64,000 nucleotides of DNA from Phenylobacterium sp. (GTDB lineage Bacteria > Pseudomonadota > Alphaproteobacteria > Caulobacterales > Caulobacteraceae), in NCBI RefSeq assembly GCF_004299445.1, contig NZ_SCTC01000022.1, forward strand, positions 1 through 64,000, read 5' to 3'. A model generated the notes under the pieces. The model was not told the origin of the DNA. It ran no database searches and saw nothing but the letters and a program-made list of their open reading frames with translations. Shown piece by piece: positions 1-64,000 of this stretch. Positions within the stretch are counted from its first letter, which is position 1. The number at the start of each line of letters is the position of its first letter. A program made the translations under genes and the position numbers.

Positions 1-653
1 GCCGCTCGGAACCCGTAGCCCTCAACAAGCTCGGGCATGTTCAGGACCACCACTGCGCATGCACGGTGGTTCTTGGCTACAAACTGGCGGATCGCGGCAT
101 AGTTCGACGCCTCGAATCGACGTGCCAACTTGACGGGCGTCCATATCTCGAAAGGCTCGTCGTTCGCCATCTCACTAAATGCGTCGAGTTGAAAGAGCAC
201 CTCCGAGGCAAAGACGTTGGCTTCGCGATCGAATAGTTCGGCTGTTGAGCCGTCCAACGCCTTTTCACAGTCTTCCACCACGGCGTAGATCGGCCGCTGC
301 CATGGCAGGAAGCCATGGCCCGCCTCATGAAGGCGCACGAATCGCTTCTTCACGGCGATCAGAGTCTGGTTGAGGAAGACTAGGCCTTCGGAGGCATGGA
401 AAAGGCCCAGAACCTTTCCAGCCGCTCGCTTTATTGCTTCGCCGGCCGCGCCGGCCTTGGCCCTAAGTCTGGCGATGAAACTTGGGTTGAGAACGTCTTC
501 TCTGACCTCCTCAACCTTGGCCGCAGCCATGATCAGGTGAATCGGGGTTGGAAAAACACCGAGCGCGCCTGCTTCACGCAGCGCGCGCTCGGCTTCCTTA
601 CGAACACGTGCCAATTGGCCGGGCGTCAAACTCGAATCGTCCGGCTTTGGCAT
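1..653 (-). CDS. ImmA/IrrE-family metallopeptidase, C-terminus cut by window edge
   Basis: The frame reads from an ATG at 653 leftward and is still open at base 1, so the C-terminus is missing. The visible 217 residues carry a zinc-protease motif HEAGH (H109, E110, H113) and a downstream acidic candidate ligand in FDREANVFASEVL (E144), the arrangement of ImmA/IrrE (COG2856) peptidases. Such enzymes typically cleave a partner XRE repressor after a stress signal. The gene starts 3 bases after the stop of the XRE gene, so the two are one transcript, which supports that pairing. It is predicted to be cytoplasmic. The family call rests on motif and context; the substrate is inferred. Confidence 0.82.
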   Translation of the reverse strand, partial: MPKPDDSSLTPGQLARVRKEAERALREAGALGVFPTPIHLIMAAAKVEEVREDVLNPSFIARLRAKAGAAGEAIKRAAGKVLGLFHASEGLVFLNQTLIAVKKRFVRLHEAGHGFLPWQRPIYAVVEDCEKALDGSTAELFDREANVFASEVLFQLDAFSEMANDEPFEIWTPVKLARRFEASNYAAIRQFVAKNHRACAVVVLNMPELVEGYGFRA

Positions 654-656
654 TCG

Positions 657-1037
657 CTACCTCCGTTTAGAGCGGATGTAAGTCAGGTAATCGAGGAGTT
701 CGGCCTCTTCCTCAGCGGAGAGATTATCGATTGCGAAAGTCGCGGCTCTGCCGTGCTTCTCGCCCTCAGTCCTCGGTGAGTTGGGCACGATGTATCCTGC
801 ATGTTCCATCAGAGCGTCATACGCAACCCCGAGAGACGTCGACAAAGCATAAAGTATGTGTGGAGAAGGCTTGGTGATCTTCCCGCTTTCGAGCTGACTC
901 AAGTAAGCGTTAGACACTTCTCTTCCAGTGGCTTCTTCGACCTCTCGCAGAGACATCCTTACGTCCTGACGCGCCTTCTTTAGGAATTGTCCTAGTCTGC
1001 TCGGTGGGGCTGGTTCGTTGTTTTTCCCATCGGTCAT
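657..1037 (-). CDS. XRE-family helix-turn-helix transcriptional regulator
   Basis: 126 residues. Residues about 16-78 form a Cro/C1-type HTH (RLGQFLKKARQ, LREVEEATG, VSNAYLSQLESGKITKPSPHIL). The C-terminal tail is acidic (SAEEEAELLDYL), a likely contact region for the adjacent protease. The ATG at 1037 is chosen because AGGAGG lies just upstream of it; an earlier in-frame start at 1067 has no such site. The gene is co-transcribed with the ImmA-like peptidase and divergent from the ubiquitin-like operon, so it probably represses both directions through half-sites at 1098-1141. Phage and ICE repressor/ImmA pairs share this layout. The target genes are an inference. Confidence 0.88.
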   Translation of the reverse strand: MTDGKNNEPAPPSRLGQFLKKARQDVRMSLREVEEATGREVSNAYLSQLESGKITKPSPHILYALSTSLGVAYDALMEHAGYIVPNSPRTEGEKHGRAATFAIDNLSAEEEAELLDYLTYIRSKRR

Positions 1038-1097
1038 CAATCCTCCTTGCTGGACCGCCAGACGCAAAATCCGACGGTCGCTTCTATGGACCGAACT

Positions 1098-1145
1098 GCT
1101 AAGTCTGTCAAGCGCGCTAAATATTGCTTGACGAACTTAGCGCGC
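1098..1145. promoter_or_regulatory. Divergent promoter with three XRE-type half-sites
   Basis: Three related half-sites are visible: GCTAAGT at 1098-1104, GCTAAAT at 1116-1122 and ACTTAGC (inverted) at 1135-1141, spaced 18-19 bp, about two helical turns. The last two sit inside a perfect 9-bp inverted repeat, GCGCGCTAA (1112-1120) and TTAGCGCGC (1137-1145). A TTGACG -35-like hexamer (1128-1133) overlaps. This is the expected operator of the adjacent repressor; binding is inferred. Confidence 0.5.
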
Positions 1146-1194
1146 GTTCTCACGTTAGCGATACCGGCGATTGGCCGGCGACGTGGAGATCACG

Positions 1195-2304
1195 ATGAGC
1201 AATCTTCCCGAGGCCGCGCTCTCTCGCGGTGATGCGCGGCACAACATCGAAGTGGCTGACGAGACGCTGACCTTCCGGTCGCTGACGATCTCGGATCTGA
1301 CGCCCACCGGCGCGCAGATAGCCTCCGTGGCAGGCGTCAAACCGAACCAGGAGGCGACCGTCCTGCAGTTCCTCCCCAACGGTGAGCTGGAAGACATCCG
1401 GCCCGACGAGGTGGCGGATCTCCGCCAGAGCGATGGGCGGTTTGTAGTGGTCGCGAGCGACCGCATCTATCGCCTCCTCATCGACGGAGAGCGTTTCGAT
1501 TGGCCGTGCCGCGTCATATCGGGCGCGGTAATCCGCAAGCTGGGCCGGATCGCCCCCGACTTGGCGGTGTTCCTCGAGCGGACGGATGAGCCTGACAGGC
1601 AGATCGAGCCGTATGAGCTGGTCGATCTCGACGCGCCTGGCGTGGAGTCGTTCGCCGGCCGCAAGCCGACCTGGAAGCTGAACGTGCAGGGAGTTGTCCT
1701 GGACGTACCGGTGCCGACGATCGTCGTCCGGGACGCATTGGTCCAAGCGGGTTTCAATCCCGATCAGGGCTGGCACATCTTCCTAAAGGTGGCCGGTCAA
1801 CCCAAGCGCGCCGTCGAACTGGGGGATACGGTCGACCTTAGGACGCCGGGCATCGAGAAGCTGCGGCTGACCCCGAAAGAGGTGAACAACGGCGAGATCC
1901 CACCCGCGCCTCGCCGCGAGTTTGATCTCTTGGAGGCTGACGACCGGCATCTGGCGGCTTTGGCTTTGCGCTGGGAGACCCTGATCCAGGGTGAACGGCG
2001 CTGGCTGCTGGTCCACGACTACCCGGTGCCGGCCGGCTACACGGTGAAGCGCATTCTGCTGAGCCTTGAGGTTCCGCCGACCTATCCTGGCGCGCAGATC
2101 TATGGGTTCTACGCATTTCCGCCGCTGGCGCTGGCGGCAGGCGGCCAAATCCCCAGCACCCAGATGCGCGGCGTTATCGATGGCCAAGAGTTCCATGGCT
2201 GGTCCCGCAACCGCGGCCTAACGCCCTGGAATGCGTCGCTCGACAATGTCGCCACCCAGCTTGCCCTGGTGGACGCCGCCCTTGCCAAGGAGGTGGGGGA
2301 ATGA
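1195..2304 (+). CDS. Three tandem ubiquitin-like domains fused to a cysteine-less E2-like domain
   Basis: 369 residues from the ATG at 1195, which has GGAG six bases upstream; a TTG at 1171 is a weaker alternative. Three beta-grasp (multiubiquitin) units follow one another at about 17-86, 92-156 and 159-228, two ending in GVESF/GIEKL-type segments. Residues about 242-369 match the prokaryotic E2 family E fold (WLLVHDYPVPAGY, PPTYPGAQIYGFYAFPPL, FHGWSRNRGLTPWN). The only cysteine in the protein is C105, in the second ubiquitin-like unit, so the E2 domain cannot form a thioester. There is no terminal Gly-Gly, and each unit is embedded in the chain, so release by proteolysis would be needed before conjugation. 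It is the first gene of a three-gene overlapping operon. Confidence 0.82.
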   Translation: MSNLPEAALSRGDARHNIEVADETLTFRSLTISDLTPTGAQIASVAGVKPNQEATVLQFLPNGELEDIRPDEVADLRQSDGRFVVVASDRIYRLLIDGERFDWPCRVISGAVIRKLGRIAPDLAVFLERTDEPDRQIEPYELVDLDAPGVESFAGRKPTWKLNVQGVVLDVPVPTIVVRDALVQAGFNPDQGWHIFLKVAGQPKRAVELGDTVDLRTPGIEKLRLTPKEVNNGEIPPAPRREFDLLEADDRHLAALALRWETLIQGERRWLLVHDYPVPAGYTVKRILLSLEVPPTYPGAQIYGFYAFPPLALAAGGQIPSTQMRGVIDGQEFHGWSRNRGLTPWNASLDNVATQLALVDAALAKEVGE

Positions 2305-3701
2305 TCCCGGAGACCACCCTGGCCTTCGCCGGCGTCCTGCACGAGGACACGCGCCAGCATCTGTTCCCGCCGGACGGCTTGGAAGCAGCCGCGATCCTCC
2401 TGTGCGCCCGCACGCCTGAACCCCGGCGCCGGCTCCTGGTTCGAGAGGCGCTATTCATTCCGCACAGCGCCTGCGGCCGGCGGGAGCGAGATGCCATCAC
2501 CTGGCCGGGCGCCTACCTGGAGGATGCACTGGATCGGGCAGAGCAGGACAGCTTGGCTCTTGTGCTGATCCACTCGCACCCAGGTGGTCTGTTCGCCTTC
2601 TCCGATGCGGACGACGCCAGCGACCGCCAGGTCATGCCGAGCTTGCTCCATGCGCACGGTGACATGCATGGATCAGCGATCATGACCGCGGATGGCGCAG
2701 TCCGCGCGCGCCTCTACGACCATGCCATTTCGCCCCGGCCCATCGACCTAGTCACTGTAGCCGGCCACGACCTGCTCTACTGGTGGGAGGATGGCGCACG
2801 GTTGACGGGTCCATCGCGGAGGCCCGTCGCCTTTACCGGAGCCATGAGCGGCGAGCTTGGTCGGCTGCGGGCCGCCGTGATCGGCGTGTCTGGAACTGGC
2901 TCGATCACTGCTGAGCAGCTTGCGCGCCTTGGATTCGGCGGGGTCACGCTGATTGATTTTGACCGCTTAGAGTTGAAGAACCTCAATCGGATCCTGAATT
3001 CTCGCATTCGCGACGCCCAGGACGGGCGGCTTAAGGTGGAGATGTTCGCGGAGGCGGTCGCGGCCTATCGGGCGGGGGATGTCGCCCAGCCAATCCCGGC
3101 TTCCGTATTGACCCGCGAGGCCATCCTGGCGGCCAGCCAGGCTGACGTGATCTTCTGCTGCGTTGATACTCTAGAAGCACGCCAGATCGCAGACCTCCTG
3201 GCCAGCGCTTTCGCGATCCCGTTGTTCGACGTAGGCGTGGTGATCCCGGTCCGCCAAGCTGGCGACGGTGTCGCCATCGCGGATGTGTGCGGTCGTGTTG
3301 ACTACGTCCAGCCCGGGCGCTCCACGCTGCTGGATCGCGGGGTCTACAGCCCGGAGAGCCTGAGAGCCGAGTACCTGCGACGACACGCTCCTGAGGCACA
3401 TCAGCAAGAGTTGGAAGCCGGCTACATCAAAGGTTTGGTCGAGGAAGCCCCCGCGGTCATCACCCTTAACATGCGAGCCGCGTCAGCTTGCGTGAACGAG
3501 TTCATCGCGCGCGCCTATCCCTTCCGGCTGGAGCCCAACCGCCTCTACGCTAGGACGGCGTTTAGCCTCGCCGCCTGCGAAGAGGAGTTCACCGCCGAAG
3601 ATGACTTTCCTGTCTCCGAGAACCCGGTACTAGGCCGCGGAGCACGGGAGCCCCTACTAGGCCTGCCCTCCCTCGCGCCGCGTCGCCGAGGTGGGCGGTG
3701 A
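2301..3701 (+). CDS. JAB/MPN metallopeptidase fused to an E1-like (ThiF) activating domain
   Basis: 466 residues; ATG overlaps the previous stop by 4 bases with AAGGAGG upstream. The N-terminal half is a JAB deubiquitinase-like domain with a full JAMM signature: E49, H91, H93, S101, D104 (HSHPGG then SDAD). The C-terminal half, from about 188, is a ThiF/E1 adenylation domain: nucleotide loop IGVSGTG (194-200), LIDFD (217-221), NLNR (227-230) and CCVDTLEAR (286-294). Where E1-like proteins usually carry a catalytic Cys after a PG turn, this one reads PGRSTLL with Ser at 341. Predicted roles are adenylating the ubiquitin-like C-terminus and trimming or removing it. The translational coupling argues for a complex with its neighbours. 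Confidence 0.88.
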   Translation: MIPETTLAFAGVLHEDTRQHLFPPDGLEAAAILLCARTPEPRRRLLVREALFIPHSACGRRERDAITWPGAYLEDALDRAEQDSLALVLIHSHPGGLFAFSDADDASDRQVMPSLLHAHGDMHGSAIMTADGAVRARLYDHAISPRPIDLVTVAGHDLLYWWEDGARLTGPSRRPVAFTGAMSGELGRLRAAVIGVSGTGSITAEQLARLGFGGVTLIDFDRLELKNLNRILNSRIRDAQDGRLKVEMFAEAVAAYRAGDVAQPIPASVLTREAILAASQADVIFCCVDTLEARQIADLLASAFAIPLFDVGVVIPVRQAGDGVAIADVCGRVDYVQPGRSTLLDRGVYSPESLRAEYLRRHAPEAHQQELEAGYIKGLVEEAPAVITLNMRAASACVNEFIARAYPFRLEPNRLYARTAFSLAACEEEFTAEDDFPVSENPVLGRGAREPLLGLPSLAPRRRGGR

Positions 3702-4030
3702 ACCTTGGTCGCTGGTGGCGCCGCAGCTGGGCGCGCATCGCGCCCTCGCGGCGGCTTCGCCTGATCGAAGGGGACAGTCTGCCCAGTACTCTCCCACGCC
3801 GTGATCTGGTCCTGGCTCGCGAGGACGGCGAAGACTGGTGCGTAGGGTTCCGGTGCCCGTGCGGCTGTCGCCGCCCCATCGAACTCCTCGTCATCCCAGA
3901 GGCCAAGCCGCGATGGGATGTCGAAGTGGACGAAGATGGCGCCGCGAGCCTCACGCCGTCGGTCTGGCTCAAGGTGGGATGCAGGTCTCATTTCTGGTTG
4001 AAACGAGGCCGCGTCGTTTGGTGCGAATAG
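3698..4030 (+). CDS. DUF6527-family protein of the ubiquitin-like operon
   Basis: 110 residues from a GTG overlapping the previous stop by 4 bases. It has the compact DUF6527 pattern: FRCPCGC (C53, C55, C57), a central RWDVEVDEDGAASLTPSVW segment with S88, then GCRSHFWLKRGRVVW (C95, H98). The clustered Cys and His suggest a metal or nucleophile site. Proteins of this type recur beside bacterial ubiquitin-like, E1 and E2 genes; a protease or accessory role has been proposed, as far as I recall, and I cannot check it here. The N-terminus is basic. Coupling to the E1 gene supports a shared function. Family call is fairly firm, biochemical role is not. Confidence 0.72.
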   Translation: MNLGRWWRRSWARIAPSRRLRLIEGDSLPSTLPRRDLVLAREDGEDWCVGFRCPCGCRRPIELLVIPEAKPRWDVEVDEDGAASLTPSVWLKVGCRSHFWLKRGRVVWCE

Positions 4031-4166
4031 TGGTTGTCGGTCTTATGCTTCTGCGCAACCGCTACCCTGTGGGCTCGGGGACGACCTCTCCCCTCCACAT
4101 GCCGAGCCGTGGAAGTGCTGACCGCGCCGGACGGCAGCGTCTGCGCGCTGAGGTGCCGCCAGCGCG

Positions 4167-4838
4167 TCAGGCCGTCGCCCTCACCCGCCGGCGCAGGCTC
4201 GCACCCGCCAGGCCGAAGCCGGCGATCATCAGGGCCCAGGTGGTGGGCTCCGGGACGGCGCCGGGAAGCGTGGAGTCGAACCGGAAGACGATGTTCTGGA
4301 CGCCGCCGTTGTAGGCGTCGGGGCCGAAGATCAGCACGATCGGCTGGTTGTATGCGGCCGTCACGTTGAAGTTGACCGTCGTCAGGGCCGTCGGATTGGT
4401 GGTCACCGACCCGGTGGAAATCGTGCCCGTCGTCGAAAAGAGCTCCCAGCCGATGTCGACGGCCGCGTTGGGGTAGCCGCCGAAGTCCGCCGAGACGAGC
4501 GTGATGTAGCCGCCCCCCAGGTTGTTGTTGAACAGGGCCACCGCGCCCCGGGTGGTCCCGCTCGAATCCTCGACATAGGCCACGGAGCTGCCGCTGAAGT
4601 CGCCAGGCCAGTAGTTCAGCCCCCCGTCGACGGGAACGTAGCCGTCGGCGAGCCGCAGGTTCTGCACCGCGACGTCGGGGACGCTGCCGAACAGTTCGGA
4701 GATCTGGTCGCCATCGTTGACGCACCCGCCGGCGCAGGCGCCGGGGCCGTAGACGATGGTGTGGGTCGCGGCGAGGGCGGACGCGCCCGACGCAGACAAG
4801 ACGAGCGCCAGCACCGCGCCCAACCCTGCAAACTTCAT
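4167..4838 (-). CDS. Exported PEPxxWA-CTERM protein
   Basis: 223 residues. An N-terminal signal peptide (MKFAGLGAVLALVLSASGASALA) is followed by a secreted domain of unknown fold and the C-terminal sorting tag VPEPTTWALMIAGFGLAG with a basic tail RRRVRATA. This is the alphaproteobacterial PEPxxWA variant recognised by an exosortase, so the protein is expected to be cleaved and anchored at the cell surface or in the matrix. The ATG at 4838 is preferred over an upstream GTG at 4856 because of the G-run just before it. It is divergent from the large regulator at 5093 and shares a promoter region containing the CGATG repeat element. Function beyond surface sorting is unknown. Confidence 0.8.
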   Translation of the reverse strand: MKFAGLGAVLALVLSASGASALAATHTIVYGPGACAGGCVNDGDQISELFGSVPDVAVQNLRLADGYVPVDGGLNYWPGDFSGSSVAYVEDSSGTTRGAVALFNNNLGGGYITLVSADFGGYPNAAVDIGWELFSTTGTISTGSVTTNPTALTTVNFNVTAAYNQPIVLIFGPDAYNGGVQNIVFRFDSTLPGAVPEPTTWALMIAGFGLAGASLRRRVRATA

Positions 4839-4925
4839 CACAAACCCCCAAACCACAGACTCTGTCCCAGGCGGGACACTGGTGCGGACCTTGCCGCGGG
4901 ACGTCGGGCCGGTTCTGCGACGCCG

Positions 4926-4955
4926 AAACGATGGGACGCCGATGATTTGCCGATG
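4926..4955 (+). promoter_or_regulatory. Direct-repeat operator candidate (CGATG/TTTGC repeats)
   Basis: Thirty bases containing CGATG three times at 11-12 bp intervals with TTTGC between the last two copies. The same element, with 27 of 30 bases identical, recurs in opposite orientation at 8657-8686. It lies between the PEP-CTERM gene and the regulator gene. About one helical turn between repeats is what OmpR/CadC-type winged helices bind. Binding is inferred. Confidence 0.55.
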
Positions 4956-5092
4956 GCGCGCGGGCGGACTTGGGGGGAACGTCGTTCTTGGCGTGGGGCG
5001 CCGGCGCCGCTAATCCATAATGGAAGTCGCCGAACCTCGGGACGGGGAACCCGGCGGGGCCGGGTGAGCGGGCAACGGGGCATGAGTATCCA

Positions 5093-8000
5093 TTGACGGC
5101 GACAGGGGCGGGCCAACTGGCGGACGAGCCGGCGTTCGCGCTGGGCGGGATGACCGTGCGGCCTGCGACGCGCGAGGTCGCGGGCGACGGCGGCGTCGAG
5201 CTGCTGGAGCCCCGCGTCATGCAGGTGCTGGTCACCCTGGCGCGCCGGCGCGGCGAGGTGGTGTCGCGGGGCGATCTGATCGCGAGCTGCTGGGCGGGGG
5301 TCGTGGTCGGCGACGACGCCATCAACCGGTGCATCCAGGCGCTGCGGCGGCTGGGCCAGATGCGTGGCGCGTTTTCCATCCTGACCGTTCGGGGGGTGGG
5401 CTTTCGGCTGGACGAGGACGCTTCGGCTGACCCTGGGCCACCGGTCGAGTCGGTCCCGCCGACGTCGGCCGCGTCAGCCGCGAGGCCGGCGAGCGACGAG
5501 CGGCGCCACGTGACGGTGCTGTCCTGCGGACTGGCGCGCGAACCGGGCGCCGCCTTCGGGCCTGAAGCCTGGTACGCGTCAAACCGCGCGTGGCGGCGCG
5601 AGGCGTCGCAGGTCGCGCGGGGGTTCGGCGCGCACGTCGAACGGGCCCGCGGCGAGCGGCTGGTCGCCTACTTCGGCTACCCGGACGGCCAGGAGGACGC
5701 AGCCGAGCGGGCCCTGCGCGCCGGGCTCGACATCGCGCGGATGAAGCCGCACGGCGCCTCAGTGCAGGTCGGGATCCATGCCGGCATCGTCGTCGTCGGC
5801 CGTGACGAGGCCGGCGAGACCGAGATGTTCGGCGACGCCCCCGACGTGGCGGCGCGGGCGCAGGACAGCGCCCCGCCCGGCGCCGTGATCATGACCGGGG
5901 CCGTCCACGACATGGTGTCCCGCATCGTCGCGGCGCAGCCGTCCGGGGCGTTGCCGCCCGACGGGACCGGCGCGGCCGCCCGGCTCTATCGCGCGGTCGG
6001 CGTCCCGGTGGCGACCGGCCGCGGCTTCGGGCCTCGCGAACTCAGCCCCTTCGTCGGGCGAGACGACCAGATGCGGATGCTGCTGGGGAGTTGGGAGCGG
6101 GTCCAGGACGGCGAAGGCCAGTTCGTGGTGGCGGTCGGCGAGCCGGGCATCGGCAAGACGCGCCTGGTCCAGGAGTTCATGGCGCGCGTGCAGGATGGCG
6201 CGCACCTGAGCATCGAGTGCGCGGGCGCTCCGCTCTTCGCCAATACGCCCTTCCACGCGGTGGCCGAGGTGGTGCGGCAGGGGCTGGGCTGGCGGGACGC
6301 CGATACCGCCGCCGAGCGCCTCGCGACGCTCGAGGCGGCCATGGCGCGGGCGGGCCTGGAGCCCGCCGGCGCGGTTCCGCTGGTCGCGGACCTTCTGGGA
6401 TTGCCGACCGACCAGGCCTATCCGCCCCTGACGCTGGCGCCGGACGAGCGGCGCACGCGGCTGCTCGCGGCGCTGGCGGCCTGGGTGTTCGCCTTGTCTC
6501 AGGAGCGGCCCCTGATGCTGGTGGTGGAGGATCTGCACTGGGTCGATCCGTCGTCGGCCGAGCTGATCAAGATGCTCGCCGATCAGGGCGCCACGTCGCC
6601 GATGATGCTGCTCTGCACGGCGCGGCCGGAGTTCCAGGCGCCGTGGCCGGCGCGTTCGCATCACACCCGGATCACGCTCGCGGGCCTGGCTTCACGGCCG
6701 ATGCGCGCCCTGGTGGACGGCCTGGTGGCGCGCGCCGGGATGGACGACGAGCTGGTCGACGCGGTGGTCCGGCGCGCCGATGGCGTGCCGCTGTTCGCCG
6801 AGGAGCTGACGCGCCTGATCCTCGACGGCGAGGGCAACCGCCCGCCCGGTCCTGTGGAGGCCGGCTTCATCCCCGCCACCCTTCTGGATTCGCTGGCCGC
6901 GCGGCTGGACCGGCTGGGCCACGGCAAGGCGGTCGCCCAGCTGGGGTCCGTGCTGGGCCGGCAGTTCAACCATGGCGTCTTGGCCGCGGTCTCGTCGCTT
7001 TCGGAGCACGACCTGCAGGCGGGGCTGGCGCAGCTTGCCGATGCCGAGCTGATCTATGTGCGGGGGATTGCGCCCGAGGCGACCTATCAGTTCAAGCACG
7101 CCCTGATCCAGGACGCGGCCCATGCGGGGCTGCTGGAGGCTGACCGCCAGGCCTTGCATGCCGCCGCAGCTCGGACCCTGACGACGCGGTTCGCCGACCT
7201 CGCCGAGGCGCGGCCCGAGGTCATCGCCCGGCATTGGACGGAAGCCGGCGAGGCCGCCGAAGCGATCACCGCCTGGACCCGGGCGGCCGTGACGGCCGAA
7301 GCCCGCCACGCCTTCGTCGAAGCCGAGGACGACTACCGCCGCGCGCTGGCCCTGCTGAGCACCACGCCGGAGACGCCCGCCCGCGATCAGCACGAGCTCG
7401 ACCTGGGGCTCGCCCTCGTCAAGGTGACGATGACCACCCAGGGCTACCAGTCTCCGGAGACGGTGGCGTTGCGCGCACGCAATCACGCGCTGGCCGAGCG
7501 CGGCGGTTTCCTGGGCGCCAACACCGGCATGCGCATGATGGCGTTCTCGCTGCACCTGATGTCCGCCGACTGGACGACGGTGGCGGCCTACGCCAGGCAG
7601 GCCCGGGCCTTCGCCGACAGCCTCGGCCCGGAGACGGACCGAAAGTGGTTCCGGTTCGCCCACGCCATGGCGCCCTTCACCGCGTTCAACCATGCCTACT
7701 ACACGGGGGATCTGCGAACCGCCGAGGCGCAATACCGCCAGTGGCAGACCTATCAGGCCGAGGGCGACTACGACCAGCGCATCACGACCACGATAGGCTT
7801 CTGCAACGGCGCCCTGCTGGCCTGGTGCCTGGGACAGCCGGCCGTGGCGCGCGAGCGGATGGCCATGGCCCGGGGATGGGCCGCACAGGCCGACAACGCC
7901 TATGAGGTGATGTTCGCCGAGGCCCTGGACGCGCTTCTGCAGGTGAACCTCCGCGACGCCGCCCGCGCAGAGGCCATCGCTGCCGAAGCGGTGCGGTTTT

Positions 8001-8539
8001 GCGAGGAGAAGGGGTTTCCCCAGATCGCCGGTTGGGCGCGAGCCGTGCTGGGTTGGGCCAGCGCCCAACGCGGCGCGTCGCGTGAAGGCGCAGGGCTGAT
8101 CCAGCAGGCCATCGGCGACCTCGAAGGGCTGCAGACGCGGGTCTCCGCGCCCCTCTTCCTGGCATACCTCGCCGAAGCCCAGGCCCTGGACGGCGACCCG
8201 GAGGCGGCTTTCGCGACCCTCGACAAGGCGCTCGCAGCCAGCCCTGACGAACGCGTCTATCGGCCCTACGTCCTCATCTGCCGCGGTGAGATCAACCTGC
8301 GGCTCCAACGCCACGCCGAAGCGGAAGGGGATTTTCGCGCCGCGATCGATGAGGCCGACGTCATGGGCGCCGCCGCCTATGCTCTGCGCGCCGCCACCGG
8401 TCTGGCGCGGTCGATGGCCGGACGCGGCAGCGTGGAGGCCGCGCGAGCCCTGCTCACCTCGCGGCTCGATGTGATGGCCTCGGGCGATGAGACCCCCGAC
8501 GTTCAGGCGGCGAGGGCGCTGCTTCGGGAATTGGCTTAA
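5093..8539 (+). CDS. Winged-helix / degenerate cyclase / AAA ATPase / TPR signalling regulator
   Basis: 1148 residues with four regions. Residues about 13-105 are an OmpR/CadC-type winged helix (LEPRVMQVLVTLARRRGEVVSRGDL, then ILTVRGVGFRL). About 135-300 resemble a class III cyclase, but the metal-binding Asp position reads VLSCGLA, so catalysis is unlikely. About 318-600 are an AAA/NTPase module with Walker A GEPGIGKT and Walker B LMLVVEDLHWVD. The rest is helical TPR-like sequence. Such STAND-type regulators bind a ligand or partner through the TPR region and use ATP to switch. The start is uncertain: the only early start codon is a TTG at 5093 with a weak ribosome site. Flanking repeat elements suggest it regulates itself, the PEP-CTERM gene and the transporter downstream. 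Confidence 0.82.
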   Translation: MTATGAGQLADEPAFALGGMTVRPATREVAGDGGVELLEPRVMQVLVTLARRRGEVVSRGDLIASCWAGVVVGDDAINRCIQALRRLGQMRGAFSILTVRGVGFRLDEDASADPGPPVESVPPTSAASAARPASDERRHVTVLSCGLAREPGAAFGPEAWYASNRAWRREASQVARGFGAHVERARGERLVAYFGYPDGQEDAAERALRAGLDIARMKPHGASVQVGIHAGIVVVGRDEAGETEMFGDAPDVAARAQDSAPPGAVIMTGAVHDMVSRIVAAQPSGALPPDGTGAAARLYRAVGVPVATGRGFGPRELSPFVGRDDQMRMLLGSWERVQDGEGQFVVAVGEPGIGKTRLVQEFMARVQDGAHLSIECAGAPLFANTPFHAVAEVVRQGLGWRDADTAAERLATLEAAMARAGLEPAGAVPLVADLLGLPTDQAYPPLTLAPDERRTRLLAALAAWVFALSQERPLMLVVEDLHWVDPSSAELIKMLADQGATSPMMLLCTARPEFQAPWPARSHHTRITLAGLASRPMRALVDGLVARAGMDDELVDAVVRRADGVPLFAEELTRLILDGEGNRPPGPVEAGFIPATLLDSLAARLDRLGHGKAVAQLGSVLGRQFNHGVLAAVSSLSEHDLQAGLAQLADAELIYVRGIAPEATYQFKHALIQDAAHAGLLEADRQALHAAAARTLTTRFADLAEARPEVIARHWTEAGEAAEAITAWTRAAVTAEARHAFVEAEDDYRRALALLSTTPETPARDQHELDLGLALVKVTMTTQGYQSPETVALRARNHALAERGGFLGANTGMRMMAFSLHLMSADWTTVAAYARQARAFADSLGPETDRKWFRFAHAMAPFTAFNHAYYTGDLRTAEAQYRQWQTYQAEGDYDQRITTTIGFCNGALLAWCLGQPAVARERMAMARGWAAQADNAYEVMFAEALDALLQVNLRDAARAEAIAAEAVRFCEEKGFPQIAGWARAVLGWASAQRGASREGAGLIQQAIGDLEGLQTRVSAPLFLAYLAEAQALDGDPEAAFATLDKALAASPDERVYRPYVLICRGEINLRLQRHAEAEGDFRAAIDEADVMGAAAYALRAATGLARSMAGRGSVEAARALLTSRLDVMASGDETPDVQAARALLRELA

Positions 8540-8656
8540 GAGCCGCCCTCGCCCTCTCGACGCTGCCCGACCAGCGCGGACGACGTGGTGAGATAGAGCC
8601 CCTTCGCGAGGGTGAATGCCGCGACCCGAGCGCGGGATTCGTCACGTCGGGAACCA

Positions 8657-8686
8657 CATCGGCAAATCATCGGCAAACCATCGTTT
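8657..8686 (-). promoter_or_regulatory. Second copy of the CGATG/TTTGC repeat element
   Basis: Read on the minus strand this is AAACGATGG, three variable bases, then an 18-base block identical to 4938-4955. It contains CGATG at exact 11-bp spacing separated by TTTGC. It lies about 70 bases upstream of the transporter start at 8755 and just after the regulator gene, so it is a plausible second target of that regulator. Confidence 0.55.
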
Positions 8687-8754
8687 TCTGGCCGTATCGG
8701 CGCCTGACCGGCCCCGGTACTCGGATCGTCATCTGATGGCCCAGGGGGTTCAGA

Positions 8755-10101
8755 ATGGCGTTCCTGCCGGTGACGCAGGGCTTCTTGCCGCTGGTGGAAA
8801 GCCCGCGGCTACGAATGCTCACGGTGTTCCTGTTCTATGTGGCGCAGGGCATCCCCCTCGGCTTCTTCTACGTCGCTATTCCCGCCTACATGGCCAAGAG
8901 CGGCGCCAGCCCAGCACAGATCGCCGCAGTTGTCGGGATGACATCGCTGCCCTGGTCACTGAAGCTGGTGAACGGGTTCATCATCGATCGCTACGCCTAC
9001 TTGCCGATGGGCCGTCGACGTATGTGGATCGTCGGCGCTCAATCCATGATCGTGCTTGGCTGCCTGCTGGGTCTTGGGCTGCAGCCAGGGGGGCAGGACG
9101 TCTTCGTGCTGTCATGCCTGGCGTTTGCCATCAGCCTGGCGACGACTTTCCAGGACGTGGCGATCGACAGCCTGGCCGTCGATATCATGACCGAGGAGGA
9201 GCAGGCGACGGCTGGCGGCGTCATGTTTGGGGCGCAGGCCCTCGGCATGGCCGGGGCCGGCGCGATCTGCGGCTTCCTGATCCAGACCTATGGAATAGCC
9301 GCCGGTTTCGCGGCCTGCGCCATCGGGCTCGCCGTGGTTCTGGCCTATGGCCTGGCGTTGCGGGAGCGTCCGGGGGAAAAGCTCACGCCCTGGTCAGAGG
9401 GGGCCGCTCACCCCCGAAACGTAGAAATCCAGATCGATGCGTGGCTCCCTCTCCTGAAGTCGAGCTTCCGGGCGATCCTGTTGCCCATGAGCCTGTTCTT
9501 CGTGCCATTCCTGCTGATCCGAGCCATCCCTATCGGGGGCACTGAAGCCTACTATCCAGTGCTCACCCGGGAGCTCACCGGTTGGACGATGACCGACTAC
9601 ACGGGCGTCAATGCAGCAGCAAAGCTCGGGTCCGCTGTCTTCGCCCTCACGATCGGGGGATGGATGGTCGCGAAGCTGGGGGGCCAGCGCGCTCTCGCGA
9701 TCCTGTTGCCGATGATGGCGGCTTTGATGCTGGTCCTCGGTCTTGGGAAGCCGCTCTGGAGCGACGGCGGCTTCATGGCGTTGGCGATCTGGTCGAAGGA
9801 ATTCATCGGCATCGCCATCGCGACCGCGACGATACCCATAGCCATGCGCCTCTGTTCACCCGCCGTCGCCGCCACCCAGTTCACCATCTACATGGCGCTA
9901 GCCAATTTTGGTCGTCCCATTGGCGCGTGGCTATCCGGGGCAACGACCGGCGGGCCGGCTCCGGAAATCTTCTTCTTCTTGGTCGCAGCGATATTCTCGG
10001 GCGGCGCTGCTGCGATCTGGCTGGTCAAGCCAGCCACGGTGAGCGCCAAGGTGCAACCCGAGGCTCCGCGCGGGATCGGAACGGCGCCCGCGGAAAACTG
10101 A
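8755..10101 (+). CDS. MFS transporter of the AmpG/PAT type
   Basis: 448 residues with about 12 hydrophobic segments. The N-terminal FYVAQGIPLGFFYVAIPAYM and SLPWSLKLVNGFIIDRY segments, with YLPMGRRRMWI in the first cytoplasmic loop, match the peptide/acetyl-CoA/drug (PAT) branch of the major facilitator superfamily that includes the muropeptide permease AmpG. The substrate cannot be read from sequence. The ATG at 8755 has GGGGG six bases upstream. A CGATG repeat element sits in its upstream region, linking its control to the preceding regulator. It is convergent with the CoA-transferase gene, with a hairpin between them. Confidence 0.82.
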   Translation: MAFLPVTQGFLPLVESPRLRMLTVFLFYVAQGIPLGFFYVAIPAYMAKSGASPAQIAAVVGMTSLPWSLKLVNGFIIDRYAYLPMGRRRMWIVGAQSMIVLGCLLGLGLQPGGQDVFVLSCLAFAISLATTFQDVAIDSLAVDIMTEEEQATAGGVMFGAQALGMAGAGAICGFLIQTYGIAAGFAACAIGLAVVLAYGLALRERPGEKLTPWSEGAAHPRNVEIQIDAWLPLLKSSFRAILLPMSLFFVPFLLIRAIPIGGTEAYYPVLTRELTGWTMTDYTGVNAAAKLGSAVFALTIGGWMVAKLGGQRALAILLPMMAALMLVLGLGKPLWSDGGFMALAIWSKEFIGIAIATATIPIAMRLCSPAVAATQFTIYMALANFGRPIGAWLSGATTGGPAPEIFFFLVAAIFSGGAAAIWLVKPATVSAKVQPEAPRGIGTAPAEN

Positions 10102-10306
10102 AGCGCGCCGCCCAGGGGCGACGGCTCAAGCCCTGTTGGTCGAAGCTTCCTCCGCAACCGGAGCGTCGGGCGCGCCGTCGGGCCGGTGAACAGCGGCTCG
10201 CCGAACGCGGCCGCGACATGGGACCCGCCTTTACGGTTGAGGCGCTCTGCCGGCCGCCCGCCCCCTCCACCATCCGCTCTACGGCCTGCGGCCTCGGCGG
10301 GTGGTC

Positions 10307-10332
10307 CCCCTCCCGCCGCTTCGCGGGGGAGG
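10307..10332. terminator. GC-rich hairpin between convergent genes
   Basis: CCCCTCCCGC (10307-10316) pairs imperfectly with GCGGGGGAGG (10323-10332). It lies between the convergent MFS and CoA-transferase genes, so it can act in both directions. There is no clear T-run. The rest of 10102-10359 shows no gene. Confidence 0.45.
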
Positions 10333-10359
10333 TAAGGTCAGGTGGGTAGTGTCCCCGGC

Positions 10360-11580
10360 CTACCCCTCCCCCAGGTCGATCCCGAACTCGGCCATCACCT
10401 CGTCGGTGTGTTCGCCCAGCTTGGGCGGGTGGCGGCGGAGGTTGCTGGGGGTTCTGGCGAACTTTACCGGGGGCTTCATGAGGCGGTAGGCGCCGACGTC
10501 GGGGTGGGCGTAGGTCTGGAAGAATTCCACGGCCTTGAGATGGGGATCGTCGGGGAGGTCGTCGAGCTGGTTGGTCTTCACCACCGGGATCGACAGGGGC
10601 TTGAGGATATCGAGCCACTCCTGAGTGGTCTTGGTGGCCGCGGCCTGTTCGATCATGCCGTAGAGCTCGCGGGTGTGTTTGGCGCGGGTGGCGTAGTCGG
10701 CGAAGCGGGGGTCGCTCTTGACCTGCTCGCCGAAGCCGGCGGCGTCGAAGAACTGGTCCCACTGTTTGTCGGTGTAGGGCAGGAGGCCGATGTAGCCGTC
10801 CTTGGTCTTGAACGGCTTGCGGTTGGGATTGACCACCCGCTGGTAGCCCCACTGGCCGGTCGGCGGCTGGAACGTGTGGTCGTAGAGGTGCTCGACCAGG
10901 AGGAAGCTGGTCACGCACTCGAACATCGGCACCTCGACGAACTGGCCCTCGCCCGTGCGGGCGCGGTGCAGCAGGGCCGCGGTGACGGCTTGCGACAGGA
11001 ACAGGCCCGAGACCTTGTCGGCCACCAGGGTGGGCAGGATGCGCGGGGTGGGGTCGCCGTCGGTGCGGGGCAGGATGTCGGCCATGCCCGAGGCCGACTG
11101 GATCAGGTCGTCATAGGCCGGCTCGCCCGCGTAGGGGCCATCCGAGCCGTAGCCGGCGGCGTGGACGAAGACGATGTCGGGCTTGATGGCCGCGACATCC
11201 TCGTAGGCGAGGCCCAGGCGCTTCATGCCCTCGTAGCGGACCGAGGAGGCGATGACGTCGCAGCCCTTGATGATCTTGGTCAGCGCCCGCTTGCCGGCGG
11301 GGGACTTCAGGTCGAGCAGGATCGAGCGCTTGTTGCGGTTGATGGTGAGGAAGATGGGGCCCATGCCCTTGGGCGCGCCCTCGGGCAGGTGGCCGGCCCA
11401 GCGCATGATGTCGCCGCCGTCGCCGCGGCCTGAGCCCGGGTCTTCCAGCTTGATCACGTCGGCGCCCTGGTCGGCGAGGATCTGGGTGCCGTAGGCGCCG
11501 TTCACGACGCTGGTCAGGTCGAGGATGCGGATGCCGCTCAAGGGGCCGGTGGGCTTGTCGGCGAACGTCCTGGCGGTCAT
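10360..11580 (-). CDS. CaiB/BaiF family (family III) CoA-transferase
   Basis: 406 residues, the usual length of the family. The N-terminus LSGIRILDLTSVVNGAYGTQILADQGADVIKLEDPGSGRGD is the typical CaiB/BaiF start, with the conserved KLEDPG(S)GD turn. The segments NRNKRSILLDLKSPAGK and AYDDLIQSASGMADI are also family hallmarks; the Asp in AYDDLIQ is the expected catalytic carboxylate. The enzyme moves CoA between acyl donors and acceptors. It follows the IclR gene on the same strand with a 10-base gap and GAGAGGA before the ATG, so it is probably in the same unit. With the divergent dehydrogenase and hydratase it suggests catabolism of a carboxylic acid through CoA thioesters; the substrate is unknown. 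Confidence 0.9.
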   Translation of the reverse strand: MTARTFADKPTGPLSGIRILDLTSVVNGAYGTQILADQGADVIKLEDPGSGRGDGGDIMRWAGHLPEGAPKGMGPIFLTINRNKRSILLDLKSPAGKRALTKIIKGCDVIASSVRYEGMKRLGLAYEDVAAIKPDIVFVHAAGYGSDGPYAGEPAYDDLIQSASGMADILPRTDGDPTPRILPTLVADKVSGLFLSQAVTAALLHRARTGEGQFVEVPMFECVTSFLLVEHLYDHTFQPPTGQWGYQRVVNPNRKPFKTKDGYIGLLPYTDKQWDQFFDAAGFGEQVKSDPRFADYATRAKHTRELYGMIEQAAATKTTQEWLDILKPLSIPVVKTNQLDDLPDDPHLKAVEFFQTYAHPDVGAYRLMKPPVKFARTPSNLRRHPPKLGEHTDEVMAEFGIDLGEG

Positions 11581-11590
11581 CTCATTCCTC

Positions 11591-12331
11591 TCACGCGTGT
11601 TCCAGCCATTGGATCATCGCCTGGAGATCGGCGACGATCGCATCCTTCTTCTCGTCGAGGCGCGCGACCGCGCCCGCCACGCCCACGGCCGCAACCCGGC
11701 CGAACGGCCCCTTGGGCAGGGCGGCGCCAATCACGCCCACGCCGGGCGAGATGGCGTTTTTCGAGAGCGCGTAGCCGCGGGCCCGCACCTCGCCCACCCG
11801 GGCCATCAGTTCCTCGCGCGACTGTACGCCGCCTTCCCCAGCGGCATTGATACGCCTGCGCAGCCGTTCGATCTCGGCGTCGGTCTTACCGGACAGTAGG
11901 ACCAGGCCCAGGCCCGATCGGGCCAGGGGCCGCAGCGTGCCGGGCGGCACCCGGACCTGCAGGGGCTCGGCCGAATGGATCAGGTGGACGTACTGGGCGT
12001 GGAGGTCGCTCTGGACGGCCAGTATGACCGTCTCGCCGGTCTTCCTGTGGAGGTCTTCCAGCGCCGGGAGCAGCTGGCCGTCGCCGAACAGGGCCCCCGG
12101 CACCCATGCGCCCAGCACCGCGATGCGCATGGTGGGGAAGTAGGTGCGCCGCTCGCGGTCGTAGTCGAGGTAGCCCAGCTGGACGAGCGACTTCATCAGC
12201 GCCGAGCCCGACGAGGTGGGATAGCCCAGCTCGTCCAGGATCTCCTTCAGCGCCAGGGGCCGCTTGTGGCGCGCGAAGACCTCGAGGATCTCCAGCGCCC
12301 GCTGGGCCGACTTGACCGCGCCGTCCGCCAC
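11591..12331 (-). CDS. IclR-family transcriptional regulator
   Basis: 246 residues from a GTG at 12331 with AAGGA upstream. The open frame extends to 12433 but that would run translation through the operator, so the shorter form is preferred (GTG at 12361 is an alternative). Residues about 5-65 are the IclR winged helix (KSAQRALEILEVFARHKRPLALKEILDELGYP); the remainder is the effector-binding GAF-like domain (GETVILAVQSDLHAQYVHLI, then RARGYALSKNAISPGVGVIGAAL). It is divergent from the acyl-CoA dehydrogenase and upstream of the CoA-transferase. It most likely controls both sides in response to a pathway acid or its CoA ester. Confidence 0.88.
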   Translation of the reverse strand: MADGAVKSAQRALEILEVFARHKRPLALKEILDELGYPTSSGSALMKSLVQLGYLDYDRERRTYFPTMRIAVLGAWVPGALFGDGQLLPALEDLHRKTGETVILAVQSDLHAQYVHLIHSAEPLQVRVPPGTLRPLARSGLGLVLLSGKTDAEIERLRRRINAAGEGGVQSREELMARVGEVRARGYALSKNAISPGVGVIGAALPKGPFGRVAAVGVAGAVARLDEKKDAIVADLQAMIQWLEHA

Positions 12332-12366
12332 GATTCCCAGATCCTTACGCCAACCGTCCACATATA

Positions 12367-12381
12367 TGGAAATGACATCCA
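12367..12381. promoter_or_regulatory. IclR-type operator
   Basis: TGGAAATGACATCCA is a 15-bp imperfect palindrome that matches the enterobacterial IclR consensus TGGAAATNATTTCCA at all but two positions. Flanking CATAT sequences on both sides extend the symmetry. It sits in the divergent gap between the IclR gene and the acyl-CoA dehydrogenase, where an autoregulatory operator is expected. Confidence 0.6.
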
Positions 12382-12465
12382 CATATGGGCGAAACTCGAT
12401 GGAGCTAGTATCCCCTTGCGTCGGCCTGTTCAATGGCCCGGAACAAAGGCAGACGAGGAAGCGCC

Positions 12466-13632
12466 ATGGACTTCGAGCTTTCCGAAGAGCACCGCATGCT
12501 CAAGGACCTGGTGGCGAAGTTCGTGCGCGACGAGCTGGCGCCGCTGGAAGCCGGGGTGATGCAGCGCGAGGCCGAGGGCAAGGGCATGACCCTGGACCCC
12601 GCCGACCATGCCCGCCTGGACGCCCGCGCTCACGAGCTGGGCCTGTTCGGCCTGGACGCGCCTGAGGACGTGGGCGGGTCTGACCTGCCGATGCAGGCGA
12701 TGGTGGGCGTCGAGGAGGAGATGGGGCGGTGCATGACCCCCTACACCCTGCCGCCGGACAGCCCGAACCTGCGGATGCTGATGGCGACCGTGAACGACCG
12801 CCAGCGCGAGGCCTACCTGGCGCCGTATGTGGCCGGCAAGATCAGCTCGGCCATCGGGATTTCCGAGCCGGGCGCCGGGTCTGACCCGGCCGGTATGACC
12901 ACCTATGCGGTGCGCGACGGCGACGACTGGGTGATTAACGGCCGGAAAATCTGGATCACGCGGGCGGCCGAGTCGGACTTCACGATCCTGATGGCCGTGA
13001 CCGACAAGGAGAAGGGCGCGCGCGGGGGCATGAGCGCGTTCCTGGTCGACCGGGGCACGCCGGGGTTCAACATCCTGCGGCGGATCCCGATGCTGGGCGG
13101 GCAGTACAGCTACGAGATCGCGCTGGAGGACTGCCGGGTCGAGGGCTGGAAGCTGCTGGGCCAGGAGGGCCAGGGCTTCGCGCCGATGCAGGTGCGCCTG
13201 GGCACGCGGCGGATCCAGATGGCGGCCTGGTCGGTGGGCATGGCGCAGCGGGCGCTGGACATGGTCATCGAGTATGCTCCGCAGCGGAAGACGTTCGGGC
13301 TGCCGCTCAGCGAGCGCCAGGCGATCCAGTTCTGGGTGGCCGAGGCGGCGACCAAGATCCACGCCACGCGGCTGATGACCTACGACTGCGCCTGGAAGCT
13401 GGACAACGGGCGTGACGTCCGCTCCGAGATCAGCATGATCAAGTGGTTCGCCACCGAGATGGCGTACGAGACCGTGGACCGCGCCATGCAGGCGTTCGGC
13501 GCCATGGGTATGACCAAGGAACTACCGCTGCAGCTGATGCAGGCGAAGCTGCGGACGATGCGGATCTACGATGGGCCCACCGAGGTCCATAAGTGGGTCG
13601 TGGCCAGAAACCTGTTGGGGACGAGACGCTGA
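12466..13632 (+). CDS. Acyl-CoA dehydrogenase family protein
   Basis: 388 residues from the ATG at 12466, chosen for AGGAAG upstream; an earlier ATG at 12433 has none. N-terminal helices (ELSEEHRMLKDLVAKFVRDELAPLE) lead into the FAD-binding middle region with GISEPGAGSDPAGMTTYAVRDGDDWVINGRKIWITRA, then the C-terminal helical domain with QAFGAMGMTKELPLQ and IYDGPTEVHKWVVARNLLG. This is a standard FAD-dependent acyl-CoA dehydrogenase that makes the 2,3-double bond. It overlaps the hydratase gene by one base (TGATG), the next enzyme of beta-oxidation. Substrate chain is unknown. IclR-type control is likely. Confidence 0.92.
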   Translation: MDFELSEEHRMLKDLVAKFVRDELAPLEAGVMQREAEGKGMTLDPADHARLDARAHELGLFGLDAPEDVGGSDLPMQAMVGVEEEMGRCMTPYTLPPDSPNLRMLMATVNDRQREAYLAPYVAGKISSAIGISEPGAGSDPAGMTTYAVRDGDDWVINGRKIWITRAAESDFTILMAVTDKEKGARGGMSAFLVDRGTPGFNILRRIPMLGGQYSYEIALEDCRVEGWKLLGQEGQGFAPMQVRLGTRRIQMAAWSVGMAQRALDMVIEYAPQRKTFGLPLSERQAIQFWVAEAATKIHATRLMTYDCAWKLDNGRDVRSEISMIKWFATEMAYETVDRAMQAFGAMGMTKELPLQLMQAKLRTMRIYDGPTEVHKWVVARNLLGTRR

Positions 13633-14414
13633 TGAAGACGCAATTCGGCGACCATGTGAGCGTCGCGCTCAACGGCAATGTGGCGGTGGTCACCTTGAAC
13701 CGGGGGCCGCACAACTTCGTCTCGGTCGACTTCATGCGCGACCTGGCCGACGCCTGCGACGCGGTCGACGCCAACCCCGACGCCCGGGCCATCGTGCTGC
13801 AGTCCGAGGGCAAGAGCTTCTCGGCCGGGGCCGACTTCAGCTCGTCGACGGATGCGGTGGCCTCGGGCATGGCGGGGATCAACGCCCTCTACGTCGAGGC
13901 CGTGCGGCTCTATTCGGTGGCGACGCCGATCGTGGCGGCGGTGCAGGGCGCGGCGATCGGCGCGGGCCTGGGCCTGGCGCTGGTGGCGGACTTCCGGGTG
14001 GTCAGCCCCGAGGCCCGCTTCTCGGCCAACTTCGTGAAGCTGGGCTTCCACCCCGGCTTCGGCATCACCTACGCCCTGCCCCGGATCGTCGGCGAGCAGA
14101 AGGCGGCGCTCTTGATGCTGACCGGCCGCCGCGTGAAGGGCGACGAGGCCCTGGCCATGGGCCTGGCCGACGAACTGGTCCCGGCGGAAGACCTGCGCGC
14201 CGCGGCCCTGCGCCTGGCCGCCGAGATCGCCGAGAACGCGCCCCTGGCCGTGGTCGAGACCCGCAAGACCCTGCGCGAGGGCCTGGCCGCCGCGATCAAG
14301 GCGCGAACCGATATCGAGCACACCAAGCAGAGCGTGCTGCGCGCCACCGAGGACTTCCAGGAAGGCGTCCGCTCGGTGGCCGAGCGCCGGCCCGGGAACT
14401 TCGTTGGGCGCTAG
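13632..14414 (+). CDS. Enoyl-CoA hydratase/isomerase family protein
   Basis: 260 residues; ATG shares its A with the upstream TGA stop. Crotonase fold: ARAIVLQSEGKSFSAGADFSS forms the first oxyanion segment and VQGAAIGAGLGLALVADFRVVSPEARF the second, followed by KLGFHPGFGITYALPRIVG. It should hydrate or isomerise the enoyl-CoA made by the adjacent dehydrogenase. Some crotonases without the classical Glu pair do other chemistry, so the exact reaction is not certain. It is translationally coupled to the dehydrogenase. Confidence 0.9.
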   Translation: MKTQFGDHVSVALNGNVAVVTLNRGPHNFVSVDFMRDLADACDAVDANPDARAIVLQSEGKSFSAGADFSSSTDAVASGMAGINALYVEAVRLYSVATPIVAAVQGAAIGAGLGLALVADFRVVSPEARFSANFVKLGFHPGFGITYALPRIVGEQKAALLMLTGRRVKGDEALAMGLADELVPAEDLRAAALRLAAEIAENAPLAVVETRKTLREGLAAAIKARTDIEHTKQSVLRATEDFQEGVRSVAERRPGNFVGR

Positions 14415-15222
14415 GGCCGCCCTGATCCTCGCGGCGGCGCTGGCGGCGACGCCGGCGCTGGCGGAGGACAAGCCGTCGGTGGCAGTGCGAACCCGCGCCG
14501 ACGCGGTGGGCGACGTCTATCGGTTCCAGTCGGACAGCCGCTATTCCGAGAACGCCCTCCAGGGCCACGCCACCCAGACCAACACCCAGGTCTTCGAGGT
14601 CCAGGTGCTGGGGGTGTCGGGCGACGGCCTGCGCCTGCGCTACACCCTGAAGGCGGCCAGCCTCACAGACAGCTCGGGGCCGGCCATGGCCACGGCGCTG
14701 AAGGCGCTGGTGGGCGTGCCGCTGGAGTTCCGGGTGCGGGGCGACGGCATGATCGCCGGCCTCGACAACTGGGACGACTTCAAGACCCGCGTCCTGGCCG
14801 CGGTGGACGCCAGCCTCCCGCCCGGCGACCCGATCCGCAACACCTACCACCAGCGCTTCGCCCAGGAGCCGATCAACGCCGCCGAGGACATGGTGCTGGC
14901 CGACGTGCGCCTGATGGCGGTGATGGAGCCGCGCGGCGCCGCCCCGCTGGGCATGTCGGAAGTGGTCGACAACCGCCGCCGCCCGCCGGGCCGCGCGATG
15001 TCGGACATCACGGTCAGCAAGCCCGGCTGCGTGGTCCGGGTGGTGCGCATCAGCGCCTCGCGCACGCCGGGCGTGATCCAGGACCTGACCACCGAGGCCC
15101 AGATCTCGATCCGCGACGGCCGCACCCTCTCGCTCACCCAGCGCCGCGCCGACAAGGCCGGCGGGGACTCGAGCGAGGAACACGTGACGATCAAGCGCCT
15201 GTCGCCCGCGCCGGTGTGCTGA
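14404..15222 (+). CDS. Exported protein of unknown function
   Basis: 272 residues with a signal peptide (RAALILAAALAATPALAEDK). The mature part is rich in beta-strand-like segments (GDVYRFQSDSRYSENALQGHATQTNTQVFEVQVLG) and has a single pair of cysteines, one near the middle of a KPGCVVRVV segment and one at the very C-terminus, which could form a disulfide. No enzyme motif was recognised. It starts at a TTG inside the last codons of the hydratase gene, with GGGA nearby, so it may be read from the same message. A periplasmic location is expected. I do not recognise the family. Confidence 0.6.
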   Translation: MGARAALILAAALAATPALAEDKPSVAVRTRADAVGDVYRFQSDSRYSENALQGHATQTNTQVFEVQVLGVSGDGLRLRYTLKAASLTDSSGPAMATALKALVGVPLEFRVRGDGMIAGLDNWDDFKTRVLAAVDASLPPGDPIRNTYHQRFAQEPINAAEDMVLADVRLMAVMEPRGAAPLGMSEVVDNRRRPPGRAMSDITVSKPGCVVRVVRISASRTPGVIQDLTTEAQISIRDGRTLSLTQRRADKAGGDSSEEHVTIKRLSPAPVC

Positions 15223-15278
15223 GGCAGCTTCCGAGACTGGCCATGTGATGGGTGCGGGGCGCGATGAGGGGGAGGTGG

Positions 15279-16001
15279 ATGATGCTCTGGCCGATTGTCG
15301 CCGCCGCTGCGCTAGCAGGAGCCTGGGGAACAGCGAGCACGGGTCAGACGCCGATTGGCGGATCGTCCCGTTGCGTCGCGCCGGCCGCGGACAAGGACTT
15401 TGCATGGCGGTCCGCATCCGTGCCGGACGGCCAACGCGACGGGCCCGCTGCGCCGCTGTTCAAGGCCGTGATCGATGGGGACCTGGATGGCCTCAAGAGG
15501 CTGCTGGAGCAGGGCCAATCGCCCAACCAGCCGTTGCGTCCGGGCGGCTGGTCCGCGCTGATGGTGGCGGCGCAACTCGATTGCGACGATGCGGTCAAGT
15601 TGCTGATAAATCATGGCTCTGAGGTCAATTATGTCGCCGATGGTAACGGTCGCGCCACGGCGCTCGATATCGCGCTGACCTATGGGGCGCCGCGCGGCAA
15701 CCTCGCCATCTTCTACGCGCTGCTCGATCATGGCGCGGACATGACCATGAAGAAATCCAACGGCCGCGACGTTGTGATCCACGCCGCCGTGATCGGGCAA
15801 ATGGAGCTGGTCAACGAACTGCTCGATCGCGGCTATCGGGGCGACCTGCCGCAACTGTTGCAGACGCTTGAAATCATAGTGGTGGATAGAGCGACCGAGC
15901 CTTTCAGACGCAAGGCGATCGCGAGGGTGAAGGGGTTGCTCAAGGAGCCAAAAGCCGGGGCGAAGTCGGGACAGGAAGCAGGGCCGCGCGCCCCTCAGTG
16001 A
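15279..16001 (+). CDS. Exported ankyrin-repeat protein
   Basis: About 240 residues from an ATG at 15279 (next ATG 15282), both right after GGGGGAGG; upstream starts lack this. A hydrophobic N-terminus (MMLWPIVAAAALAGAWGTAS) is a likely signal or anchor. About four ankyrin-like units follow: APLFKAVIDGDLDGLKRLLEQGQSP, WSALMVAAQLDCDDAVKLLINHGSEV, ATALDIALTYGAP...FYALLDHGADM and RDVVIHAAVIGQMELVNELLDRG. Ankyrin repeats bind proteins; the partner is not evident from neighbours. The tail is Lys/Pro rich. It converges with the LanC-like gene, with a long inverted repeat between. Confidence 0.75.
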   Translation: MMLWPIVAAAALAGAWGTASTGQTPIGGSSRCVAPAADKDFAWRSASVPDGQRDGPAAPLFKAVIDGDLDGLKRLLEQGQSPNQPLRPGGWSALMVAAQLDCDDAVKLLINHGSEVNYVADGNGRATALDIALTYGAPRGNLAIFYALLDHGADMTMKKSNGRDVVIHAAVIGQMELVNELLDRGYRGDLPQLLQTLEIIVVDRATEPFRRKAIARVKGLLKEPKAGAKSGQEAGPRAPQ

Positions 16002-16081
16002 ACCTCGACCAGCGAAGTCGTTTGCGTCCCCGCGCCGGTGTGCTGACCCAGGCGCGGGGGCGCGTCAGCGCCGCTGGAATC

Positions 16082-16174
16082 GACCACGAACCACACGAAC
16101 CACACGAACGGTGCTCGACGCTCAGGGAGCCTGTGGGTGCAACCTCGTTCGTGTGGTTCGTGTGGTTCGTGGTC
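16082..16174. repeat. Perfect 29-bp inverted repeat built from CCACACGAA units
   Basis: The left arm (16082-16110) contains two CCACACGAA units after CCACGAA, and the right arm (16146-16174) is its exact reverse complement, with a 35-base loop. It lies in the 278-base gap between the convergent ankyrin and LanC-like genes. Transcribed from either side it would form a very stable stem, so it may end transcription both ways. Nothing else was seen in 16002-16279. Confidence 0.85.
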
Positions 16175-16279
16175 AAACGATACAGCGCCTGCGGCGCGCA
16201 CCACTTCTTCCGCCGCTCGGACTGAGTTGTGGTGTGTGTCCTGATTCAGGCATGATTCCGTGACGGGCGTCCGCCGATC

Positions 16280-17572
16280 CTACCGGGGCCAGTCGGGCAT
16301 CGCGATCTTGACGGGTCGGCCGGCCTCGGTCGTCGCCAGGTGGATGAGAAAGCTGGCGATGCCGGCCGCGCCTTGCATGTAGCCGGTCTGGGCCTGCACG
16401 AAGTCGGGCCGGTCGCGATGCTCCGCCTGGCGCCAGCTGCGGCCGGCGGCGGACACCGACGACTGCGCCAGGATGACGTGGGCGCAACGTCGCGCCAGAT
16501 CCAGATAGGCGGCATCACCCGTCCGCGCCGCCATCAGCAGCGCGAAGTCGCCGATGCCGGCGTCGCCGCAGCACTGGCCGTAGTTGTTCCAGAGTCCCTT
16601 GGAGCGGACTTCCGGCGCGCCGGTCGAGACGAGGCCGTCCATCAGCGAGCGCGCGGCGTCCAGCCACTGGGGCTCGCCGGTGACCGCGTGCAGTTCCAGA
16701 AGCAGGCGCCCCGTGCCCGCCGGGCCATGGCAGGCGCCCAGGTAGAAGATCGGCTTGCGCGCCTCCTCGGTGTGGCAGATCAGCCGGCCGGACCCCGCCG
16801 CGGTCGCGCGGCTGAGCGTGTAACGCGCCGCCTCGCGCGCGGCCTCCAGGTAGCGGGGCTCGCCGGTCGCCCTGTGAAGCTGCAGGAGGAAGTAGCCGAC
16901 GCCGGCGCCGCCGTGCGCGAAGTTGGGCGCCGTGAAGTCGAACGGCATGTCGGCCATCATGCGCCAGCGCAGGCCCTCCGGATCGGGTTCGGCGACCTCG
17001 AGCAGCCGTTCCCCCACCGCGATCGCGTGCTCCAGCGCGGCGGGGTGCAGGCCCTCCGCGTGGGCATAGAGCAGAACGAGGCCCGCGCCCGCCGCACCGA
17101 CCGACTGGTCGTAGATCTCGCGCTCGCCGGTGAGCCCCGTGATCTCCGAGAAGGGCATGGGCTCGATCCAGCCGATCCCGGCGCCGAGGCGCGTGGCCTG
17201 GCCGTGCAGGCGGTCCAGGCAGGCCGCCGCCGTCGCCCGGAAATCTTCCCGCCCGGACGCCCGCGCCAGTTCGTTGAGCGCGAAGGCGTAACCCGGCCAG
17301 CCCGTCGACGGGCTGACGGAAAGCCATTCCTTGCGCGCCAGGTAGGCCTGGACCTCCTCCCCGGCCGCGACCGCCTCCGCCAGGGCGCCCTCGTCGCGTC
17401 CGGCGGCGTGGAGTTCCAGCAGCACGAGGATGATGCCGCAGGCGCCGTGATAGAGGCTGTAGTCGGATCCGGAGTCGGCCCCATCGTGGCGGCGCCATTT
17501 CGACCGGCCCTCCACCCGCTGCGCACGGACGAACGCGATCGCTTCCTCCGCCGAGGACATGGGCTGGGACAT
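16280..17572 (-). CDS. LanC-like lanthionine synthetase family protein with CCG zinc motif
   Basis: 430 residues from ATG 17572. It shows the toroidal repeat pattern of LanC/LANCL proteins: YHGACGIILVLLELH, GAAGAGLVLLYAHA, FAHGGAGVGYFLLQLH (His220), GACHGPAGTGRLLLELH (C281), NNYGQCCGDAGIGDFALL (C334, C335) and GYMQGAAGIASFLI. C281 and C334 match two zinc ligands; the third, normally His in CHG, is C335, giving the CCG motif known from ProcM-like LanM enzymes. Zinc would activate a Cys thiol for addition to a dehydro-residue or electrophile. No dehydratase or precursor peptide gene was found nearby, so it may be a standalone LANCL-type protein. It follows an ABC1-type kinase on the same strand. 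Confidence 0.82.
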   Translation of the reverse strand: MSQPMSSAEEAIAFVRAQRVEGRSKWRRHDGADSGSDYSLYHGACGIILVLLELHAAGRDEGALAEAVAAGEEVQAYLARKEWLSVSPSTGWPGYAFALNELARASGREDFRATAAACLDRLHGQATRLGAGIGWIEPMPFSEITGLTGEREIYDQSVGAAGAGLVLLYAHAEGLHPAALEHAIAVGERLLEVAEPDPEGLRWRMMADMPFDFTAPNFAHGGAGVGYFLLQLHRATGEPRYLEAAREAARYTLSRATAAGSGRLICHTEEARKPIFYLGACHGPAGTGRLLLELHAVTGEPQWLDAARSLMDGLVSTGAPEVRSKGLWNNYGQCCGDAGIGDFALLMAARTGDAAYLDLARRCAHVILAQSSVSAAGRSWRQAEHRDRPDFVQAQTGYMQGAAGIASFLIHLATTEAGRPVKIAMPDWPR

Positions 17573-17690
17573 GAGGGCGTTTCTCCGAGTTACTGAAAGG
17601 CCGCCGCGCGTTGCGCCGCGCGTGCCGGGGCATAGTCTGGCCGTCGACGGACCTGTCAACCGACGCCGCGCACGCCGCCTGGCGCGTCGC

Positions 17691-19055
17691 CTAAGTCTCC
17701 GGCGTCGAGGGCGGGCCGAGCCAGGGTTCGACGGTCTTGTGGATGTCGATGCGGGCCTTGAGGCGGGCGGCCAGGAGGGCGGTGCCGCTGATCTTGCGCT
17801 GGACGAAGAGGATGTCGGTCGGCGGGAGATGCCAGGCGGCGGAATCGGCGGCGATCTCGGCGCCCCGGCCGCGCAGGGCCTCGACGAAGCGGCGATCGCC
17901 GAAGTCGAACAGGCCGGGGCGGCTGAGCTCGCCCTGGATCACGTCGATGATCTGGTCGACGGCGCCGCCGTGACGCGCCACGACCGCCTGGCCCAGGAAC
18001 CCGGCCGCCAGGGCCGCGTCCCGCACCGCGGCGCGGTCGCCCGAGAGCGTGGCGCGCAGCAGGTCGCGATAGCCCGCCGCCGTCTGCGGCGCGACATCGC
18101 GGGCGGCGCCGAAATCGAGCAGGACGAGGCGGCCCGAACCGGGCTGGACGCGATAGTTGCCGAAGTTGGGATCGGTCTGCATGACGCCGAACTCGAACAG
18201 CTCGCGCAGGACCACGCGGATCAGCGTCTGCATCGTCGCGTTGCGGACGTCCTGGGTCGCGGTCTCGAGCGACTCGATCGGCCGGCCTTCCAGGAAGGTC
18301 ATGGCCAGCACGCCGGTCGTGGTCAGATCCGGATCCAGGGTGGGGACGATCACCTCGGGCATGTCGGCGAGCAGGGCGCCCAGCCGCGTCATCTGGCGGC
18401 CCTCACGCTCGTAGTCGGCTTCCTCGGCGAGCTGGCGCTTGGCCTCGTCCAGCAGCGGCGCGATCTCGAAGCCCTTCGGCAGGACGCCCGACACCTTGAG
18501 CAGGGTGGCGACGTTGTCGACGTCGGCGTCGATGCTCTCGCGGACGCCGGGATACTGGACCTTGATGGCGAGCTTGCGCCCGTCGCGGGCGACCGCGCGG
18601 TGCACCTGGCCGATGGAGGCGGCGGCGACGGGGCGAAGGTCGAAGTTCAGGAACCGCCCGCGCCAGTCCGGCCCCCATTCCCGGGCCAGGACCTGCTGCA
18701 GCTGGGCCGCCGGCATATGCTGGGCGTTGTCGCGCAGCCGCGCCAGGATCGCCGAGAGTTCGGCGGGGAGCAGGTCGCCCGCGTCCATCGAGATCATCTG
18801 GCCCAGCTTCATCGCCGCGCCGCGCAGGTGCGCCAGCCGGTCGGCGACCTTGCCGACGTTGGCCGGGGTCAGCAGCATGTCGCGCAACTGGGGCCGCTCG
18901 CCCGCCGCGATCCGACGGCCGCCCTCGGCGATCATGCCGCCGGCGACGGACCCGGCCAGCCGGCCGAACTGGCCCAGCCGCGACAGCCGTCCCCGGGGAA
19001 CCTGGCGACCAGTCGCGACGGGGCGGCCGGGCGGATCGGTGGGATCGTCGCTCAT
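17691..19055 (-). CDS. ABC1/AarF (UbiB-like) atypical kinase
   Basis: 454 residues from ATG 19055, five bases after the DUF427 stop, with GTGAGG upstream. ADCK/UbiB hallmarks are present: the KxGQ motif in AAMKLGQMISMD, the Ala-rich loop AAASIGQVHRA, the VAIK-type lysine in KLAIKVQYPG, the catalytic DPNFGNYRV and the metal site LLDFGAARD. These proteins hydrolyse ATP and assist ubiquinone biosynthesis or lipid handling at the membrane. It lacks the C-terminal membrane helices of E. coli UbiB, so it resembles the soluble AarF group. It is in tandem with DUF427 and the LanC-like gene. Confidence 0.88.
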   Translation of the reverse strand: MSDDPTDPPGRPVATGRQVPRGRLSRLGQFGRLAGSVAGGMIAEGGRRIAAGERPQLRDMLLTPANVGKVADRLAHLRGAAMKLGQMISMDAGDLLPAELSAILARLRDNAQHMPAAQLQQVLAREWGPDWRGRFLNFDLRPVAAASIGQVHRAVARDGRKLAIKVQYPGVRESIDADVDNVATLLKVSGVLPKGFEIAPLLDEAKRQLAEEADYEREGRQMTRLGALLADMPEVIVPTLDPDLTTTGVLAMTFLEGRPIESLETATQDVRNATMQTLIRVVLRELFEFGVMQTDPNFGNYRVQPGSGRLVLLDFGAARDVAPQTAAGYRDLLRATLSGDRAAVRDAALAAGFLGQAVVARHGGAVDQIIDVIQGELSRPGLFDFGDRRFVEALRGRGAEIAADSAAWHLPPTDILFVQRKISGTALLAARLKARIDIHKTVEPWLGPPSTPET

Positions 19056-19059
19056 CGCC

Positions 19060-19554
19060 TCACCACCCCAGACTGCCGGGGCCGCCCTTGAAGGGCCCCG
19101 CGACCTTCGAGGTGATCCAGCCGCCGTAGAAGCCGCCGGCCTGGGGCGTGACGGTCTCGCCGTCGACGCTGCAGCGGTCGAAGGGCGCGGCGTAGAAGGC
19201 GACATGGTCGCGCAGGATCGCGAACGGCGGCGTCGGGTCGGGATAGCTCCAGCCGACGCGGGGCAGCACCCGGTCGCCGATCACCACGTCCCAATAGACG
19301 GCGTGGCCCTTCCACTCGCAGAACGAGCTCCCCGCCGCGCGCCACAGACAGCCCGGGGCGATGTCGGACGGCGGAATGTAGTAGCTGGGCGGATGACTGG
19401 TCTCGAGGGTGCGCACCGCCGCGCGCGTGTCGGCCACCACCACGCCGGCATGCTCGATGAGAACATGAGCCTGGGTGAGTTCGGCCCGGGCCGGACGCGG
19501 ATAGGCCCAGACGCTCTCCTGGCCCGGCGCCGGGGTGTCGGGGGTGGACCTCAC
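19060..19554 (-). CDS. DUF427 domain protein
   Basis: About 164 residues from a GTG at 19554; the frame runs up to a GTG at 19638 but the extra segment looks non-conserved. The domain shows ESVWAYPRPARAE, HVLIEHAGVVVADT, SHPPSYYIPPSDI and SFCEWKGHAVYWDVVIGD, the usual DUF427 pattern (small beta-rich domain of unknown activity). A second half, PRVGWSYPDPTPPFAILRDHVAFYAAPFDRCSVDGE, completes the domain. It is the first gene of a tandem set with the ABC1-type kinase, with a 4-base gap. Function is unknown. Confidence 0.82.
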   Translation of the reverse strand: MRSTPDTPAPGQESVWAYPRPARAELTQAHVLIEHAGVVVADTRAAVRTLETSHPPSYYIPPSDIAPGCLWRAAGSSFCEWKGHAVYWDVVIGDRVLPRVGWSYPDPTPPFAILRDHVAFYAAPFDRCSVDGETVTPQAGGFYGGWITSKVAGPFKGGPGSLGW

Positions 19555-19681
19555 GTGCCGGGCCTGAAGGCGGAGGACGGCCGGGCGGTCGGCGAGAGAA
19601 TCATGCCGTGGATATAGGCTGTGGATCGGCGATGTCACTCGCCGGGACGCGTGTTCTGAGGTGGGAAGCGGGGGTCATGCG

Positions 19682-20443
19682 ATGAAGGAGGCTACAGCAT
19701 CGTTCCGCGTCGCCGCCGCGCAGACGCCGGAGTTTCGCGAGGACGTCGCCGGCGCCCTGGCCTATCTCGCCCAGGTGATGATGCAGGCGCAGCGCGAAGG
19801 CGCCACGCTGCTCTGCCTGCCGGAGGGCTATCTGCAGGGCTATCTTACCGAAGACGAGCCGGCGCGGCGCCATGCGCTGGATCTGGGTTCGGCGCGGTTC
19901 GGCGAGATCCTGGCCGCGCTGCCCGACCAAGCGCCGACGACCGTCGTCGGCCTCATCGAGGTGGAAGACGGCGTGCTGTACAACACGGCCGTAGTCATCC
20001 GGGGCCGGTCCGTCGAGGGGCGCTACCGCAAGCGTCACCTGCTGCCTGGCGAGCGTTGCTTTCAAGCGGGCGAAGAGACGCCGACGTTCGAGGCTGGCGG
20101 GCTGCGGTTCGGGATCAATATCTGCTTCGACACCAACTTTCCGGAGGCTGCCGTGGAAGTGGCGCGGCAGGGCGCGTCCCTGCTGCTGTGTCCGGCCAAC
20201 AACATGCTGCGCCAGCCGGCCGCGACGGCGTGGAAGGACCGGCATAATGCGGTGCGCGGCGCGCGCTGCCGAGAGACCGGCGTTTGGATGATGTCGTCGG
20301 ACGTGACCGGCGCGCGCGGCGACCGGATCGCCTGGGGGCCGACGGCGATCCTGAACCCGGCCGGCGAGGTCGCGGCCCAGCTGCCGCTTGATGCGCCCGG
20401 GCTGCTGGTGTTCGACCTACCGGGGCGAGACCCCGCGGGCTGA
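19682..20443 (+). CDS. Carbon-nitrogen hydrolase (nitrilase superfamily)
   Basis: 253 residues from ATG 19682, with a G-rich ribosome site upstream. The Glu-Lys-Cys triad is visible: Glu in LLCLPEGYLQGY, Lys in GRYRKRHLLPGE and Cys in FGINICFDTNFPEAA. These enzymes hydrolyse amide or nitrile bonds of small molecules; the variety of possible substrates (omega-amides, carbamoyl compounds, nitriles) cannot be narrowed here. Expected to be cytoplasmic. It is divergent from the DUF427 set and ends 12 bases before the convergent membrane protein gene. Confidence 0.88.
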   Translation: MKEATASFRVAAAQTPEFREDVAGALAYLAQVMMQAQREGATLLCLPEGYLQGYLTEDEPARRHALDLGSARFGEILAALPDQAPTTVVGLIEVEDGVLYNTAVVIRGRSVEGRYRKRHLLPGERCFQAGEETPTFEAGGLRFGINICFDTNFPEAAVEVARQGASLLLCPANNMLRQPAATAWKDRHNAVRGARCRETGVWMMSSDVTGARGDRIAWGPTAILNPAGEVAAQLPLDAPGLLVFDLPGRDPAG

Positions 20444-20455
20444 ACGGCCGCCTCG

Positions 20456-21136
20456 TCAACGCAGTTTCCTAAAGCTCCCAAGTTGCGACGTCCTGTTTCC
20501 GAACACTCTCGTCAGCCAATAGAGGCTCAAGACCAGCACCGAGAGCTCGGGCGCCATGAACACCCAGGACTCCCGGATCTGTTCCGGAAAAACAACAGAA
20601 CCTGGGCCGGTGAACAGGGTTGCCGTGAACAGGTAGAGCGCGAAGCACATACGCCAAAGATGTCTGGCCAATCGCTGTGCGCCGACCGCGCCACCCTTCA
20701 GAATGGTCGCGATGTCGCCGCAGGCGCTGAGAAATGCGAGACCGCTGAATACAAAATAGGCCGCGACGGGAATGTCGTCGTCAACTTCCTCGTAGCCCAG
20801 CGCCGCCATGGACCCCCAGTACAACGCGATCATGCCGATGGCGCCGGCCACGATCGGGGCGACGTAACTGAATTGATCAAGCGTGGCGGAAGGGGCCCGA
20901 ACAGTCGCCCATGACGTCAGCACCAGATAACACGCCAAGGCGGTGAATGTTATTCCGAGCGTCGATATCAGATGAGACGCCAGAAATGCCGTCGCGAGAA
21001 TGACGGCCGCCATGGCGCACAGCGCAAGTGCAAACACTATACCACTTTTGCTATGAGTGTTTCCGCCCTTTGCTGAAATCAGCGCGATGATACCCGAGAT
21101 CACAATACCTGTGCCGATGATCCCGTGTATCGACAT
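20456..21136 (-). CDS. Seven-helix membrane protein of unknown function
   Basis: 226 residues from ATG 21136; the frame extends to a GTG at 21193. Seven hydrophobic segments are visible, beginning IHGIIGTGIVISGIIALISA and ending SWVFMAPELSVLVLSLYWLTRVF. A His (SIHG) early in helix 1 and another in the segment before helix 6 (ARHLWRMC) are noted but do not prove cofactor binding. It resembles DUF2306-like integral membrane proteins only loosely. Codon use is less GC-biased than its neighbours, which may point to acquisition. No operon partner. Confidence 0.62.
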   Translation of the reverse strand: MSIHGIIGTGIVISGIIALISAKGGNTHSKSGIVFALALCAMAAVILATAFLASHLISTLGITFTALACYLVLTSWATVRAPSATLDQFSYVAPIVAGAIGMIALYWGSMAALGYEEVDDDIPVAAYFVFSGLAFLSACGDIATILKGGAVGAQRLARHLWRMCFALYLFTATLFTGPGSVVFPEQIRESWVFMAPELSVLVLSLYWLTRVFGNRTSQLGSFRKLR

Positions 21137-21215
21137 CAAAACCGCTTCAGTCTCTGTATACTTCACGTCTTCCACCGCAATCCGTTGAAACACGGGCAGG
21201 GTTGATCGGGAGAGC

Positions 21216-22016
21216 TCATCGTCCGAACCGGTAGGTGAGTGAGACGCCCGCGAAGCGCTGGCCAGCCGCGCCGCGGTCGCTCACGATGGGGCTACGCCGG
21301 GCATCGCCTTGCAACCGCGTGTAGGAGGCGATGACGGAGACGGCGACCCGCTCTGAGACCGTGCCCGTCGCCAGCAGCAAGACCCCCACGTCCCGGCACC
21401 CGCCGCCGGCCTTGAACCGGCGCAGGCCGCTCCGCGCGGCGCCCGCGCCATCGACGCTGAAGAACGTGTCGGCATAGCCGTCACTCTGGACGCTGGCGCT
21501 GACGAAGGCGGACACGCTGAGCTCCGGCGACAGCTGGACAAGCGGACCGGCCGAGGCCTCCACAAGCCAGCCGTCGCTGTCGGAAACGCGGCGCACCAGC
21601 GAGATGCGGCTGACCAGCATGGCGCCCCCAGGTTCGCCAAGCGGGAACGCCGCTTCCGCCAGCGCACCGACTTCTGCGGCGGCCTTGACACGTCCCAGCC
21701 GTTTGACGGCGCGATCCTTCACGTCGAACAGGTCGTTCCGTCCGGGATCCAGCCGCGCGATGGCGCCGATCGACGCTGGACCCAGACTCCATTTGGCCTC
21801 GACGCCGAGGTTGTTGCTGCGAACCGCCATGTCTCCACGCCGGTACTGAAATCCGGGCAAGGGCGCGGCCACGTAGTCGTCGGATCCGAGATAGTCCGGC
21901 GCGGCGCCCAGGCCGAGCGTGACGTCCAGGCCATCGGCGGGCGGTTGGGCATGGGCTGCCGTTGCAGCGAAGAGCCAGAGGCTCGTCGCGGCGGCGGCGC
22001 GGTGGGTCCAGGGCAT
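21216..22016 (-). CDS. MipA/OmpV family outer-membrane protein
   Basis: 266 residues with signal peptide (AAAATSLWLFAATAAHAQ). The mature N-terminus LDVTLGLGAAPDYLGSDDYVAAPLPGFQYRRGDMAVRS is the MipA/OmpV signature (GLG, PDYxGSDDY, PxPxxxYR), and the protein ends in an aromatic/basic YRFGR typical of beta-barrels. MipA was described as a scaffold for murein enzymes in E. coli, but most homologues are simply outer-membrane barrels of unknown role. It is divergent from the MarR gene with a short AT-rich gap, so MarR probably controls it. Confidence 0.82.
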   Translation of the reverse strand: MPWTHRAAAATSLWLFAATAAHAQPPADGLDVTLGLGAAPDYLGSDDYVAAPLPGFQYRRGDMAVRSNNLGVEAKWSLGPASIGAIARLDPGRNDLFDVKDRAVKRLGRVKAAAEVGALAEAAFPLGEPGGAMLVSRISLVRRVSDSDGWLVEASAGPLVQLSPELSVSAFVSASVQSDGYADTFFSVDGAGAARSGLRRFKAGGGCRDVGVLLLATGTVSERVAVSVIASYTRLQGDARRSPIVSDRGAAGQRFAGVSLTYRFGR

Positions 22017-22093
22017 TTGATCTTCCTCGGGAGGCGTTGCGGTCTGGACCGAGGGCTAGCCAGTTCTATCGCATTTCGATATTCTTATTTATC

Positions 22094-22120
22094 TATAATC
22101 TCGATATTGGAGATATTATG
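22094..22120 (+). promoter_or_regulatory. marR promoter with overlapping palindrome
   Basis: A perfect TATAAT (22094-22099) lies 18 bases before the marR ATG. It overlaps the inverted repeat ATCTC (22098-22102) and GAGAT (22110-22114), which extends outward as ATAAT/ATTAT. A repressor bound here would block the -10 and the ribosome site GGAG. No good -35 was found. Confidence 0.5.
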
Positions 22121-22555
22121 CTGTCCGCCAGCGAGATGACCCAGGCGTGGGAACGGCATTCGGCCGCCCTTTTCAGCTTCACCGCCTTCGCTGCGCGGCG
22201 CATGAAGCTCGGCTTGGCCGAGGTTGCGGCGATGGAGCAACTGGTGGTCCATGGCCCCATGACGCCCGGCGCCCTGGGTCGCGCCCTGTCGATGCCGTCC
22301 GCCTCGATCACGGCCTTGGTCGACCGCCTGGAGTACAAGCGGATGGTCGTCCGCAATCGCAACCCCGCCGACCGGCGCGGCTATCTGCTTGAGATCACTG
22401 ACAACGCCCGGGAACGCGCCAGCCTCGACCTGGTCCCCGTGTTGGAGGCCATGACAGCCTTTGCCGAGACCATGACGCCCGAAGCCCGCCAAGCCGCCTG
22501 CGACTATCTCGCCGGGGTGGTCGACGTGATGAAGACCCAGCAGGCCCGCGCCTGA
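22118..22555 (+). CDS. MarR-family transcriptional regulator
   Basis: 145 residues from ATG 22118 with GGAG upstream; the longer frame from 21962 runs through the promoter and is not used. The winged helix is at about 40-105: LAEVAAMEQLVVHGPMTPGALGRALSMPSASITALVDRLEYKRMVVRNRNPADRRGYLLEITD, with the wing residues NPADRRG typical of MarR. Long N- and C-terminal helices form the dimer. It is divergent from the MipA gene and presumably represses itself and that gene in response to a small ligand. Confidence 0.88.
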   Translation: MLSASEMTQAWERHSAALFSFTAFAARRMKLGLAEVAAMEQLVVHGPMTPGALGRALSMPSASITALVDRLEYKRMVVRNRNPADRRGYLLEITDNARERASLDLVPVLEAMTAFAETMTPEARQAACDYLAGVVDVMKTQQARA

Positions 22556-22596
22556 CGGAAAACCGGGTTGTCCGCGACGCCTGACCGCCAGCCTCC

Positions 22597-22622
22597 TCTC
22601 CCCTGCGTCGCGAGAGGGGAGA
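22597..22622. terminator. Hairpin between convergent marR and glk
   Basis: TCTCCCCT (22597-22604) pairs with AGGGGAGA (22615-22622), with a 10-base loop. It stands between convergent genes and can serve both. There is no T-run of note. Confidence 0.5.
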
Positions 22623-22626
22623 CGCT

Positions 22627-23595
22627 TTAGAGCCGCTCCAGCAGCTCCAGCTCGCGCGCGGCGCCGACGATCGCCGGGTAGGGGTGGACGACCAGGTAGG
22701 TCGGGATGGCGCTGAGGTAGTCCGACAGCCGTCCTTTGTCCTCGAACCGGGCCCGGAAGCCGCCCTTGGCCAGGCGATCGCCCAGGCGCGGGGCGATGCC
22801 GCCCGAGACGAAGACGCCGCCACGGGCGCCGAAGGTGAGCGCCAGGTCGCCCGCCGCGGCGCCGAGGATCAGGCAGAACCGGTCCAGCACTTCGGAGGCC
22901 AGCGGATCGCCTGCGAGACCCTGGACGGAGACCGCCGCCTCGTCGGCCAGGGTGGGCGCGACGCCCTTCAGCTCGCAGAGGATCGTGTAGAGGTCATACA
23001 GGCCCTGGCCCGACAGGATGCGCTCGATGGAGACGCGGCCATACTTGGCGGCCAGCCGCTTCCAGACCTCGACCTCGACGTCGTCGGATGGGGCGAACGA
23101 GGCATGGCCGCCTTCGGTGGGGATCGGCACGTCGCCCCGGTCGCTGCGCGCCAGGCCGGCGACGCCGAAGCCGGTGCCCGCGCCCAGCGCCACCATCGGG
23201 CACTCGTGCGAGCCGCGCGGCAGCGTGGGGCCCAGCACCTTCAGGTCCTGGCCCTCCAGCAGCGGGCAGGCCAGCGCCTGGGCGGCGAAGTCGTTGATCA
23301 GCTCGATCGCTTCGAACTCGAAGTGGGCCAGCAGCTCGCCCTCGGAAACCACCCAGTCGAGGTTGGTGAACTCGATCTCGCCGTCCACCACCGGCCCGGC
23401 CACGGCCAGCACCGCGCGGGGCGGCCGCTTCCTGGCGGTCGTCTCGATGTACTCGGCGATGATGTCGGTGAGGCTCGCGTAGTCCCTGCACGGGAAGGTG
23501 CGCGGATGGCGGATGTGGCCCTGGGCGTCGGTGAGCGCCAGGCGCGCGTTGGTGCCGCCGACATCGCCGACCAGCCCCGTCCATTGCGATCGCAT
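22627..23595 (-). CDS. glk: Glucokinase
   Basis: 322 residues. The ATG at 23595 overlaps the edd stop (TGATG). The phosphate-binding N-terminus LVGDVGGTNARLAL, the sugar-binding FTNLDWVVS and ELINDFAAQALA segments, and ALGAGTGFGVAGL and PTEGGHASFAPSDD match ATP-dependent bacterial glucokinase (Glk, PF02685), not the ROK type. It phosphorylates glucose to glucose 6-phosphate, feeding the Entner-Doudoroff enzymes encoded upstream in the same operon. Confidence 0.95.
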   Translation of the reverse strand: MRSQWTGLVGDVGGTNARLALTDAQGHIRHPRTFPCRDYASLTDIIAEYIETTARKRPPRAVLAVAGPVVDGEIEFTNLDWVVSEGELLAHFEFEAIELINDFAAQALACPLLEGQDLKVLGPTLPRGSHECPMVALGAGTGFGVAGLARSDRGDVPIPTEGGHASFAPSDDVEVEVWKRLAAKYGRVSIERILSGQGLYDLYTILCELKGVAPTLADEAAVSVQGLAGDPLASEVLDRFCLILGAAAGDLALTFGARGGVFVSGGIAPRLGDRLAKGGFRARFEDKGRLSDYLSAIPTYLVVHPYPAIVGAARELELLERL

Positions 23596-25421
23596 CAGGC
23601 GGCCTCGAACAGCGAACACGCGCCGGCGTCGGCCGGGCCCGCGGCGCGGCGCATCCAGCCGAACAGCTCGCGGCCATAGCCGTGATCCTGGCCCAGGTTG
23701 GGGCGGCGCGCCCGCTCGCGGCCCATCAGCTCGCGGGGCTCGACGCGGATCTCCAGCGTCCCGGCCTCGGCGTCGAGACGGATCACGTCGCCGGTGCGGA
23801 CATAGGCCAGGGGGCCGCCGACCGCCGCCTCGGGTGTGACGTGGATCGCCGCCGGCACCTTGCCGCTGGCGCCGCTCATCCTGCCGTCCGTGACCAGCGC
23901 CACCTTGAAGCCCTTGTCCTGCAGAACGCCCAGCGGCGGCGTGAGCGAATGCAGCTCAGGCATGCCGTTGGCCTGCGGGCCCTGGAAGCGGACGACGGCG
24001 ACGAAGTCGCGCTCGAGCTCACCGCGCTTGTGGGCGGCCAGGAGCTCGTCCTGGTCCTCGAACACGATGCAGGGCGCCTCGACGATGCGGTTGGCGGGTT
24101 TGACCGCCGAGGTCTTGATGACGCCCCGGCCCAGGCCGCCGGTCACCAGCCGCATTCCGCCCTCGGACTCGAAGGCGTCGTCGGCCGGACGCAGGATGTC
24201 GCGGTTGAGGCTGACGGCCGTGCCCTCGCGCCAGACCAGCTTGCCGCCGTCGAGGAACGGCTCCTGCTGGTAGCGGCGCAGGCCCTTGCCGGCGACCGTG
24301 TGGACGTCGTCGTGGACCAGGCCGTGGTCCAGCAGCGTTCGGGTGACGAAGCTCATCCCGCCGGCGGCGTGGAAGGCGTTCACGTCCTCGGACCCGTTCG
24401 GATAGACGCGCGCGATCAGCGGGGTCACGTGGCTGAGGTCGTTCATGTCCTCCCAGGTGATGAGCAGGCCCGCGGCCCGCGCCATCGCCAGGATGTGCAG
24501 CGTGTGGTTCGTCGAGCCGCCGGTGGCCAGCAGGCCCGCGATGGCGTTGACCATGCTCTTGGCGTCGATGACCGCCGAGAAGGGCGTGTAGTCGTTGCCG
24601 CCGTCGCGAATCTCGACCGCGCGCTTGGGGGCCGCGGCGGTCAGGGCGTCGCGCAGCGGGGTGTTGGGGCTGACGAAGGCGGCGCCCGGCAGGTGCAGGC
24701 CGGTCATCTCCATCATCATCTGGTTGGAGTTGGCGGTGCCGTAGAACGTGCAGGTGCCCGGCCCGTGGTAGCTCTTCATCTCGCTGTCGAGCAGCTCCTC
24801 GCGGGTGGCCTTGCCCTCGGCGTAGAGGCCGCGCACGCGGGCCTTCTCGGCGTTGGAGATGCCGCTGCTCATCGGGCCGCCCGGCACGAAGATGGTCGGC
24901 AGGTGGCCGAAGGCGGCGGCGCCGATGAACAGGCCCGGCACGATCTTGTCGCAGATGCCCAGCATCAGGGCCGCGTCGAAGGCGTCGTGGGTCAGCGCCA
25001 CCGCCGTCGACATGGCGATCACGTCGCGGCTGAACAGGCTGAGCTCCATGCCGGGGCGGCCCTGGGTGACGCCATCGCACATGGCGGGCACCCCGCCGGC
25101 GAACTGGGCGGTGGCCTTCACCTCGTGGGCGGCGGCGCGGATCACATCGGGGAAGCGCTCGTACGGCTGATGGGCCGACAGCATGTCGTTGTACGACGAG
25201 ACGATGGCGATGTTGGGCGCGGTGGGGTCGCGCATGCGCTGCTTGTCGCTATCGGGCGAGGCGGCGAAGGCGTGGGCCCAGTTGGCGCAGCTGAGCTTGC
25301 CGCGGCCGGGCCCCGCCTGGCGGGCGGCTTCCATGCGCTCGAGATAGTCGGCGCGCGTCTCGCGGCTGCGCTCGACGATCCGCTCGGTGACCTCGGCGGT
25401 GACAGGATGCATGAGCTTCAA
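23595..25421 (-). CDS. edd: 6-phosphogluconate dehydratase
   Basis: 608 residues, normal for the enzyme. It carries the IlvD/Edd dehydratase landmarks: [23 protein letters not shown] (iron-sulfur Cys), [30 protein letters not shown] and [23 protein letters not shown]. It converts 6-phosphogluconate to 2-keto-3-deoxy-6-phosphogluconate. It overlaps pgl by 4 bases and glk by 3. No eda or zwf gene is in this operon within the window; zwf normally precedes pgl in Caulobacter and is absent here. Confidence 0.96.
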
Positions 25422-26089
25422 CCTCCGTCGGGGGTCCAGAAGATGCGAAGTCTGACGTTTGGGGCAGTCTTGGCTTGTGCGATCAGCCGGCCCACCGGCA
25501 GGTCTTCGCCCGCCAGCGCCCGCTGAACGACCCCGCGCTTAGTCTCCCCCGCGACCAAAAGGAAGATGGCCCGCGCATCGAGCAATGCGCTGAGGGTGAG
25601 CGTGATCCGCGGCACAGGCGGCTTGCCCAGGCCGGCGGGCACGGGTCGGGTGGCGTCGGCCGTGGTCATGGCGTCCTCGAGACCGGGGTCTCCGGGGATC
25701 AGGGAGGCGATGTGGCCGTCCTCGCCCATGCCCAGCATGACCACGTCGAACGGGCGGAGCGCCGCCAGCGCGGCGGGGTCGGGCGTGGGCCACAGGGGCA
25801 GCAGGTGGGCCTTCGCGCCGGGCCCCGCCAGCAGCCGCTCGCGGACCAGCTTCTGGTTGGAGGCCGGATCGTCGGGGGACACGCAGCGCTCGTCCGACAG
25901 CGTGACGTTGACCCGGCTCCAGTCGGGCCCGCCCCGGGCCAGCCGGTCGTAGACCGCCCCCGGCGATCGGCCCCCGGTTCCCACCAGGGAGGCGCGGCTG
26001 CGCAGGCCGATCGCCTCGGCCAGAAGGCCGGAGATCGCGCCGGCCGCGGCGTCCGCCAGGGCGTCGGGGGTGGGATAGGTCTCGATCAT
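25418..26089 (-). CDS. pgl: 6-phosphogluconolactonase
   Basis: 223 residues. It shows the SOL/DevB pattern: [69 protein letters not shown] and [25 protein letters not shown]. It hydrolyses 6-phosphogluconolactone and is first in the pgl-edd-glk operon, with GAGG before the ATG. It is divergent from the glycosyltransferase at 26231. Confidence 0.94.
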
Positions 26090-26230
26090 GCGCGCCTCAT
26101 AACGCGCAGCCGCGCCGCATGGCGCCAGATTCCGCGCGCTCTATGGAACTTCCCCAGGGCCCCCGCGTCTCACTTCCCGGATGCCAGGCGCCGCGTTCGG
26201 GACGGGGCGCCCTGCCAGGGAGTTTTGTGA

Positions 26231-27286
26231 ATGCGTATCGCCCAGGTCGCCCCTCTGTATGAGGCCGTGCCGCCCAAACTGTACGGCGGCACCGAGCGGG
26301 TGGTGGCGCACCTGACCGACGCGCTGGTGGCCCTGGGCCATGACGTCACCCTCTTCTCCAGCGCCGAGGCGCAGACCACCGCCACCCTGGCCCCGGTGCG
26401 CGACCAGGCCATCCGCCTGGACCCCGCGCCGCTGAAGTCGGACCTGGCGGCCCATCTGCATCAGCTGGCCCTGGTGCGGGCGCGGGCCGGCGAGTTCGAC
26501 GTGATCCACTTTCACACCGACATGATCCAGTTCCCGATGTTCGAGGACATGGCCCGGCGCACGCTGACCACCCTGCACGGCCGGCTGGACCTGAAGGACC
26601 TGCCCAACGTCTACGCCCGCTGGCCGCAGTTCCCGCTGGTCTCGATCAGCGACAACCAGCGCCTGCCCCTGCCCGGCGCGAACTGGGCCGCCACGGTGCA
26701 CCACGGGATGAGCGCAGAGCTGTATCGCTTCAACCCGAGCAGCGAAGGCTACCTGGCGTTCCTGGGGCGCATCTCGCCTGAGAAGCGGCCCGACCGCGCC
26801 ATCGCCATCGCCACGGCCGCGGGCCGCAGGCTGCGCATGGCGGCCAAGGTCGACAACGCTGACCGCGCCTATTTCGAGGACGAGATCGAACCCCTGATGG
26901 CCAATCCGCTGGTCGAGTTCGTGGGCGAGATCGGCGACGGGCAGAAGTCGGCCTTCCTGGGCGGCGCGGACGCGCTCCTGTTTCCCATCGACTGGCCCGA
27001 GCCGTTCGGCCTGGTGATGATCGAGGCCATGGCCTGCGGCACGCCGGTGATCGCCTGGGACAACGGGTCGGTGCCCGAGGTGATCGAGGACGGCGTGACG
27101 GGGTTCATCGTCCGCTCGGAGGCCGAGGCGGCGCGGGCCGTCGAACGCCTGCCGACGCTGAACCGCCGCGCCATCCGCGACCGCTTCGAGGAGCGCTTCT
27201 CGGCGATCGCGATGGCCTATCGCTACGTCGAGATCTACGAGCGCCTCCGCCTGGCCAACGACGAACCGATGACCGAGGCCGCCTGA
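26231..27286 (+). CDS. Glycosyltransferase family 4
   Basis: 351 residues. The N-terminus RIAQVAPLYEAVPPKLYGGTERVVAHLTDALVALGHDVTLF is the GT4 start with the GGxE loop. The C-terminal half has YLAFLGRISPEKRPDRAI and the nucleotide-sugar segment FPIDWPEPFGLVMIEAMACGTPVIAWDNGSVPEVIEDGVTGF (E-x7-E). It is a retaining transferase acting on an unknown acceptor. It is followed 15 bases later by a debranching-type enzyme and then a GH15 gene, so it may help build or modify an alpha-glucan or trehalose-related compound. Confidence 0.9.
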   Translation: MRIAQVAPLYEAVPPKLYGGTERVVAHLTDALVALGHDVTLFSSAEAQTTATLAPVRDQAIRLDPAPLKSDLAAHLHQLALVRARAGEFDVIHFHTDMIQFPMFEDMARRTLTTLHGRLDLKDLPNVYARWPQFPLVSISDNQRLPLPGANWAATVHHGMSAELYRFNPSSEGYLAFLGRISPEKRPDRAIAIATAAGRRLRMAAKVDNADRAYFEDEIEPLMANPLVEFVGEIGDGQKSAFLGGADALLFPIDWPEPFGLVMIEAMACGTPVIAWDNGSVPEVIEDGVTGFIVRSEAEAARAVERLPTLNRRAIRDRFEERFSAIAMAYRYVEIYERLRLANDEPMTEAA

Positions 27287-27301
27287 CCGGCGGTTGACCC
27301 A

Positions 27302-29458
27302 ATGAACGACCTGGCGCCCGCCCACGGAGCCCCTGTCGAATGGGGCGAGATCGAGGAACCCCGCGTTCCTCAGCGGCTCTATGCGCTGAAGGACCGCGAC
27401 ACCTTCATCGTCGCCGACAGCCATGGCGACATCGCGGGCGCGGCCGACGGGCTGTTCCACGACGACACGCGGATCCTCTCGCGCTGGGAGCTGACCCTGG
27501 GCGGACGTTCACCCACGCTGCTGTCGGGCGCGGTGAGCCAGGACAACGTCTATTTCACGAGCCACGGCCTGAACCGGGCGATCCCGGCGCCCGCCGGACC
27601 CGCCGGACCGCCGGGCGTGGCCCACATCGAGCGCAAGCGGTTCCTCTGGAACGAGCGGCTGTACGAGCGGATCCGGCTGACCAACTACGCCCCCGAGACC
27701 ATCGAGCTGCCGCTGGTCTTCGTGTTCGAGGCGGATTTCCGGGACATGTTCGAGGTACGCGGCGCGCGACGCCGGGGGCGCGGAGAGCTGTTCGCGCCCG
27801 AGGTGCTGACCCAGTCGGTCTGCTTCCGCTACCAGGGCCTGGACGGTGTGGGCCGGACCAGCGTGGTGGCGTTCTCCGAGCGACCGGACGTCATCGCCGC
27901 GGGCGAGGCGGCGTTCCGCATGACCATCGGCTCGGAGCAGTGTCGCGAACTCTATGTGGAGGTGGGCGACTCGGGCGCGGAGCCGCCGTCGCGGGCGCGA
28001 TTCCGCGCCGCCGCAGCCCGGGCCCGGTTCGCCATGCGCGAGCGCCGTCGGCAAGGGGCGCGGGTCACCACCAACGGCCGGCTGTTCAACGGGTGGCTCG
28101 ACAAGTCGCGCGCGGACCTGGCGCTGCTGACCACGCCGATGCCGACGGGCCCCTACCCCTACGCCGGCATTCCCTGGTTCTCGACCTGCTTCGGCCGCGA
28201 CGGGATCATCACCGCCTGGCAGATCCTGTGGCTGGAGCCGGCGCTGGCCAAGGGCGTGCTGTCGTACCTGGCGTCGTGGCAGGCTGAAGAGACGTCGGCG
28301 TTCCGCGACTCCGAGCCCGGCAAGATCATGCACGAGACCCGGCGCGGCGAGATGGCCGCCCTGGGGGAGGTGCCCTTCGGCCGCTACTACGGCGGGGTCG
28401 ACACGACGCCGCTGTTCGTGGCGCTGGCCGGCGCCTACGCCCAGCGCACGAGCGACTACGCCCAGATCGAGCAGTGGTGGCCGGCGCTGGAGCGGGCGGC
28501 CGGCTGGCTGGTGATGATGGCCGAGCGTCACCCGCTTGGACTGATCGCCTACGCGCGGGCGATGGACGGCGGGCTGGTGAACCAGGGCTGGAAGGATTCG
28601 GGCGATTCGATCTTCCACGCCGATGGGCGCTTCCCCGAGGGGCCGGTGGCCCTGGTCGAGGTGCAGGGCTACGCCTACGCGGCGTATCGGACGATGGCCG
28701 ACCTTACCGCACGGCGCGGCGACAACGCGGCCGCCGAGGCCTGGAGCGCGCGGGCGCAGCACCTGCGGCAGGTGGTCGAAGAGCGCTTCTGGATGGACGA
28801 GGCCGGCTTCTACGGCATCGCGCTGGACGGCCAGAACGAGCTCTGCCGGGTGATGGCCTCGAATCCCGGCCACCTGCTGCTGACGGGCCTGCCCCGCGCC
28901 GACCGGGCGCAGCTGATGGCCGAGCGGATGTTCAGCGCCGACTTCTTCTCGGGCTGGGGCCTGCGGACGCTGGCGGTGCACGAGCCGCGCTACAACCCGA
29001 TGAGCTATCACAACGGCTCGGTCTGGCCGCACGACACGGCGGTGGCCGCGCTGGGGCTGTCCTACTATGGCGAGCGGGCCGGCGTGGTGAAGCTGACGGC
29101 GGCCCTGTTCGAGGCGGCCTCACAGCTGGACATGCGCCTGCCCGAACTGTTCTGCGGCTTCCCCCGCGCGGCGGGCGAGCCGCCGGTGGCCTATCCGGTG
29201 GCCTGCCTGCCGCAGGCGTGGGCGGCCGGGTCGGTGTTCATGCTGCTGCAGGCCTGCCTGGGTCTGTCGATCGACGCCGAGTGCTCGCAGGTCGAGGTGC
29301 GCGACCCCGTCCTGCCCACCGGCATCGACCAGCTCAGCATCCGCGACCTGCGCATCGGCGACGGCGCCATCGACCTGACGTTCGAACGCCAGGGCGGCCG
29401 CGTGGCCGTCCACTCCAACAGCCGCGGCCCCAGCCTGCGCGTGCGGTACGGCGGGTAG
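27302..29458 (+). CDS. Amylo-alpha-1,6-glucosidase / glycogen debranching-type enzyme
   Basis: 718 residues. The N-terminal domain (about 25-215; YALKDRDTFIVADSHGDIAGAADGLFHDDTRILSRWELTLGG) is the GDE_N_bis type. The C-terminal (alpha/alpha)6 barrel includes YPYAGIPWFSTCFGRDGIITAWQILWLEP, GLVNQGWKDSGDSIFHADG and PMSYHNGSVWPHDTAVAALG; the acid and base are probably the Asp in GRDG and GWKDSGD, by analogy with GH63/GH133-like enzymes. It probably cleaves branch or end glucosyl units. It belongs to the GT4-GDE-GH15 trio. Confidence 0.87.
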   Translation: MNDLAPAHGAPVEWGEIEEPRVPQRLYALKDRDTFIVADSHGDIAGAADGLFHDDTRILSRWELTLGGRSPTLLSGAVSQDNVYFTSHGLNRAIPAPAGPAGPPGVAHIERKRFLWNERLYERIRLTNYAPETIELPLVFVFEADFRDMFEVRGARRRGRGELFAPEVLTQSVCFRYQGLDGVGRTSVVAFSERPDVIAAGEAAFRMTIGSEQCRELYVEVGDSGAEPPSRARFRAAAARARFAMRERRRQGARVTTNGRLFNGWLDKSRADLALLTTPMPTGPYPYAGIPWFSTCFGRDGIITAWQILWLEPALAKGVLSYLASWQAEETSAFRDSEPGKIMHETRRGEMAALGEVPFGRYYGGVDTTPLFVALAGAYAQRTSDYAQIEQWWPALERAAGWLVMMAERHPLGLIAYARAMDGGLVNQGWKDSGDSIFHADGRFPEGPVALVEVQGYAYAAYRTMADLTARRGDNAAAEAWSARAQHLRQVVEERFWMDEAGFYGIALDGQNELCRVMASNPGHLLLTGLPRADRAQLMAERMFSADFFSGWGLRTLAVHEPRYNPMSYHNGSVWPHDTAVAALGLSYYGERAGVVKLTAALFEAASQLDMRLPELFCGFPRAAGEPPVAYPVACLPQAWAAGSVFMLLQACLGLSIDAECSQVEVRDPVLPTGIDQLSIRDLRIGDGAIDLTFERQGGRVAVHSNSRGPSLRVRYGG

Positions 29459-29574
29459 GCGCGAACGCCGGCCGCCGGCCGCCGGAGCCAACGTCCGCCG
29501 GGCGCGTTTCTTGGTCGGGCAGCCGACCTTGGCGGGGCGCGGCGGCTGGATCGTGATCTTTGCGGAGGAACGCC

Positions 29575-31464
29575 CTGACCCAGTCCCTGGACCTGTTCCC
29601 GATCGGCAACTGCGCCGCCAGCGCCCTGATCGACCGCGCCGGCCGCTATGTGTGGGCCTGTGTGCCGCGGGTGGACGGCGACCCGTTCTTTTCGGGCCTG
29701 CTGAGCGGCAAGGCCGCCGACGCCGAGGACGCCACGGGGATCTGGGCGATCGAGGTGGAGGGCGCGACCCAGACCACCCAAGCCTATCTGCGCAACACGC
29801 CGATCCTGCGGACCGAGATCGTCAACGCCGACGGCGCGGCCGTGGAGGTCATCGACTTCTCCCCGCGCTATCGCCACCTGGGGCGGCAGTACCGGCCGCT
29901 GGCCTTCGTGCGGATCGTGCGGCCGCTGAGGGGCGCGCCGCGGATCCGGATCCGGCTGCGGCCGACGATGAACTACGGCGAGCGGCCCTGTCCCACGACG
30001 GCCGGGTCGAACCACATCCGCTACACCAGCGACGAGACCACGCTGCGGCTGACCACCGACGCGCCGGTGAGCCACATCCTGGAGGAGCGCGCGTTCCGGC
30101 TGGAAGAGCCCATCGGCCTGTTCCTGGGGCCCGACGAGGGGCTGGACGCCGACGTCTCGACGACGGCGGCGCGCATGCTGCGCGAGACCACCGACTACTG
30201 GCGCGGATGGGTGCGCACGCTGTCGGTGCCGCTGGAGTGGCAGGAGGCGGTGATCCGTGCGGCGATCACGCTGAAGCTGTGCGCCTACGAGGAGACCGGC
30301 GCCATCGTGGCGGCGCTGACCACCTCTTTGCCCGAGCATGAGGCCGCCGCCGGGGCCGGCCGCAACTGGGACTACCGCTACTGCTGGCTGCGCGACGCCT
30401 ACTATGTGGTCCAGGCGCTGAACCGGCTGGGCGCGGCCGACATGCTGGAGAACTACCTGGTCTACCTGCGCAACCTGGTGGACCTGGCCAACCGCGGCGA
30501 CATGCGGCCCCGCGCGCCGGCTTCGCCGCAGCCTGAGCTTCCGGGGCTGACGCCGGGAACACCCGCCAACGGCCGGGCCGGACACGTCCAGCCGGTCTAT
30601 GGCGTGGGCCTGGAGCCCGTGCTGACCGAGTGGATCGCCCCGCACCTGCCGGGCTATCGGGGGATCGGGCCGGTGCGGGTGGGCAACCAGGCGCACGAGC
30701 ACATGCAGCACGACGTCTACGGCCAGATCGTGCTGTCGACGGTGCAGGCGTTCTTCGACGAGCGGTTGCTTCGGCCGGCCAACGCCGACGATTTCCGGGC
30801 CCTGGAGCCGATCGGCGAGCGGGCCTTCGAGCTGCACGACAAGCCGGACGCCAGCCTCTGGGAGTTCCGGGGCCGCGAGGCAGTGCACACCTATTCGTCG
30901 GTGATGTGCTGGGCGGCCTGCGACCGGCTGGGCAATGCGGCGGGCCGCCTGGGGCTGGCCGACCGGGCCGCGTACTGGAACGCCCGCGCGGCACAAGTGC
31001 GCCAGACCATCGAGACGCGCGCCTGGAACGCGGCGGAGGGCCGCTTCGCCGCGACGTTCGAGGGCGACGAGCTGGACGCCTCGCTGCTGCAGCTGGTGGA
31101 TGTGCGCTTCCTGCCGGCCGACGATCCGCGGATGGCGGCGACCATGGCGGCGGTGGAAAAGGGCCTGCGGCGCGGCCCCTACATGCTGCGCTATGCCATC
31201 CCGGACGACTTCGGCCTGCCGAAGACGGCGTTCAACTTCTGCACCTTCTGGCTGATCGAGGCGCTGCACCTGTCGGGCCGCACCGCCGAGGCGCGGCAGC
31301 TGTTCGAGGAGATGCTGGGCCGGCGCACCCGCGCGGGCCTGTTGTCGGAGGACATCTCGCTCGACGGCCAGGAACTGTGGGGCAACTACCCCCAGACCTA
31401 CTCCCTGGTGGGCCTGATCAACTGCGCCAACCTGCTGTCGAAGAGCTGGCAGAGCATTCGGTGA
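29575..31464 (+). CDS. GH15-family glucoamylase-type protein
   Basis: About 629 residues. N-terminal beta-sandwich (LDLFPIGNCAASALIDRAGRYVWACVPRVDGDPFFSGLL) then a barrel with GRNWDYRYCWLRDAYYVVQALNRLG, VGNQAHEHMQHDVYGQIVLS and SEDISLDGQELWGNYPQTYSLVGLI, as in GH15 glucoamylase/trehalase-like proteins. The start is odd: the ideal GGAGG (29564-29568) sits six bases before a CTG at 29575; the only standard start codon nearby is a TTG at 29560, which would overlap that site. I favour CTG but either is possible. Expected to be cytoplasmic, releasing glucose from alpha-glucan. Confidence 0.85.
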   Translation: MTQSLDLFPIGNCAASALIDRAGRYVWACVPRVDGDPFFSGLLSGKAADAEDATGIWAIEVEGATQTTQAYLRNTPILRTEIVNADGAAVEVIDFSPRYRHLGRQYRPLAFVRIVRPLRGAPRIRIRLRPTMNYGERPCPTTAGSNHIRYTSDETTLRLTTDAPVSHILEERAFRLEEPIGLFLGPDEGLDADVSTTAARMLRETTDYWRGWVRTLSVPLEWQEAVIRAAITLKLCAYEETGAIVAALTTSLPEHEAAAGAGRNWDYRYCWLRDAYYVVQALNRLGAADMLENYLVYLRNLVDLANRGDMRPRAPASPQPELPGLTPGTPANGRAGHVQPVYGVGLEPVLTEWIAPHLPGYRGIGPVRVGNQAHEHMQHDVYGQIVLSTVQAFFDERLLRPANADDFRALEPIGERAFELHDKPDASLWEFRGREAVHTYSSVMCWAACDRLGNAAGRLGLADRAAYWNARAAQVRQTIETRAWNAAEGRFAATFEGDELDASLLQLVDVRFLPADDPRMAATMAAVEKGLRRGPYMLRYAIPDDFGLPKTAFNFCTFWLIEALHLSGRTAEARQLFEEMLGRRTRAGLLSEDISLDGQELWGNYPQTYSLVGLINCANLLSKSWQSIR

Positions 31465-31466
31465 TG

Positions 31467-31498
31467 TCTGCCTTTCCCACGCAGTGGGAGAGGGCAGA
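31467..31498. terminator. Hairpin between convergent GH15 and YdcH-like genes
   Basis: TCTGCC and TCCCAC on the left pair with GTGGGA and GGCAGA on the right, around a GCA loop with a small internal mismatch. It fills the convergent gap almost exactly. Confidence 0.55.
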
Positions 31499-31723
31499 TC
31501 AGGCGATGATGTCGGGGTTCAGGTAGTGCTCGATCCGGGCCAGTTCGTCCTTCAGCGCCAGCTTCTTGCGCTTGAGGCGGCCGATGACGACGAGGTCGGG
31601 AACCGGGCTGGCGGCCAGGGCCTGGATGGCGGCGTCCAGGTCGGCGTGATCCTGGCTCAGGTCCTTCCAGCGAGCCTCGAGGGCCTCTTCGGTGAAGGTC
31701 GAGTAGTCGATCATATACGCCAT
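31499..31723 (-). CDS. YdcH/DUF465 small protein
   Basis: 74 residues, mostly helical. The pattern ALEARWKDLSQDHADLDAAIQALA ... LKRKKLALKDELARIEHYL is the DUF465 (YdcH) family, small coiled-coil proteins of unknown role. It starts three bases after the stop of the TIGR02444-type gene and is the last gene of the ubiX unit. A second, shorter member is encoded at 32897-33070 on the opposite strand. Confidence 0.82.
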   Translation of the reverse strand: MAYMIDYSTFTEEALEARWKDLSQDHADLDAAIQALAASPVPDLVVIGRLKRKKLALKDELARIEHYLNPDIIA

Positions 31724-31726
31724 ATC

Positions 31727-32170
31727 CTAGCTCAGGGCGGCGGCGAGTTCGGCCAGCGCGTCGGCAGGCGCGGGCTTGTCCCACGCCAGCGAGGCGGCTT
31801 CCAGAGCTTCCAGCGCATGCGCCCCGCCCTGGCCATGCGACAGATCGGCCAGGGTCTCCAGCAGCAGGCGCTCGGCCGCCAGTTCGAGGGCCTTGACCTC
31901 CTCGCGAAGGCTCAGCCGGGCTTCGTCGTCGAACGGCGGCAGGGGCGGCTTCAGGGCGCGGCGCACCTCGCGAAGCGGCTTCAGCGCGGTGGCGTCCCAG
32001 GCGCGGGCGGCCTCGGCGGCGCGGGCCAGCAGCGCCGGGTCCTTTGTCTCGGCGTAGACGGCCCACAGCAGCAGCGACGTGTTCTGGCCGTACTCATCCT
32101 GCAGCCTGAGGCAGGCTTCGGGCACGCCCGGCTGTGCATAGGCTCCGAGCGCCCACTCCCAGATCGACAT
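31727..32170 (-). CDS. TIGR02444 (DUF2390) family protein
   Basis: 147 residues from ATG 32170, one base after the ubiX stop; an earlier in-frame start at 32182 would overlap ubiX. The N-terminus SIWEWALGAYAQPGVPEACLRLQDEYGQNTSLLLWAVYAET is characteristic of TIGR02444, an alpha-helical family of unknown function. It is tightly coupled to ubiX and YdcH, but what this implies for function is not known. Confidence 0.78.
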   Translation of the reverse strand: MSIWEWALGAYAQPGVPEACLRLQDEYGQNTSLLLWAVYAETKDPALLARAAEAARAWDATALKPLREVRRALKPPLPPFDDEARLSLREEVKALELAAERLLLETLADLSHGQGGAHALEALEAASLAWDKPAPADALAELAAALS

Positions 32171-32171
32171 C

Positions 32172-32771
32172 TCAGGCTCCACCCTTCACGGGGCCCACGT
32201 CGAGGCCCCAGCGTTTCACCGGCTTCCAGGCCAGGCCGAAGAGATCGAGCGCGCGGCCCACCGACTGGTCCACCATTTCCTCCAGGGACTGGGGCTTGGC
32301 GTAGAAGGCCGGCAGCGGCGGGGCGATGATGGCGCCCATCTCGGTCAGTTTCACCATGGTGCGCAGGTGGCCGAGATGCAGCGGCGTCTCGCGCACCATC
32401 AGCACCAGCGGGCGACGTTCCTTCAGGGTGACGTCGGCGGCCCTGGTCAGCAACGAAGCCGTCACGCCGGTGGCGATCTCGCTCATCGTGCGCACCGAGC
32501 ACGGCGCGACGATCATTCCCAGGGTCTGGAACGAGCCCGAGGCTATGGACGCGCCCACGTCGCCCGCCTTATGGGCCACGTCGGCCCGGGCCTGGACATC
32601 GGCGACCGTGAGTTCGGTCTCCTGGTCGAGGGTGAGCGCCGAGGAGCGGCTCATCACGAGGTGGCTCTCGACCCCCAGCTCGCGACACGCGTCCAGAGCG
32701 CGCAGCCCATAGGCGATCCCGGACGCGCCCGAGATGGCCACGATCAGGCGCGGCTTTTCCGAGTTGGCCAT
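32172..32771 (-). CDS. ubiX: Flavin prenyltransferase UbiX
   Basis: 199 residues. The N-terminal IVAISGASGIAYGLRALDAC is the flavoprotein FMN-binding loop; SHLVMSRSSALTLDQET, GSFQTLGMIVAPCSVRTMSEIATGV and RRPLVLMVRETPLHLGHLRTMVKLTEMGAIIAPPLPAFY are UbiX hallmarks. It prenylates FMN with dimethylallyl phosphate to make the cofactor of the UbiD decarboxylase, in ubiquinone biosynthesis. ubiD is not in the window. Confidence 0.95.
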   Translation of the reverse strand: MANSEKPRLIVAISGASGIAYGLRALDACRELGVESHLVMSRSSALTLDQETELTVADVQARADVAHKAGDVGASIASGSFQTLGMIVAPCSVRTMSEIATGVTASLLTRAADVTLKERRPLVLMVRETPLHLGHLRTMVKLTEMGAIIAPPLPAFYAKPQSLEEMVDQSVGRALDLFGLAWKPVKRWGLDVGPVKGGA

Positions 32772-32896
32772 ACGAAAACTACCGACCCCCGACGCGATCC
32801 GGTTCCAGCGGGACCGATTGCAAACATATGTGATCTGACAGCGGCGGGAAGCGGGTGTTCACTCGGCGACTGTCCAACTGAGAGGAGGCACTACGC

Positions 32897-33070
32897 ATGG
32901 CGCTAGATGCCCGGATCCGGGAACTCGGATCCCGTCACCAGTCCCTGGAACAGGCCATTCAGGACGAGATGAGAAGGCCCTACGCCGACGACATCAAGCT
33001 CAAGGAGCTCAAGCGACAGAAGCTGAGGCTGAAGGAAGAGATCGAGACCCTTCGCGGCCACATGCACTGA
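32897..33070 (+). CDS. Second YdcH/DUF465 small protein
   Basis: 57 residues from an ATG at 32897 with AGAGGAGG upstream. The sequence MALDARIRELGSRHQSLEQA, then about 35 residues with KLKELKRQKLRLKEEIETL, is a short coiled coil of the DUF465 type (typical of alphaproteobacteria). It stands alone and is divergent from ubiX, with an AT-richer patch (32820-32840) that may hold the promoter. Codon phase and ribosome site are both convincing. Confidence 0.82.
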   Translation: MALDARIRELGSRHQSLEQAIQDEMRRPYADDIKLKELKRQKLRLKEEIETLRGHMH

Positions 33071-33075
33071 CGGAT

Positions 33076-33277
33076 TTCCCTCCCCTCTGGGGAGGGTGGC
33101 GAGCAATTCACCCTCCTTGGGGGGTGGCTCGCATAGGGAGGGGGGCGCCGGGTCGCGGCGCGACCCGGTGGGCGAGACGGGTGGGGATGTGTGGATCATC
33201 CCCACTGTCCGCGCCTATCCGTGACTTCCCCACCAGCTCGCCCTTTGGCGAGCTGCCCGTCCCCAGAGGGGAGGGAA
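33076..33277. repeat. Long intergenic repeat element with 18-bp inverted ends
   Basis: The ends are TTCCCTCCCCTCTGGGGA (33076-33093) and its exact reverse complement (33260-33277). Inside are more stems: GGGTCGCGGCGCGACCC-like and AGCTCGCC/GGCGAGCT. It fills the gap between the convergent YdcH-like and trcR genes. The CCCTCCCC/GGGGAGGG core recurs at other convergent gene ends in the window. Confidence 0.8.
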
Positions 33278-33284
33278 GATTCGC

Positions 33285-33983
33285 CTAGTCCTCGTCGCCG
33301 TCGTCGTCGCCGTGGTCGGCGAAGACCGACGCCGCGGTGTGCGTGCGGTGATCCTCGTGATCGTCCTCGGGCTCTTCGACGGGCGCGCCGGTTTCGGCGG
33401 CGGGGCGCAGGGTGGCGCCCTCCGGCTCGACGATCCCCTTGCGGGCGTCGTCCTTGGCCTTCTTGTCGGCAGCCTTGCGAACCACGGCGTCCAGCTCAAG
33501 CTGGGTGGCGAGGCCCAGGGTCACGGGATCGACCGGCTTGATCTGGGCCGAGTTCCAGTGCTGGCGGTTGCGCACCTGGTCGATGGTGGCCTTGGTGGTG
33601 CCCAACAGGCGCGCGACCTGGCTGTCCGGAACTTCCGGGTGATTGCGGATGAACCAGGCGATGGCGTCGGGACGGTCCTGGCGGCGCGACACGGGGGTGT
33701 AGCGGGGCGACTTCTTGACCGGCTTCAGCAGCTCGGCGTGCCGGCTCTTCTGGGCCTTCATCCGGTAGCTGGGGTTCTTCTCGGCCGCGTCCAGCTCATC
33801 GCGCGAGAGCTGGCCGTTGGCGATCGGGTCGGCGCCGCGGATGTCGCGCGCCACTTCGCCGTCGGCGATCCCCTTCACCTCGAGCGGGTGCAGAACACAG
33901 AAATCGGCGATCTGCTCGAAGGTGAGCGAGGTGTTGTCCACCAGCCAGACGGCGGTCGCCTTGGGCATCAGGATCTGGGTCAT
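33285..33983 (-). CDS. trcR: TrcR (DUF1013) cell-cycle transcriptional regulator
   Basis: 232 residues. The N-terminus MTQILMPKATAVWLVDNTSLTFEQIADFCVLHPLEVKGIADGEV and the HTH-like segment VPDSQVARLLGTTKATIDQVRNRQHWN are diagnostic of DUF1013, restricted to alphaproteobacteria and named TrcR in annotation of Caulobacter relatives. The central EVARDIRGADPIANGQLSRDELDAAEKNP is also conserved. The tail is low-complexity and acidic. It is assumed to bind DNA as a regulator linked to the CtrA/GcrA network. Upstream is the terminator of the RTX protease gene. Confidence 0.9.
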   Translation of the reverse strand: MTQILMPKATAVWLVDNTSLTFEQIADFCVLHPLEVKGIADGEVARDIRGADPIANGQLSRDELDAAEKNPSYRMKAQKSRHAELLKPVKKSPRYTPVSRRQDRPDAIAWFIRNHPEVPDSQVARLLGTTKATIDQVRNRQHWNSAQIKPVDPVTLGLATQLELDAVVRKAADKKAKDDARKGIVEPEGATLRPAAETGAPVEEPEDDHEDHRTHTAASVFADHGDDDGDED

Positions 33984-34007
33984 TTTTCGTGTCTCGAAAA
34001 CGAAGGC

Positions 34008-34027
34008 GCCCGGCCTTTCGGCCGGGC
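34008..34027 (-). terminator. Intrinsic terminator of the RTX protease gene
   Basis: On the minus strand, GCCCGGCC-GAAA-GGCCGGGC forms a perfect 8-bp stem with a GAAA tetraloop, followed by GCCTTCGTTTTC. It lies 57 bases after the protease stop and just before trcR. Confidence 0.7.
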
Positions 34028-34083
34028 GGTGGGTTTCTTTCTATAGGCCGGATAGCGCCGACTGAAAACGGGATTTCTCGCCG

Positions 34084-35865
34084 CTAGCCGATGATCACCC
34101 AGCCGTCGCCCAGCGCGCTCATCTGCACGCCCACCAGGATCACCTGGTCGCTGGCCCCGCCCAGGGTCAGCACGGTGTCGGCGCCCACCTGGGCCACGGT
34201 GTAGGTCGTGCCCACGTCCAGCAGCACGCGGTCGCCCTCCGCGAAATTGAAGTCGGTGATGCGGTCGATGTCGGCGCCGGTGAAGCTGTGGAACAGGTCG
34301 GCCCCTGCGCCGCCGGCCACGGTGTCGTTCCCACGGTCGCCCGAAACATAGTCGTTTCCGGCGTCGCCCATCAGGCTGTCGGCGCCCTGGCCGCCGCGCA
34401 GGGTGTCGGCCCCGTCGCCGCCGATCAGGACGTCGTCGCCCAGGTTGCCGTACACGAGGTCGGTCCCCTCGTTGCCGTAGAGGACGTCGTTGTCCTTGCC
34501 GCCCACGACCCAGTCGTCGCCGCCGCCGCCGAAGGCGGTGTCGTTGCCCATGTTGCCGTTGATGTCGTCGAACGACGAGCCGCCCAGGATGGAGTCGTTG
34601 CCCTCGTCGCCGCGCAGATAGCCCGCACCCGGCCCGCCATCGACCGTGTCGTTGCCGGCGCCCGCGAAGATGCGGTCGCCCCCGGCGTTGCCCTGGATCG
34701 AATTGTCCAGCGCGTTGCCGTTGATGGTGTCCGAGCCGAAGCCGCCGATAGCGTTCTCGATCTTCGCGCCCTGGGCCACGGCCACATTGCCCACCAGCGC
34801 GCCGACATTCGAGAAGAAGCCCTCGCGCAGATCGATGGTCTGGTTCTGGGAGTAGCCCGAGAAGTCGAACGTGTCGTTGCCGCCGGCGTCCCAGACCGCA
34901 AACACCGCGCGCGACGAGCTGTTCGCGATCGTGAACCACGCGCGCTCGGCGTTGGAGTTGAACCCGTAGACCGTGTCGCCCGTGCGGGTCGACATGTTGG
35001 CGCCGTACTCGATCTGGATCGCCCGGATGTCGTCCAGCTGCGGCGCGGCCGGGAACGTCGTCCCGTAGTTCGCGCCCGTGTTGGTCGCCGAGAAGTAGCT
35101 CATCACCGTGTACTGGCGGCTGTCCTCGAAATACTCGGCGTCGTCCGCATAGGTGATCACCGTGTCCTCGTCGGCGTTGTAGTCGCCGGGATGGGCGAGG
35201 CCGATCGCGTGACCGATCTCGTGCAGCAGCACCTGCAGGCCCTGGTTGCCGACGACCGGGAACGCGTTGGAGCCGACGGTCAGGTTGACCCACACGTCGC
35301 CGCTGGTTTCAGACCGTCCGGGGTAGAAGGCGAAGGCCGAGGAGCCCTTGGCGCCAGCCGTATAGTTGGCGAGCAGGATCTGGGCGGCGTTGGAGTAGGC
35401 CTCCTCGCCGGTGTCTCCGACGCCCACACGCTGAAACCGAATATTCGCCGCGTCCGACCAGCCCTGCATCGCAAGCTCGGTGGCCGTGATCTGCGCGGAA
35501 TTGAACCGCTGGAAGCCGGTTGTGTCAGACGGCATCTGCGTCGGCTCGGACGCGCGGAACGCGTAGGTCACGGTGTAGGCTTGGCCCGCCACGCCGCCCC
35601 AGCCGGGGTAGGGCTGCATGGTCACCGGGTCGAATCCGGTCATCTGCAGGCCCGCGCGGTCGATCGAGAAGCTGGGCTTGCCGTTCACTGTCGTCCCGGC
35701 GCGCTCATCCGCGTTCAGATAGGACCCGAAGATTGGCGCGCCCGTCTCGACGACGTCGGCCAGGCCGGCGCACAGCGGGCAGGCGCAACCCGCGCCATCG
35801 GCGGCGAAGGCGCGGACGGCGAGGTCGGTGTCGGTCAGGGAGGCGGGACTGGACTCGCTGGGCAT
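34084..35865 (-). CDS. Serralysin-like M10 metalloprotease with RTX repeats
   Basis: 593 residues from ATG 35865. There is no N-terminal signal peptide. Residues about 185-260 hold the zinc site HEIGHAIGLAHPGDYN (HExxHxxGxxH) and the Met-turn YTVMSYFSATN. From about 330 the chain is glycine/aspartate-rich with RTX nonapeptides (GNAGGDRIFAGAGNDTVDGG, GGGDDWVVGGKDNDVLYGNEG and more), the calcium-binding part, ending in a hydrophobic TypeI-like tail (DQVILVGVQMSALGDGWVIIG). Serralysins are secreted by type I systems; no such transporter is in the window. It could degrade extracellular protein. Confidence 0.92.
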   Translation of the reverse strand: MPSESSPASLTDTDLAVRAFAADGAGCACPLCAGLADVVETGAPIFGSYLNADERAGTTVNGKPSFSIDRAGLQMTGFDPVTMQPYPGWGGVAGQAYTVTYAFRASEPTQMPSDTTGFQRFNSAQITATELAMQGWSDAANIRFQRVGVGDTGEEAYSNAAQILLANYTAGAKGSSAFAFYPGRSETSGDVWVNLTVGSNAFPVVGNQGLQVLLHEIGHAIGLAHPGDYNADEDTVITYADDAEYFEDSRQYTVMSYFSATNTGANYGTTFPAAPQLDDIRAIQIEYGANMSTRTGDTVYGFNSNAERAWFTIANSSSRAVFAVWDAGGNDTFDFSGYSQNQTIDLREGFFSNVGALVGNVAVAQGAKIENAIGGFGSDTINGNALDNSIQGNAGGDRIFAGAGNDTVDGGPGAGYLRGDEGNDSILGGSSFDDINGNMGNDTAFGGGGDDWVVGGKDNDVLYGNEGTDLVYGNLGDDVLIGGDGADTLRGGQGADSLMGDAGNDYVSGDRGNDTVAGGAGADLFHSFTGADIDRITDFNFAEGDRVLLDVGTTYTVAQVGADTVLTLGGASDQVILVGVQMSALGDGWVIIG

Positions 35866-35914
35866 TTCCACACTCTAGGTCGACCCATCCCCTTCAATTT
35901 CTTAAGGGAACGGG

Positions 35915-35933
35915 AAAATCCGCACAATGCGGA
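35915..35933 (-). terminator. Possible terminator after ribB
   Basis: On the minus strand TCCGCA-TTG-TGCGGA forms a 6-bp stem followed by TTTT. It lies downstream of ribB and upstream of the RTX protease. Short stem, so moderate support. The gap 35866-36138 holds no gene that I can see. Confidence 0.4.
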
Positions 35934-36138
35934 CGCCGTGCGGCCGTGCGGCGCACGCGACGAAGATACGTCCGGGCGGGGGTCACGGATTTGCCGACAC
36001 TGACGCACTTTCCGCTGGACGGCTAGATGAGCCGCCCTCATCGGCTTTTACCGGTCGGCGTCGCTGAGGCTGGGCGGGGCCTTGCGAGAGGAACCGGGGC
36101 CGTGGCCCTCCCGGCCTCCGCTGCGCCGGGGCAGGCGA

Positions 36139-37281
36139 CTAGGCCAGCGGCATCCGCCCCACGATCTTCAGGCCATAGCCGGCCGAGGCCGGCAGCACGG
36201 TCTGCGAGCTGCTGAGCAGCATCATGTCGCGCACGCCCAGGTCGAGCAGGATCTGGGCGCCGATGCCGTAGTCGCGAAGGACGTTTTCGGTGTGGTCCAC
36301 CTGCGCCTGGCCGTAGCGCTCGCTGAGCCAGTGCGGGTTCGAGTCACGGATGAACACCGCGACGCCGGCGCCGTCGTAGGCGGCCAGCGCCTTCAGGGCG
36401 CGGGGCACATACTCGCGCCGCGTCTCGACCGCGCCCAGCATGTCGGCGGCCATGTCGACGCGGTGCATGCGCACCAGGGTGGCCTTGTCGGGATCGATCT
36501 TGCCCTTGGTGAGCACCACATGCTCGGTCTGGTCGATGGAGTTGCGGTAGATCACCATCCGGAACTTGCCGCCGTAGGCGCTCTCGAACGGCGTCTCCAG
36601 CACCCGCTCCACCTGCCGCTCGGTGCGGCGGCGATAGGCGATCAGGTCGGCGATCGTGCCGATCTTCAGGCCATGCAGCTGGGCGAAGGCGACCAGATCG
36701 GGCAGGCGCGCCATCGACCCGTCGTCCTTCATGATCTCGCAGATCACGCCGGCGGGGTTCAGGCCGGCCATGCGGCTGATGTCGACGGCCGCCTCGGTGT
36801 GGCCGGCGCGGACCAGCACGCCGCCGTCGCGGGCCACCAGCGGGAACACGTGGCCGGGCGACACGATGTCGTCCACGCCCTTGGTCGGGTCGACCGCCAC
36901 CGCGATCGTGTGGGCCCGGTCGTGGGCCGAAATGCCCGTCGTCACGCCTTCGCGGGCCTCGATCGAGACGGTGAAGGCCGTGCCGTGGCCCGAGGCGTTT
37001 TCGTGGGCCATCGGCGGCAGGCGCAGCTGGCGGGCGCGCTCGCCGGTGATCGACAGGCAGATCAGGCCGCGCGCGTGCTTGGCCATGAAGTTGATCTGTT
37101 CCGGTGTGGCGAACTGGGCCGGGATGATGACATCGCCCTCGTTCTCGCGGTCCTCGGCGTCGACCAGGATGTAGGGCCGCCCGTTGCGGGCGTCCTCAAT
37201 GATGTCCTCGATGGGGCTGATCGCGCCCTGCACGGGGTCTTCGTCGGAGCCCGAGGGCGGCACGAGGAAAGGGCGCTTCAT
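36139..37281 (-). CDS. ribB: 3,4-dihydroxy-2-butanone-4-phosphate synthase with degenerate RibA domain
   Basis: 380 residues. The N-terminal half (about 18-220) is RibB: ILVDAEDRENEGDVIIPAQFATPEQINFMAKHARGLICL, VTTGISAHDRAHTI, GHVFPLVARDGGVLVRAGHTEAAVDISRMAGLNPAGVICEIM. It makes the four-carbon unit of riboflavin. The C-terminal half aligns with GTP cyclohydrolase II but lacks the Cys zinc ligands (the SECLTGD and RCDCG motifs are replaced by VDMAADMLGAV), so that activity is probably lost. It overlaps the FMN reductase gene by 4 bases, forming an operon with it and perhaps with ilvD. Confidence 0.93.
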   Translation of the reverse strand: MKRPFLVPPSGSDEDPVQGAISPIEDIIEDARNGRPYILVDAEDRENEGDVIIPAQFATPEQINFMAKHARGLICLSITGERARQLRLPPMAHENASGHGTAFTVSIEAREGVTTGISAHDRAHTIAVAVDPTKGVDDIVSPGHVFPLVARDGGVLVRAGHTEAAVDISRMAGLNPAGVICEIMKDDGSMARLPDLVAFAQLHGLKIGTIADLIAYRRRTERQVERVLETPFESAYGGKFRMVIYRNSIDQTEHVVLTKGKIDPDKATLVRMHRVDMAADMLGAVETRREYVPRALKALAAYDGAGVAVFIRDSNPHWLSERYGQAQVDHTENVLRDYGIGAQILLDLGVRDMMLLSSSQTVLPASAGYGLKIVGRMPLA

Positions 37282-37853
37282 CGCGATAGGGCCTTCATCT
37301 GGGCGAACTCCACCACCTGTTCGGCGACGGTGGCGAGCTGCCAGGCATCCTTCTGGTCTCGGCAGTCGCCGGCCTCGTCGAAGAGGCTGACTCCCGCATT
37401 GAGGGCCGCTCCGAACGGGGTCGGCCAGCCCCTGAGGGCATGTATGATCGCACGGAGCGCCATCAAGGTCGTGCCCGCGGCCTGCCAGCCGTCGGCCGTG
37501 ATGATCGTGCCCACCGCCTTGTGGCTGAGGTAGGGCTCGGCGTCGGTGCGGGTGAGCTCCAGCGTGTCGAGGGCGTTCTTGATCACCCCCGAGATCGAGC
37601 CGTGATAGCCCGGGCTGGCCACGATCACCCCGTCGGCGCGGCGGATGGCGTCGGCCAGCTCCTGCTGGGCCGCGTTCGTTTCACCCGGACGCGGATCGAA
37701 GATCGGCAGGCCCGACAGGAACGCGCCGCCCAGAAGGTGAGTCTCGGCCCCCTTCGCCTCGGCGGCCTTGAGCGCGCAGATCAGCGCTTTCTCGGTGGTC
37801 GAGCCCGCGCGGACGGTTCCGCCCAGACCGACGATAAGGGGACGCTTGGTCAT
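37278..37853 (-). CDS. NADPH-dependent FMN reductase family protein
   Basis: 191 residues from ATG 37853. RPLIVGLGGTVRAGSTTEKALICALKAAEAKGAETHLLGG is the flavodoxin-like start with the phosphate loop GTVRAGSTT; FDPRP and ADGVIVASPGYHGSISGVIKNALDTLE are the FMN/flavin-binding segments of the NADPH-FMN reductase (SsuE-like) family. It uses NAD(P)H to reduce a flavin. It is coupled to ribB by a 4-base overlap, a sensible pairing, and follows ilvD after about 50 bases. It is easily missed because a longer frame from 39887 runs through it. Confidence 0.88.
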   Translation of the reverse strand: MTKRPLIVGLGGTVRAGSTTEKALICALKAAEAKGAETHLLGGAFLSGLPIFDPRPGETNAAQQELADAIRRADGVIVASPGYHGSISGVIKNALDTLELTRTDAEPYLSHKAVGTIITADGWQAAGTTLMALRAIIHALRGWPTPFGAALNAGVSLFDEAGDCRDQKDAWQLATVAEQVVEFAQMKALSR

Positions 37854-37906
37854 AGGCACTGCTGTAGGCCGCGCGTCGCCGGAACGCCAGTTCCCGCAGC
37901 GGGAGA

Positions 37907-39799
37907 TCAGGCCGTCTCGGACGACCTCGCCGGCGCCGGGGCGATCACCCGCGGCGCCGCATCCAGGTCGCGGACGGCCCCGCGCGCGGCGCTGGTGGCG
38001 AAGGCGGCGTAGGCCTTGAGCGCGGTCGAGACCTTGCGGACGCGGTCCACCGCCGGCTGCCAGGCCTTGGGGCCGCGGGCGACCATGGCGGCGTGACGCT
38101 CGGCCAGGACAGCCGGGGCCACCTTCAGCGTGATGCCGCGGTTGGGGATGTCGATCTCGATCACGTCGCCGTCCTCGACCAGCGCGATCAGCCCGCCCTC
38201 GGCCGCCTCTGGCGACACGTGGCCGATGGACAGGCCCGAGGTGCCGCCCGAGAAGCGGCCGTCTGTGATCAGGGCGCAGTCCTTCCCGAGGCCCTTCGAT
38301 TTCAGATAGCTGGTCGGATAGAGCATCTCCTGCATGCCTGGACCGCCGCGGGGACCCTCGTAGCGGATGACCACCACGTCGCCGGCCTTCACCCGACCGG
38401 TCAGGATGCCGCTCACCGCCGCGTCCTGGCTTTCGTAGACCTTCGCCTTGCCCGTGAACTTCAGGATGCTCTCGTCGACGCCCGCGGTCTTCACGATACA
38501 GCCGTCGAGGGCGAGGTTGCCCTTCAGCACCGCCAGGCCGCCGTCCTTCGAGAAGGCGTGGTCGATGTCGCGGATGACGCCGCCGGCGCGGTCCTCGTCC
38601 AGGGCGTCCCAACGCTCGGACTGGCTGAACGCCGTCTGAGTCGGCACCCCGCCCGGCGCGGCGCGGAAGAAGGTGCGGACGGCGTCGTCGTTGGTGCGGC
38701 GGATGTCCCAGGTGTCGAGCGCCTCGCCCAGCGAGGGCGTGTGGACGGTGGGCGTGTCGCGATGGATCAGGCCGCCGCGGTCCAGCTCGCCCAGGATCGC
38801 CATGACGCCGCCGGCCCGGTGGACGTCCTCCATGTGCACGTCCGACTTCGCGGGGGCCACCTTGCTCAGGCAAGGCACCTTGCGCGACAGCCGGTCGATG
38901 TCGGCCATCGTGAAGTCGATCTGTCCCTCGTGGGCGGCGGCCAGCAGGTGCAGCACCGTGTTGGTCGAGCCGCCCATGGCGATATCCAGGCTCATGGCGT
39001 TCTCGAAGGCCCGGAAGTTGGCCACGGCGCGCGGCAGCACCGAGGCGTCGTCCTCCTGGTAGTGGCGCTTCGTGATCTCGACGACCAGACGGCCCGCGCG
39101 GCGGAACAGGGCCTCGCGGTCGGCGTGGGTGGCCAGCACCGAGCCGTTGCCGGGCAGCGACAGGCCCAGCGCCTCGGTCAGGCAGTTCATGGAATTGGCC
39201 GTGAACATGCCCGAGCACGAACCGCAGGTGGGACAGGCCGCGCGTTCGATCGCCTGGACCTCCTCGTCCGAGACGTTGTCGTCGCCGGCGGCGATCATGG
39301 CGTCGATCAGGTCCAGCTTGGTGGTCTTGCCGGCCTTGACGACCTTGCCGGCCTCCATGGGCCCGCCCGAGACGAAGACCGCCGGGATGTTCACCCGCAG
39401 CGCGGCCATCAGCATGCCGGGGGTGATCTTGTCGCAGTTGGAGATGCAGATCATGGCGTCGGCGCAGTGGGCGTTGACCATGTATTCCACGCTGTCGGCG
39501 ATGATCTCCCGCGACGGCAGGCTGTAGAGCATCCCGTCGTGGCCCATGGCGATGCCGTCGTCGACCGCGATGGTGTTGAACTCCTTGGCCACGGCCCCCG
39601 CGGCCTCGATCTCGCGCGCCACCAGCTGGCCCAGGTCTTTCAGGTGGACATGGCCGGGAACGAACTGGGTGAACGAGTTCACCACGGCGATGATCGGCTT
39701 GCCGAAGTCGGAGTCCTTCATCCCCGTCGCGCGCCAGAGGCCGCGGGCGCCGGCCATATTGCGGCCGTGGGTCGACGTGCGGGAACGCAGAGCGGGCAT
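37907..39799 (-). CDS. ilvD: Dihydroxy-acid dehydratase
   Basis: 630 residues from ATG 39799, which has GGAGG upstream. Landmarks of Ilv[52 protein letters not shown] (iron-sulfur Cys), [19 protein letters not shown], and [26 protein letters not shown]. It catalyses the third step of valine and isoleucine biosynthesis. The length and the CxxC/Cys pattern fit the Fe-S dehydratase group. Divergent from a LysR gene, which may regulate it. Confidence 0.95.
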
Positions 39800-39895
39800 G
39801 GGGAGCCTCCGGATTGGACCGGACGGCGATAAGGCCCGGCGCGCCATTGGCAAAATATATTGTTACGTCGTTATTAGGTCGTATCACATATCAAT

Positions 39896-40795
39896 ATGGA
39901 CGTTCGCCAGCTGCGGCATTTCACGACGGTCGCCGAGACCCTGCATTTCGGGAAGGCGGCGGAGCGGCTGGGCATGACCCAGCCGCCCCTCAGCCAGTCG
40001 ATCCAGGCGCTGGAGCGCGAGCTCGGCGCGGCGCTGTTCGAGCGCACCAAGCGCAGCGTGACCCTGACGCCGTTCGGAGAGCGCTGGCTGGGCCCGGCCC
40101 AGGCGGCGCTGGCGGGCTTCTCGGAGCTGCCGCAGATCGCGCGGCGCCTGCGAGACGGCGAGGTGGGGCGACTGGAGCTCTCGTTCGTATCCACCGCGGA
40201 CTACAGCGTCCTGCCGACGATCGTGCGGCGCTACGCGGCGCTGCACCCGGACGTGGAGATCGCCCTGACCGAGGCGACCAGCGACGTGCAGATCGCCGCG
40301 CTCTCGGAGGGCCGCGGCCACGCCGGTCTCGTCATCCCGCCGGCGGGCGGGGTTCTGCCGCCCGGGCTCAGCTACCGGCGTCTCTTGCTCGAACCGCTGG
40401 TGGCGGCCGTGCCCGAGAGCTGGATCGAAGAGGGCCGGATCGTCGCAGAGGGCGGACGACTGGCGCCCCAGCAGGTGATCGCGGCGCCGCTGATCATCTT
40501 CCCCCGCCGGGTGGCGCCCGCGTTCCATGACCTGGTCACCGGCTACTTCGCTGTCCACGGCGGGACCGCCCGCGTGGTGCAGGAGGCGATCCAGATGCAG
40601 ACGATCATCAGCCTGGTCTCGGCCGGCCTGGGCGTGGCGCTGGCGCCCACGTCGCTGCGCAATCTCGCCCGCACGGGCGTGCGCTACCTGGACCTCGCGG
40701 GCGAGCCGCCGGCGCTGGAGACCGGCGTCGCCTGGCGCACCGCCGACACGACGCCGACGCTGGCGCGGTTCCTGGAGGTGGTGCCGGAGCGCTAG
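39896..40795 (+). CDS. LysR-family transcriptional regulator
   Basis: 299 residues. N-terminal HTH at about 1-60: MDVRQLRHFTTVAETLHFGKAAERLGMTQPPLSQSIQALERELGAALFERTKRSVTLTPFGE, then a periplasmic-binding-protein-like effector domain with QMQTIISLVSAGLGVALAPTSLRNLA. The gap to ilvD is AT-rich (TATCACATATCAAT before the ATG) and the ATG has no clear ribosome site, so the message may be leaderless. Likely to control itself and ilvD; the ligand is unknown. The stop overlaps that of the convergent ligase by sharing CTAG. Confidence 0.9.
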   Translation: MDVRQLRHFTTVAETLHFGKAAERLGMTQPPLSQSIQALERELGAALFERTKRSVTLTPFGERWLGPAQAALAGFSELPQIARRLRDGEVGRLELSFVSTADYSVLPTIVRRYAALHPDVEIALTEATSDVQIAALSEGRGHAGLVIPPAGGVLPPGLSYRRLLLEPLVAAVPESWIEEGRIVAEGGRLAPQQVIAAPLIIFPRRVAPAFHDLVTGYFAVHGGTARVVQEAIQMQTIISLVSAGLGVALAPTSLRNLARTGVRYLDLAGEPPALETGVAWRTADTTPTLARFLEVVPER

Positions 40796-42537
40796 ACCTC
40801 TTCGGTCGCGAAGACCTTCTTGAGCTCGGTCTTCAGGATCTTGCCGTTGGCGTTGCGCGGCAGGGTCTCGGGCCAGAAGGCCACCTTCACCGGGACCTTG
40901 AACGCCGCCAACCGCTCGCGGACGAACGACCGCAGCTCGGCCTCGGTGGCCGTACCGCCCGGCTTCAGGTGGACCACCGCGCCGGGTTCCTCGCCCAGGG
41001 TCTTGTGCGGGATGCCCACGATGGCGGCGTCCATCACGTCGGGGTGGTCGTAGAGGACGTTCTCGACCTCGACGCAGTAGATGTTCTCGCCGCCGCGGAT
41101 CAGCATGTCCTTGGCCCGGTCGATGATGAAGAGGAAGCCCTCCTCGTCGATCCGCGCCAGGTCGCCGGTGCGCAGCCAGCCGTCCTGGAAGGTCTCGGCG
41201 GTGGCCTCGGGCTTGTTCCAGTAGAGCTTCACCACCTGCGGGCCCTTGACCCACAGCTCACCGACGCTGCCGGCGGGCAGGATGGTTTTGCCGTCGGCGG
41301 GGTCGCGCACGTGCATCTCGCCCACGGGGGCCGCAGGCCCCGCGCTGTCGGGGCGGTTCTCGTAGTCGCGGCCCAGGTGGCTGGTGAAGGTGGCCGTGGT
41401 CTCGGTCATGCCCCAGCCGTTGCCGGGCTGCGAGCCGGGGAAGATCTCGGCGATCTTGCGCACCAGTTCGGGGGCCGACGGCGCGCCGCCGTAGGTGACG
41501 GCGACCAGAGAGGAGAGATCGTACCTGGACCGCGCGGGATGCTCGATCAGCTGCCAGGCGATGGTGGGGACCCCGCCGGTCGCCGTGACCTTCTCGCGCT
41601 CGATCAGCTTCATGGCGGGCTCGGCGTCCCAGCGGCGCATGAGCACGATCTTGCCGCCCGAGTTCATCGTCGGGCCCAGGGTCGCCGACAGGCCGGTGGC
41701 GTGGAACATCGGCACGACCAGCAGGGTGCAGCGCTGGGGGACCTTCAGCGGATCCATCTCGGGCAGCGGCTCGCCCGCGCGCAGGAAGTTCCGCGCCGCC
41801 GAGATGCCGCCGGCGCCGATGTTGGACGTCATGTTGCGGTGGGTGCCCAGGGCGCCCTTGGGCCGGCCCGTCGTGCCGGACGTGTAGAGGATGGTGGCGT
41901 CGTCCTCGGGGCCCAGCGGCACGTCGGGCAGGGCCAGCTCGGGCAGGCTCCCCCAGCTGTTCACGACGCCGATGACGTCCTCCAGGCGATGGCACTTGGC
42001 CGGCAGGCCCTGGGCGGCGTGGCGGGTGACGTAGACCTTCTCGAGGTCGGGCAGCTTGGCCAGGAATTCTTCGACGCGGTCCAGGCGCTCGTCGTCGACG
42101 AAGGCGACCTTGGTCCCGGAGTCGGCCAGGCCGTATTCCAGCTCGGCGCCCGTCCACCAGGCGTTCAGCGGCGTGACGATGGCGCCGACCAACTGGCCGG
42201 CCCAGAAGCATACGGCCCACTCCGGCAGGTTGCGCATGATGACGGCGACCCGGTCGCCCTTCTTCACGCCGTCGGCGATGAGGCGGTGGGCCAGGGTGAT
42301 CGTCGCGCGGCCGAACGCGTCGTAGGTGGCGCGGTCGTCGTCGTAGACCAGGAACTCGCGGTCCTTGAACCGCTGGCCGTTCAGGAACACGTCGCGAAGG
42401 GTGGGCGGTGCGTTCTTCCAGGTCTTCGTCGGGATACCGCGGATGACCTGTTCCTCGATCTCGAAGGGCGAACCCGGGCCGGTCAGGCGCGCATGCGCCT
42501 CGGCGATCGACATCACGGGCCAGGACTTATCGGTCAC
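40792..42537 (-). CDS. AMP-dependent fatty-acyl-CoA synthetase/ligase
   Basis: 581 residues from a GTG at 42537 with GAGGT upstream; the frame extends to 42720 but without support. The acyl-adenylate family motifs are present: ATILYTSGTTGRPKGALGTH (phosphate loop), YGGAPSAPELVRKI, GNGWGMTETTAT, GWLRTGDLARIDEEGFLFIIDRAKDMLIRGGENIY and the catalytic Lys in PRNANGKILKTELKK. It activates a fatty or carboxylic acid to its CoA ester, probably as the entry to the dehydrogenase and hydratase encoded next to it. Confidence 0.93.
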   Translation of the reverse strand: MTDKSWPVMSIAEAHARLTGPGSPFEIEEQVIRGIPTKTWKNAPPTLRDVFLNGQRFKDREFLVYDDDRATYDAFGRATITLAHRLIADGVKKGDRVAVIMRNLPEWAVCFWAGQLVGAIVTPLNAWWTGAELEYGLADSGTKVAFVDDERLDRVEEFLAKLPDLEKVYVTRHAAQGLPAKCHRLEDVIGVVNSWGSLPELALPDVPLGPEDDATILYTSGTTGRPKGALGTHRNMTSNIGAGGISAARNFLRAGEPLPEMDPLKVPQRCTLLVVPMFHATGLSATLGPTMNSGGKIVLMRRWDAEPAMKLIEREKVTATGGVPTIAWQLIEHPARSRYDLSSLVAVTYGGAPSAPELVRKIAEIFPGSQPGNGWGMTETTATFTSHLGRDYENRPDSAGPAAPVGEMHVRDPADGKTILPAGSVGELWVKGPQVVKLYWNKPEATAETFQDGWLRTGDLARIDEEGFLFIIDRAKDMLIRGGENIYCVEVENVLYDHPDVMDAAIVGIPHKTLGEEPGAVVHLKPGGTATEAELRSFVRERLAAFKVPVKVAFWPETLPRNANGKILKTELKKVFATEEV

Positions 42538-42705
42538 GGAATTACCTCGAGAAACAACAGGCAGCGAAGGAAGCGCGAATCCTAACGGCCGTTTGAAGGC
42601 CGTTCCAGGTCCCCTAAAGGACCCCTCCCTTTGCGGCAGGATTGCAGGGCCGTCGCAGACGCCCTCCAACCTGGCCGCCAAGCGCGCCGCGGCGCTGTCA
42701 TTGGA

Positions 42706-42735
42706 ACCACGGACGAACACCGATGAACACGGATG
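42706..42735 (+). repeat. Degenerate ACACGGATGA-type tandem repeat
   Basis: Three units of a roughly 10-bp repeat, ACCACGGACGA, ACACCGATGA and ACACGGATG, in the gap between the ligase and dehydrogenase genes. No inverted partner was seen. Confidence 0.5.
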
Positions 42736-42765
42736 TCGGCCGCCGCGCCGTCTGGCCCGTTCGCG

Positions 42766-44088
42766 CTAGACCTTCTCCGTCCGGCGGCTGGCGTAATGGT
42801 CGCGGATTTCGCCCAGTTCCTTGGCGAAGCGCTTGCGGGCTTCCTCCTGGAGCTTGGGGATGTGGTAGTTCGGGAAGAGGTCGTTGTCGGGCGTGTAGTC
42901 CTTCAGGACCTGCTTCGCGAGGGTCACCTTGTGAACCTCGGTGGGGCCGTCGGCGATGCCCATGACCAGAGCCGAATTGACCATCCGCATGAACGGCATC
43001 TCGTTCGAGACGCCCAGCGCGCCGTGCAGGTGGGCCGCCTTCTGGGCCACGTCGCCGTAGACCTTGGGCATGGCCACCTTGATGGCGGCGATGTCCTTGC
43101 GGACCTTCTGGTAGTCCTTGTGCTTGTCGATCAGCCAGGCGGTACGCAGCACCAGCAGGCGGAAGCTTTCCACCGCGATCCAGCTGTCGGCGATCTGTTC
43201 CTGCACCATCTGCAGGTCGGCCAGGCGGCCGTCGCGCGTGGTGCGCGACACGGCCCGCTGGCACATCAGGTCCAGGGCGTGACGGCAGGCGCCGACGGTG
43301 CGCATGGCGTGGTGCACGCGGCCGCCGCCCAGCCGCACCTGGGCGATCACGAAGGCCGCGCCGCGGTCGCCCAACAGCGCGTCGTACGGCAGGCGCACGT
43401 TGTTGTAGCGGACATAGGCCTCGTTCCCGCCGCCGATCTCGCCGCCCGCGCCCACGGCGACGTTGCGGATGATCTCGACCCCGGGGGTGTCGGTGGGCAC
43501 CAGGAAGATCGAAGTGCGCCGGTAGGGGTCCTTCGCGTCGGGATCGGTGATGGCGTATAGCACCAGCACCTTGGAATAGCGGGCGTTGGTCGAGAACCAC
43601 TTCTCGCCGTTGATCACCCATTCATTGCCGTCCAGCACAGCGCGGGTGGTGAAGGTGAGCGGATCCGAACCGCCGGTCGGCTCGCTCATGGAGAAGGCCG
43701 AGCGGATCTCGCCGTTCAGCAGCGGCCAGAGGTATTTCTCCTTCTGAGCGTCGGTCCCGTAGTGGGCGATGATCTCGGCGTTGCCGCTGTCGGGCGCCTG
43801 GCAGCCGAAGACGCTGGGGGCCAGGCTGTTGCGGCCCAGCTTCTCGTTCATCAGCGCCAGCTTGAGCTGGCCATAGCCCTGGCCCCCCAGTTCGGGGCCC
43901 AGGTGGCAGGCCCAAAGGCCCTCGGCCTTCACCTTGTCCTGCAGCGGCTTGATGAACTTCTTCCGGCCCTCGCTGGAGAAGACCGCCATGCCGAGGTGAC
44001 TGAGCGGCTCGACCTCGTCGCGCATGAAGTCCTCGATCCAGTCCAGCTTCTTCTGGAACTCGGGATCGGTCTCGAAATCCCACGCCAT
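42766..44088 (-). CDS. Acyl-CoA dehydrogenase family protein
   Basis: 440 residues, longer than average because of an N-terminal extension (EFQKKLDWIEDFMRDEVEPLSHLGMAVF) typical of the large ACAD branch (ACAD10/11-like). FAD/substrate segments: LGPELGGQGYGQLKLALMNEKLG, AFSMSEPTGGSDPLTFTTRAVLDGNEWVINGEKWFSTNA and HGALGVSNEMPFMRMVNSALVMGIADGPTEVHKVTLAKQVL. It oxidises an acyl-CoA using FAD. GGGGGAG precedes the ATG. Same strand as the ligase and a crotonase, suggesting one beta-oxidation-like set. Confidence 0.93.
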   Translation of the reverse strand: MAWDFETDPEFQKKLDWIEDFMRDEVEPLSHLGMAVFSSEGRKKFIKPLQDKVKAEGLWACHLGPELGGQGYGQLKLALMNEKLGRNSLAPSVFGCQAPDSGNAEIIAHYGTDAQKEKYLWPLLNGEIRSAFSMSEPTGGSDPLTFTTRAVLDGNEWVINGEKWFSTNARYSKVLVLYAITDPDAKDPYRRTSIFLVPTDTPGVEIIRNVAVGAGGEIGGGNEAYVRYNNVRLPYDALLGDRGAAFVIAQVRLGGGRVHHAMRTVGACRHALDLMCQRAVSRTTRDGRLADLQMVQEQIADSWIAVESFRLLVLRTAWLIDKHKDYQKVRKDIAAIKVAMPKVYGDVAQKAAHLHGALGVSNEMPFMRMVNSALVMGIADGPTEVHKVTLAKQVLKDYTPDNDLFPNYHIPKLQEEARKRFAKELGEIRDHYASRRTEKV

Positions 44089-44206
44089 GCGCGCTCTCCC
44101 CCGGCGGCAATTTTTCGTATTATGGGTACGCTAGACCCGCAGCGCAGGATGTCAAACGCTGGTTTGTGGCCTCGCCTTGCCCAGCAATGCGGAAAGGGGG
44201 AGGATC

Positions 44207-44974
44207 TCAGAATGCGCCGCCGCGGCCCTGGCCCGAGGCGAACCGCGTCGCGCCCTCGACGGCCGAGCCGGTGCGCAGCGTCTCCATGCCGACCTTGACC
44301 TCGTAGGCGGTGGCCTCATCCCAATCGAGCGACCACTGCTCCAGGGCCGAGAGCCGGTCGTTGCGCAGGCATAGCTGCGGAAAGGCCGATAGCTGGCGGG
44401 CGAGCTCCAGAGCGGCGTTCAGCGCCTCGCCCTTCGGCACGACGCGGTTGGCGAGACCCATCTGCAGGGCTTCGGGCGCGCCGACCGGCCGGCCCGTGAG
44501 GATCATGTCCATCGCCCGCGAGTGGCCGATCAGGCGCGGCAGGCGGATGGTGCCGAGGTCGATCAGCGGCACGCCGAAGCGGCGACAGAAGACCCCGAAG
44601 ATCGCATCCTCGGCGGCCACGCGCAGGTCGGCCCAGCAGGCCACCTCAAGGCCGCCCGCCACCGCATGGCCCTCGACGGCGGCGATCACCGGCTTGCCGA
44701 GGCGGAGGCGGGTCACGCCCATGGGCCCGAAGTCGCCGTCCGGCTTCACCGGATTGCCCCGGCCCTCGCTGATGCCCTTGAGGTCGGCGCCCGCGCAGAA
44801 ATAGCCGCCCCGGCCGGTCAGCACCGCCACGTCCAGGTTCTCGTCGGCATCGAACCGCTTGAAGACGTCGTAGAGCTCGCGCGCCGTGGCGCCGTCGTAG
44901 GCGTTGCGCCGCTCGGGGCGCTCGACGGTGACGATCGCGATGCGGCCATCGGTCTCGTAGCTGACGTTCGACAT
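44207..44974 (-). CDS. Enoyl-CoA hydratase/isomerase family protein
   Basis: 255 residues. Crotonase segments: DVAVLTGRGGYFCAGADLKGISEG (first oxyanion hole) and AVEGHAVAGGLEVACWADLRVAAEDAIFGVFCRRFGVPLID (second). It should act after the nearby acyl-CoA dehydrogenase, although the exact substrate is unknown. AGGAGG precedes the ATG, and the C-terminus ends RFASGQGRGGAF. Confidence 0.9.
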   Translation of the reverse strand: MSNVSYETDGRIAIVTVERPERRNAYDGATARELYDVFKRFDADENLDVAVLTGRGGYFCAGADLKGISEGRGNPVKPDGDFGPMGVTRLRLGKPVIAAVEGHAVAGGLEVACWADLRVAAEDAIFGVFCRRFGVPLIDLGTIRLPRLIGHSRAMDMILTGRPVGAPEALQMGLANRVVPKGEALNAALELARQLSAFPQLCLRNDRLSALEQWSLDWDEATAYEVKVGMETLRTGSAVEGATRFASGQGRGGAF

Positions 44975-45060
44975 GGGGGCGCCTCCTGCTGCTTGCGCAT
45001 CGTCACGCTTGCGACAGCGGGGAACGCAAGGGCAAATGCGGGAAGTTTGGGAGGAACGGT

Positions 45061-46284
45061 ATGGGCAAAGCCAAAGAGCACGGCTTCTCGAAGGAGCGCC
45101 TGGCGCGGATCGACAGGTTCCTGGACGAGAAGTACGTGGCCGCCGGCCGCCTGCCGTGCGCCCAGTTCCTGCTCGCCCGCAATGGCGAGGTGGTTCACCA
45201 GACGATCCTGGGCGAGCAGGACCCCGAGCGGGGCGTGAAGCTGGCCGAGGATACGGTCTACCGCATCTATTCCATGACCAAGCCGGTCACCTCGGTGGCG
45301 CTGATGCAGCTGGTCGAGGAAGGCGCTGTCGCCCTGGACGACCCGGTGGCGCGCCATATCCCCGAGTGGAAGGACCTGGGCGTCTTCTCCGCCGGCACGG
45401 GCCCCTACCTGACCACGCCGCCCAGCCGGCCCATGCAGGTGGTCGACCTGCTGCGCCACACGTCGGGCCTGACCTACGGCTTCCAGAACCGCACCAACGT
45501 CGACGCGGCCTATCGCAAGCTCAAGCTGGAGGCGATGCACGGCGAGCACGACCTGGAAGCGATGATCGATATGCTGGCCAAGCTGCCGCTGGAGTTCTCG
45601 CCGGGCGAGGCGTGGAACTACTCGGTGGCCACCGACGTCTGTGGCTATCTGGTGCAGAAGCTCTCGGGCAAGCCGTTGGACCGGGCGCTGCAGGAACGCA
45701 TCTTCGATCCCCTGAAGATGGTCGACACCGGCTTCCACGTCCGCGACGACCAGAGGAGCCGTTTCGCCGCGTGCTACGACGCCGGCCCGGGGGGCAAGCT
45801 GAAGCTGCAGGACGACGCCCAGAAGAGCCCCTACCTCGCGCCGCCCAGGCTGTTGTCCGGCGGCGGCGGGCTGGTGGGTACGGCGGCCGACTACATGCGC
45901 TTCGCCACCATGCTGGTGAATGGCGGCGAACTGGACGGCGCGCGCATCCTGGCGCCCAAGACCATCGAGCTGATGGCGTCCAACCACCTGCCCGGCGGGA
46001 AGGACCTGACCGAGCTGTCGCGCTCGCTGTTCTCGGAGAGCACCAATGCCGGCGTCGGCTTCGGCCTGGGCTTCGCCACCGTGTTCGATCCGCCGCAGAC
46101 CCTGATCCCCTGCAGCTACGGCGAGTTCTACTGGGGCGGCGCGGCCTCGACGGCCTTCTGGGTCGATCCGGTCGAGCAGGTGACGGCGGTCTTCATGACC
46201 CAGCTGCTGCCCTCGTCCACCTACCCGATCCGCCGCGAACTACGGACGCTGACGTACTCGGCCCTGATGGAGACGTACGGGTAG
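45061..46284 (+). CDS. Beta-lactamase-family (class C / EstB-type) serine hydrolase
   Basis: 407 residues; no signal peptide is visible. The catalytic SxxK is in YSMTKPVTSVALMQLVEEGAVALDDPVARHIPEW; the YxN-like motif reads WNYSVATDVCGYLV. Other family features are HTSGLTYGF and LLSGGGGLVGTAADYMRF. Such proteins are usually esterases or peptidases rather than true beta-lactamases. GGGAGG precedes the ATG. Divergent from the crotonase gene and convergent with the MATE gene. Confidence 0.87.
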   Translation: MGKAKEHGFSKERLARIDRFLDEKYVAAGRLPCAQFLLARNGEVVHQTILGEQDPERGVKLAEDTVYRIYSMTKPVTSVALMQLVEEGAVALDDPVARHIPEWKDLGVFSAGTGPYLTTPPSRPMQVVDLLRHTSGLTYGFQNRTNVDAAYRKLKLEAMHGEHDLEAMIDMLAKLPLEFSPGEAWNYSVATDVCGYLVQKLSGKPLDRALQERIFDPLKMVDTGFHVRDDQRSRFAACYDAGPGGKLKLQDDAQKSPYLAPPRLLSGGGGLVGTAADYMRFATMLVNGGELDGARILAPKTIELMASNHLPGGKDLTELSRSLFSESTNAGVGFGLGFATVFDPPQTLIPCSYGEFYWGGAASTAFWVDPVEQVTAVFMTQLLPSSTYPIRRELRTLTYSALMETYG

Positions 46285-46309
46285 TTTCCCCTACGACCCT
46301 GAAGTGGGG

Positions 46310-47839
46310 CTAGCCCTTCGCCTCTTCCTTCGCCGGCGCGCGTGAGGCGGCGTCGGCCATCGCTTCGGCCTCCTCGATCATGGGCTGGCCGAAGCCGGTG
46401 TCGGGCTCTTCGGTGGCCATGGGCGTGGTCGGCAGCATCCGCGCCTTCCGCCAGCCGCCCCAGAGATAGTAGCTGCCGGCCAGCAGCAGCGTCGTGGTCG
46501 AGCCGATCGGGAAGGCGATCCAGATCGCCTCGGCGCCCAGGCTGGGCTCGAGCAGGTTGGCCAGCGGCACGCGGACGCCCCACAGCGAGATGATCATCGC
46601 CAGCAACGGCGGCCACACCGCGCCGGTCGAGCGCACGACGCCGGAGAAAATGAAGGCGATGCCGAAGGGGATGAAGCCCCACAGCACGATCGAGTTGATG
46701 TGGATGGCGATCGGCAGCGACGGGCTGGTCGCCGGCAGGAAGGCCCGCAGCACCCACGGGTCGGCCAGGTAGATCAGCACCACCGGCACGGCCGTGAACA
46801 GCAGCGCGTACAGCGCGCCCGAGCGGGCCACCAGCTCGACGCGGTCCATCTTGCCCGCGCCGATGTTCTGCGCCGCCATGGACGAGACCGCCGCCCCCAG
46901 CGCCATCGCCGGCATCTGGACATAGGTCCACAGCTGGGCCGCCGCGCCGTAGGCCGCGGAGGTGTGGACGCCGTGCTGGTTGACCAGGCTCATCATGGTG
47001 ACGGCCGCCAGGGAGGTGACCATCATCTGGAAGCCCATGGGCAGGCCCTTGAGCACCAGCCCCTTGATGATCGTCAGGTCGGGAATCAGCAGGTGGAACT
47101 CGCCCGGCCGCAGCACCAGGATCGATTTCCTCCGGTAGAGGTGCACGATCATCGCGAAGAGGGTGATCGTCTGCGACACGAGGGTGGCGGTGGCCGAGCC
47201 CGCGATCCCGAGCTCGGGGAACGGGCCGAAGCCGGTGATCAGCAGCGGGTTCAGGACGACGTCCATCCCCACCATCACCAGCGAGAAGTAGAACGGCGTG
47301 CGGCTGTCGCCCGTGCCCCGCTGGGCCATCATCACGTACGAGAAGAAGTACATGAACGGCATCGCCGAGAAGATCACCCGCAGGTAGGCGATGGCGTCGC
47401 GGCGCGCGTCGGCCGGCGTGCCCATGGCGTCCAGGATGTGGGGCGTGAGGTAGACGCCCAGCGCCCCCACGGTCAGCGACACCACGATGAAGAAGGCGGT
47501 CGAGGTGCCGATCACCCGCTTGGCGGTCGCCTCGTCACGGGCGCCCATCGCCTGGCCGATCATGATGTTCGACGCCATCGACAGGCCGAACACGGCTCCC
47601 AGCATCAGGAACATGATCTGATTGGCGTTGGACGTGGCGGTCAGCGCCGCCTCGCCCAGCACGTGGCTGACCCAGATGGCGTTGGCCGAGCCGTTCAGCG
47701 ATTGCAGGATGTTGGTGGCCAGCACCGGCAGGGCGAAGAGGATCAGCGTCTTGCCGATCGGCCCCGTGGTCAGGTCGGGCATCTTGCGCCCGCCGGGGCC
47801 CATGCCCGGTCCGCGCGCCGCTCCCGCCTGACTGCTCAA
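46310..47839 (-). CDS. MATE-family efflux transporter
   Basis: 509 residues from a TTG at 47839, which has GGGGGAG seven bases upstream; ATG at 47803 or 47782 is possible but less well served. About 12 hydrophobic segments; the first reads KTLILFALPVLATNILQSLNGSANAIWVSHVLGEAALTATSNANQIMFLMLGAVFGLSMASNIMIGQAMGARD, the usual MATE N-terminal repeat, and the second half starts near ITLFAMIVHLYRRK. It exports a drug or metabolite with Na+ or H+. The C-terminal tail is hydrophilic and acidic (EEAEAMADAAS). Confidence 0.85.
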   Translation of the reverse strand: MSSQAGAARGPGMGPGGRKMPDLTTGPIGKTLILFALPVLATNILQSLNGSANAIWVSHVLGEAALTATSNANQIMFLMLGAVFGLSMASNIMIGQAMGARDEATAKRVIGTSTAFFIVVSLTVGALGVYLTPHILDAMGTPADARRDAIAYLRVIFSAMPFMYFFSYVMMAQRGTGDSRTPFYFSLVMVGMDVVLNPLLITGFGPFPELGIAGSATATLVSQTITLFAMIVHLYRRKSILVLRPGEFHLLIPDLTIIKGLVLKGLPMGFQMMVTSLAAVTMMSLVNQHGVHTSAAYGAAAQLWTYVQMPAMALGAAVSSMAAQNIGAGKMDRVELVARSGALYALLFTAVPVVLIYLADPWVLRAFLPATSPSLPIAIHINSIVLWGFIPFGIAFIFSGVVRSTGAVWPPLLAMIISLWGVRVPLANLLEPSLGAEAIWIAFPIGSTTTLLLAGSYYLWGGWRKARMLPTTPMATEEPDTGFGQPMIEEAEAMADAASRAPAKEEAKG

Positions 47840-47954
47840 CTGACCGCTCCCCCTATGTACCGACGCTTCTAAAGGCCGCCCGCCCTTCGGTTCAAGCGTG
47901 GCGCACGGCCACAGCCCGGCTTGAGGCGTCATCGTTTCGCGTTATGGAAGCGGC

Positions 47955-48842
47955 ATGACCGTCCAGATCCTGCAGTTCGGAACCACCGGCCAACTCGGCG
48001 TGGAGCTGTTGCGCCAGGCGCCCGGCCACGACGTTTCGGTGACCGCGCTGAGCCGCGCCGAGGCCGACCTGTCCGATCCCGCCGCCTGCGCCGCGAAGGT
48101 GCGCGAGGCCCGGCCCGACGTGGTGGTGATCGCCGCGGCGCACACCGCCGTCGACCTGGCCGAGAGCGAGACGGAGCTGGCCCGCGCCATCAACGCGGTC
48201 ACGCCCGGCGCCATCGCCGCGGCCGCCGCCGAGGTGGGCGCGGCGGTGATCAATGTCTCGACCGACTATGTCTTCGACGGCGACGGCGGCGCGCCCTACC
48301 CCGAGACGGCGGCGACCAACCCGCTGAACGCCTATGGCCGGACCAAGCTGGAGGGCGAGGGCGCCGTCGCCGCCGCGAACCCGCGATCGCTCAGCATCCG
48401 AACGTCCTGGGTGGTCTCGCCCCACGGCAAGAACTTCGTGAAGACCATGTTGCGGGTGGCCGCCGCCGGGAACCCGCTGAAGGTGGTCGATGACCAGTCG
48501 GGGCGGCCGACCTCCGCCGCGGACCTCGCGGGCTTCATCCTGCAGATCGCGCCGAAGCTGGCGGCTGCGAAGGCCGGCGCCCCCCTGTTCGGTCTGGTGC
48601 ACTTCGCCAATTCCGGCGAGGTGACCTGGCGCGACTTCGCCATCGAGATCTTCGCCCAGGCGCTGGGCGACCAGGCGCCCGAGGTGGGCGGCCAGAAGAC
48701 GGCGGACTACGTGACCCCCGCGCGGCGCCCGCTGCGGGCGACCATGGACCTGTCGCGACTGGAGCAGGTGTACGGCTTCACGCCCCGGCACTGGAAAGAG
48801 GCGCTCGGCGACATCGTCGCCGAGCTGCGGGCCGCGACCTAG
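47955..48842 (+). CDS. rfbD: dTDP-4-dehydrorhamnose reductase family protein
   Basis: 295 residues. Rossmann start ILQFGTTGQLGVELLRQ, STDYVFDGDGGAPYPETAATNPLNAYGRTKLEGE with the YxxxK pair, and RTSWVVSPHGKNFVKTML are RmlD features. RPTSAADLAGF completes the substrate-binding part. It would reduce dTDP-4-keto-rhamnose to dTDP-rhamnose. The other rml genes are not in this window, so this may be an isolated homologue. It ends 9 bases before the convergent permease. Confidence 0.87.
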   Translation: MTVQILQFGTTGQLGVELLRQAPGHDVSVTALSRAEADLSDPAACAAKVREARPDVVVIAAAHTAVDLAESETELARAINAVTPGAIAAAAAEVGAAVINVSTDYVFDGDGGAPYPETAATNPLNAYGRTKLEGEGAVAAANPRSLSIRTSWVVSPHGKNFVKTMLRVAAAGNPLKVVDDQSGRPTSAADLAGFILQIAPKLAAAKAGAPLFGLVHFANSGEVTWRDFAIEIFAQALGDQAPEVGGQKTADYVTPARRPLRATMDLSRLEQVYGFTPRHWKEALGDIVAELRAAT

Positions 48843-48851
48843 ATCTCCGAA

Positions 48852-50240
48852 CTAGGACGGGCTGGCCAGCCGGCTCTTCACCCGCCCGTAGAGCAGGTAC
48901 ACCACCGCGCCCAAGACGTTGGCGCCCAGGAAGAACAGCATCGTCTGGGTCTGCAGGCTGGCGAACAGGTAGATGCAGCCGGCGATGGTCAGCGGCGCGA
49001 CCACCCAGACCAGCGGGGTCACGAAGGGGCGCGGCAGCTCGGGCGAACGGCGGCGCAGCACCATCACCGCGAAGGCCACGGCGATGAAGGCCACCAGCGT
49101 GCCCGCATTGGCCAGCGAGGCGATCTCGTCCAGCGGCACCAGCCCGGCGAAGACGGCGGCCACGACGCCGGTGAAGATGGTCACCATGGTCGGCACGCCG
49201 CGGCTGTCCACCTTGGCCAGGCCTTGCGGCAGCAGGCCGTCGCGGGCCATGGCGAAGAACACCCGGCTCTGGCCGAACATGAAGACCATGATCACCGTCG
49301 GCATGGCCACGACCGCCGCGCCGGCGATGATCGCCGCGGGGCCGGGCTGGCCCAGCTGCTTCAGGGCGTAGGCCAGCGGCTCGGGGCTCTTGGAGAAGGG
49401 CTCGTAGGGCACGACGCCCAGGGCTGCGGCGGCGATCACCATGTAGATCAGGGTGCACAGCGCCATCGAGCCCACGATGCCGATGGTCAGGTCGCGCTTG
49501 GGGTTCTTGGCCTCCTCGGCCGCCGTCGAGATGGCGTCGAAGCCGTAGAAGGCAAAGAAGATGATCGCCGCCGCGCCCATCACTCCGTACTTCTTGCCGT
49601 CGATCTCGTGGGCGCCGAAGCCGAACGGCGCGAACGGCTGGAAGTTGGCCGCATCGAAGTGCGGGATCGTGAAGGCCACGAAGGCCGCCAGCGCCACCAG
49701 CTTCACGCACACCAGGATGAAGTTGACCGTCGCGCTCTCGCGGGTGCCCAGCAGCAGCACGCCGGTGACCACCAGCGCGATGAAGATCGCCGGCACGTCG
49801 ATCGCCCCGCCGTTCAGCAGCAGCTCGGGCACGCCGGCGCCGCGCAGCAGGCCCGAGGCGTAGCCTGACCAGCCCACGGCCACGGCGCTGCAGACCAGGG
49901 TGTATTCCAGGATCAGGCCGACGCCGACGATCCACGCCAGGGTCTCGCCCAGGGTGACGTACGAGTAGGTGTAGGCGCTGCCGGCCTGGGGGGTCAGGCT
50001 GGCCATCTCGGCGTAGCAGAGGGCCGCGCCGGCGCAGATGACGCCCGCGACCGCGAACGACAGGATCACCGCCGGGCCCGCCAGCCCCGCCGCCACGCCG
50101 GTCAGCGTGTAGATGCCGGTGCCGATGATGGCGCCGACGCCCAGCGCCATCAGGTGCGGCCAGCCCAGCGTGGCCTTCAGCCCGCCGCCATGGGCGGGCG
50201 CCGCCAGCTCGAGCGGCTTGCGGCGCGTGATGAAACTCAT
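48852..50240 (-). CDS. APC-family amino-acid permease
   Basis: 462 residues from ATG 50240, spaced well from GGAGAGGGG; ATG 50246 is too close. About 12 membrane segments with the APC signature LMALGVGAIIGTGIYTLTGVAAGLAGPAVILSFAVAGVICAGAALCYAEMASLTPQAGSAYTYSYVTLGETLAWIVG. AFYGFDAISTAAEEAKNPKRDLTIGI is typical of the cationic amino-acid/CAT-type branch. Substrate cannot be fixed from sequence. Confidence 0.9.
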   Translation of the reverse strand: MSFITRRKPLELAAPAHGGGLKATLGWPHLMALGVGAIIGTGIYTLTGVAAGLAGPAVILSFAVAGVICAGAALCYAEMASLTPQAGSAYTYSYVTLGETLAWIVGVGLILEYTLVCSAVAVGWSGYASGLLRGAGVPELLLNGGAIDVPAIFIALVVTGVLLLGTRESATVNFILVCVKLVALAAFVAFTIPHFDAANFQPFAPFGFGAHEIDGKKYGVMGAAAIIFFAFYGFDAISTAAEEAKNPKRDLTIGIVGSMALCTLIYMVIAAAALGVVPYEPFSKSPEPLAYALKQLGQPGPAAIIAGAAVVAMPTVIMVFMFGQSRVFFAMARDGLLPQGLAKVDSRGVPTMVTIFTGVVAAVFAGLVPLDEIASLANAGTLVAFIAVAFAVMVLRRRSPELPRPFVTPLVWVVAPLTIAGCIYLFASLQTQTMLFFLGANVLGAVVYLLYGRVKSRLASPS

Positions 50241-50392
50241 GTGCATCCCCTCTCCGGCCCCTCTTGCCTGGGTTCGCCGGTTCCTGAGGCGTCATTTGCG
50301 CTGAGCTTGACGGGGCTGCCAAGCCTTGCCCTGAAACGCTTGTCGCGCGGGCGAACACGCGCCAGCTTGGCCGCCTTTCGGGGAGAAAACGT

Positions 50393-52141
50393 ATGCGCCG
50401 CCACCTGTTCGCCGCCGCCGTGTTCGTGATGGCCGCCGGGCCGGCGCTGGCCGACGATGCCGCGATCTCGAAACTGGCCTCGGATTATGACGCCTGGCTG
50501 CTGGCCGAGGACCCGATCACGGCCGGTCGGCAGGGCGACCGCGCCGCGCTGTCGAAGCTGCCCGAGGTGACTCCCGCCGCCGATGCGCGCCGGCTGGCGG
50601 CGCTGAAGGCGTTCCAGGCGCGGCTGGCGGCGATCCCGGCGCAGGGGCTGTCGGACAGCGCCGCGCTGAATCGCGGCTACATGGCCTGGGAGCTGGAGAG
50701 CCGGGTGGGGCAGATCCAGTTCGACACCGCCCGCATGCCGGTTTCGTCGGACGGCGGCTTCGAGGATCTGCTGAACTATGTGGCCTCGACCACGCCGATG
50801 CGGGGGATCGCCGACGCCGAAGCCTGGATCGCCCGGCTGGAGGCGCTGCCCGGCTACTATCGCGACAACGTCGCCAACGCCCGGCGCGGCATCAGGACCG
50901 GCTTCACCCAGCCCAGGCCCACCATCGACATCATCATGGCCCGCGCCAAGGCCGCGGCGGCCGCGCCGATCGAGGGCGACCCGCTGCTGCGGCCGTTCCG
51001 CGCCCGGCCCGACGGCGTCGCCGCCGACCGCTGGGCGGCGCTGGCCGCGCGTGCAGAGGCGGTCGTCCGAGACAGGATCCGCCCCGTCCAGCGCGAGTTC
51101 GCGACCTTCATCGAGACCGAGTATGCGCCGGCCGCCCGCAAGGGCCTGGGCGTCCGCGTCACCCCGGGCGGCGAAGCCTTCTACCGCTTCGCCGTGAAGG
51201 ACTTCACGACCACCGACAAGACGCCCGACGAGGTCTTCGCCCTGGGCGAATCCGAGGTGGCCCGCATCCGCGCCGAGATGCTGTCGGTCATGAAGGAAAC
51301 GGGGTTCACAGGCGACCTCCCGGCCTTCATCGCCATGCTGCGCAAGGACCCGAAGTTCTACGCCAAGAGCCGCCAGGAGCTGCTGGAGAAGGCCTCCGAG
51401 ATCGCCAAGCGGATCGACGACAAGTTGCCCGGCTACTACGGGACCCTGCCCCGCCTCACCTACGGCGTGCGGCCCGTGCCCCCCGAGATCGAGGCGGCCT
51501 ACACCACCGGCCGCTACTTCCAGGGCAGCCCTGACCAGGGCGTCGCCGGCGGCTACATGGTCAACACTTATGCGCTGGACCAGCGGCCGCTCTACGAGCT
51601 GCCGGCCCTTACCGCCCACGAGGCCGTCCCCGGCCACCATCTGCAGATCGCCCTGGCCCAGGAGCTTAAGGACGTGCCGATGTTCCGGCGCGAGGGCGGG
51701 GTCACCGCCTTCGTCGAGGGCTGGGGCCTCTATTCCGAGAAGATGGCCGGCGACATGGGCATCTACCGCGACGCCTACGAGCGCTTCGGCCAGCTCAGCT
51801 ACGAGATGTGGCGCGCCTGCCGGCTGGTGGCCGACACCGGCATCCACTGGAAGGGCTGGGACAGGAAACAGGCCGAGGCCTGCTTCCTGGAGAACACCGC
51901 GCTGGCCCCGCTCAACATCACCGTCGAGGTCGACCGCTACATCTCCTGGCCCGGCCAGGCGCTGGCCTACAAGATCGGCGAGCTCAAGTTCCTGGAGCTG
52001 AAGGCGCGCGCCCGGGCCCGGCTGGGCGAGCGCTTCGACATCCGGAAGTTCCACGACGCCGTCCTGCTGGCCGGCCCCCTGCCGATGTCCATGCTGGACG
52101 CCCGCATCGACGCCTGGATCGCGGCCGAGGCGGCGCGGTAG
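50393..52141 (+). CDS. DUF885 family exported protein
   Basis: 582 residues with a signal peptide (RRHLFAAAVFVMAAGPALADD). DUF885 features: GFEDLLNYVASTTPM, KSRQELLEKASEIAKRIDDKLPGYYGTLPRLTYGVRPVPPEI, and the metal-site-like LPALTAHEAVPGHHLQIALAQE with the later FVEGWGLYSE. The HExxxxHH arrangement with distal Glu suggests a zinc peptidase. GGGGAG precedes the ATG. Periplasmic location is expected; substrate unknown. Confidence 0.87.
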   Translation: MRRHLFAAAVFVMAAGPALADDAAISKLASDYDAWLLAEDPITAGRQGDRAALSKLPEVTPAADARRLAALKAFQARLAAIPAQGLSDSAALNRGYMAWELESRVGQIQFDTARMPVSSDGGFEDLLNYVASTTPMRGIADAEAWIARLEALPGYYRDNVANARRGIRTGFTQPRPTIDIIMARAKAAAAAPIEGDPLLRPFRARPDGVAADRWAALAARAEAVVRDRIRPVQREFATFIETEYAPAARKGLGVRVTPGGEAFYRFAVKDFTTTDKTPDEVFALGESEVARIRAEMLSVMKETGFTGDLPAFIAMLRKDPKFYAKSRQELLEKASEIAKRIDDKLPGYYGTLPRLTYGVRPVPPEIEAAYTTGRYFQGSPDQGVAGGYMVNTYALDQRPLYELPALTAHEAVPGHHLQIALAQELKDVPMFRREGGVTAFVEGWGLYSEKMAGDMGIYRDAYERFGQLSYEMWRACRLVADTGIHWKGWDRKQAEACFLENTALAPLNITVEVDRYISWPGQALAYKIGELKFLELKARARARLGERFDIRKFHDAVLLAGPLPMSMLDARIDAWIAAEAAR

Positions 52142-52165
52142 CAGACCTTCCAACTCCAACTCTCT

Positions 52166-52296
52166 GAACGTCATGGCCGGGCTTGTCCCGGCCACCCAGA
52201 TACGCGGGCGCTTAAAGGCTATCGGCGGAGGCGCCGCTGCGAACCTCCGAACGGCGGTGCTTCTGGGTGGCCGGCACAAGGCCGGCCATGACGTTC
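52166..52296. repeat. Nested inverted repeat with GGCCGG hairpins
   Basis: A left arm of 35 bases (52166-52200; GAACGTCATGGCCGGG...) is nearly the reverse complement of 52262-52296, and each arm contains its own GGCCGG/CCGGCC hairpin. Similar elements are common between genes in alphaproteobacteria. The following 52297-52502 has an AT-rich patch (52379-52399) that may be the promoter of the next gene; no other gene was seen in 52142-52502. Confidence 0.75.
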
Positions 52297-52502
52297 AAAG
52301 GTAGGGGGATACGGCTCGCCGGGCAGACGCAGCCACACGCCTGTCGCGAAGATGACACACCCGTCAATCTGCATCTGAACATTGATTAGAAATAATGATG
52401 CAACGTCGGTCTGCTGGATTATGTTTTCGAGTAACACGCAATTCTAGGGTTGGACCCGGACGGGGCATGAACCTCCGCCGCGGCCCTTGGGAGGACTATG
52501 GA

Positions 52503-54611
52503 ATGATGCAGGTGCGCCTTTCCGCCCTGGCCACGGCGGCCGCGACCGCCCTGCTGGCCGGCTGCGCCAGCGACAGCTCGGCGCCCAACGCGCTCTCCGC
52601 CGCGACCCCGACCTCGACGTCCGAGGGCGCCGCGACGGCGATGCCGTTGCAGATCGACAACTTCATGCTCGCCGACCAGAACTACATGGGTCACGAGCTG
52701 TATCGCGAGGCGGGCGACGCCAAGGCCGTCGTGCTGATCACCCACGGCAACGGCTGCCCGATCGTGCGCAACCTGGCGCCCAAGGTGAAGGAGCTGCGCG
52801 CCAAGTACGAGCCCATGGGCGTCAAGTTCATGATGCTCAACTCGAACCTGCAGGACAGCGCCGAGGAGGTGGCCAAGGAGGCCGCCGAGTACGGCTACGA
52901 CCTGCCGATCCTGATGGACAAGAACCAGCTGGTCGGCGAGCAGCTGGGCGTCACGCGCACGGCCGAGTTCTTCGTGATCGATCCGAAGACCTGGAAGGTC
53001 GTCTATCGCGGCCCGCTGGACGATCGGCTGGACTACGGCGCGCAAAAGGCCGTGGCGAGCCATACCTGGACCGCCGACGCCATCGAGGCGACGCTGGCCG
53101 GCCGCCAGGCCATGGCCGCCGGCAAGCCAAGCCCGGGCTGCCTGATCGACTTCCCCGACCGCGGCAAGGTGGCCAAGATTTCCTACGCCAAGGACGTCGC
53201 GCCGATCCTGGAAGCCAAGTGCGTGGCCTGTCACATCGAGGGCGGCATCGGCCCCTTCGCGATGACCAGCTACGAGAAGGTCAAGGGCTTCTCGCCGATG
53301 ATCCGCGAGGTCATCCGCACCGACCGCATGCCGCCCTGGAACGTCGACGCCCACATCGGCAAGTGGCAGGACGACAAGAGCCTCACCCCGTCCGAGATCA
53401 AGACGATCGTCCGCTGGGTTGAGCAGGGCGCCGAGCGCGGCGCGGGCCCCGATCCGCTGGCCAAGAAGCGGCCCGCCCTGGCCGAGTGGCCGATGGGCAA
53501 GCCGGACCTGATTCTCGAGATTCCGGCCTACACCATCCCGGCGTCGGGCGTGGTCGACTATCAGCGCCCCGCGGTGGCCAATCCGCTCACCGAAGGCAAG
53601 TGGGTCAAGGCCTCGGCCTACAAGGTGGGCGAGCGTCAGGCGGTGCACCACTTCCTGACCGGCTACCTCAAGGAGATGCCGAAGGACGGCAAGGGCAACG
53701 AGAGCCGCTGGGGCGCCTCGATGGGCGGCTACGCGGTCGGCGCCGAGGCCACGCTGTGGCCCTCCAACATCGGCACCTACCTCCCGCCGGGCGGCGCCGT
53801 GGGCTTCCAGGCTCACTACACCCCCTTCGGCAAGGAAGTGACCGACAAGTCGTACCTGGGCCTCTACTTCTACAAGGACAACGAGAAGCCCGGCCTGGTG
53901 ATGCGCAACTCGGTGATCGTGGACAACTCGATCCGCATCCCTGCCGGCGAGGCGCGCCACAAGGAGACGGCCTCGCTCGACGTGCCGAAGGAAATGCTGC
54001 TGTACTCGGCGTTCCCGCACGCTCACTACCGCGGCTATGCCTCGGACCTCTGGATCCAGTATCCGGACGGCTCGAAGAAGCAGGTGCTGGCGATGCCGCG
54101 CTACGACTTCAACTGGCAGCGCGAATACACCTTCGCCGAGCCGCTGAAGGTTCCCGCAGGCTCGAAGCTGATCGCCAACTACTGGTACGACAACTCCAAG
54201 CAGAACCCGGCCAACCCGGATCCGAGCAAGACCATCGTCTGGGGCGACCAGTCCTGGGAAGAGATGTTCTACACGGCGATCCGCTACCGCTGGGTGGACG
54301 AGACGGCGACCAAGCTCACCAACTACGACGAGCTGATGGACCAGAACCGCCTGTTCGGCATGTTCGACGACAACCTCGACGGCAAGATCCAGCAGGCCGA
54401 GTTCAAGGGTGAACTGGGCGACCGCCTGAAGCCCTTCTACGCTCAGATGGACCAGGACAAGTCGGGCGGCGTCGAGAACAACGAACTGATGGCGGCGCTG
54501 CAGGTCATGCGCCAGCGGATGCGCCAGCAGGCTTCGGGCCATCCGATGCCGTCGGCCCCGGCCGCCACCACCAGCGCGGCCCCCGCGGCCAAGCCCGGCG
54601 GCGGACGCTGA
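52503..54611 (+). CDS. Multidomain lipoprotein: redoxin, heme c, copper-monooxygenase-like and EF-hand regions
   Basis: 702 residues from ATG 52503 with GGGAGG upstream. Lipobox LLAGC at 17-21. Residues about 50-200 resemble a redoxin/thiol-peroxidase-like fold with a single Cys (GNGCPIVRN). At about 240-244 is CVACH, a heme c site, followed by a MPPWN segment. Residues about 330-620 hold HH and HAH (AVHHFLTGY, FPHAHYRGYASDLW), as in type II copper ascorbate-dependent monooxygenase-like domains. The C-terminus has two EF-hand-like loops (DDNLDGKIQQAEF, DQDKSGGVENNEL). A cell-envelope redox role is likely. The order of domains is unusual but I have seen similar proteins called redoxin family. 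Confidence 0.82.
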   Translation: MMQVRLSALATAAATALLAGCASDSSAPNALSAATPTSTSEGAATAMPLQIDNFMLADQNYMGHELYREAGDAKAVVLITHGNGCPIVRNLAPKVKELRAKYEPMGVKFMMLNSNLQDSAEEVAKEAAEYGYDLPILMDKNQLVGEQLGVTRTAEFFVIDPKTWKVVYRGPLDDRLDYGAQKAVASHTWTADAIEATLAGRQAMAAGKPSPGCLIDFPDRGKVAKISYAKDVAPILEAKCVACHIEGGIGPFAMTSYEKVKGFSPMIREVIRTDRMPPWNVDAHIGKWQDDKSLTPSEIKTIVRWVEQGAERGAGPDPLAKKRPALAEWPMGKPDLILEIPAYTIPASGVVDYQRPAVANPLTEGKWVKASAYKVGERQAVHHFLTGYLKEMPKDGKGNESRWGASMGGYAVGAEATLWPSNIGTYLPPGGAVGFQAHYTPFGKEVTDKSYLGLYFYKDNEKPGLVMRNSVIVDNSIRIPAGEARHKETASLDVPKEMLLYSAFPHAHYRGYASDLWIQYPDGSKKQVLAMPRYDFNWQREYTFAEPLKVPAGSKLIANYWYDNSKQNPANPDPSKTIVWGDQSWEEMFYTAIRYRWVDETATKLTNYDELMDQNRLFGMFDDNLDGKIQQAEFKGELGDRLKPFYAQMDQDKSGGVENNELMAALQVMRQRMRQQASGHPMPSAPAATTSAAPAAKPGGGR

Positions 54612-54616
54612 TATAT

Positions 54617-54642
54617 CCTGCGGCGCCCTCGCGCGCCGCAGG
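54617..54642 (+). terminator. Stem-loop after the redoxin lipoprotein
   Basis: CCTGCGGCGC (54617-54626) and GCGCCGCAGG (54633-54642) form a perfect 10-bp stem with a CCTCGC loop, 6 bases after the stop. No T-run follows. Confidence 0.55.
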
Positions 54643-54654
54643 CGCTCTCGGACA

Positions 54655-54731
54655 AACCGCAGAGAGCGCGGAGACACGCAGAGATGACGGATCGCTCGAT
54701 CCCTCTGCGCATCTCTGCGATCTCTGCGGTT
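54655..54731. repeat. Imperfect inverted repeat of CGCAGAGAT-type units
   Basis: Units such as CGCAGAGAG, CGCGGAGAC and CGCAGAGAT on the left pair imperfectly with TCTCTGCG units on the right, around a central GGATCGCTCGATCC palindrome. It lies between the redoxin lipoprotein and the dehydrogenase genes. Confidence 0.7.
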
Positions 54732-54777
54732 CTGCTTTAGCGGCGCCGCAGCGCCAGGACCGTGGCCGGAGAGATCG

Positions 54778-55764
54778 ATGCGCCTGCTGATCTTCGAAAC
54801 GTCGTACCGCCGGCTGCAGGCGCAGATCGACGCGATCCCCGGCGTCGAACCCCTGGTGATGGGCCCCGGCGGAACCACAGTCTCCAACGGCCGCATCCTT
54901 CCCCCGGATCAGATCGACGCCGACGCGGCCTGGATCAACGGCGATGTCTTCTTCGTCCCGGAAGCACGCACCTTCATGGTGACGATGCTGAAGTCGCCCA
55001 GCCTGAAATGGGCGCAGAGCGGGGCGGCGGGCTTCGACAATCCGGTCTTCCAGCAGATCGTCCAGAAGGGCGCCCGGCTCACCACCAGCCACGGCCAGGC
55101 GGTGGGCATGGCCGACTATGTCCTCTGGGGCGTGCTCGACGCGCTGCAGGGCGGAGCCAGGCGCCGCGCCGCCCAGGCCGCGCATAAGTGGGAGCGCTAT
55201 CCGTTCCGCGAAATCTCGGGCTCGCGCTGGGCCATCGTCGGCTTCGGCGCCATCGGCAGGGGCGTGGCTGACCGGGCCCGCGCGTTCGGGGCTCACATCA
55301 CCGGCGTCCGCCGCAATCCCGCCGCCGACGCCTCAGCCGACCAGATCATCCCACCGGCCGACCTGATCTCGATCCTGCCGCAGACCGACGTGGTGGTGCT
55401 GGCCTGCCCGCTGACCGCAGAGACCCGCCACATGGCCGACGCCGCCTTCTTCGGCGCCATGAAGCCGGGCGCGATCTTCGTGAACGTCGGCCGCGGCGGC
55501 CTGGTGGACGAACCGGCGTTGCTGGCGGCCCTGGACAAGGGCGCGCCTGAGCATGCCGTCCTGGACGTCTTCGAGGCCGAGCCCCAGCCCGCCGACGGCC
55601 CGTTCTGGGACCACCCGCGGGTCACCCTGACCCCGCACTCATCGGGCATGAGCACCGGCAACGCGGCCCGCAACGACGCGCTGTTCCTGGAGAACCTCGC
55701 CCGCTTCGTGACGGGCGAACCCCTGGCCAACGAGGCCGACCCCAAGGACGTGCTGGCGGGCTAG
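54778..55764 (+). CDS. D-2-hydroxyacid dehydrogenase family protein
   Basis: 328 residues. NAD-binding IVGFGAIGRGVADRARAFGAHITGVRR (GxGxxG), VVVLACPLTAETRHMADAAFFGAMKPGAIFVNVGRGGLVDEPALLAALDKG (Arg), DVFEAEPQPADGPFWDHPRVTLTPHSSGM (Glu and His). These are the three catalytic positions of the family. It would reduce a 2-keto acid or oxidise a D-2-hydroxyacid; substrate unknown. GGAGAG precedes the ATG. Confidence 0.88.
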   Translation: MRLLIFETSYRRLQAQIDAIPGVEPLVMGPGGTTVSNGRILPPDQIDADAAWINGDVFFVPEARTFMVTMLKSPSLKWAQSGAAGFDNPVFQQIVQKGARLTTSHGQAVGMADYVLWGVLDALQGGARRRAAQAAHKWERYPFREISGSRWAIVGFGAIGRGVADRARAFGAHITGVRRNPAADASADQIIPPADLISILPQTDVVVLACPLTAETRHMADAAFFGAMKPGAIFVNVGRGGLVDEPALLAALDKGAPEHAVLDVFEAEPQPADGPFWDHPRVTLTPHSSGMSTGNAARNDALFLENLARFVTGEPLANEADPKDVLAG

Positions 55765-55788
55765 CCTCCGCCGCGAAGCGGCGGGAGG
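55765..55788. terminator. Hairpin between convergent dehydrogenase and TetR genes
   Basis: CCTCCGCCGC pairs with GCGGCGGGAGG across a GAA loop with one bulge, starting right after the dehydrogenase stop. Shares the CCTCC/GGAGG style of other convergent hairpins here. Confidence 0.55.
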
Positions 55789-55793
55789 TGAAT

Positions 55794-56432
55794 TCAATCC
55801 CCCCAGAGGTCGTGGAGGTCGCCCTTGCGGTTCAGCATGCGGACGGCGCGTTTCACCACCTGCAGCAGGCGTTCGCGCCGGGCGGTCTCGTCGTAGGTCA
55901 TCGAGCCCTTGGCCAGGCCTTCCAGCAGGAAGCGGCCCAGGTCGCGGCTGGTCTGCGAGCGGGGATCGTCCCCGGCGGAGACCAGGGCGCCCACGCGGTC
56001 GCCGCCCAGCTGGGCGTGGTCGAAGGCGCTCTGGGCGCCTGCCAGCCGCTCGGCCAGCATCGGATCGGTGCGCGCGGCGGCCTCCAGCTCGGCGAAGGCG
56101 CGGAACGGCAGCTCGTGCAGCAGGGCCCAGTATGAATCGATCGCCTGCTCGGCGGCGTCGACGCCGGGCGGCGCCGGGGCTGTGGCGGCCTGTTCGAACA
56201 GGCGCGCGCGGGCGAGGTCGATGTGGGCCACCGCCGCCTCGACCAGCTCCTCGCGGGTGGCGAAGTGATAGAGCATCGCGCCACGGGTCAGCTGCGCGGC
56301 GTCGGCGATCACCGCGTTGGAGGCGGCGTGGTAGCCGATCTCGGCGAACAGACGCATCGCCGCGTCGAGAATGCGCGCGCGCGTTCTCTGCGACTTGGGC
56401 GTCGCCCGCATGGAATAGGTTCTGGCGTCCAT
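55794..56432 (-). CDS. TetR-family transcriptional regulator
   Basis: 212 residues from ATG 56432 (alternative ATG 56411). The N-terminal HTH is at about 12-60: SQRTRARILDAAMRLFAEIGYHAASNAVIADAAQLTRGAMLYHFATREELVEAAVAHI. The remaining helices form the ligand domain. It is divergent from the TetR-glycosyltransferase fusion gene. Target and ligand are unknown. Confidence 0.88.
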   Translation of the reverse strand: MDARTYSMRATPKSQRTRARILDAAMRLFAEIGYHAASNAVIADAAQLTRGAMLYHFATREELVEAAVAHIDLARARLFEQAATAPAPPGVDAAEQAIDSYWALLHELPFRAFAELEAAARTDPMLAERLAGAQSAFDHAQLGGDRVGALVSAGDDPRSQTSRDLGRFLLEGLAKGSMTYDETARRERLLQVVKRAVRMLNRKGDLHDLWGD

Positions 56433-56634
56433 CGGACCCAATTTTCAGCGACCTGGGGAGGGCCTGCTCACGCTACGCCCCTAGCAATATGAGGGCGTGT
56501 CATGCCAGACCCTACGTCGCCGCAGGCAGGGCCGGATGCGCCGGAGTGGCTCTTTGTGCGCGGATTGGGCGCCAGGTGCGGCCCTTAGCGCCAGTTTGGG
56601 CGAACGGCGCTCAGCGTTGACTTACCGCTCGAAC

Positions 56635-56657
56635 TCATGACAGTGCCACTGTCATGA
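56635..56657. promoter_or_regulatory. Perfect 23-bp palindrome spanning the start codon
   Basis: Eleven bases, TCATGACAGTG, a central C, then the exact complement CACTGTCATGA. The ATG of the fusion gene (56654-56656) lies within the right arm, and a TTGACT -35-like hexamer is at 56617-56622. This is how a TetR protein represses its own gene; binding is inferred. Confidence 0.65.
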
Positions 56658-58060
56658 AAGCCCCCCTGCCGAACCTGCGCGACCGCCAGCGGGAGGAGAC
56701 CCGCGAGCAGATCCTGCGCGCCGTGGGCCGCCAGCTGGAAACCCGCAGCCTGGAAGACCTGAACTTCGCCGAGATCGCGCGCGATGCGGGCGTGGGCGAG
56801 CGGACGGTCTATCGCCACTTCCCCACCAAGGAAGCGCTGCTGGGGGCCTTCTGGGCCTTCCTGCAGAACGAAGCCATCCGCCAGCCCGACAAGCCCAAGC
56901 CGGTGCGGTCGGACCGCCGCCTGCGTGAGGCGATCACAGCGCCGCGCGACGCCCTGCGGCCCATGCGCATCCTGGTGGCCACCGACGCCTGGGAGCCGCA
57001 GGTCAACGGCGTGGTCCGCACGCTCACCCGCGTGGTCAGCGAGCTCCAGGGCATGGGCCACACGGTGGAGGTGATCCACCCCGGCCAGTTCAAGACCTTC
57101 CCGCTGCCCACCTACGCCGAGATCAAGGTCGCCATCGGCGTCTACGAGCCAGTGCAGGAGCGGTTCAAGGCGTTCGAGCCCGAGGCCATCCACATCGCGA
57201 CCGAAGGCCCGATCGGCCTGGCGGCGCGGCGCATCTGCGTGGAGTGGAAGCTGCCGTTCACGACCAGCTACCACACCCGCTTCCCGGAATACGTCTCGGC
57301 CCGCCTGCCCCTGCCGCTGGCCGCCGGCTATGCGTACATGAAGTGGTTCCACAAGCCGTCGGGCCGGTTGATGGTCGCCACCCCCACCATGCGCGAGGAG
57401 CTGTCGAACCACGGCTTCCGCAACATCTCGGCCTGGTCGCGCGGGGTCGACACCGAGATCTTCCGACCCCGGGCGGAGGGCGAGCCCGACATCTTCGCCG
57501 ACCTGCCCCGGCCGATCTTCCTCTACGTGGGCCGCGTGGCCGTGGAGAAGAACATCGAGGCCTTCGTCGCCCTGGACCTGCCCGGCACGAAGGTGGTCGT
57601 GGGGCCCGGACCGCAGCTGGAGGAGCTGAAGGAGAAGTACCCGGACGTGGTCTTCAAGGGGCCGAAGTCGGGCAAGGAGCTGGCCGACCACTACGCCTGC
57701 GCCGACGTCTTCGTGTTCCCGTCGCTGACCGACACCTTCGGGCTGGTGATCCTGGAGGCCATGGCGGCCGGCACGCCGGTCGCGGCCTATCCGGCGCCGG
57801 GGCCGATCGACCTGATCCCGGGCTCGGCCGCGGGCGTCCTGGCGCTGACCGCCACCGAGGGCCTGCGCGAGGCCTGCCTCCAGTGCCTGGAGCTTGACCG
57901 CAAGCGGGTGCGCGCCTTCGCCGAGAAGTTCTCGTGGCGGGCCTGCGCCGAGGATTTTGTGAAGAACTTGCAGCCCTATCCCGAGCCCGAGAAGACGCGG
58001 TTCTGGCGGCGCCTGCGGCGGCTGGCCCGGGTGCGCCGGCGCGGGCAGGACGCCGGCTGA
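56654..58060 (+). CDS. TetR DNA-binding domain fused to a GT4 glycosyltransferase
   Basis: 468 residues in one frame. Residues 1-80 are a TetR HTH (RQREETREQILRAVGRQLETRSLEDLNFAEIARDAGVGERTVYRHFPTKEALLGAFW) with a short extra helix but no ligand-binding domain. At about 104 begins a complete GT4 (MRILVATDAWEPQVNGVVRTLTRVVSELQGMGHTVEVIHPG, then FPSLTDTFGLVILEAMAAGTPVAAYPAPGP), of the MgtA/SqdX-like mannosyl/lipid transferase type. A second start at ATG 56963 could give the GT4 alone but has no convincing ribosome site. The palindrome over the first start implies the HTH works. The fusion may be real or the result of a deletion that joined two genes. Confidence 0.82.
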   Translation: MKAPLPNLRDRQREETREQILRAVGRQLETRSLEDLNFAEIARDAGVGERTVYRHFPTKEALLGAFWAFLQNEAIRQPDKPKPVRSDRRLREAITAPRDALRPMRILVATDAWEPQVNGVVRTLTRVVSELQGMGHTVEVIHPGQFKTFPLPTYAEIKVAIGVYEPVQERFKAFEPEAIHIATEGPIGLAARRICVEWKLPFTTSYHTRFPEYVSARLPLPLAAGYAYMKWFHKPSGRLMVATPTMREELSNHGFRNISAWSRGVDTEIFRPRAEGEPDIFADLPRPIFLYVGRVAVEKNIEAFVALDLPGTKVVVGPGPQLEELKEKYPDVVFKGPKSGKELADHYACADVFVFPSLTDTFGLVILEAMAAGTPVAAYPAPGPIDLIPGSAAGVLALTATEGLREACLQCLELDRKRVRAFAEKFSWRACAEDFVKNLQPYPEPEKTRFWRRLRRLARVRRRGQDAG

Positions 58061-58181
58061 CCGCGCCGCTCTATGACGCTTTTGTGACATCCGGGATTGG
58101 CGCGGGCCGCAACCCCGCGTAAATCGCCCGGCTCCAGGCTCGACGGACGTTCGAGCGGCGCAGGAGCGTCGAAGCCAGCCG

Positions 58182-58631
58182 ATGGGCAAGAAGACGGACA
58201 GGTTGCGGCCCGAGCCCGATCGGGAGCCGCGCACCCAGTACGCCGCCCTGCCCTGGCGCAAGGGCGCGGACGGCGCCGTCGAGATCCTGCTCATCACGTC
58301 GCGCGAGAGCCGCCGCTGGGTGATCCCCAAGGGCTGGCCGATGAAGGACATGGCGCCGGAGCACGCCGCGGCCCAGGAAGCCTACGAAGAGGCCGGCGTG
58401 CTGGGCGAGCCGCGCCACAAGCAGCTGGGCGTCTATCATTACGACAAGCGCCTGGCCTCGGGCCGGCTGCAGCACGTGCGGGTGATGGTGTTCCCGCTCA
58501 AGGTCACCGAGGCCCGCGACATCTGGCCCGAGATGGCCGAGCGCGACCGCCTGTGGTCGTCGCCCGCCGAGGCCGCGAGCCTGGTCGACGAGCCCGAGTT
58601 GCGGGAACTGCTGGCGAAGTTCAAGAGCTGA
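58182..58631 (+). CDS. Nudix hydrolase
   Basis: 149 residues. The Nudix box is in GWPMKDMAPEHAAAQEAYEEAGVLG: the expected Glu residues are present, but the Arg of the REUXEE core reads Gln (AAQEAYEEAG). N-terminal RTQYAALPWRKGADGAVEILLITSRESRRWVIPKGWP is typical of the diadenosine polyphosphate/diphosphoinositol-type branch. It hydrolyses a nucleoside diphosphate-linked compound, identity unknown. It ends near a convergent repeat. Confidence 0.88.
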   Translation: MGKKTDRLRPEPDREPRTQYAALPWRKGADGAVEILLITSRESRRWVIPKGWPMKDMAPEHAAAQEAYEEAGVLGEPRHKQLGVYHYDKRLASGRLQHVRVMVFPLKVTEARDIWPEMAERDRLWSSPAEAASLVDEPELRELLAKFKS

Positions 58632-58639
58632 GCCCCATC

Positions 58640-58770
58640 CCTCCCCGTCGGGGAGGGACAGATCGCGGAGCGATCAGGGTGGGGAAGTGTGGGCCGGAAT
58701 GCAGAGGTCAGGGAGGATCAACACGCCCCCGCCCGGCCTCGGCTCCGCCTCGTCCACCCTCCTCGGAGGG
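58640..58770. repeat. Intergenic repeat with CCCTCCCC/GGGGAGGG ends
   Basis: CCCTCCCC-GTC-GGGGAGGG (58640-58658) is a perfect hairpin, and CCCTCC-TC-GGAGGG (58757-58770) a second near the other end. It lies between the convergent Nudix and phnE genes and looks like a relative of the element at 33076-33277. Confidence 0.65.
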
Positions 58771-58778
58771 AGGGAAGG

Positions 58779-59591
58779 CTAGAGAAGCCGCCCGCGGATC
58801 GCCTGACTCAGCATGTCGATGCCGACCACCGCCACGATGATCACGATCACGATGGCGCCCGTCTCGGAATAGCTGAAGCTGTTCATGCTCTCGTACAGCA
58901 CCTGGCCGATGCCGCCCGCGCCGATCAGGCCCAGCACCGTGGCGCTGCGGCTGTTGGATTCGAACCGGTACAGCGCATAGCTGGTCCACAGCGGCGCCAC
59001 CTGGGGGATCACGCCCCAGACGATCTCATGCAGCTTGGCGCCGCCGGTGGCGCGCACGCCCTCGACGGGGCCGCGATCGATGGACTCGGTGGCTTCCGAG
59101 AACAGCTTCGCGAGCACGCCCGAGGTGCCGATCGCCAGCGCCATCACGCCGGCCAGCGGCCCCGGCCCCACGGCCACCAGGAAGATCATGCCGATGACCA
59201 GATCCGGGATCGATCGGACGATGTCGAGCGCGCGGCGGATGGGCCACTGGATGAACCACGGCGTGATGTTGCGCGAGGCGAGCAGGCCCAGCGGGATCGC
59301 CGTCAGGATCGCCAGGAACGTGCCCCAGATCGCCATCTGGATCGTCTGCCACATCTTGGAGACGTAGAGCTGCCAGTTGGTAAAGTCGGGGGTGACGAAC
59401 CCGCGTCCCAGCTCCTGCATGTTGGACGAGTTCGAGAACAGCAGCGGCAGCTTGTAGAGCTCGGCCGGGCCGAACGCGATCAGCAGCAGAGCGACCAGCA
59501 CGCCCCAGATCAGGAGATCCGGGACCTTCTGGGCCAGCGTCTTCTGTGGCGGCGGCGGAACCGCGCCGGCGGGACTCGTCGTCGCGGTCAT
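58779..59591 (-). CDS. phnE: Phosphonate ABC transporter permease PhnE
   Basis: 270 residues from ATG 59591, overlapping phnD by 4 bases. About six membrane segments; MWQTIQMAIWGTFLAILTAIPLGLLASRNITP and the coupling loop EGVRATGGAKLHEIVWGVIPQVAPLW (EAA-type motif) are PhnE signatures, as is ESNSRSATVLGLIGAGGIGQVLYESM. It is the membrane channel of the phosphonate/phosphite importer. A longer frame to 60449 covers it and is spurious. Confidence 0.93.
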   Translation of the reverse strand: MTATTSPAGAVPPPPQKTLAQKVPDLLIWGVLVALLLIAFGPAELYKLPLLFSNSSNMQELGRGFVTPDFTNWQLYVSKMWQTIQMAIWGTFLAILTAIPLGLLASRNITPWFIQWPIRRALDIVRSIPDLVIGMIFLVAVGPGPLAGVMALAIGTSGVLAKLFSEATESIDRGPVEGVRATGGAKLHEIVWGVIPQVAPLWTSYALYRFESNSRSATVLGLIGAGGIGQVLYESMNSFSYSETGAIVIVIIVAVVGIDMLSQAIRGRLL

Positions 59592-60604
59592 TGGGCGGCG
59601 GCGGGCTCGATGGCGCGCTTCTGGGCGGCTTCGGCGCGGATCTTGTCGAACTCGGCCTGGGCCTTGGCGATGCGGCCGGCGTCGCCCGAGCGCTTGGCGG
59701 CGGCCAGCGCTTCGCCGGCCTCCATCTCGCGCACCGGATCCAGGTAGCTGTTGTCGGCCGGCTTGAAGCCGCCATAGGCCAGGCCCTTCAGGACCTCGCG
59801 CTGGCGGGCGGCCTTCTCGTCCGTGCCCGTGCCGTAGGTCAGGAAGAACTGGCGGATCTTCTCCTTCAGCGCCGGGTCCAGGTCGCGGCGCACGACGATC
59901 GACGACTCCGGCAGCGGCGGGCTCTCCCAGATCGTCTCGACCTTGGCGGCCAGCTCGGGGCTCTGGCGGGCGAAGAACAGCAGGCCGACCGAATTGTTGG
60001 TCGCCACGTCCAGAACGCCGTTGGCCACCGAGAAGGCGTTGGCCTGGTGACTGGCCGAGCGCACCGACTTGAAGCACTTGGCCGGCTCGATGTCGCGCGG
60101 CGTGAACAGGTAGGTCATCGGCGCCAGCGTGCCCGAGGTGGACTGGGTGTCGCCAAGGCCGAAGTTCAGGGTCTTGTCGCAGGACAGGACCTTGTCGAGC
60201 GTGATCCCGCTGCCCTTCTTGACGATGATCACCGACTTGTAGGTGGCCTCGCCGCCGGCATCGACCACGCGGCCCAGCACTTCGGCGTCGGCCCGACGCA
60301 CCGCCTGCAACGCAGGCGAGGCCGAGAACCAGCCCATGTGCACCTGCTTGAAGCGCATCGCCTCGACCAGGCTGGTGTAGTTGGTGGCGAAGTAGGGCTT
60401 CACCTTCACGCCGATCGACTCCGACAGATCGGTGAGCAGCGGCGTCCACAGCGGCTCCATCGACGCTTGGTTCTCGGCCGACAGGATCGAGAAAGTCAGT
60501 TCGGTGGGCGCGCCGGTGTCGGCGGCCTTCTCCTGGGGCCTGCCGCAGGCGCTGAGCGCCAGCGCGGCCGCGGAGAGGGTGAGGATGAGGGTGCGGCGGA
60601 TCAT
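59588..60604 (-). CDS. phnD: Phosphonate ABC transporter substrate-binding lipoprotein PhnD
   Basis: 338 residues from ATG 60604, overlapping phnC by 4 bases. Lipobox LALSACG. The mature part shows ELTFSILSAENQASMEPLWTPLLTDLSESIGVKVKPYFATNYTSLVEAMRFKQVHMGWFSASPALQAV and DVATNNSVGLLFF, a PhnD-type periplasmic binding protein. It captures a phosphonate or phosphite. An unusual long C-terminal helical extension is seen (GEALAAAKRSGDAGRIAKAQAEFDKIRAEAAQKR). Confidence 0.92.
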   Translation of the reverse strand: MIRRTLILTLSAAALALSACGRPQEKAADTGAPTELTFSILSAENQASMEPLWTPLLTDLSESIGVKVKPYFATNYTSLVEAMRFKQVHMGWFSASPALQAVRRADAEVLGRVVDAGGEATYKSVIIVKKGSGITLDKVLSCDKTLNFGLGDTQSTSGTLAPMTYLFTPRDIEPAKCFKSVRSASHQANAFSVANGVLDVATNNSVGLLFFARQSPELAAKVETIWESPPLPESSIVVRRDLDPALKEKIRQFFLTYGTGTDEKAARQREVLKGLAYGGFKPADNSYLDPVREMEAGEALAAAKRSGDAGRIAKAQAEFDKIRAEAAQKRAIEPAAAQ

Positions 60605-61395
60605 GTGGGCGCTCCTTCCCAGAAGACGTCCTCGAATTCGGGGCCGTAGATGTCGATGAGTTGTTCGCGCTTCAGGCCATCGGAGGGGCCGTCGTAGACG
60701 ACCTTGCCGGCCTTCAGCGCCACCACGCGGTCGCAATAGCGCAGGGCGTAGTCAACCTGGTGGAGTGTGACGAGGACCGTGAGGCCGTCATTCTTGTTCA
60801 GCTCGCGCAGGATCTCCATCACCCGGCGGGCCGAGACGGGGTCGAGCGAGGCGACGGGCTCGTCGGCCAGGATGATCTTGGCCTTCTGGACCAGCGCGCG
60901 GGCGATCGCGCCCCGCTGCTGCTGGCCGCCCGACAGCGTGTTGGCGCGCTGGGTGGCGTAGTCCGAGACGCCGAAGCGGTGCAGGGCCGCCATCGCCGCC
61001 TGCTTGGTCTCGGCGGGCCAGAGGCCCAGCGCCGCCTGCCAGAAGCTGATGCGGCCCAGCGAGCCCAGCGCCACGTTGGTGAACAGCGACAGCCGGCCCA
61101 CCAGGTTGAACTGCTGGAAGATCATGCCGATCCGCGTGCGGGTCTTGCGCACGTTGGAGTCGATGCGGCCGTCCTTCTGGACCGGGCCGTCGAAGGCCAC
61201 GATCTCGCCGGGACCGGCGTCGATCGTCTGGAGCGCGCTGATCGAGCGCAGCAAGGTGGATTTCCCCGATCCCGAAGGGCCGATCAGGGCGATCATCTCG
61301 CCCTTCCTGGCGTCCAGCGACACCCCGTCGAGGGCCCGGCGCTGGCCGAAGGTCTTGGAGACGTTCCGTATCGACAGAACGGCGGCGTCAGGCAT
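60601..61395 (-). CDS. phnC: Phosphonate ABC transporter ATPase PhnC
   Basis: 264 residues. Walker A GPSGSGKST, signature LSGGQQQRGAIARAL, Walker B KIILADEPVASLDP, and the PhnC-specific RTRIGMIFQQFNLVGRLSLFTNVALG. It powers PhnE. The phnCDE order with 4-base overlaps is one operon; no phosphonate-degradation genes follow in the window. Divergent from the ornithine decarboxylase leader. Confidence 0.94.
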   Translation of the reverse strand: MPDAAVLSIRNVSKTFGQRRALDGVSLDARKGEMIALIGPSGSGKSTLLRSISALQTIDAGPGEIVAFDGPVQKDGRIDSNVRKTRTRIGMIFQQFNLVGRLSLFTNVALGSLGRISFWQAALGLWPAETKQAAMAALHRFGVSDYATQRANTLSGGQQQRGAIARALVQKAKIILADEPVASLDPVSARRVMEILRELNKNDGLTVLVTLHQVDYALRYCDRVVALKAGKVVYDGPSDGLKREQLIDIYGPEFEDVFWEGAPT

Positions 61396-61639
61396 GTGGT
61401 CGGTCGGAGCTTTCCCGTAACAAACCCGGCTTCATGGCACGTCTGGCGCCATGCGGTCTAGCGCGGGCCCGGGCTCGCGAGCCCTTCGGCCAAAACGGCG
61501 CCCCCTAACGGGCGAACGGCCTACAACTGCGCCAAGAGTAAGGACCGGTCGCCCCCTCGGGGGCCCCCGTCGCGGCCCCCTGGACGGCGCCTCGCGCTCG
61601 CCCACGCGAGACAACGCGCAAAAAGTCGCAAACACGAGA

Positions 61640-61742
61640 CTTTACATGGGGGTCCATTGCCCCTAAATGCGCGCCTTCCGGCGGACCCGATGTCCTCAAA
61701 AGCGCTGCTAACGCCGGACTTGGTTCAACAATCCGTTGGGGG
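61640..61742 (+). ncRNA. Candidate speF-type leader RNA of the ornithine decarboxylase gene
   Basis: The 347-base gap 61396-61742 holds no standard gene but a conserved-looking leader before the ODC start. GC hairpins (CCCCTCGGGGGCC near 61553) precede a segment with GGCGGACCCGATGTCCTC, in which GGAC and GTCC can pair. A speF RNA motif upstream of ornithine decarboxylase is known in alphaproteobacteria; I cannot align it here, so the match is a guess from position and look. A short ORF is embedded (61667-61711). Confidence 0.4.
61667..61711 (+). CDS. Short upstream ORF in the ODC leader
   Basis: ATG to TAA encoding 14 residues, MRAFRRTRCPQKRC, rich in Arg, ending 40 bases before the ODC start. 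The RRT triplet resembles part of the enterobacterial SpeFL leader peptide that stalls ribosomes when ornithine is high. No strong ribosome site is visible. Supported only by position and composition. Confidence 0.35.
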   Translation: MRAFRRTRCPQKRC

Positions 61743-61751
61743 TTGCGTGAG

Positions 61752-63023
61752 GTGCAGACGTACCATACGCCCCTGGACCTTGTCCGTGAGCGGTCACCGG
61801 AGCGTCCCGTCGCCTTTGCGCGACCCGACGCGGTGGCGGTAGCGGCGCGCTGGTTCCAGGACAGCTTTAAGGGCGACGTTTTCTACGCTGTGAAGGCGAA
61901 CCCTTCGCCGTGGGTCATCGAGACCCTCGTGCAGAACGGCGTGAATTCGTTCGATGTGGCGTCGATCCGCGAGATCGAGCTCGTGGCGCAGTTCGCCCCG
62001 GGCGCGCGCATGGCCTTCATGCATCCGGTGAAGAGCCGCAAGGCGATCGCAGAGGCGTACAACCGCTTCGGCGTGAAGACCTTCGCGCTCGACACGCATG
62101 AGGAGCTGGCGAAGATTCTCGAGGCCACTGGCGGCGCCGAGGACCTGACCCTGATCGTGCGCCTCGCGGTCGTCGCGGAAGGCGCGTCCTACTCCCTGGC
62201 CGGCAAGTTCGGCGTCGACCTGCACGAGGCTCCGGCCCTGCTGCTGGCCGCGCGCCGCGCCACCCAGGGCAAGATGGGCGTCAGCTTCCACGTCGGCAGC
62301 CAGTGCATGCGGCCCACCGCCTACCAGGCGGCGATGGCCCAGGCCCAGCGCGCCATCGTGCGCGCCGGCGTCATGGTCGACATCGTCGACGTCGGCGGCG
62401 GCTTCCCGTCGGTCTACCCGGGCATGATCCCGCCGGACATGAGCGACTATGTCGACTCCATCCAGCGCGGCTTCGGCGAGATGAGCGTGCACGAGGAAAC
62501 CGAGCTGTGGGCCGAGCCCGGCCGGGCCCTGGTGGCGGAAGCCTCCTCGGTGCTGACCAAGGTCGAGCTCAAGAAGGGCGACGCGCTGTATCTCAACGAC
62601 GGCAGCTACGGCTCGCTGTTCGATGCGGCGCACATGAAGTGGCCCTTCCCGGTGAAGCTTTACCGCGGCGAAGGCGACGACGCCCACGAAGTGGAAGGCG
62701 CCCTCAAGCCCTTTCGCTTCTACGGCCCGACCTGCGACTCGATCGACCACATGCCGGGCCCGTTCTGGCTGCCGGAAGACATCCGCGAGGGTGACTACAT
62801 CGAGATCGGCATGCTGGGCGCGTACGGCGTGGCCATGACGACCAACTTCAACGGCTTCGGCGAAGCCGAGATCGTCGAGGTCCGCGACGCCCCGATGGCC
62901 TCGATGTTCGGCCTGGCCGGTCGCACCATCCGACTGCCCCGCGAGGAGCGTGAGGAAGACCGCAAGGTCGTTCGCCTCTCGCGCCCCAAGGGCCGCGCCG
63001 GGAAGAGCCGCCGCAAGCGGTAA
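61752..63023 (+). CDS. Ornithine decarboxylase (PLP fold type III)
   Basis: 423 residues from a GTG at 61752; TTG 61743 is an alternative. The PLP lysine is in GDVFYAVKANPSPWVIETL. KMGVSFHVGSQCMRPTAY and DVGGGFPSVYPG bind PLP phosphate; the catalytic Cys is in YGPTCDSIDHM, as in eukaryotic-type ODC. It makes putrescine from ornithine; related lysine/ornithine enzymes exist, so lysine may also be used. The C-terminal tail is very basic (SRPKGRAGKSRRKR). It is followed by a deoxyhypusine-synthase-like gene. Confidence 0.9.
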   Translation: MQTYHTPLDLVRERSPERPVAFARPDAVAVAARWFQDSFKGDVFYAVKANPSPWVIETLVQNGVNSFDVASIREIELVAQFAPGARMAFMHPVKSRKAIAEAYNRFGVKTFALDTHEELAKILEATGGAEDLTLIVRLAVVAEGASYSLAGKFGVDLHEAPALLLAARRATQGKMGVSFHVGSQCMRPTAYQAAMAQAQRAIVRAGVMVDIVDVGGGFPSVYPGMIPPDMSDYVDSIQRGFGEMSVHEETELWAEPGRALVAEASSVLTKVELKKGDALYLNDGSYGSLFDAAHMKWPFPVKLYRGEGDDAHEVEGALKPFRFYGPTCDSIDHMPGPFWLPEDIREGDYIEIGMLGAYGVAMTTNFNGFGEAEIVEVRDAPMASMFGLAGRTIRLPREEREEDRKVVRLSRPKGRAGKSRRKR

Positions 63024-63047
63024 CAACTGTCGGATTCAAGTGTTATA

Positions 63048-63084
63048 GGCGCGGCCGGTCGCTCCGTCCCGGTCGCGCCTTTTT
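63048..63084 (+). terminator. Intrinsic terminator after ornithine decarboxylase
   Basis: GGCGCGGCCGG pairs with CCGGTCGCGCC (one G-T pair), then TTTTT. It sits between ODC and the downstream gene, so it may reduce or tune readthrough. Confidence 0.8.
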
Positions 63085-63126
63085 CTATGGCGACGGGCGA
63101 TCACCCTCAGAAGGGAACTTCAGAAG

Positions 63127-64000
63127 ATGAACGCTCCGGCGAACACCAACCGCAAGGCCGAGCTCCTGGCCAACACCGTCGAGCACGTGGCGATCGACCA
63201 GTACGACGCCCGGCCCGTCATCGACGCCATGCGCAAGATGAGCTTCACCAGCCGCGACACCGCGCGCGCCGCCGACATCTGGTCGATGTCGCTGCAGGAC
63301 CCCGACTGCTCGACCTGGCTGACCCTGGCCGGCTCGACCAGCGCGGGCGGCTGCATGCACATCTACCGCGACATGGTGAAGTACGGGATGATCGACGCGA
63401 TCGTCGCCACCGGCGCCTCGATCGTCGACATGGATTTCTTCGAAGCCCTCGGCTTCAAGCACTACCAGGCCGACTCCACCGTCGACGACCGTGAGCTGCG
63501 CGAGATGTACATCGACCGCATCTACGACACCTACATCGACGAGGAAGAGCTCCAGAACTGCGACGGCACGATCTACGCGCTGTGCGAACTGCTGGAGCCG
63601 CGCCCCTACTCGAGCCGCGAGTTCATCCACGAGATGGGCAAGTGGCTGGCGGCCGGCAACGCGAAGAAGCCGGACAGCCTGGTCGAGGTGGCTTATCGGG
63701 AGGGCGTGCCGATCTTCTGCCCGGCCTTCGTCGACTCGTCGGCCGGCTTCGGCCTAGTGAAGCATCAGGTCGAGCGGATGAAGGCGGGCAAGCCCTACCT
63801 CACCATCGACGCCGTGGCCGACTTCCGCGAACTGACCGAGATCAAGCTGAAGGCCGGCGCGACCGGCCTCTTCATGGTGGGCGGCGGCGTGCCGAAGAAC
63901 TTCGCGCAGGACACCGTCGTCTGCGCCGAGATCCTCGGCCACGAGGTCGACATGCACAAGTACGCCGTCCAGATCACCGTGGCCGACGTGCGCGACGGCG
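63127..64000 (+). CDS. Deoxyhypusine-synthase-like protein (partial)
   Basis: The first 291 residues are in the window; the C-terminus is cut off. STSAGGCMHIYRDMVKYGMIDAIVATGASIVDMDFFEALGFKHY is the NAD-binding core of the deoxyhypusine synthase family, and GVPIFCPAFVDSSAGFGL and GATGLFMVGGGVPKNFAQDT fit too. The Lys that forms the enzyme-imine would lie beyond the window. Bacteria lack eIF5A, so such proteins are thought to make homospermidine or related polyamines; adjacency to ODC supports a polyamine role. Start chosen at ATG 63127. Confidence 0.88.
   Translation, partial: MNAPANTNRKAELLANTVEHVAIDQYDARPVIDAMRKMSFTSRDTARAADIWSMSLQDPDCSTWLTLAGSTSAGGCMHIYRDMVKYGMIDAIVATGASIVDMDFFEALGFKHYQADSTVDDRELREMYIDRIYDTYIDEEELQNCDGTIYALCELLEPRPYSSREFIHEMGKWLAAGNAKKPDSLVEVAYREGVPIFCPAFVDSSAGFGLVKHQVERMKAGKPYLTIDAVADFRELTEIKLKAGATGLFMVGGGVPKNFAQDTVVCAEILGHEVDMHKYAVQITVADVRDG

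What the first reader, a model, noticed from the sequence alone, without database searches (positions are those of the whole stretch)
657..4030. XRE/ImmA switch facing a ubiquitin-like conjugation operon
The repressor-protease pair is divergent from a three-gene overlapping operon coding for ubiquitin-like/E2, JAB/E1 and DUF6527. Repressor/ImmA pairs normally switch on mobile or defence genes after stress. This layout suggests that conjugation is kept silent and released by repressor cleavage. Ubiquitin-like operons with JAB, E1 and E2 in bacteria are described and some act in antiphage immunity, but the coupling to an ImmA switch is the part that looks new here.
Basis: partly seen in the sequence, partly recalled or inferred. 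Interest (0 to 1): 0.82.

Follow-up and report, generated by a model that had tools for sequence, protein, structure and literature searches.

The report
CapH/CapP-controlled bacterial ubiquitin-like (Bub) operon
This is a bacterial ubiquitin-like tagging operon kept off by a repressor and its partner protease, a pairing already reported; the new clues are the repressor's likely DNA site and phage contigs that carry the repressor gene without an intact protease gene.

Summary
Window 1195-4030 is a Bub operon: fused BubA-BubB, fused JAB-E1 (BubCD, E=1e-149 to solved Citrobacter BubCD) and DUF6527/BubE. It is divergent from an XRE repressor (657-1037) and an M78/ImmA peptidase (1-653, cut by the contig end) that match CapH and CapP.

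Added here: (1) An exact palindrome with 16-bp arms at 1098-1141, the only such site found in this genome. Its motif scores above background in 24 of 24 loci with this CapH type and in 0 of 72 others, and it blindly predicted one capH/capP pair. (2) An M78 peptidase lies in the regulator region of 71 of 94 Bub loci sampled; regulators changed at least 26 times on the BubCD tree. (3) Two architectures I did not find in print: sigma-like protein + P125 + ImmA (11 loci) and M78-UvrD helicase proteins (17 loci). (4) Eleven viral contigs carry CapH 71-84% identical to this one, with capP absent or broken wherever readable.

Locus: new member of a known kind. Phage capH makes Bub's antiphage role testable.

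The parts
1..653 (-). capP-like M78/ImmA metallopeptidase; 3' part missing because the contig starts here (217 codons seen; the P. aquaticum relative has 307 aa)
   Evidence: PF06114 5.8e-8, PADLOC capP 2.7e-15; HExxH at residue 109; contig edge; 81% identical to the P. aquaticum protein
657..1037 (-). capH-like XRE repressor, 126 aa
   Evidence: HTH_3 2.4e-10, PADLOC capH 2.4e-7; AAGGAGG ribosome site before the ATG, read in the sequence
1098..1141 (.). predicted CapH operator: GCTAAGT-NN-GTCAAGC-N12-GCTTGAC-NN-ACTTAGC, overlapping -35-like TTGACA/TTGACG boxes on both strands; a further TTAGC lies 18 bp on (1155-1159)
   Evidence: only match in window, 0 expected; only site for a shorter form of the pattern in the genome; footprint and leave-one-out score in 24 of 24 loci of this CapH type
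1195..2304 (+). bubAB: ubiquitin-like repeats fused to an E2-like domain that has no cysteine
   Evidence: PF14452 3e-31 (3 stretches), PF14462 1.1e-25; PDB 9d59, 9eav; cysteine count
2301..3701 (+). bubCD: JAB/JAMM peptidase fused to ThiF/E1
   Evidence: PF14464 6.1e-9, PF00899 1.9e-20; PDB 9ea4 1.4e-149; H91/H93/S101/D104 and C287 invariant in 14 homologues
3698..4030 (+). bubE: DUF6527 protein, GTG start
   Evidence: PF20137 5.7e-22; a matching ORF on the same strand in 96 of 97 loci, position not checked

Best explanation
A Bub (bacterial ubiquitination-like) operon kept silent by CapH bound to the palindrome at 1098-1141, which covers both divergent promoters. DNA damage or phage replication produces single-stranded DNA; this activates CapP, CapP cleaves CapH, and bubAB-bubCD-bubE and capHP are derepressed together. 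BubCD and BubB then attach BubA units to proteins, and the JAB domain and BubE process or remove them. Shown here by sequence: gene identities, layout, active-site residues, the palindrome and its tie to this CapH type. Inferred from published relatives: ssDNA sensing, cleavage, derepression, conjugation. The role given to BubE is my inference.
For: Domain and PDB matches. HExxH in 70 of 70 Bub loci with an M78 protein. Leave-one-out operator score 12.3-56.2 bits in 24 of 24 window-type capH loci against 3.8 or less in 72 of 72 other loci; best score in shuffled sequence 8.4. One stub locus, G164, scored 44.8 with no regulator in view; the fetched flank held capH (58% identical) and capP (59%) there. 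The pattern has one site in the 4.9-Mb genome, hence probably a local switch. Published: CapH+CapP and Bub association, and CapP activation by ssDNA (PMC13373217 passages; PMC10904395 passages).
Against: No binding, cleavage or expression data. CapP is truncated by the contig end, so its C-terminal part is unseen. The window's -10 box (CACGTT at 1151-1156) is poor and the promoter scan found none. PADLOC capH/capP scores of the window's proteins are modest. One relative with the same capH and operator (L041) has no detectable capP. The weakest class member, L024, scored only 12.3. Bub has not been shown to be antiphage (PMC13373217).
Confidence: 0.82

Rival explanations
1. The XRE/ImmA pair is the immunity switch of an integrative element or prophage (ImmR/ImmA-like) and the Bub operon is only cargo beside it.
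For: The first 2 kb have lower GC (0.599) than every other 2-kb bin of the window (0.656-0.724). The operon is sporadic: 1 of 35 congeners has a close copy, and 102 plasmid records hold BubCD relatives. XRE/ImmA pairs are typical of mobile elements (recalled).
Against: The same CapH type and operator sit at the Bub promoter in 24 of 24 loci from many families, and unrelated XRE/ImmA types occupy the same slot. None of the three right-hand neighbours annotated is a phage or conjugation gene. The left flank is missing.
Confidence: 0.08
2. The switch is as described, but Bub is a general DNA-damage response (protein tagging and clean-up) rather than antiphage immunity.
For: PMC13373217 says the regulators on Bub (CapW, CapH+CapP, CapK+CapS) respond to DNA damage, that Bub protection against phage has not been demonstrated, and that Bub may be a more global stress response.
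Against: Sporadic, plasmid-borne distribution, neighbours such as type I restriction and PD-lambda-2-like genes in some loci, and capH on phage contigs fit defence better.
Confidence: 0.35
3. The XRE protein only autoregulates capHP, and the operon has its own constitutive promoter.
For: The palindrome is symmetric about the two -35-like boxes, so its effect on each side is not known.
Against: In relatives the bub-side -35 and -10 (such as TTGACA-N17-CATATT in L013) lie inside the conserved block, with a TTAGC repeat over the -10.
Confidence: 0.07

Closest known systems
Bub operon (bacterial ubiquitination-like; Gong et al 2025, Ye et al 2026, seen only as references in PMC13373217; not held)
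   Same: Multi-Ubl BubA, E2-like BubB, JAB-E1 BubCD, DUF6527 BubE; closest solved relatives include Citrobacter BubCD/BubB/BubA.
   Different: The E2-like part here has no cysteine, whereas the Enterobacter-, Leclercia- and Citrobacter-type relatives aligned (L015, L083, L095) have one near the C-terminus. bubA and bubB are one gene here, as in most relatives (an ORF of 330 aa or more in 89 of 97 loci).
CapH+CapP regulator of CBASS and other immune operons (Lau et al 2022, recalled and cited in PMC13373217; not held)
   Same: XRE repressor plus M78 peptidase at the promoter of an immune-type operon.
   Different: Divergent from a Bub operon here, with its own palindrome; CapP is cut by the contig end.
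PprI-DdrO of Deinococcus (PMC10904395, passages)
   Same: ssDNA-activated M78 peptidase cleaving an XRE repressor.
   Different: Promoters of DNA-damage-response genes there; a single site found here.
CapK+CapS and CapW on Bub operons (PMC13373217)
   Same: Fill the same regulator slot; CapK/S-like pairs in 14 and WYL proteins in 4 of my 94 readable loci.
   Different: Kinase- or WYL-based rather than proteolytic.
Phage homologues of a host regulator that repress CRISPR-Cas (AmrZ; recalled, paper not seen; one search was a listing only)
   Same: Logic of the proposed phage-borne CapH: a phage copy of the host's repressor silencing defence.
   Different: Here the target would be a Bub operon and no function has been tested.

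Membership tests
Bub operon | Multi-ubiquitin-like BubA | tested here: met
   PF14452 3e-31, PDB 9d59 2.2e-80
Bub operon | E2-like BubB of the Prok-E2_E type | tested here: met
   PF14462 1.1e-25; Citrobacter BubB 2.1e-28
Bub operon | JAB-E1 fusion BubCD with JAMM and E1 residues | tested here: met
   PDB 9ea4 1.4e-149; H91, H93, S101, D104, C287 invariant in 14 sequences
Bub operon | BubE/DUF6527 (that this is BubE is recalled) | tested here: met
   PF20137 5.7e-22
Bub operon | Conjugates BubA to targets | not testable with these tools
   needs biochemistry
CapH+CapP | XRE-type repressor beside the operon promoter | tested here: met
CapH+CapP | M78 peptidase with HExxH | tested here: met
CapH+CapP | Full-length CapP | tested here: inconclusive
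   gene cut at contig base 1
CapH+CapP | Operator over the operon promoter | tested here: met
   in silico only; the promoter scan itself found no consensus promoter
CapH+CapP | ssDNA-activated cleavage of CapH | not testable with these tools
   needs biochemistry
ImmR/ImmA switch of a mobile element | Integration, excision or transfer genes beside the pair | tested here: inconclusive
   none among the three right-hand neighbours annotated; no tRNA gene in the window; left flank missing
CBASS | CD-NTase gene in the operon | tested here: not met
   none among the five genes or the three right-hand neighbours annotated (PEP-CTERM, AAA_16/TPR and MFS proteins)

The most novel reading that the evidence does not exclude
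Phages have captured the repressor of this defence-type operon as a counter-defence. Tailed-phage contigs carry capH without an intact capP and, in the stretches read, without Bub genes, so that infection would supply CapH and hold the host's Bub operon off at the same operator. If so, Bub operons are antiphage, and the CapH-operator pair is the point of attack. A second, independent novel reading: in 11 and 17 related Bub loci the M78 peptidase is paired with sigma-like proteins, so cleavage of an anti-sigma factor, rather than of a repressor, may switch Bub on.
Probability: 0.3. Interest if true: 0.8.

Novelty: new member of a known kind. Interest (0 to 1): 0.45.

Why it matters
Whether Bub pathways are antiphage is left open in the paper that reports CapK/CapS on Bub (PMC13373217). 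The locus gives a precise candidate operator for one CapH type, so induction and repression can be tested directly. Phages that carry this repressor without its protease would be evidence from the phage side that silencing Bub pays, and that can be tested with a reporter. The survey suggests that M78 peptidases came to Bub promoters repeatedly, in several unrelated architectures.

Tried and rejected
Rejected: the claim that the ImmA coupling is new. Rejected: that the 1140-aa 'ImmA' hits were HMM drift; Pfam shows an N-terminal M78 domain before a UvrD helicase in the two members scanned, and a PD-(D/E)XK domain in the complete one. Led nowhere: BubCD in the phage collection (0 records); capH in the phage collection (0); capP in viral contigs (0 relatives by patterns from one sequence); CapS in viral contigs (1 weak partial match); the donor of the phage capH in 398 genomes of the order (apart from this genome at 71% DNA identity, five matches of under 40 bases). 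The P226 fold gave only weak XRE-like matches (best E 1.1). One viral contig with an operator-like match (L116) has no capH match and is probably chance.

Rows dropped before counts: L098 (same contig as L008), L009 and L010 (BubCD only 32-33% identical) from the class table; L027, L069, L072 had no readable regulator region; L027 and L072 were also left out of the operator scan, which kept L009, L010 and L069. The genome scan kept 80 of 276 relatives and I fetched 14 of 102 plasmid records, so the shares describe a sample biased towards close relatives. Classes rest on clusters and on lists that I set by hand in the script (for example L019 as WYL from its annotation). BubCD rows were cut to their last 475 residues for the tree.

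Weak points: the operator score was trained on the class that it separates (leave-one-out, but relatives stay in; L043 was left out of training because the script did not line up its site, and still scored 33.5). Only G164 was a blind test. Combinations of left and right junctions in the viral contigs may be assembly chimeras (two contigs overlap by 127 nt). The window genome's M78 density stands in for other genomes in the chance estimate.

Not in print: for sigma-linked M78 regulators and phage capH I ran the searches over an open-licence library only, and saw listings, not papers. The data sets of PMC13373217 could not be read, so its 219 operons may include some of my classes.
Full report
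WHAT IS IN THE WINDOW. The window is the first 64 kb of a 107,868-bp contig of a 4.9-Mb genome. At 657-1037 (minus) lies a 126-aa XRE protein, and from 653 leftwards an M78/ImmA peptidase cut by the contig start. PADLOC calls them capH (2.4e-7) and capP (2.7e-15). The visible peptidase has HEAGH at residue 109. Divergently, 1195-2304, 2301-3701 and 3698-4030 overlap by 4 nt and encode fused BubA-BubB, fused JAB-E1 and DUF6527. Among the best solved relatives are the Citrobacter BubCD/BubB/BubA structures. The E2-like part contains no cysteine, while L015, L083 and L095 have one near the C-terminus (alignment). I recall that the Bub mechanism is described as diverged from thioester E2 chemistry, but the paper was not held.

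DISTRIBUTION. A close BubCD occurs in 1 of 35 congeners (74% identity; two more have 32-33% relatives), in 1 genome besides this one among 385 sampled from the class at E<=1e-40, in 102 of 72,556 plasmid records at E<=1e-20, in 0 of 50,697 phage records at E<=1e-10, in 276 stretches of the genome-contig collection (best 80 kept) and in 1 viral contig. The first 2 kb have GC 0.599 against 0.656-0.724 in the other bins. This is an accessory, mobile kind of locus.

THE COUPLING IS ALREADY REPORTED. PMC13373217 (EMBO J 2026; passages read) states that 219 of 544 Bub operons are associated with CapW or CapH+CapP, adds CapK+CapS on others, and says that Bub has not been demonstrated to protect against phage. 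It cites Lau et al 2022 for CapP activation by ssDNA and cleavage of CapH (not held). PMC10904395 (passages) describes ssDNA activation for the related PprI-DdrO pair.

THE OPERATOR. Upstream regions of 24 loci whose XRE is at least 52% identical to this one share, with variants, GCTAAGT-NN-GTCAAGC-N12..15-GCTTGAC-NN-ACTTAGC, mostly with a further TTAGC 18 bp on (the script lined up 23 of 24, L043 being degenerate). In the window it is exact at 1098-1141, with 0 expected by chance; a shorter form of the pattern matches only this site in the genome. A leave-one-out matrix gave 12.3-56.2 bits in 24 of 24 such loci and at most 3.8 bits in 72 of 72 loci with other or no recognised regulators; the best score in shuffled sequence was 8.4. 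So the site goes with this CapH type, not with Bub promoters in general. Its arms contain -35-like boxes on both strands, which fits repression of capHP and bub together. A search of 385 class genomes found the pattern only in this genome, but the pattern was strict: it also missed G164.

REGULATOR SURVEY. Of 97 Bub loci classified, 94 have a readable regulator region: window-type XRE+ImmA 25, P215+XRE+ImmA 3, other XRE+ImmA 7, sigma-like+P125+ImmA 11, M78-UvrD 17, CapK/CapS-like 14, WYL 4, HigB-like + C-terminal M78 protein 7 (the larger protein of the one scanned, L050, matches PADLOC PD-Lambda-2_B at 6e-154), ImmA with other partner 2, XRE only 3, none 1. M78 proteins are present in 70 loci, all 70 with HExxH, plus G164: 71 of 94. 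XRE+M78: 34 of 94. L041 has this capH and operator but no detectable capP. On a BubCD tree the classes need at least 26 changes (shuffled mean 61.1), so regulators are swapped but also inherited. Given 5 M78 matches in this genome, chance proximity within 4 kb would be about 0.4%.

TWO ARCHITECTURES THAT I DID NOT FIND IN PRINT. (a) In 11 loci the ImmA (PADLOC capP 2.3e-61 in L056, the one scanned) is encoded with a roughly 125-aa protein (9 of the 11 by cluster) and a roughly 200-aa protein (8 of the 11 by cluster). The predicted fold of the 200-aa protein (mean pLDDT 68.7) has mostly sigma factors among its best PDB matches (best E 0.017, none under 0.001); Pfam gave no match for four members (L048, L056, L061, L066) and only Sigma70_r2 at 0.022 for a fifth, L067. 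(b) In 17 loci a protein of about 1140 aa, by cluster, has in the two members scanned an M78 domain followed by a UvrD helicase, and in the complete one (L029) a PD-(D/E)XK nuclease. It mostly adjoins a roughly 200-aa protein with at best XRE-like fold matches. In 13 of 17 loci a further roughly 250-aa family lies upstream; Pfam finds sigma-70 region 4 in it above the curated cut-off in L087 (7.3e-8), below the cut-off in L029 and L100 and in L070's counterpart, and barely in L049 (0.82). Cleavage of an anti-sigma factor by the M78 domain is a plausible reading and is not shown. In L079, L085 and L099 a WYL protein adjoins an RNase H/AAA protein of about 1115 aa (L079 scanned).

PHAGE COPIES OF CAPH. 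A scan of viral contigs with this CapH gave 12 loci on 11 contigs, each contig with a different IMG/VR sample number, at 71-84% identity. Ten of 12 have the complete 126-aa ORF; L129 ends inside it, and L127 lacks the first 9 residues and reads in from other sequence. The helix-turn-helix stretch NAYLSQLESGK is identical to the window's. The nearest host protein among those compared is that of P. aquaticum (85%), then this window (79%). No Bub gene was found in the 12 fetched stretches (not all contigs were fetched whole). In the 11 loci that extend past capH, capP is absent or broken; a remnant of its first 45-56 residues is left in 3. The core cassette (59 nt before to 403 nt after the start codon) differs by 0-1 nt among the ten complete copies, while backbones outside it are often only 75-90% identical, though some contigs are near-copies of each other. 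I count four left contexts and five right boundaries. Genes annotated on L117, L118, L119, L122 and L128 and on the overlapping contig L115 are phage: DNA polymerase, primase, helicase, terminase, portal, and, on L115, endolysin and head closure. The nearest named phage records are from spring water, a gammaproteobacterial phage and a Rhodoferax phage. Copies of capH with capP broken fit selection for the repressor. They could also be a recent passenger, and assembly chimeras around the repeat cannot be excluded: two contigs overlap by exactly 127 nt there, and one contig holds two copies (L121, L128). The one viral BubCD locus (L106) has the P125/ImmA type of regulator region.

VERDICT. The locus is a Bub operon under probable CapH/CapP control: a new member of a known kind, with a well-defined candidate operator. 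What would surprise a specialist is outside the window: phage-borne capH, and the sigma- and helicase-linked M78 regulators.

Noticed in passing
L118-L129 (11 IMG/VR contigs); L117/L115: Phage contigs carrying a capH 71-84% identical to the window's, with capP broken or absent wherever readable and no Bub genes in the fetched stretches; near-identical 462-nt cassette in diverged phage backbones with several different boundaries.
   Followed up: partly
L029:1360-4782, and 16 other loci (L014, L026, L028, L030, L032-L034, L049, L070, L078, L087, L088, L090, L092, L100, L103): M78 peptidase-UvrD helicase fusion (with PD-(D/E)XK nuclease in the complete member scanned) at Bub promoters, mostly with a roughly 200-aa partner and a sigma-region-4-like protein upstream.
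   Followed up: partly
L056:2339-4075 and ten other loci (L012, L048, L059, L061, L063, L066, L067, L073, L089, L106): ImmA encoded mostly with a 125-aa protein and an ECF-sigma-like protein in place of CapH, divergent from Bub.
   Followed up: partly
L050, L057, L062, L064, L065 (about 800-4680): PD-Lambda-2_B-like protein with HigB-like gene and HsdM/HsdS genes directly upstream of the Bub operon.
   Followed up: no
L018, L020, L022: Four-gene divergent regulator: CopG-type protein, 215-aa protein (once annotated GNAT), XRE and ImmA.
   Followed up: no
L016:6795-7403, L017:6788-7348: Genes annotated as Clp protease proteolytic subunit follow bubE in two Rhizobium plasmids.
   Followed up: no
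L041:4336-4734: Bradyrhizobium Bub locus with this capH and operator but no detectable capP.
   Followed up: partly
window 5093-8539: 1148-aa regulator with winged-helix, AAA_16 and weak TPR matches next to a PEP-CTERM protein (4167-4856, minus).
   Followed up: no
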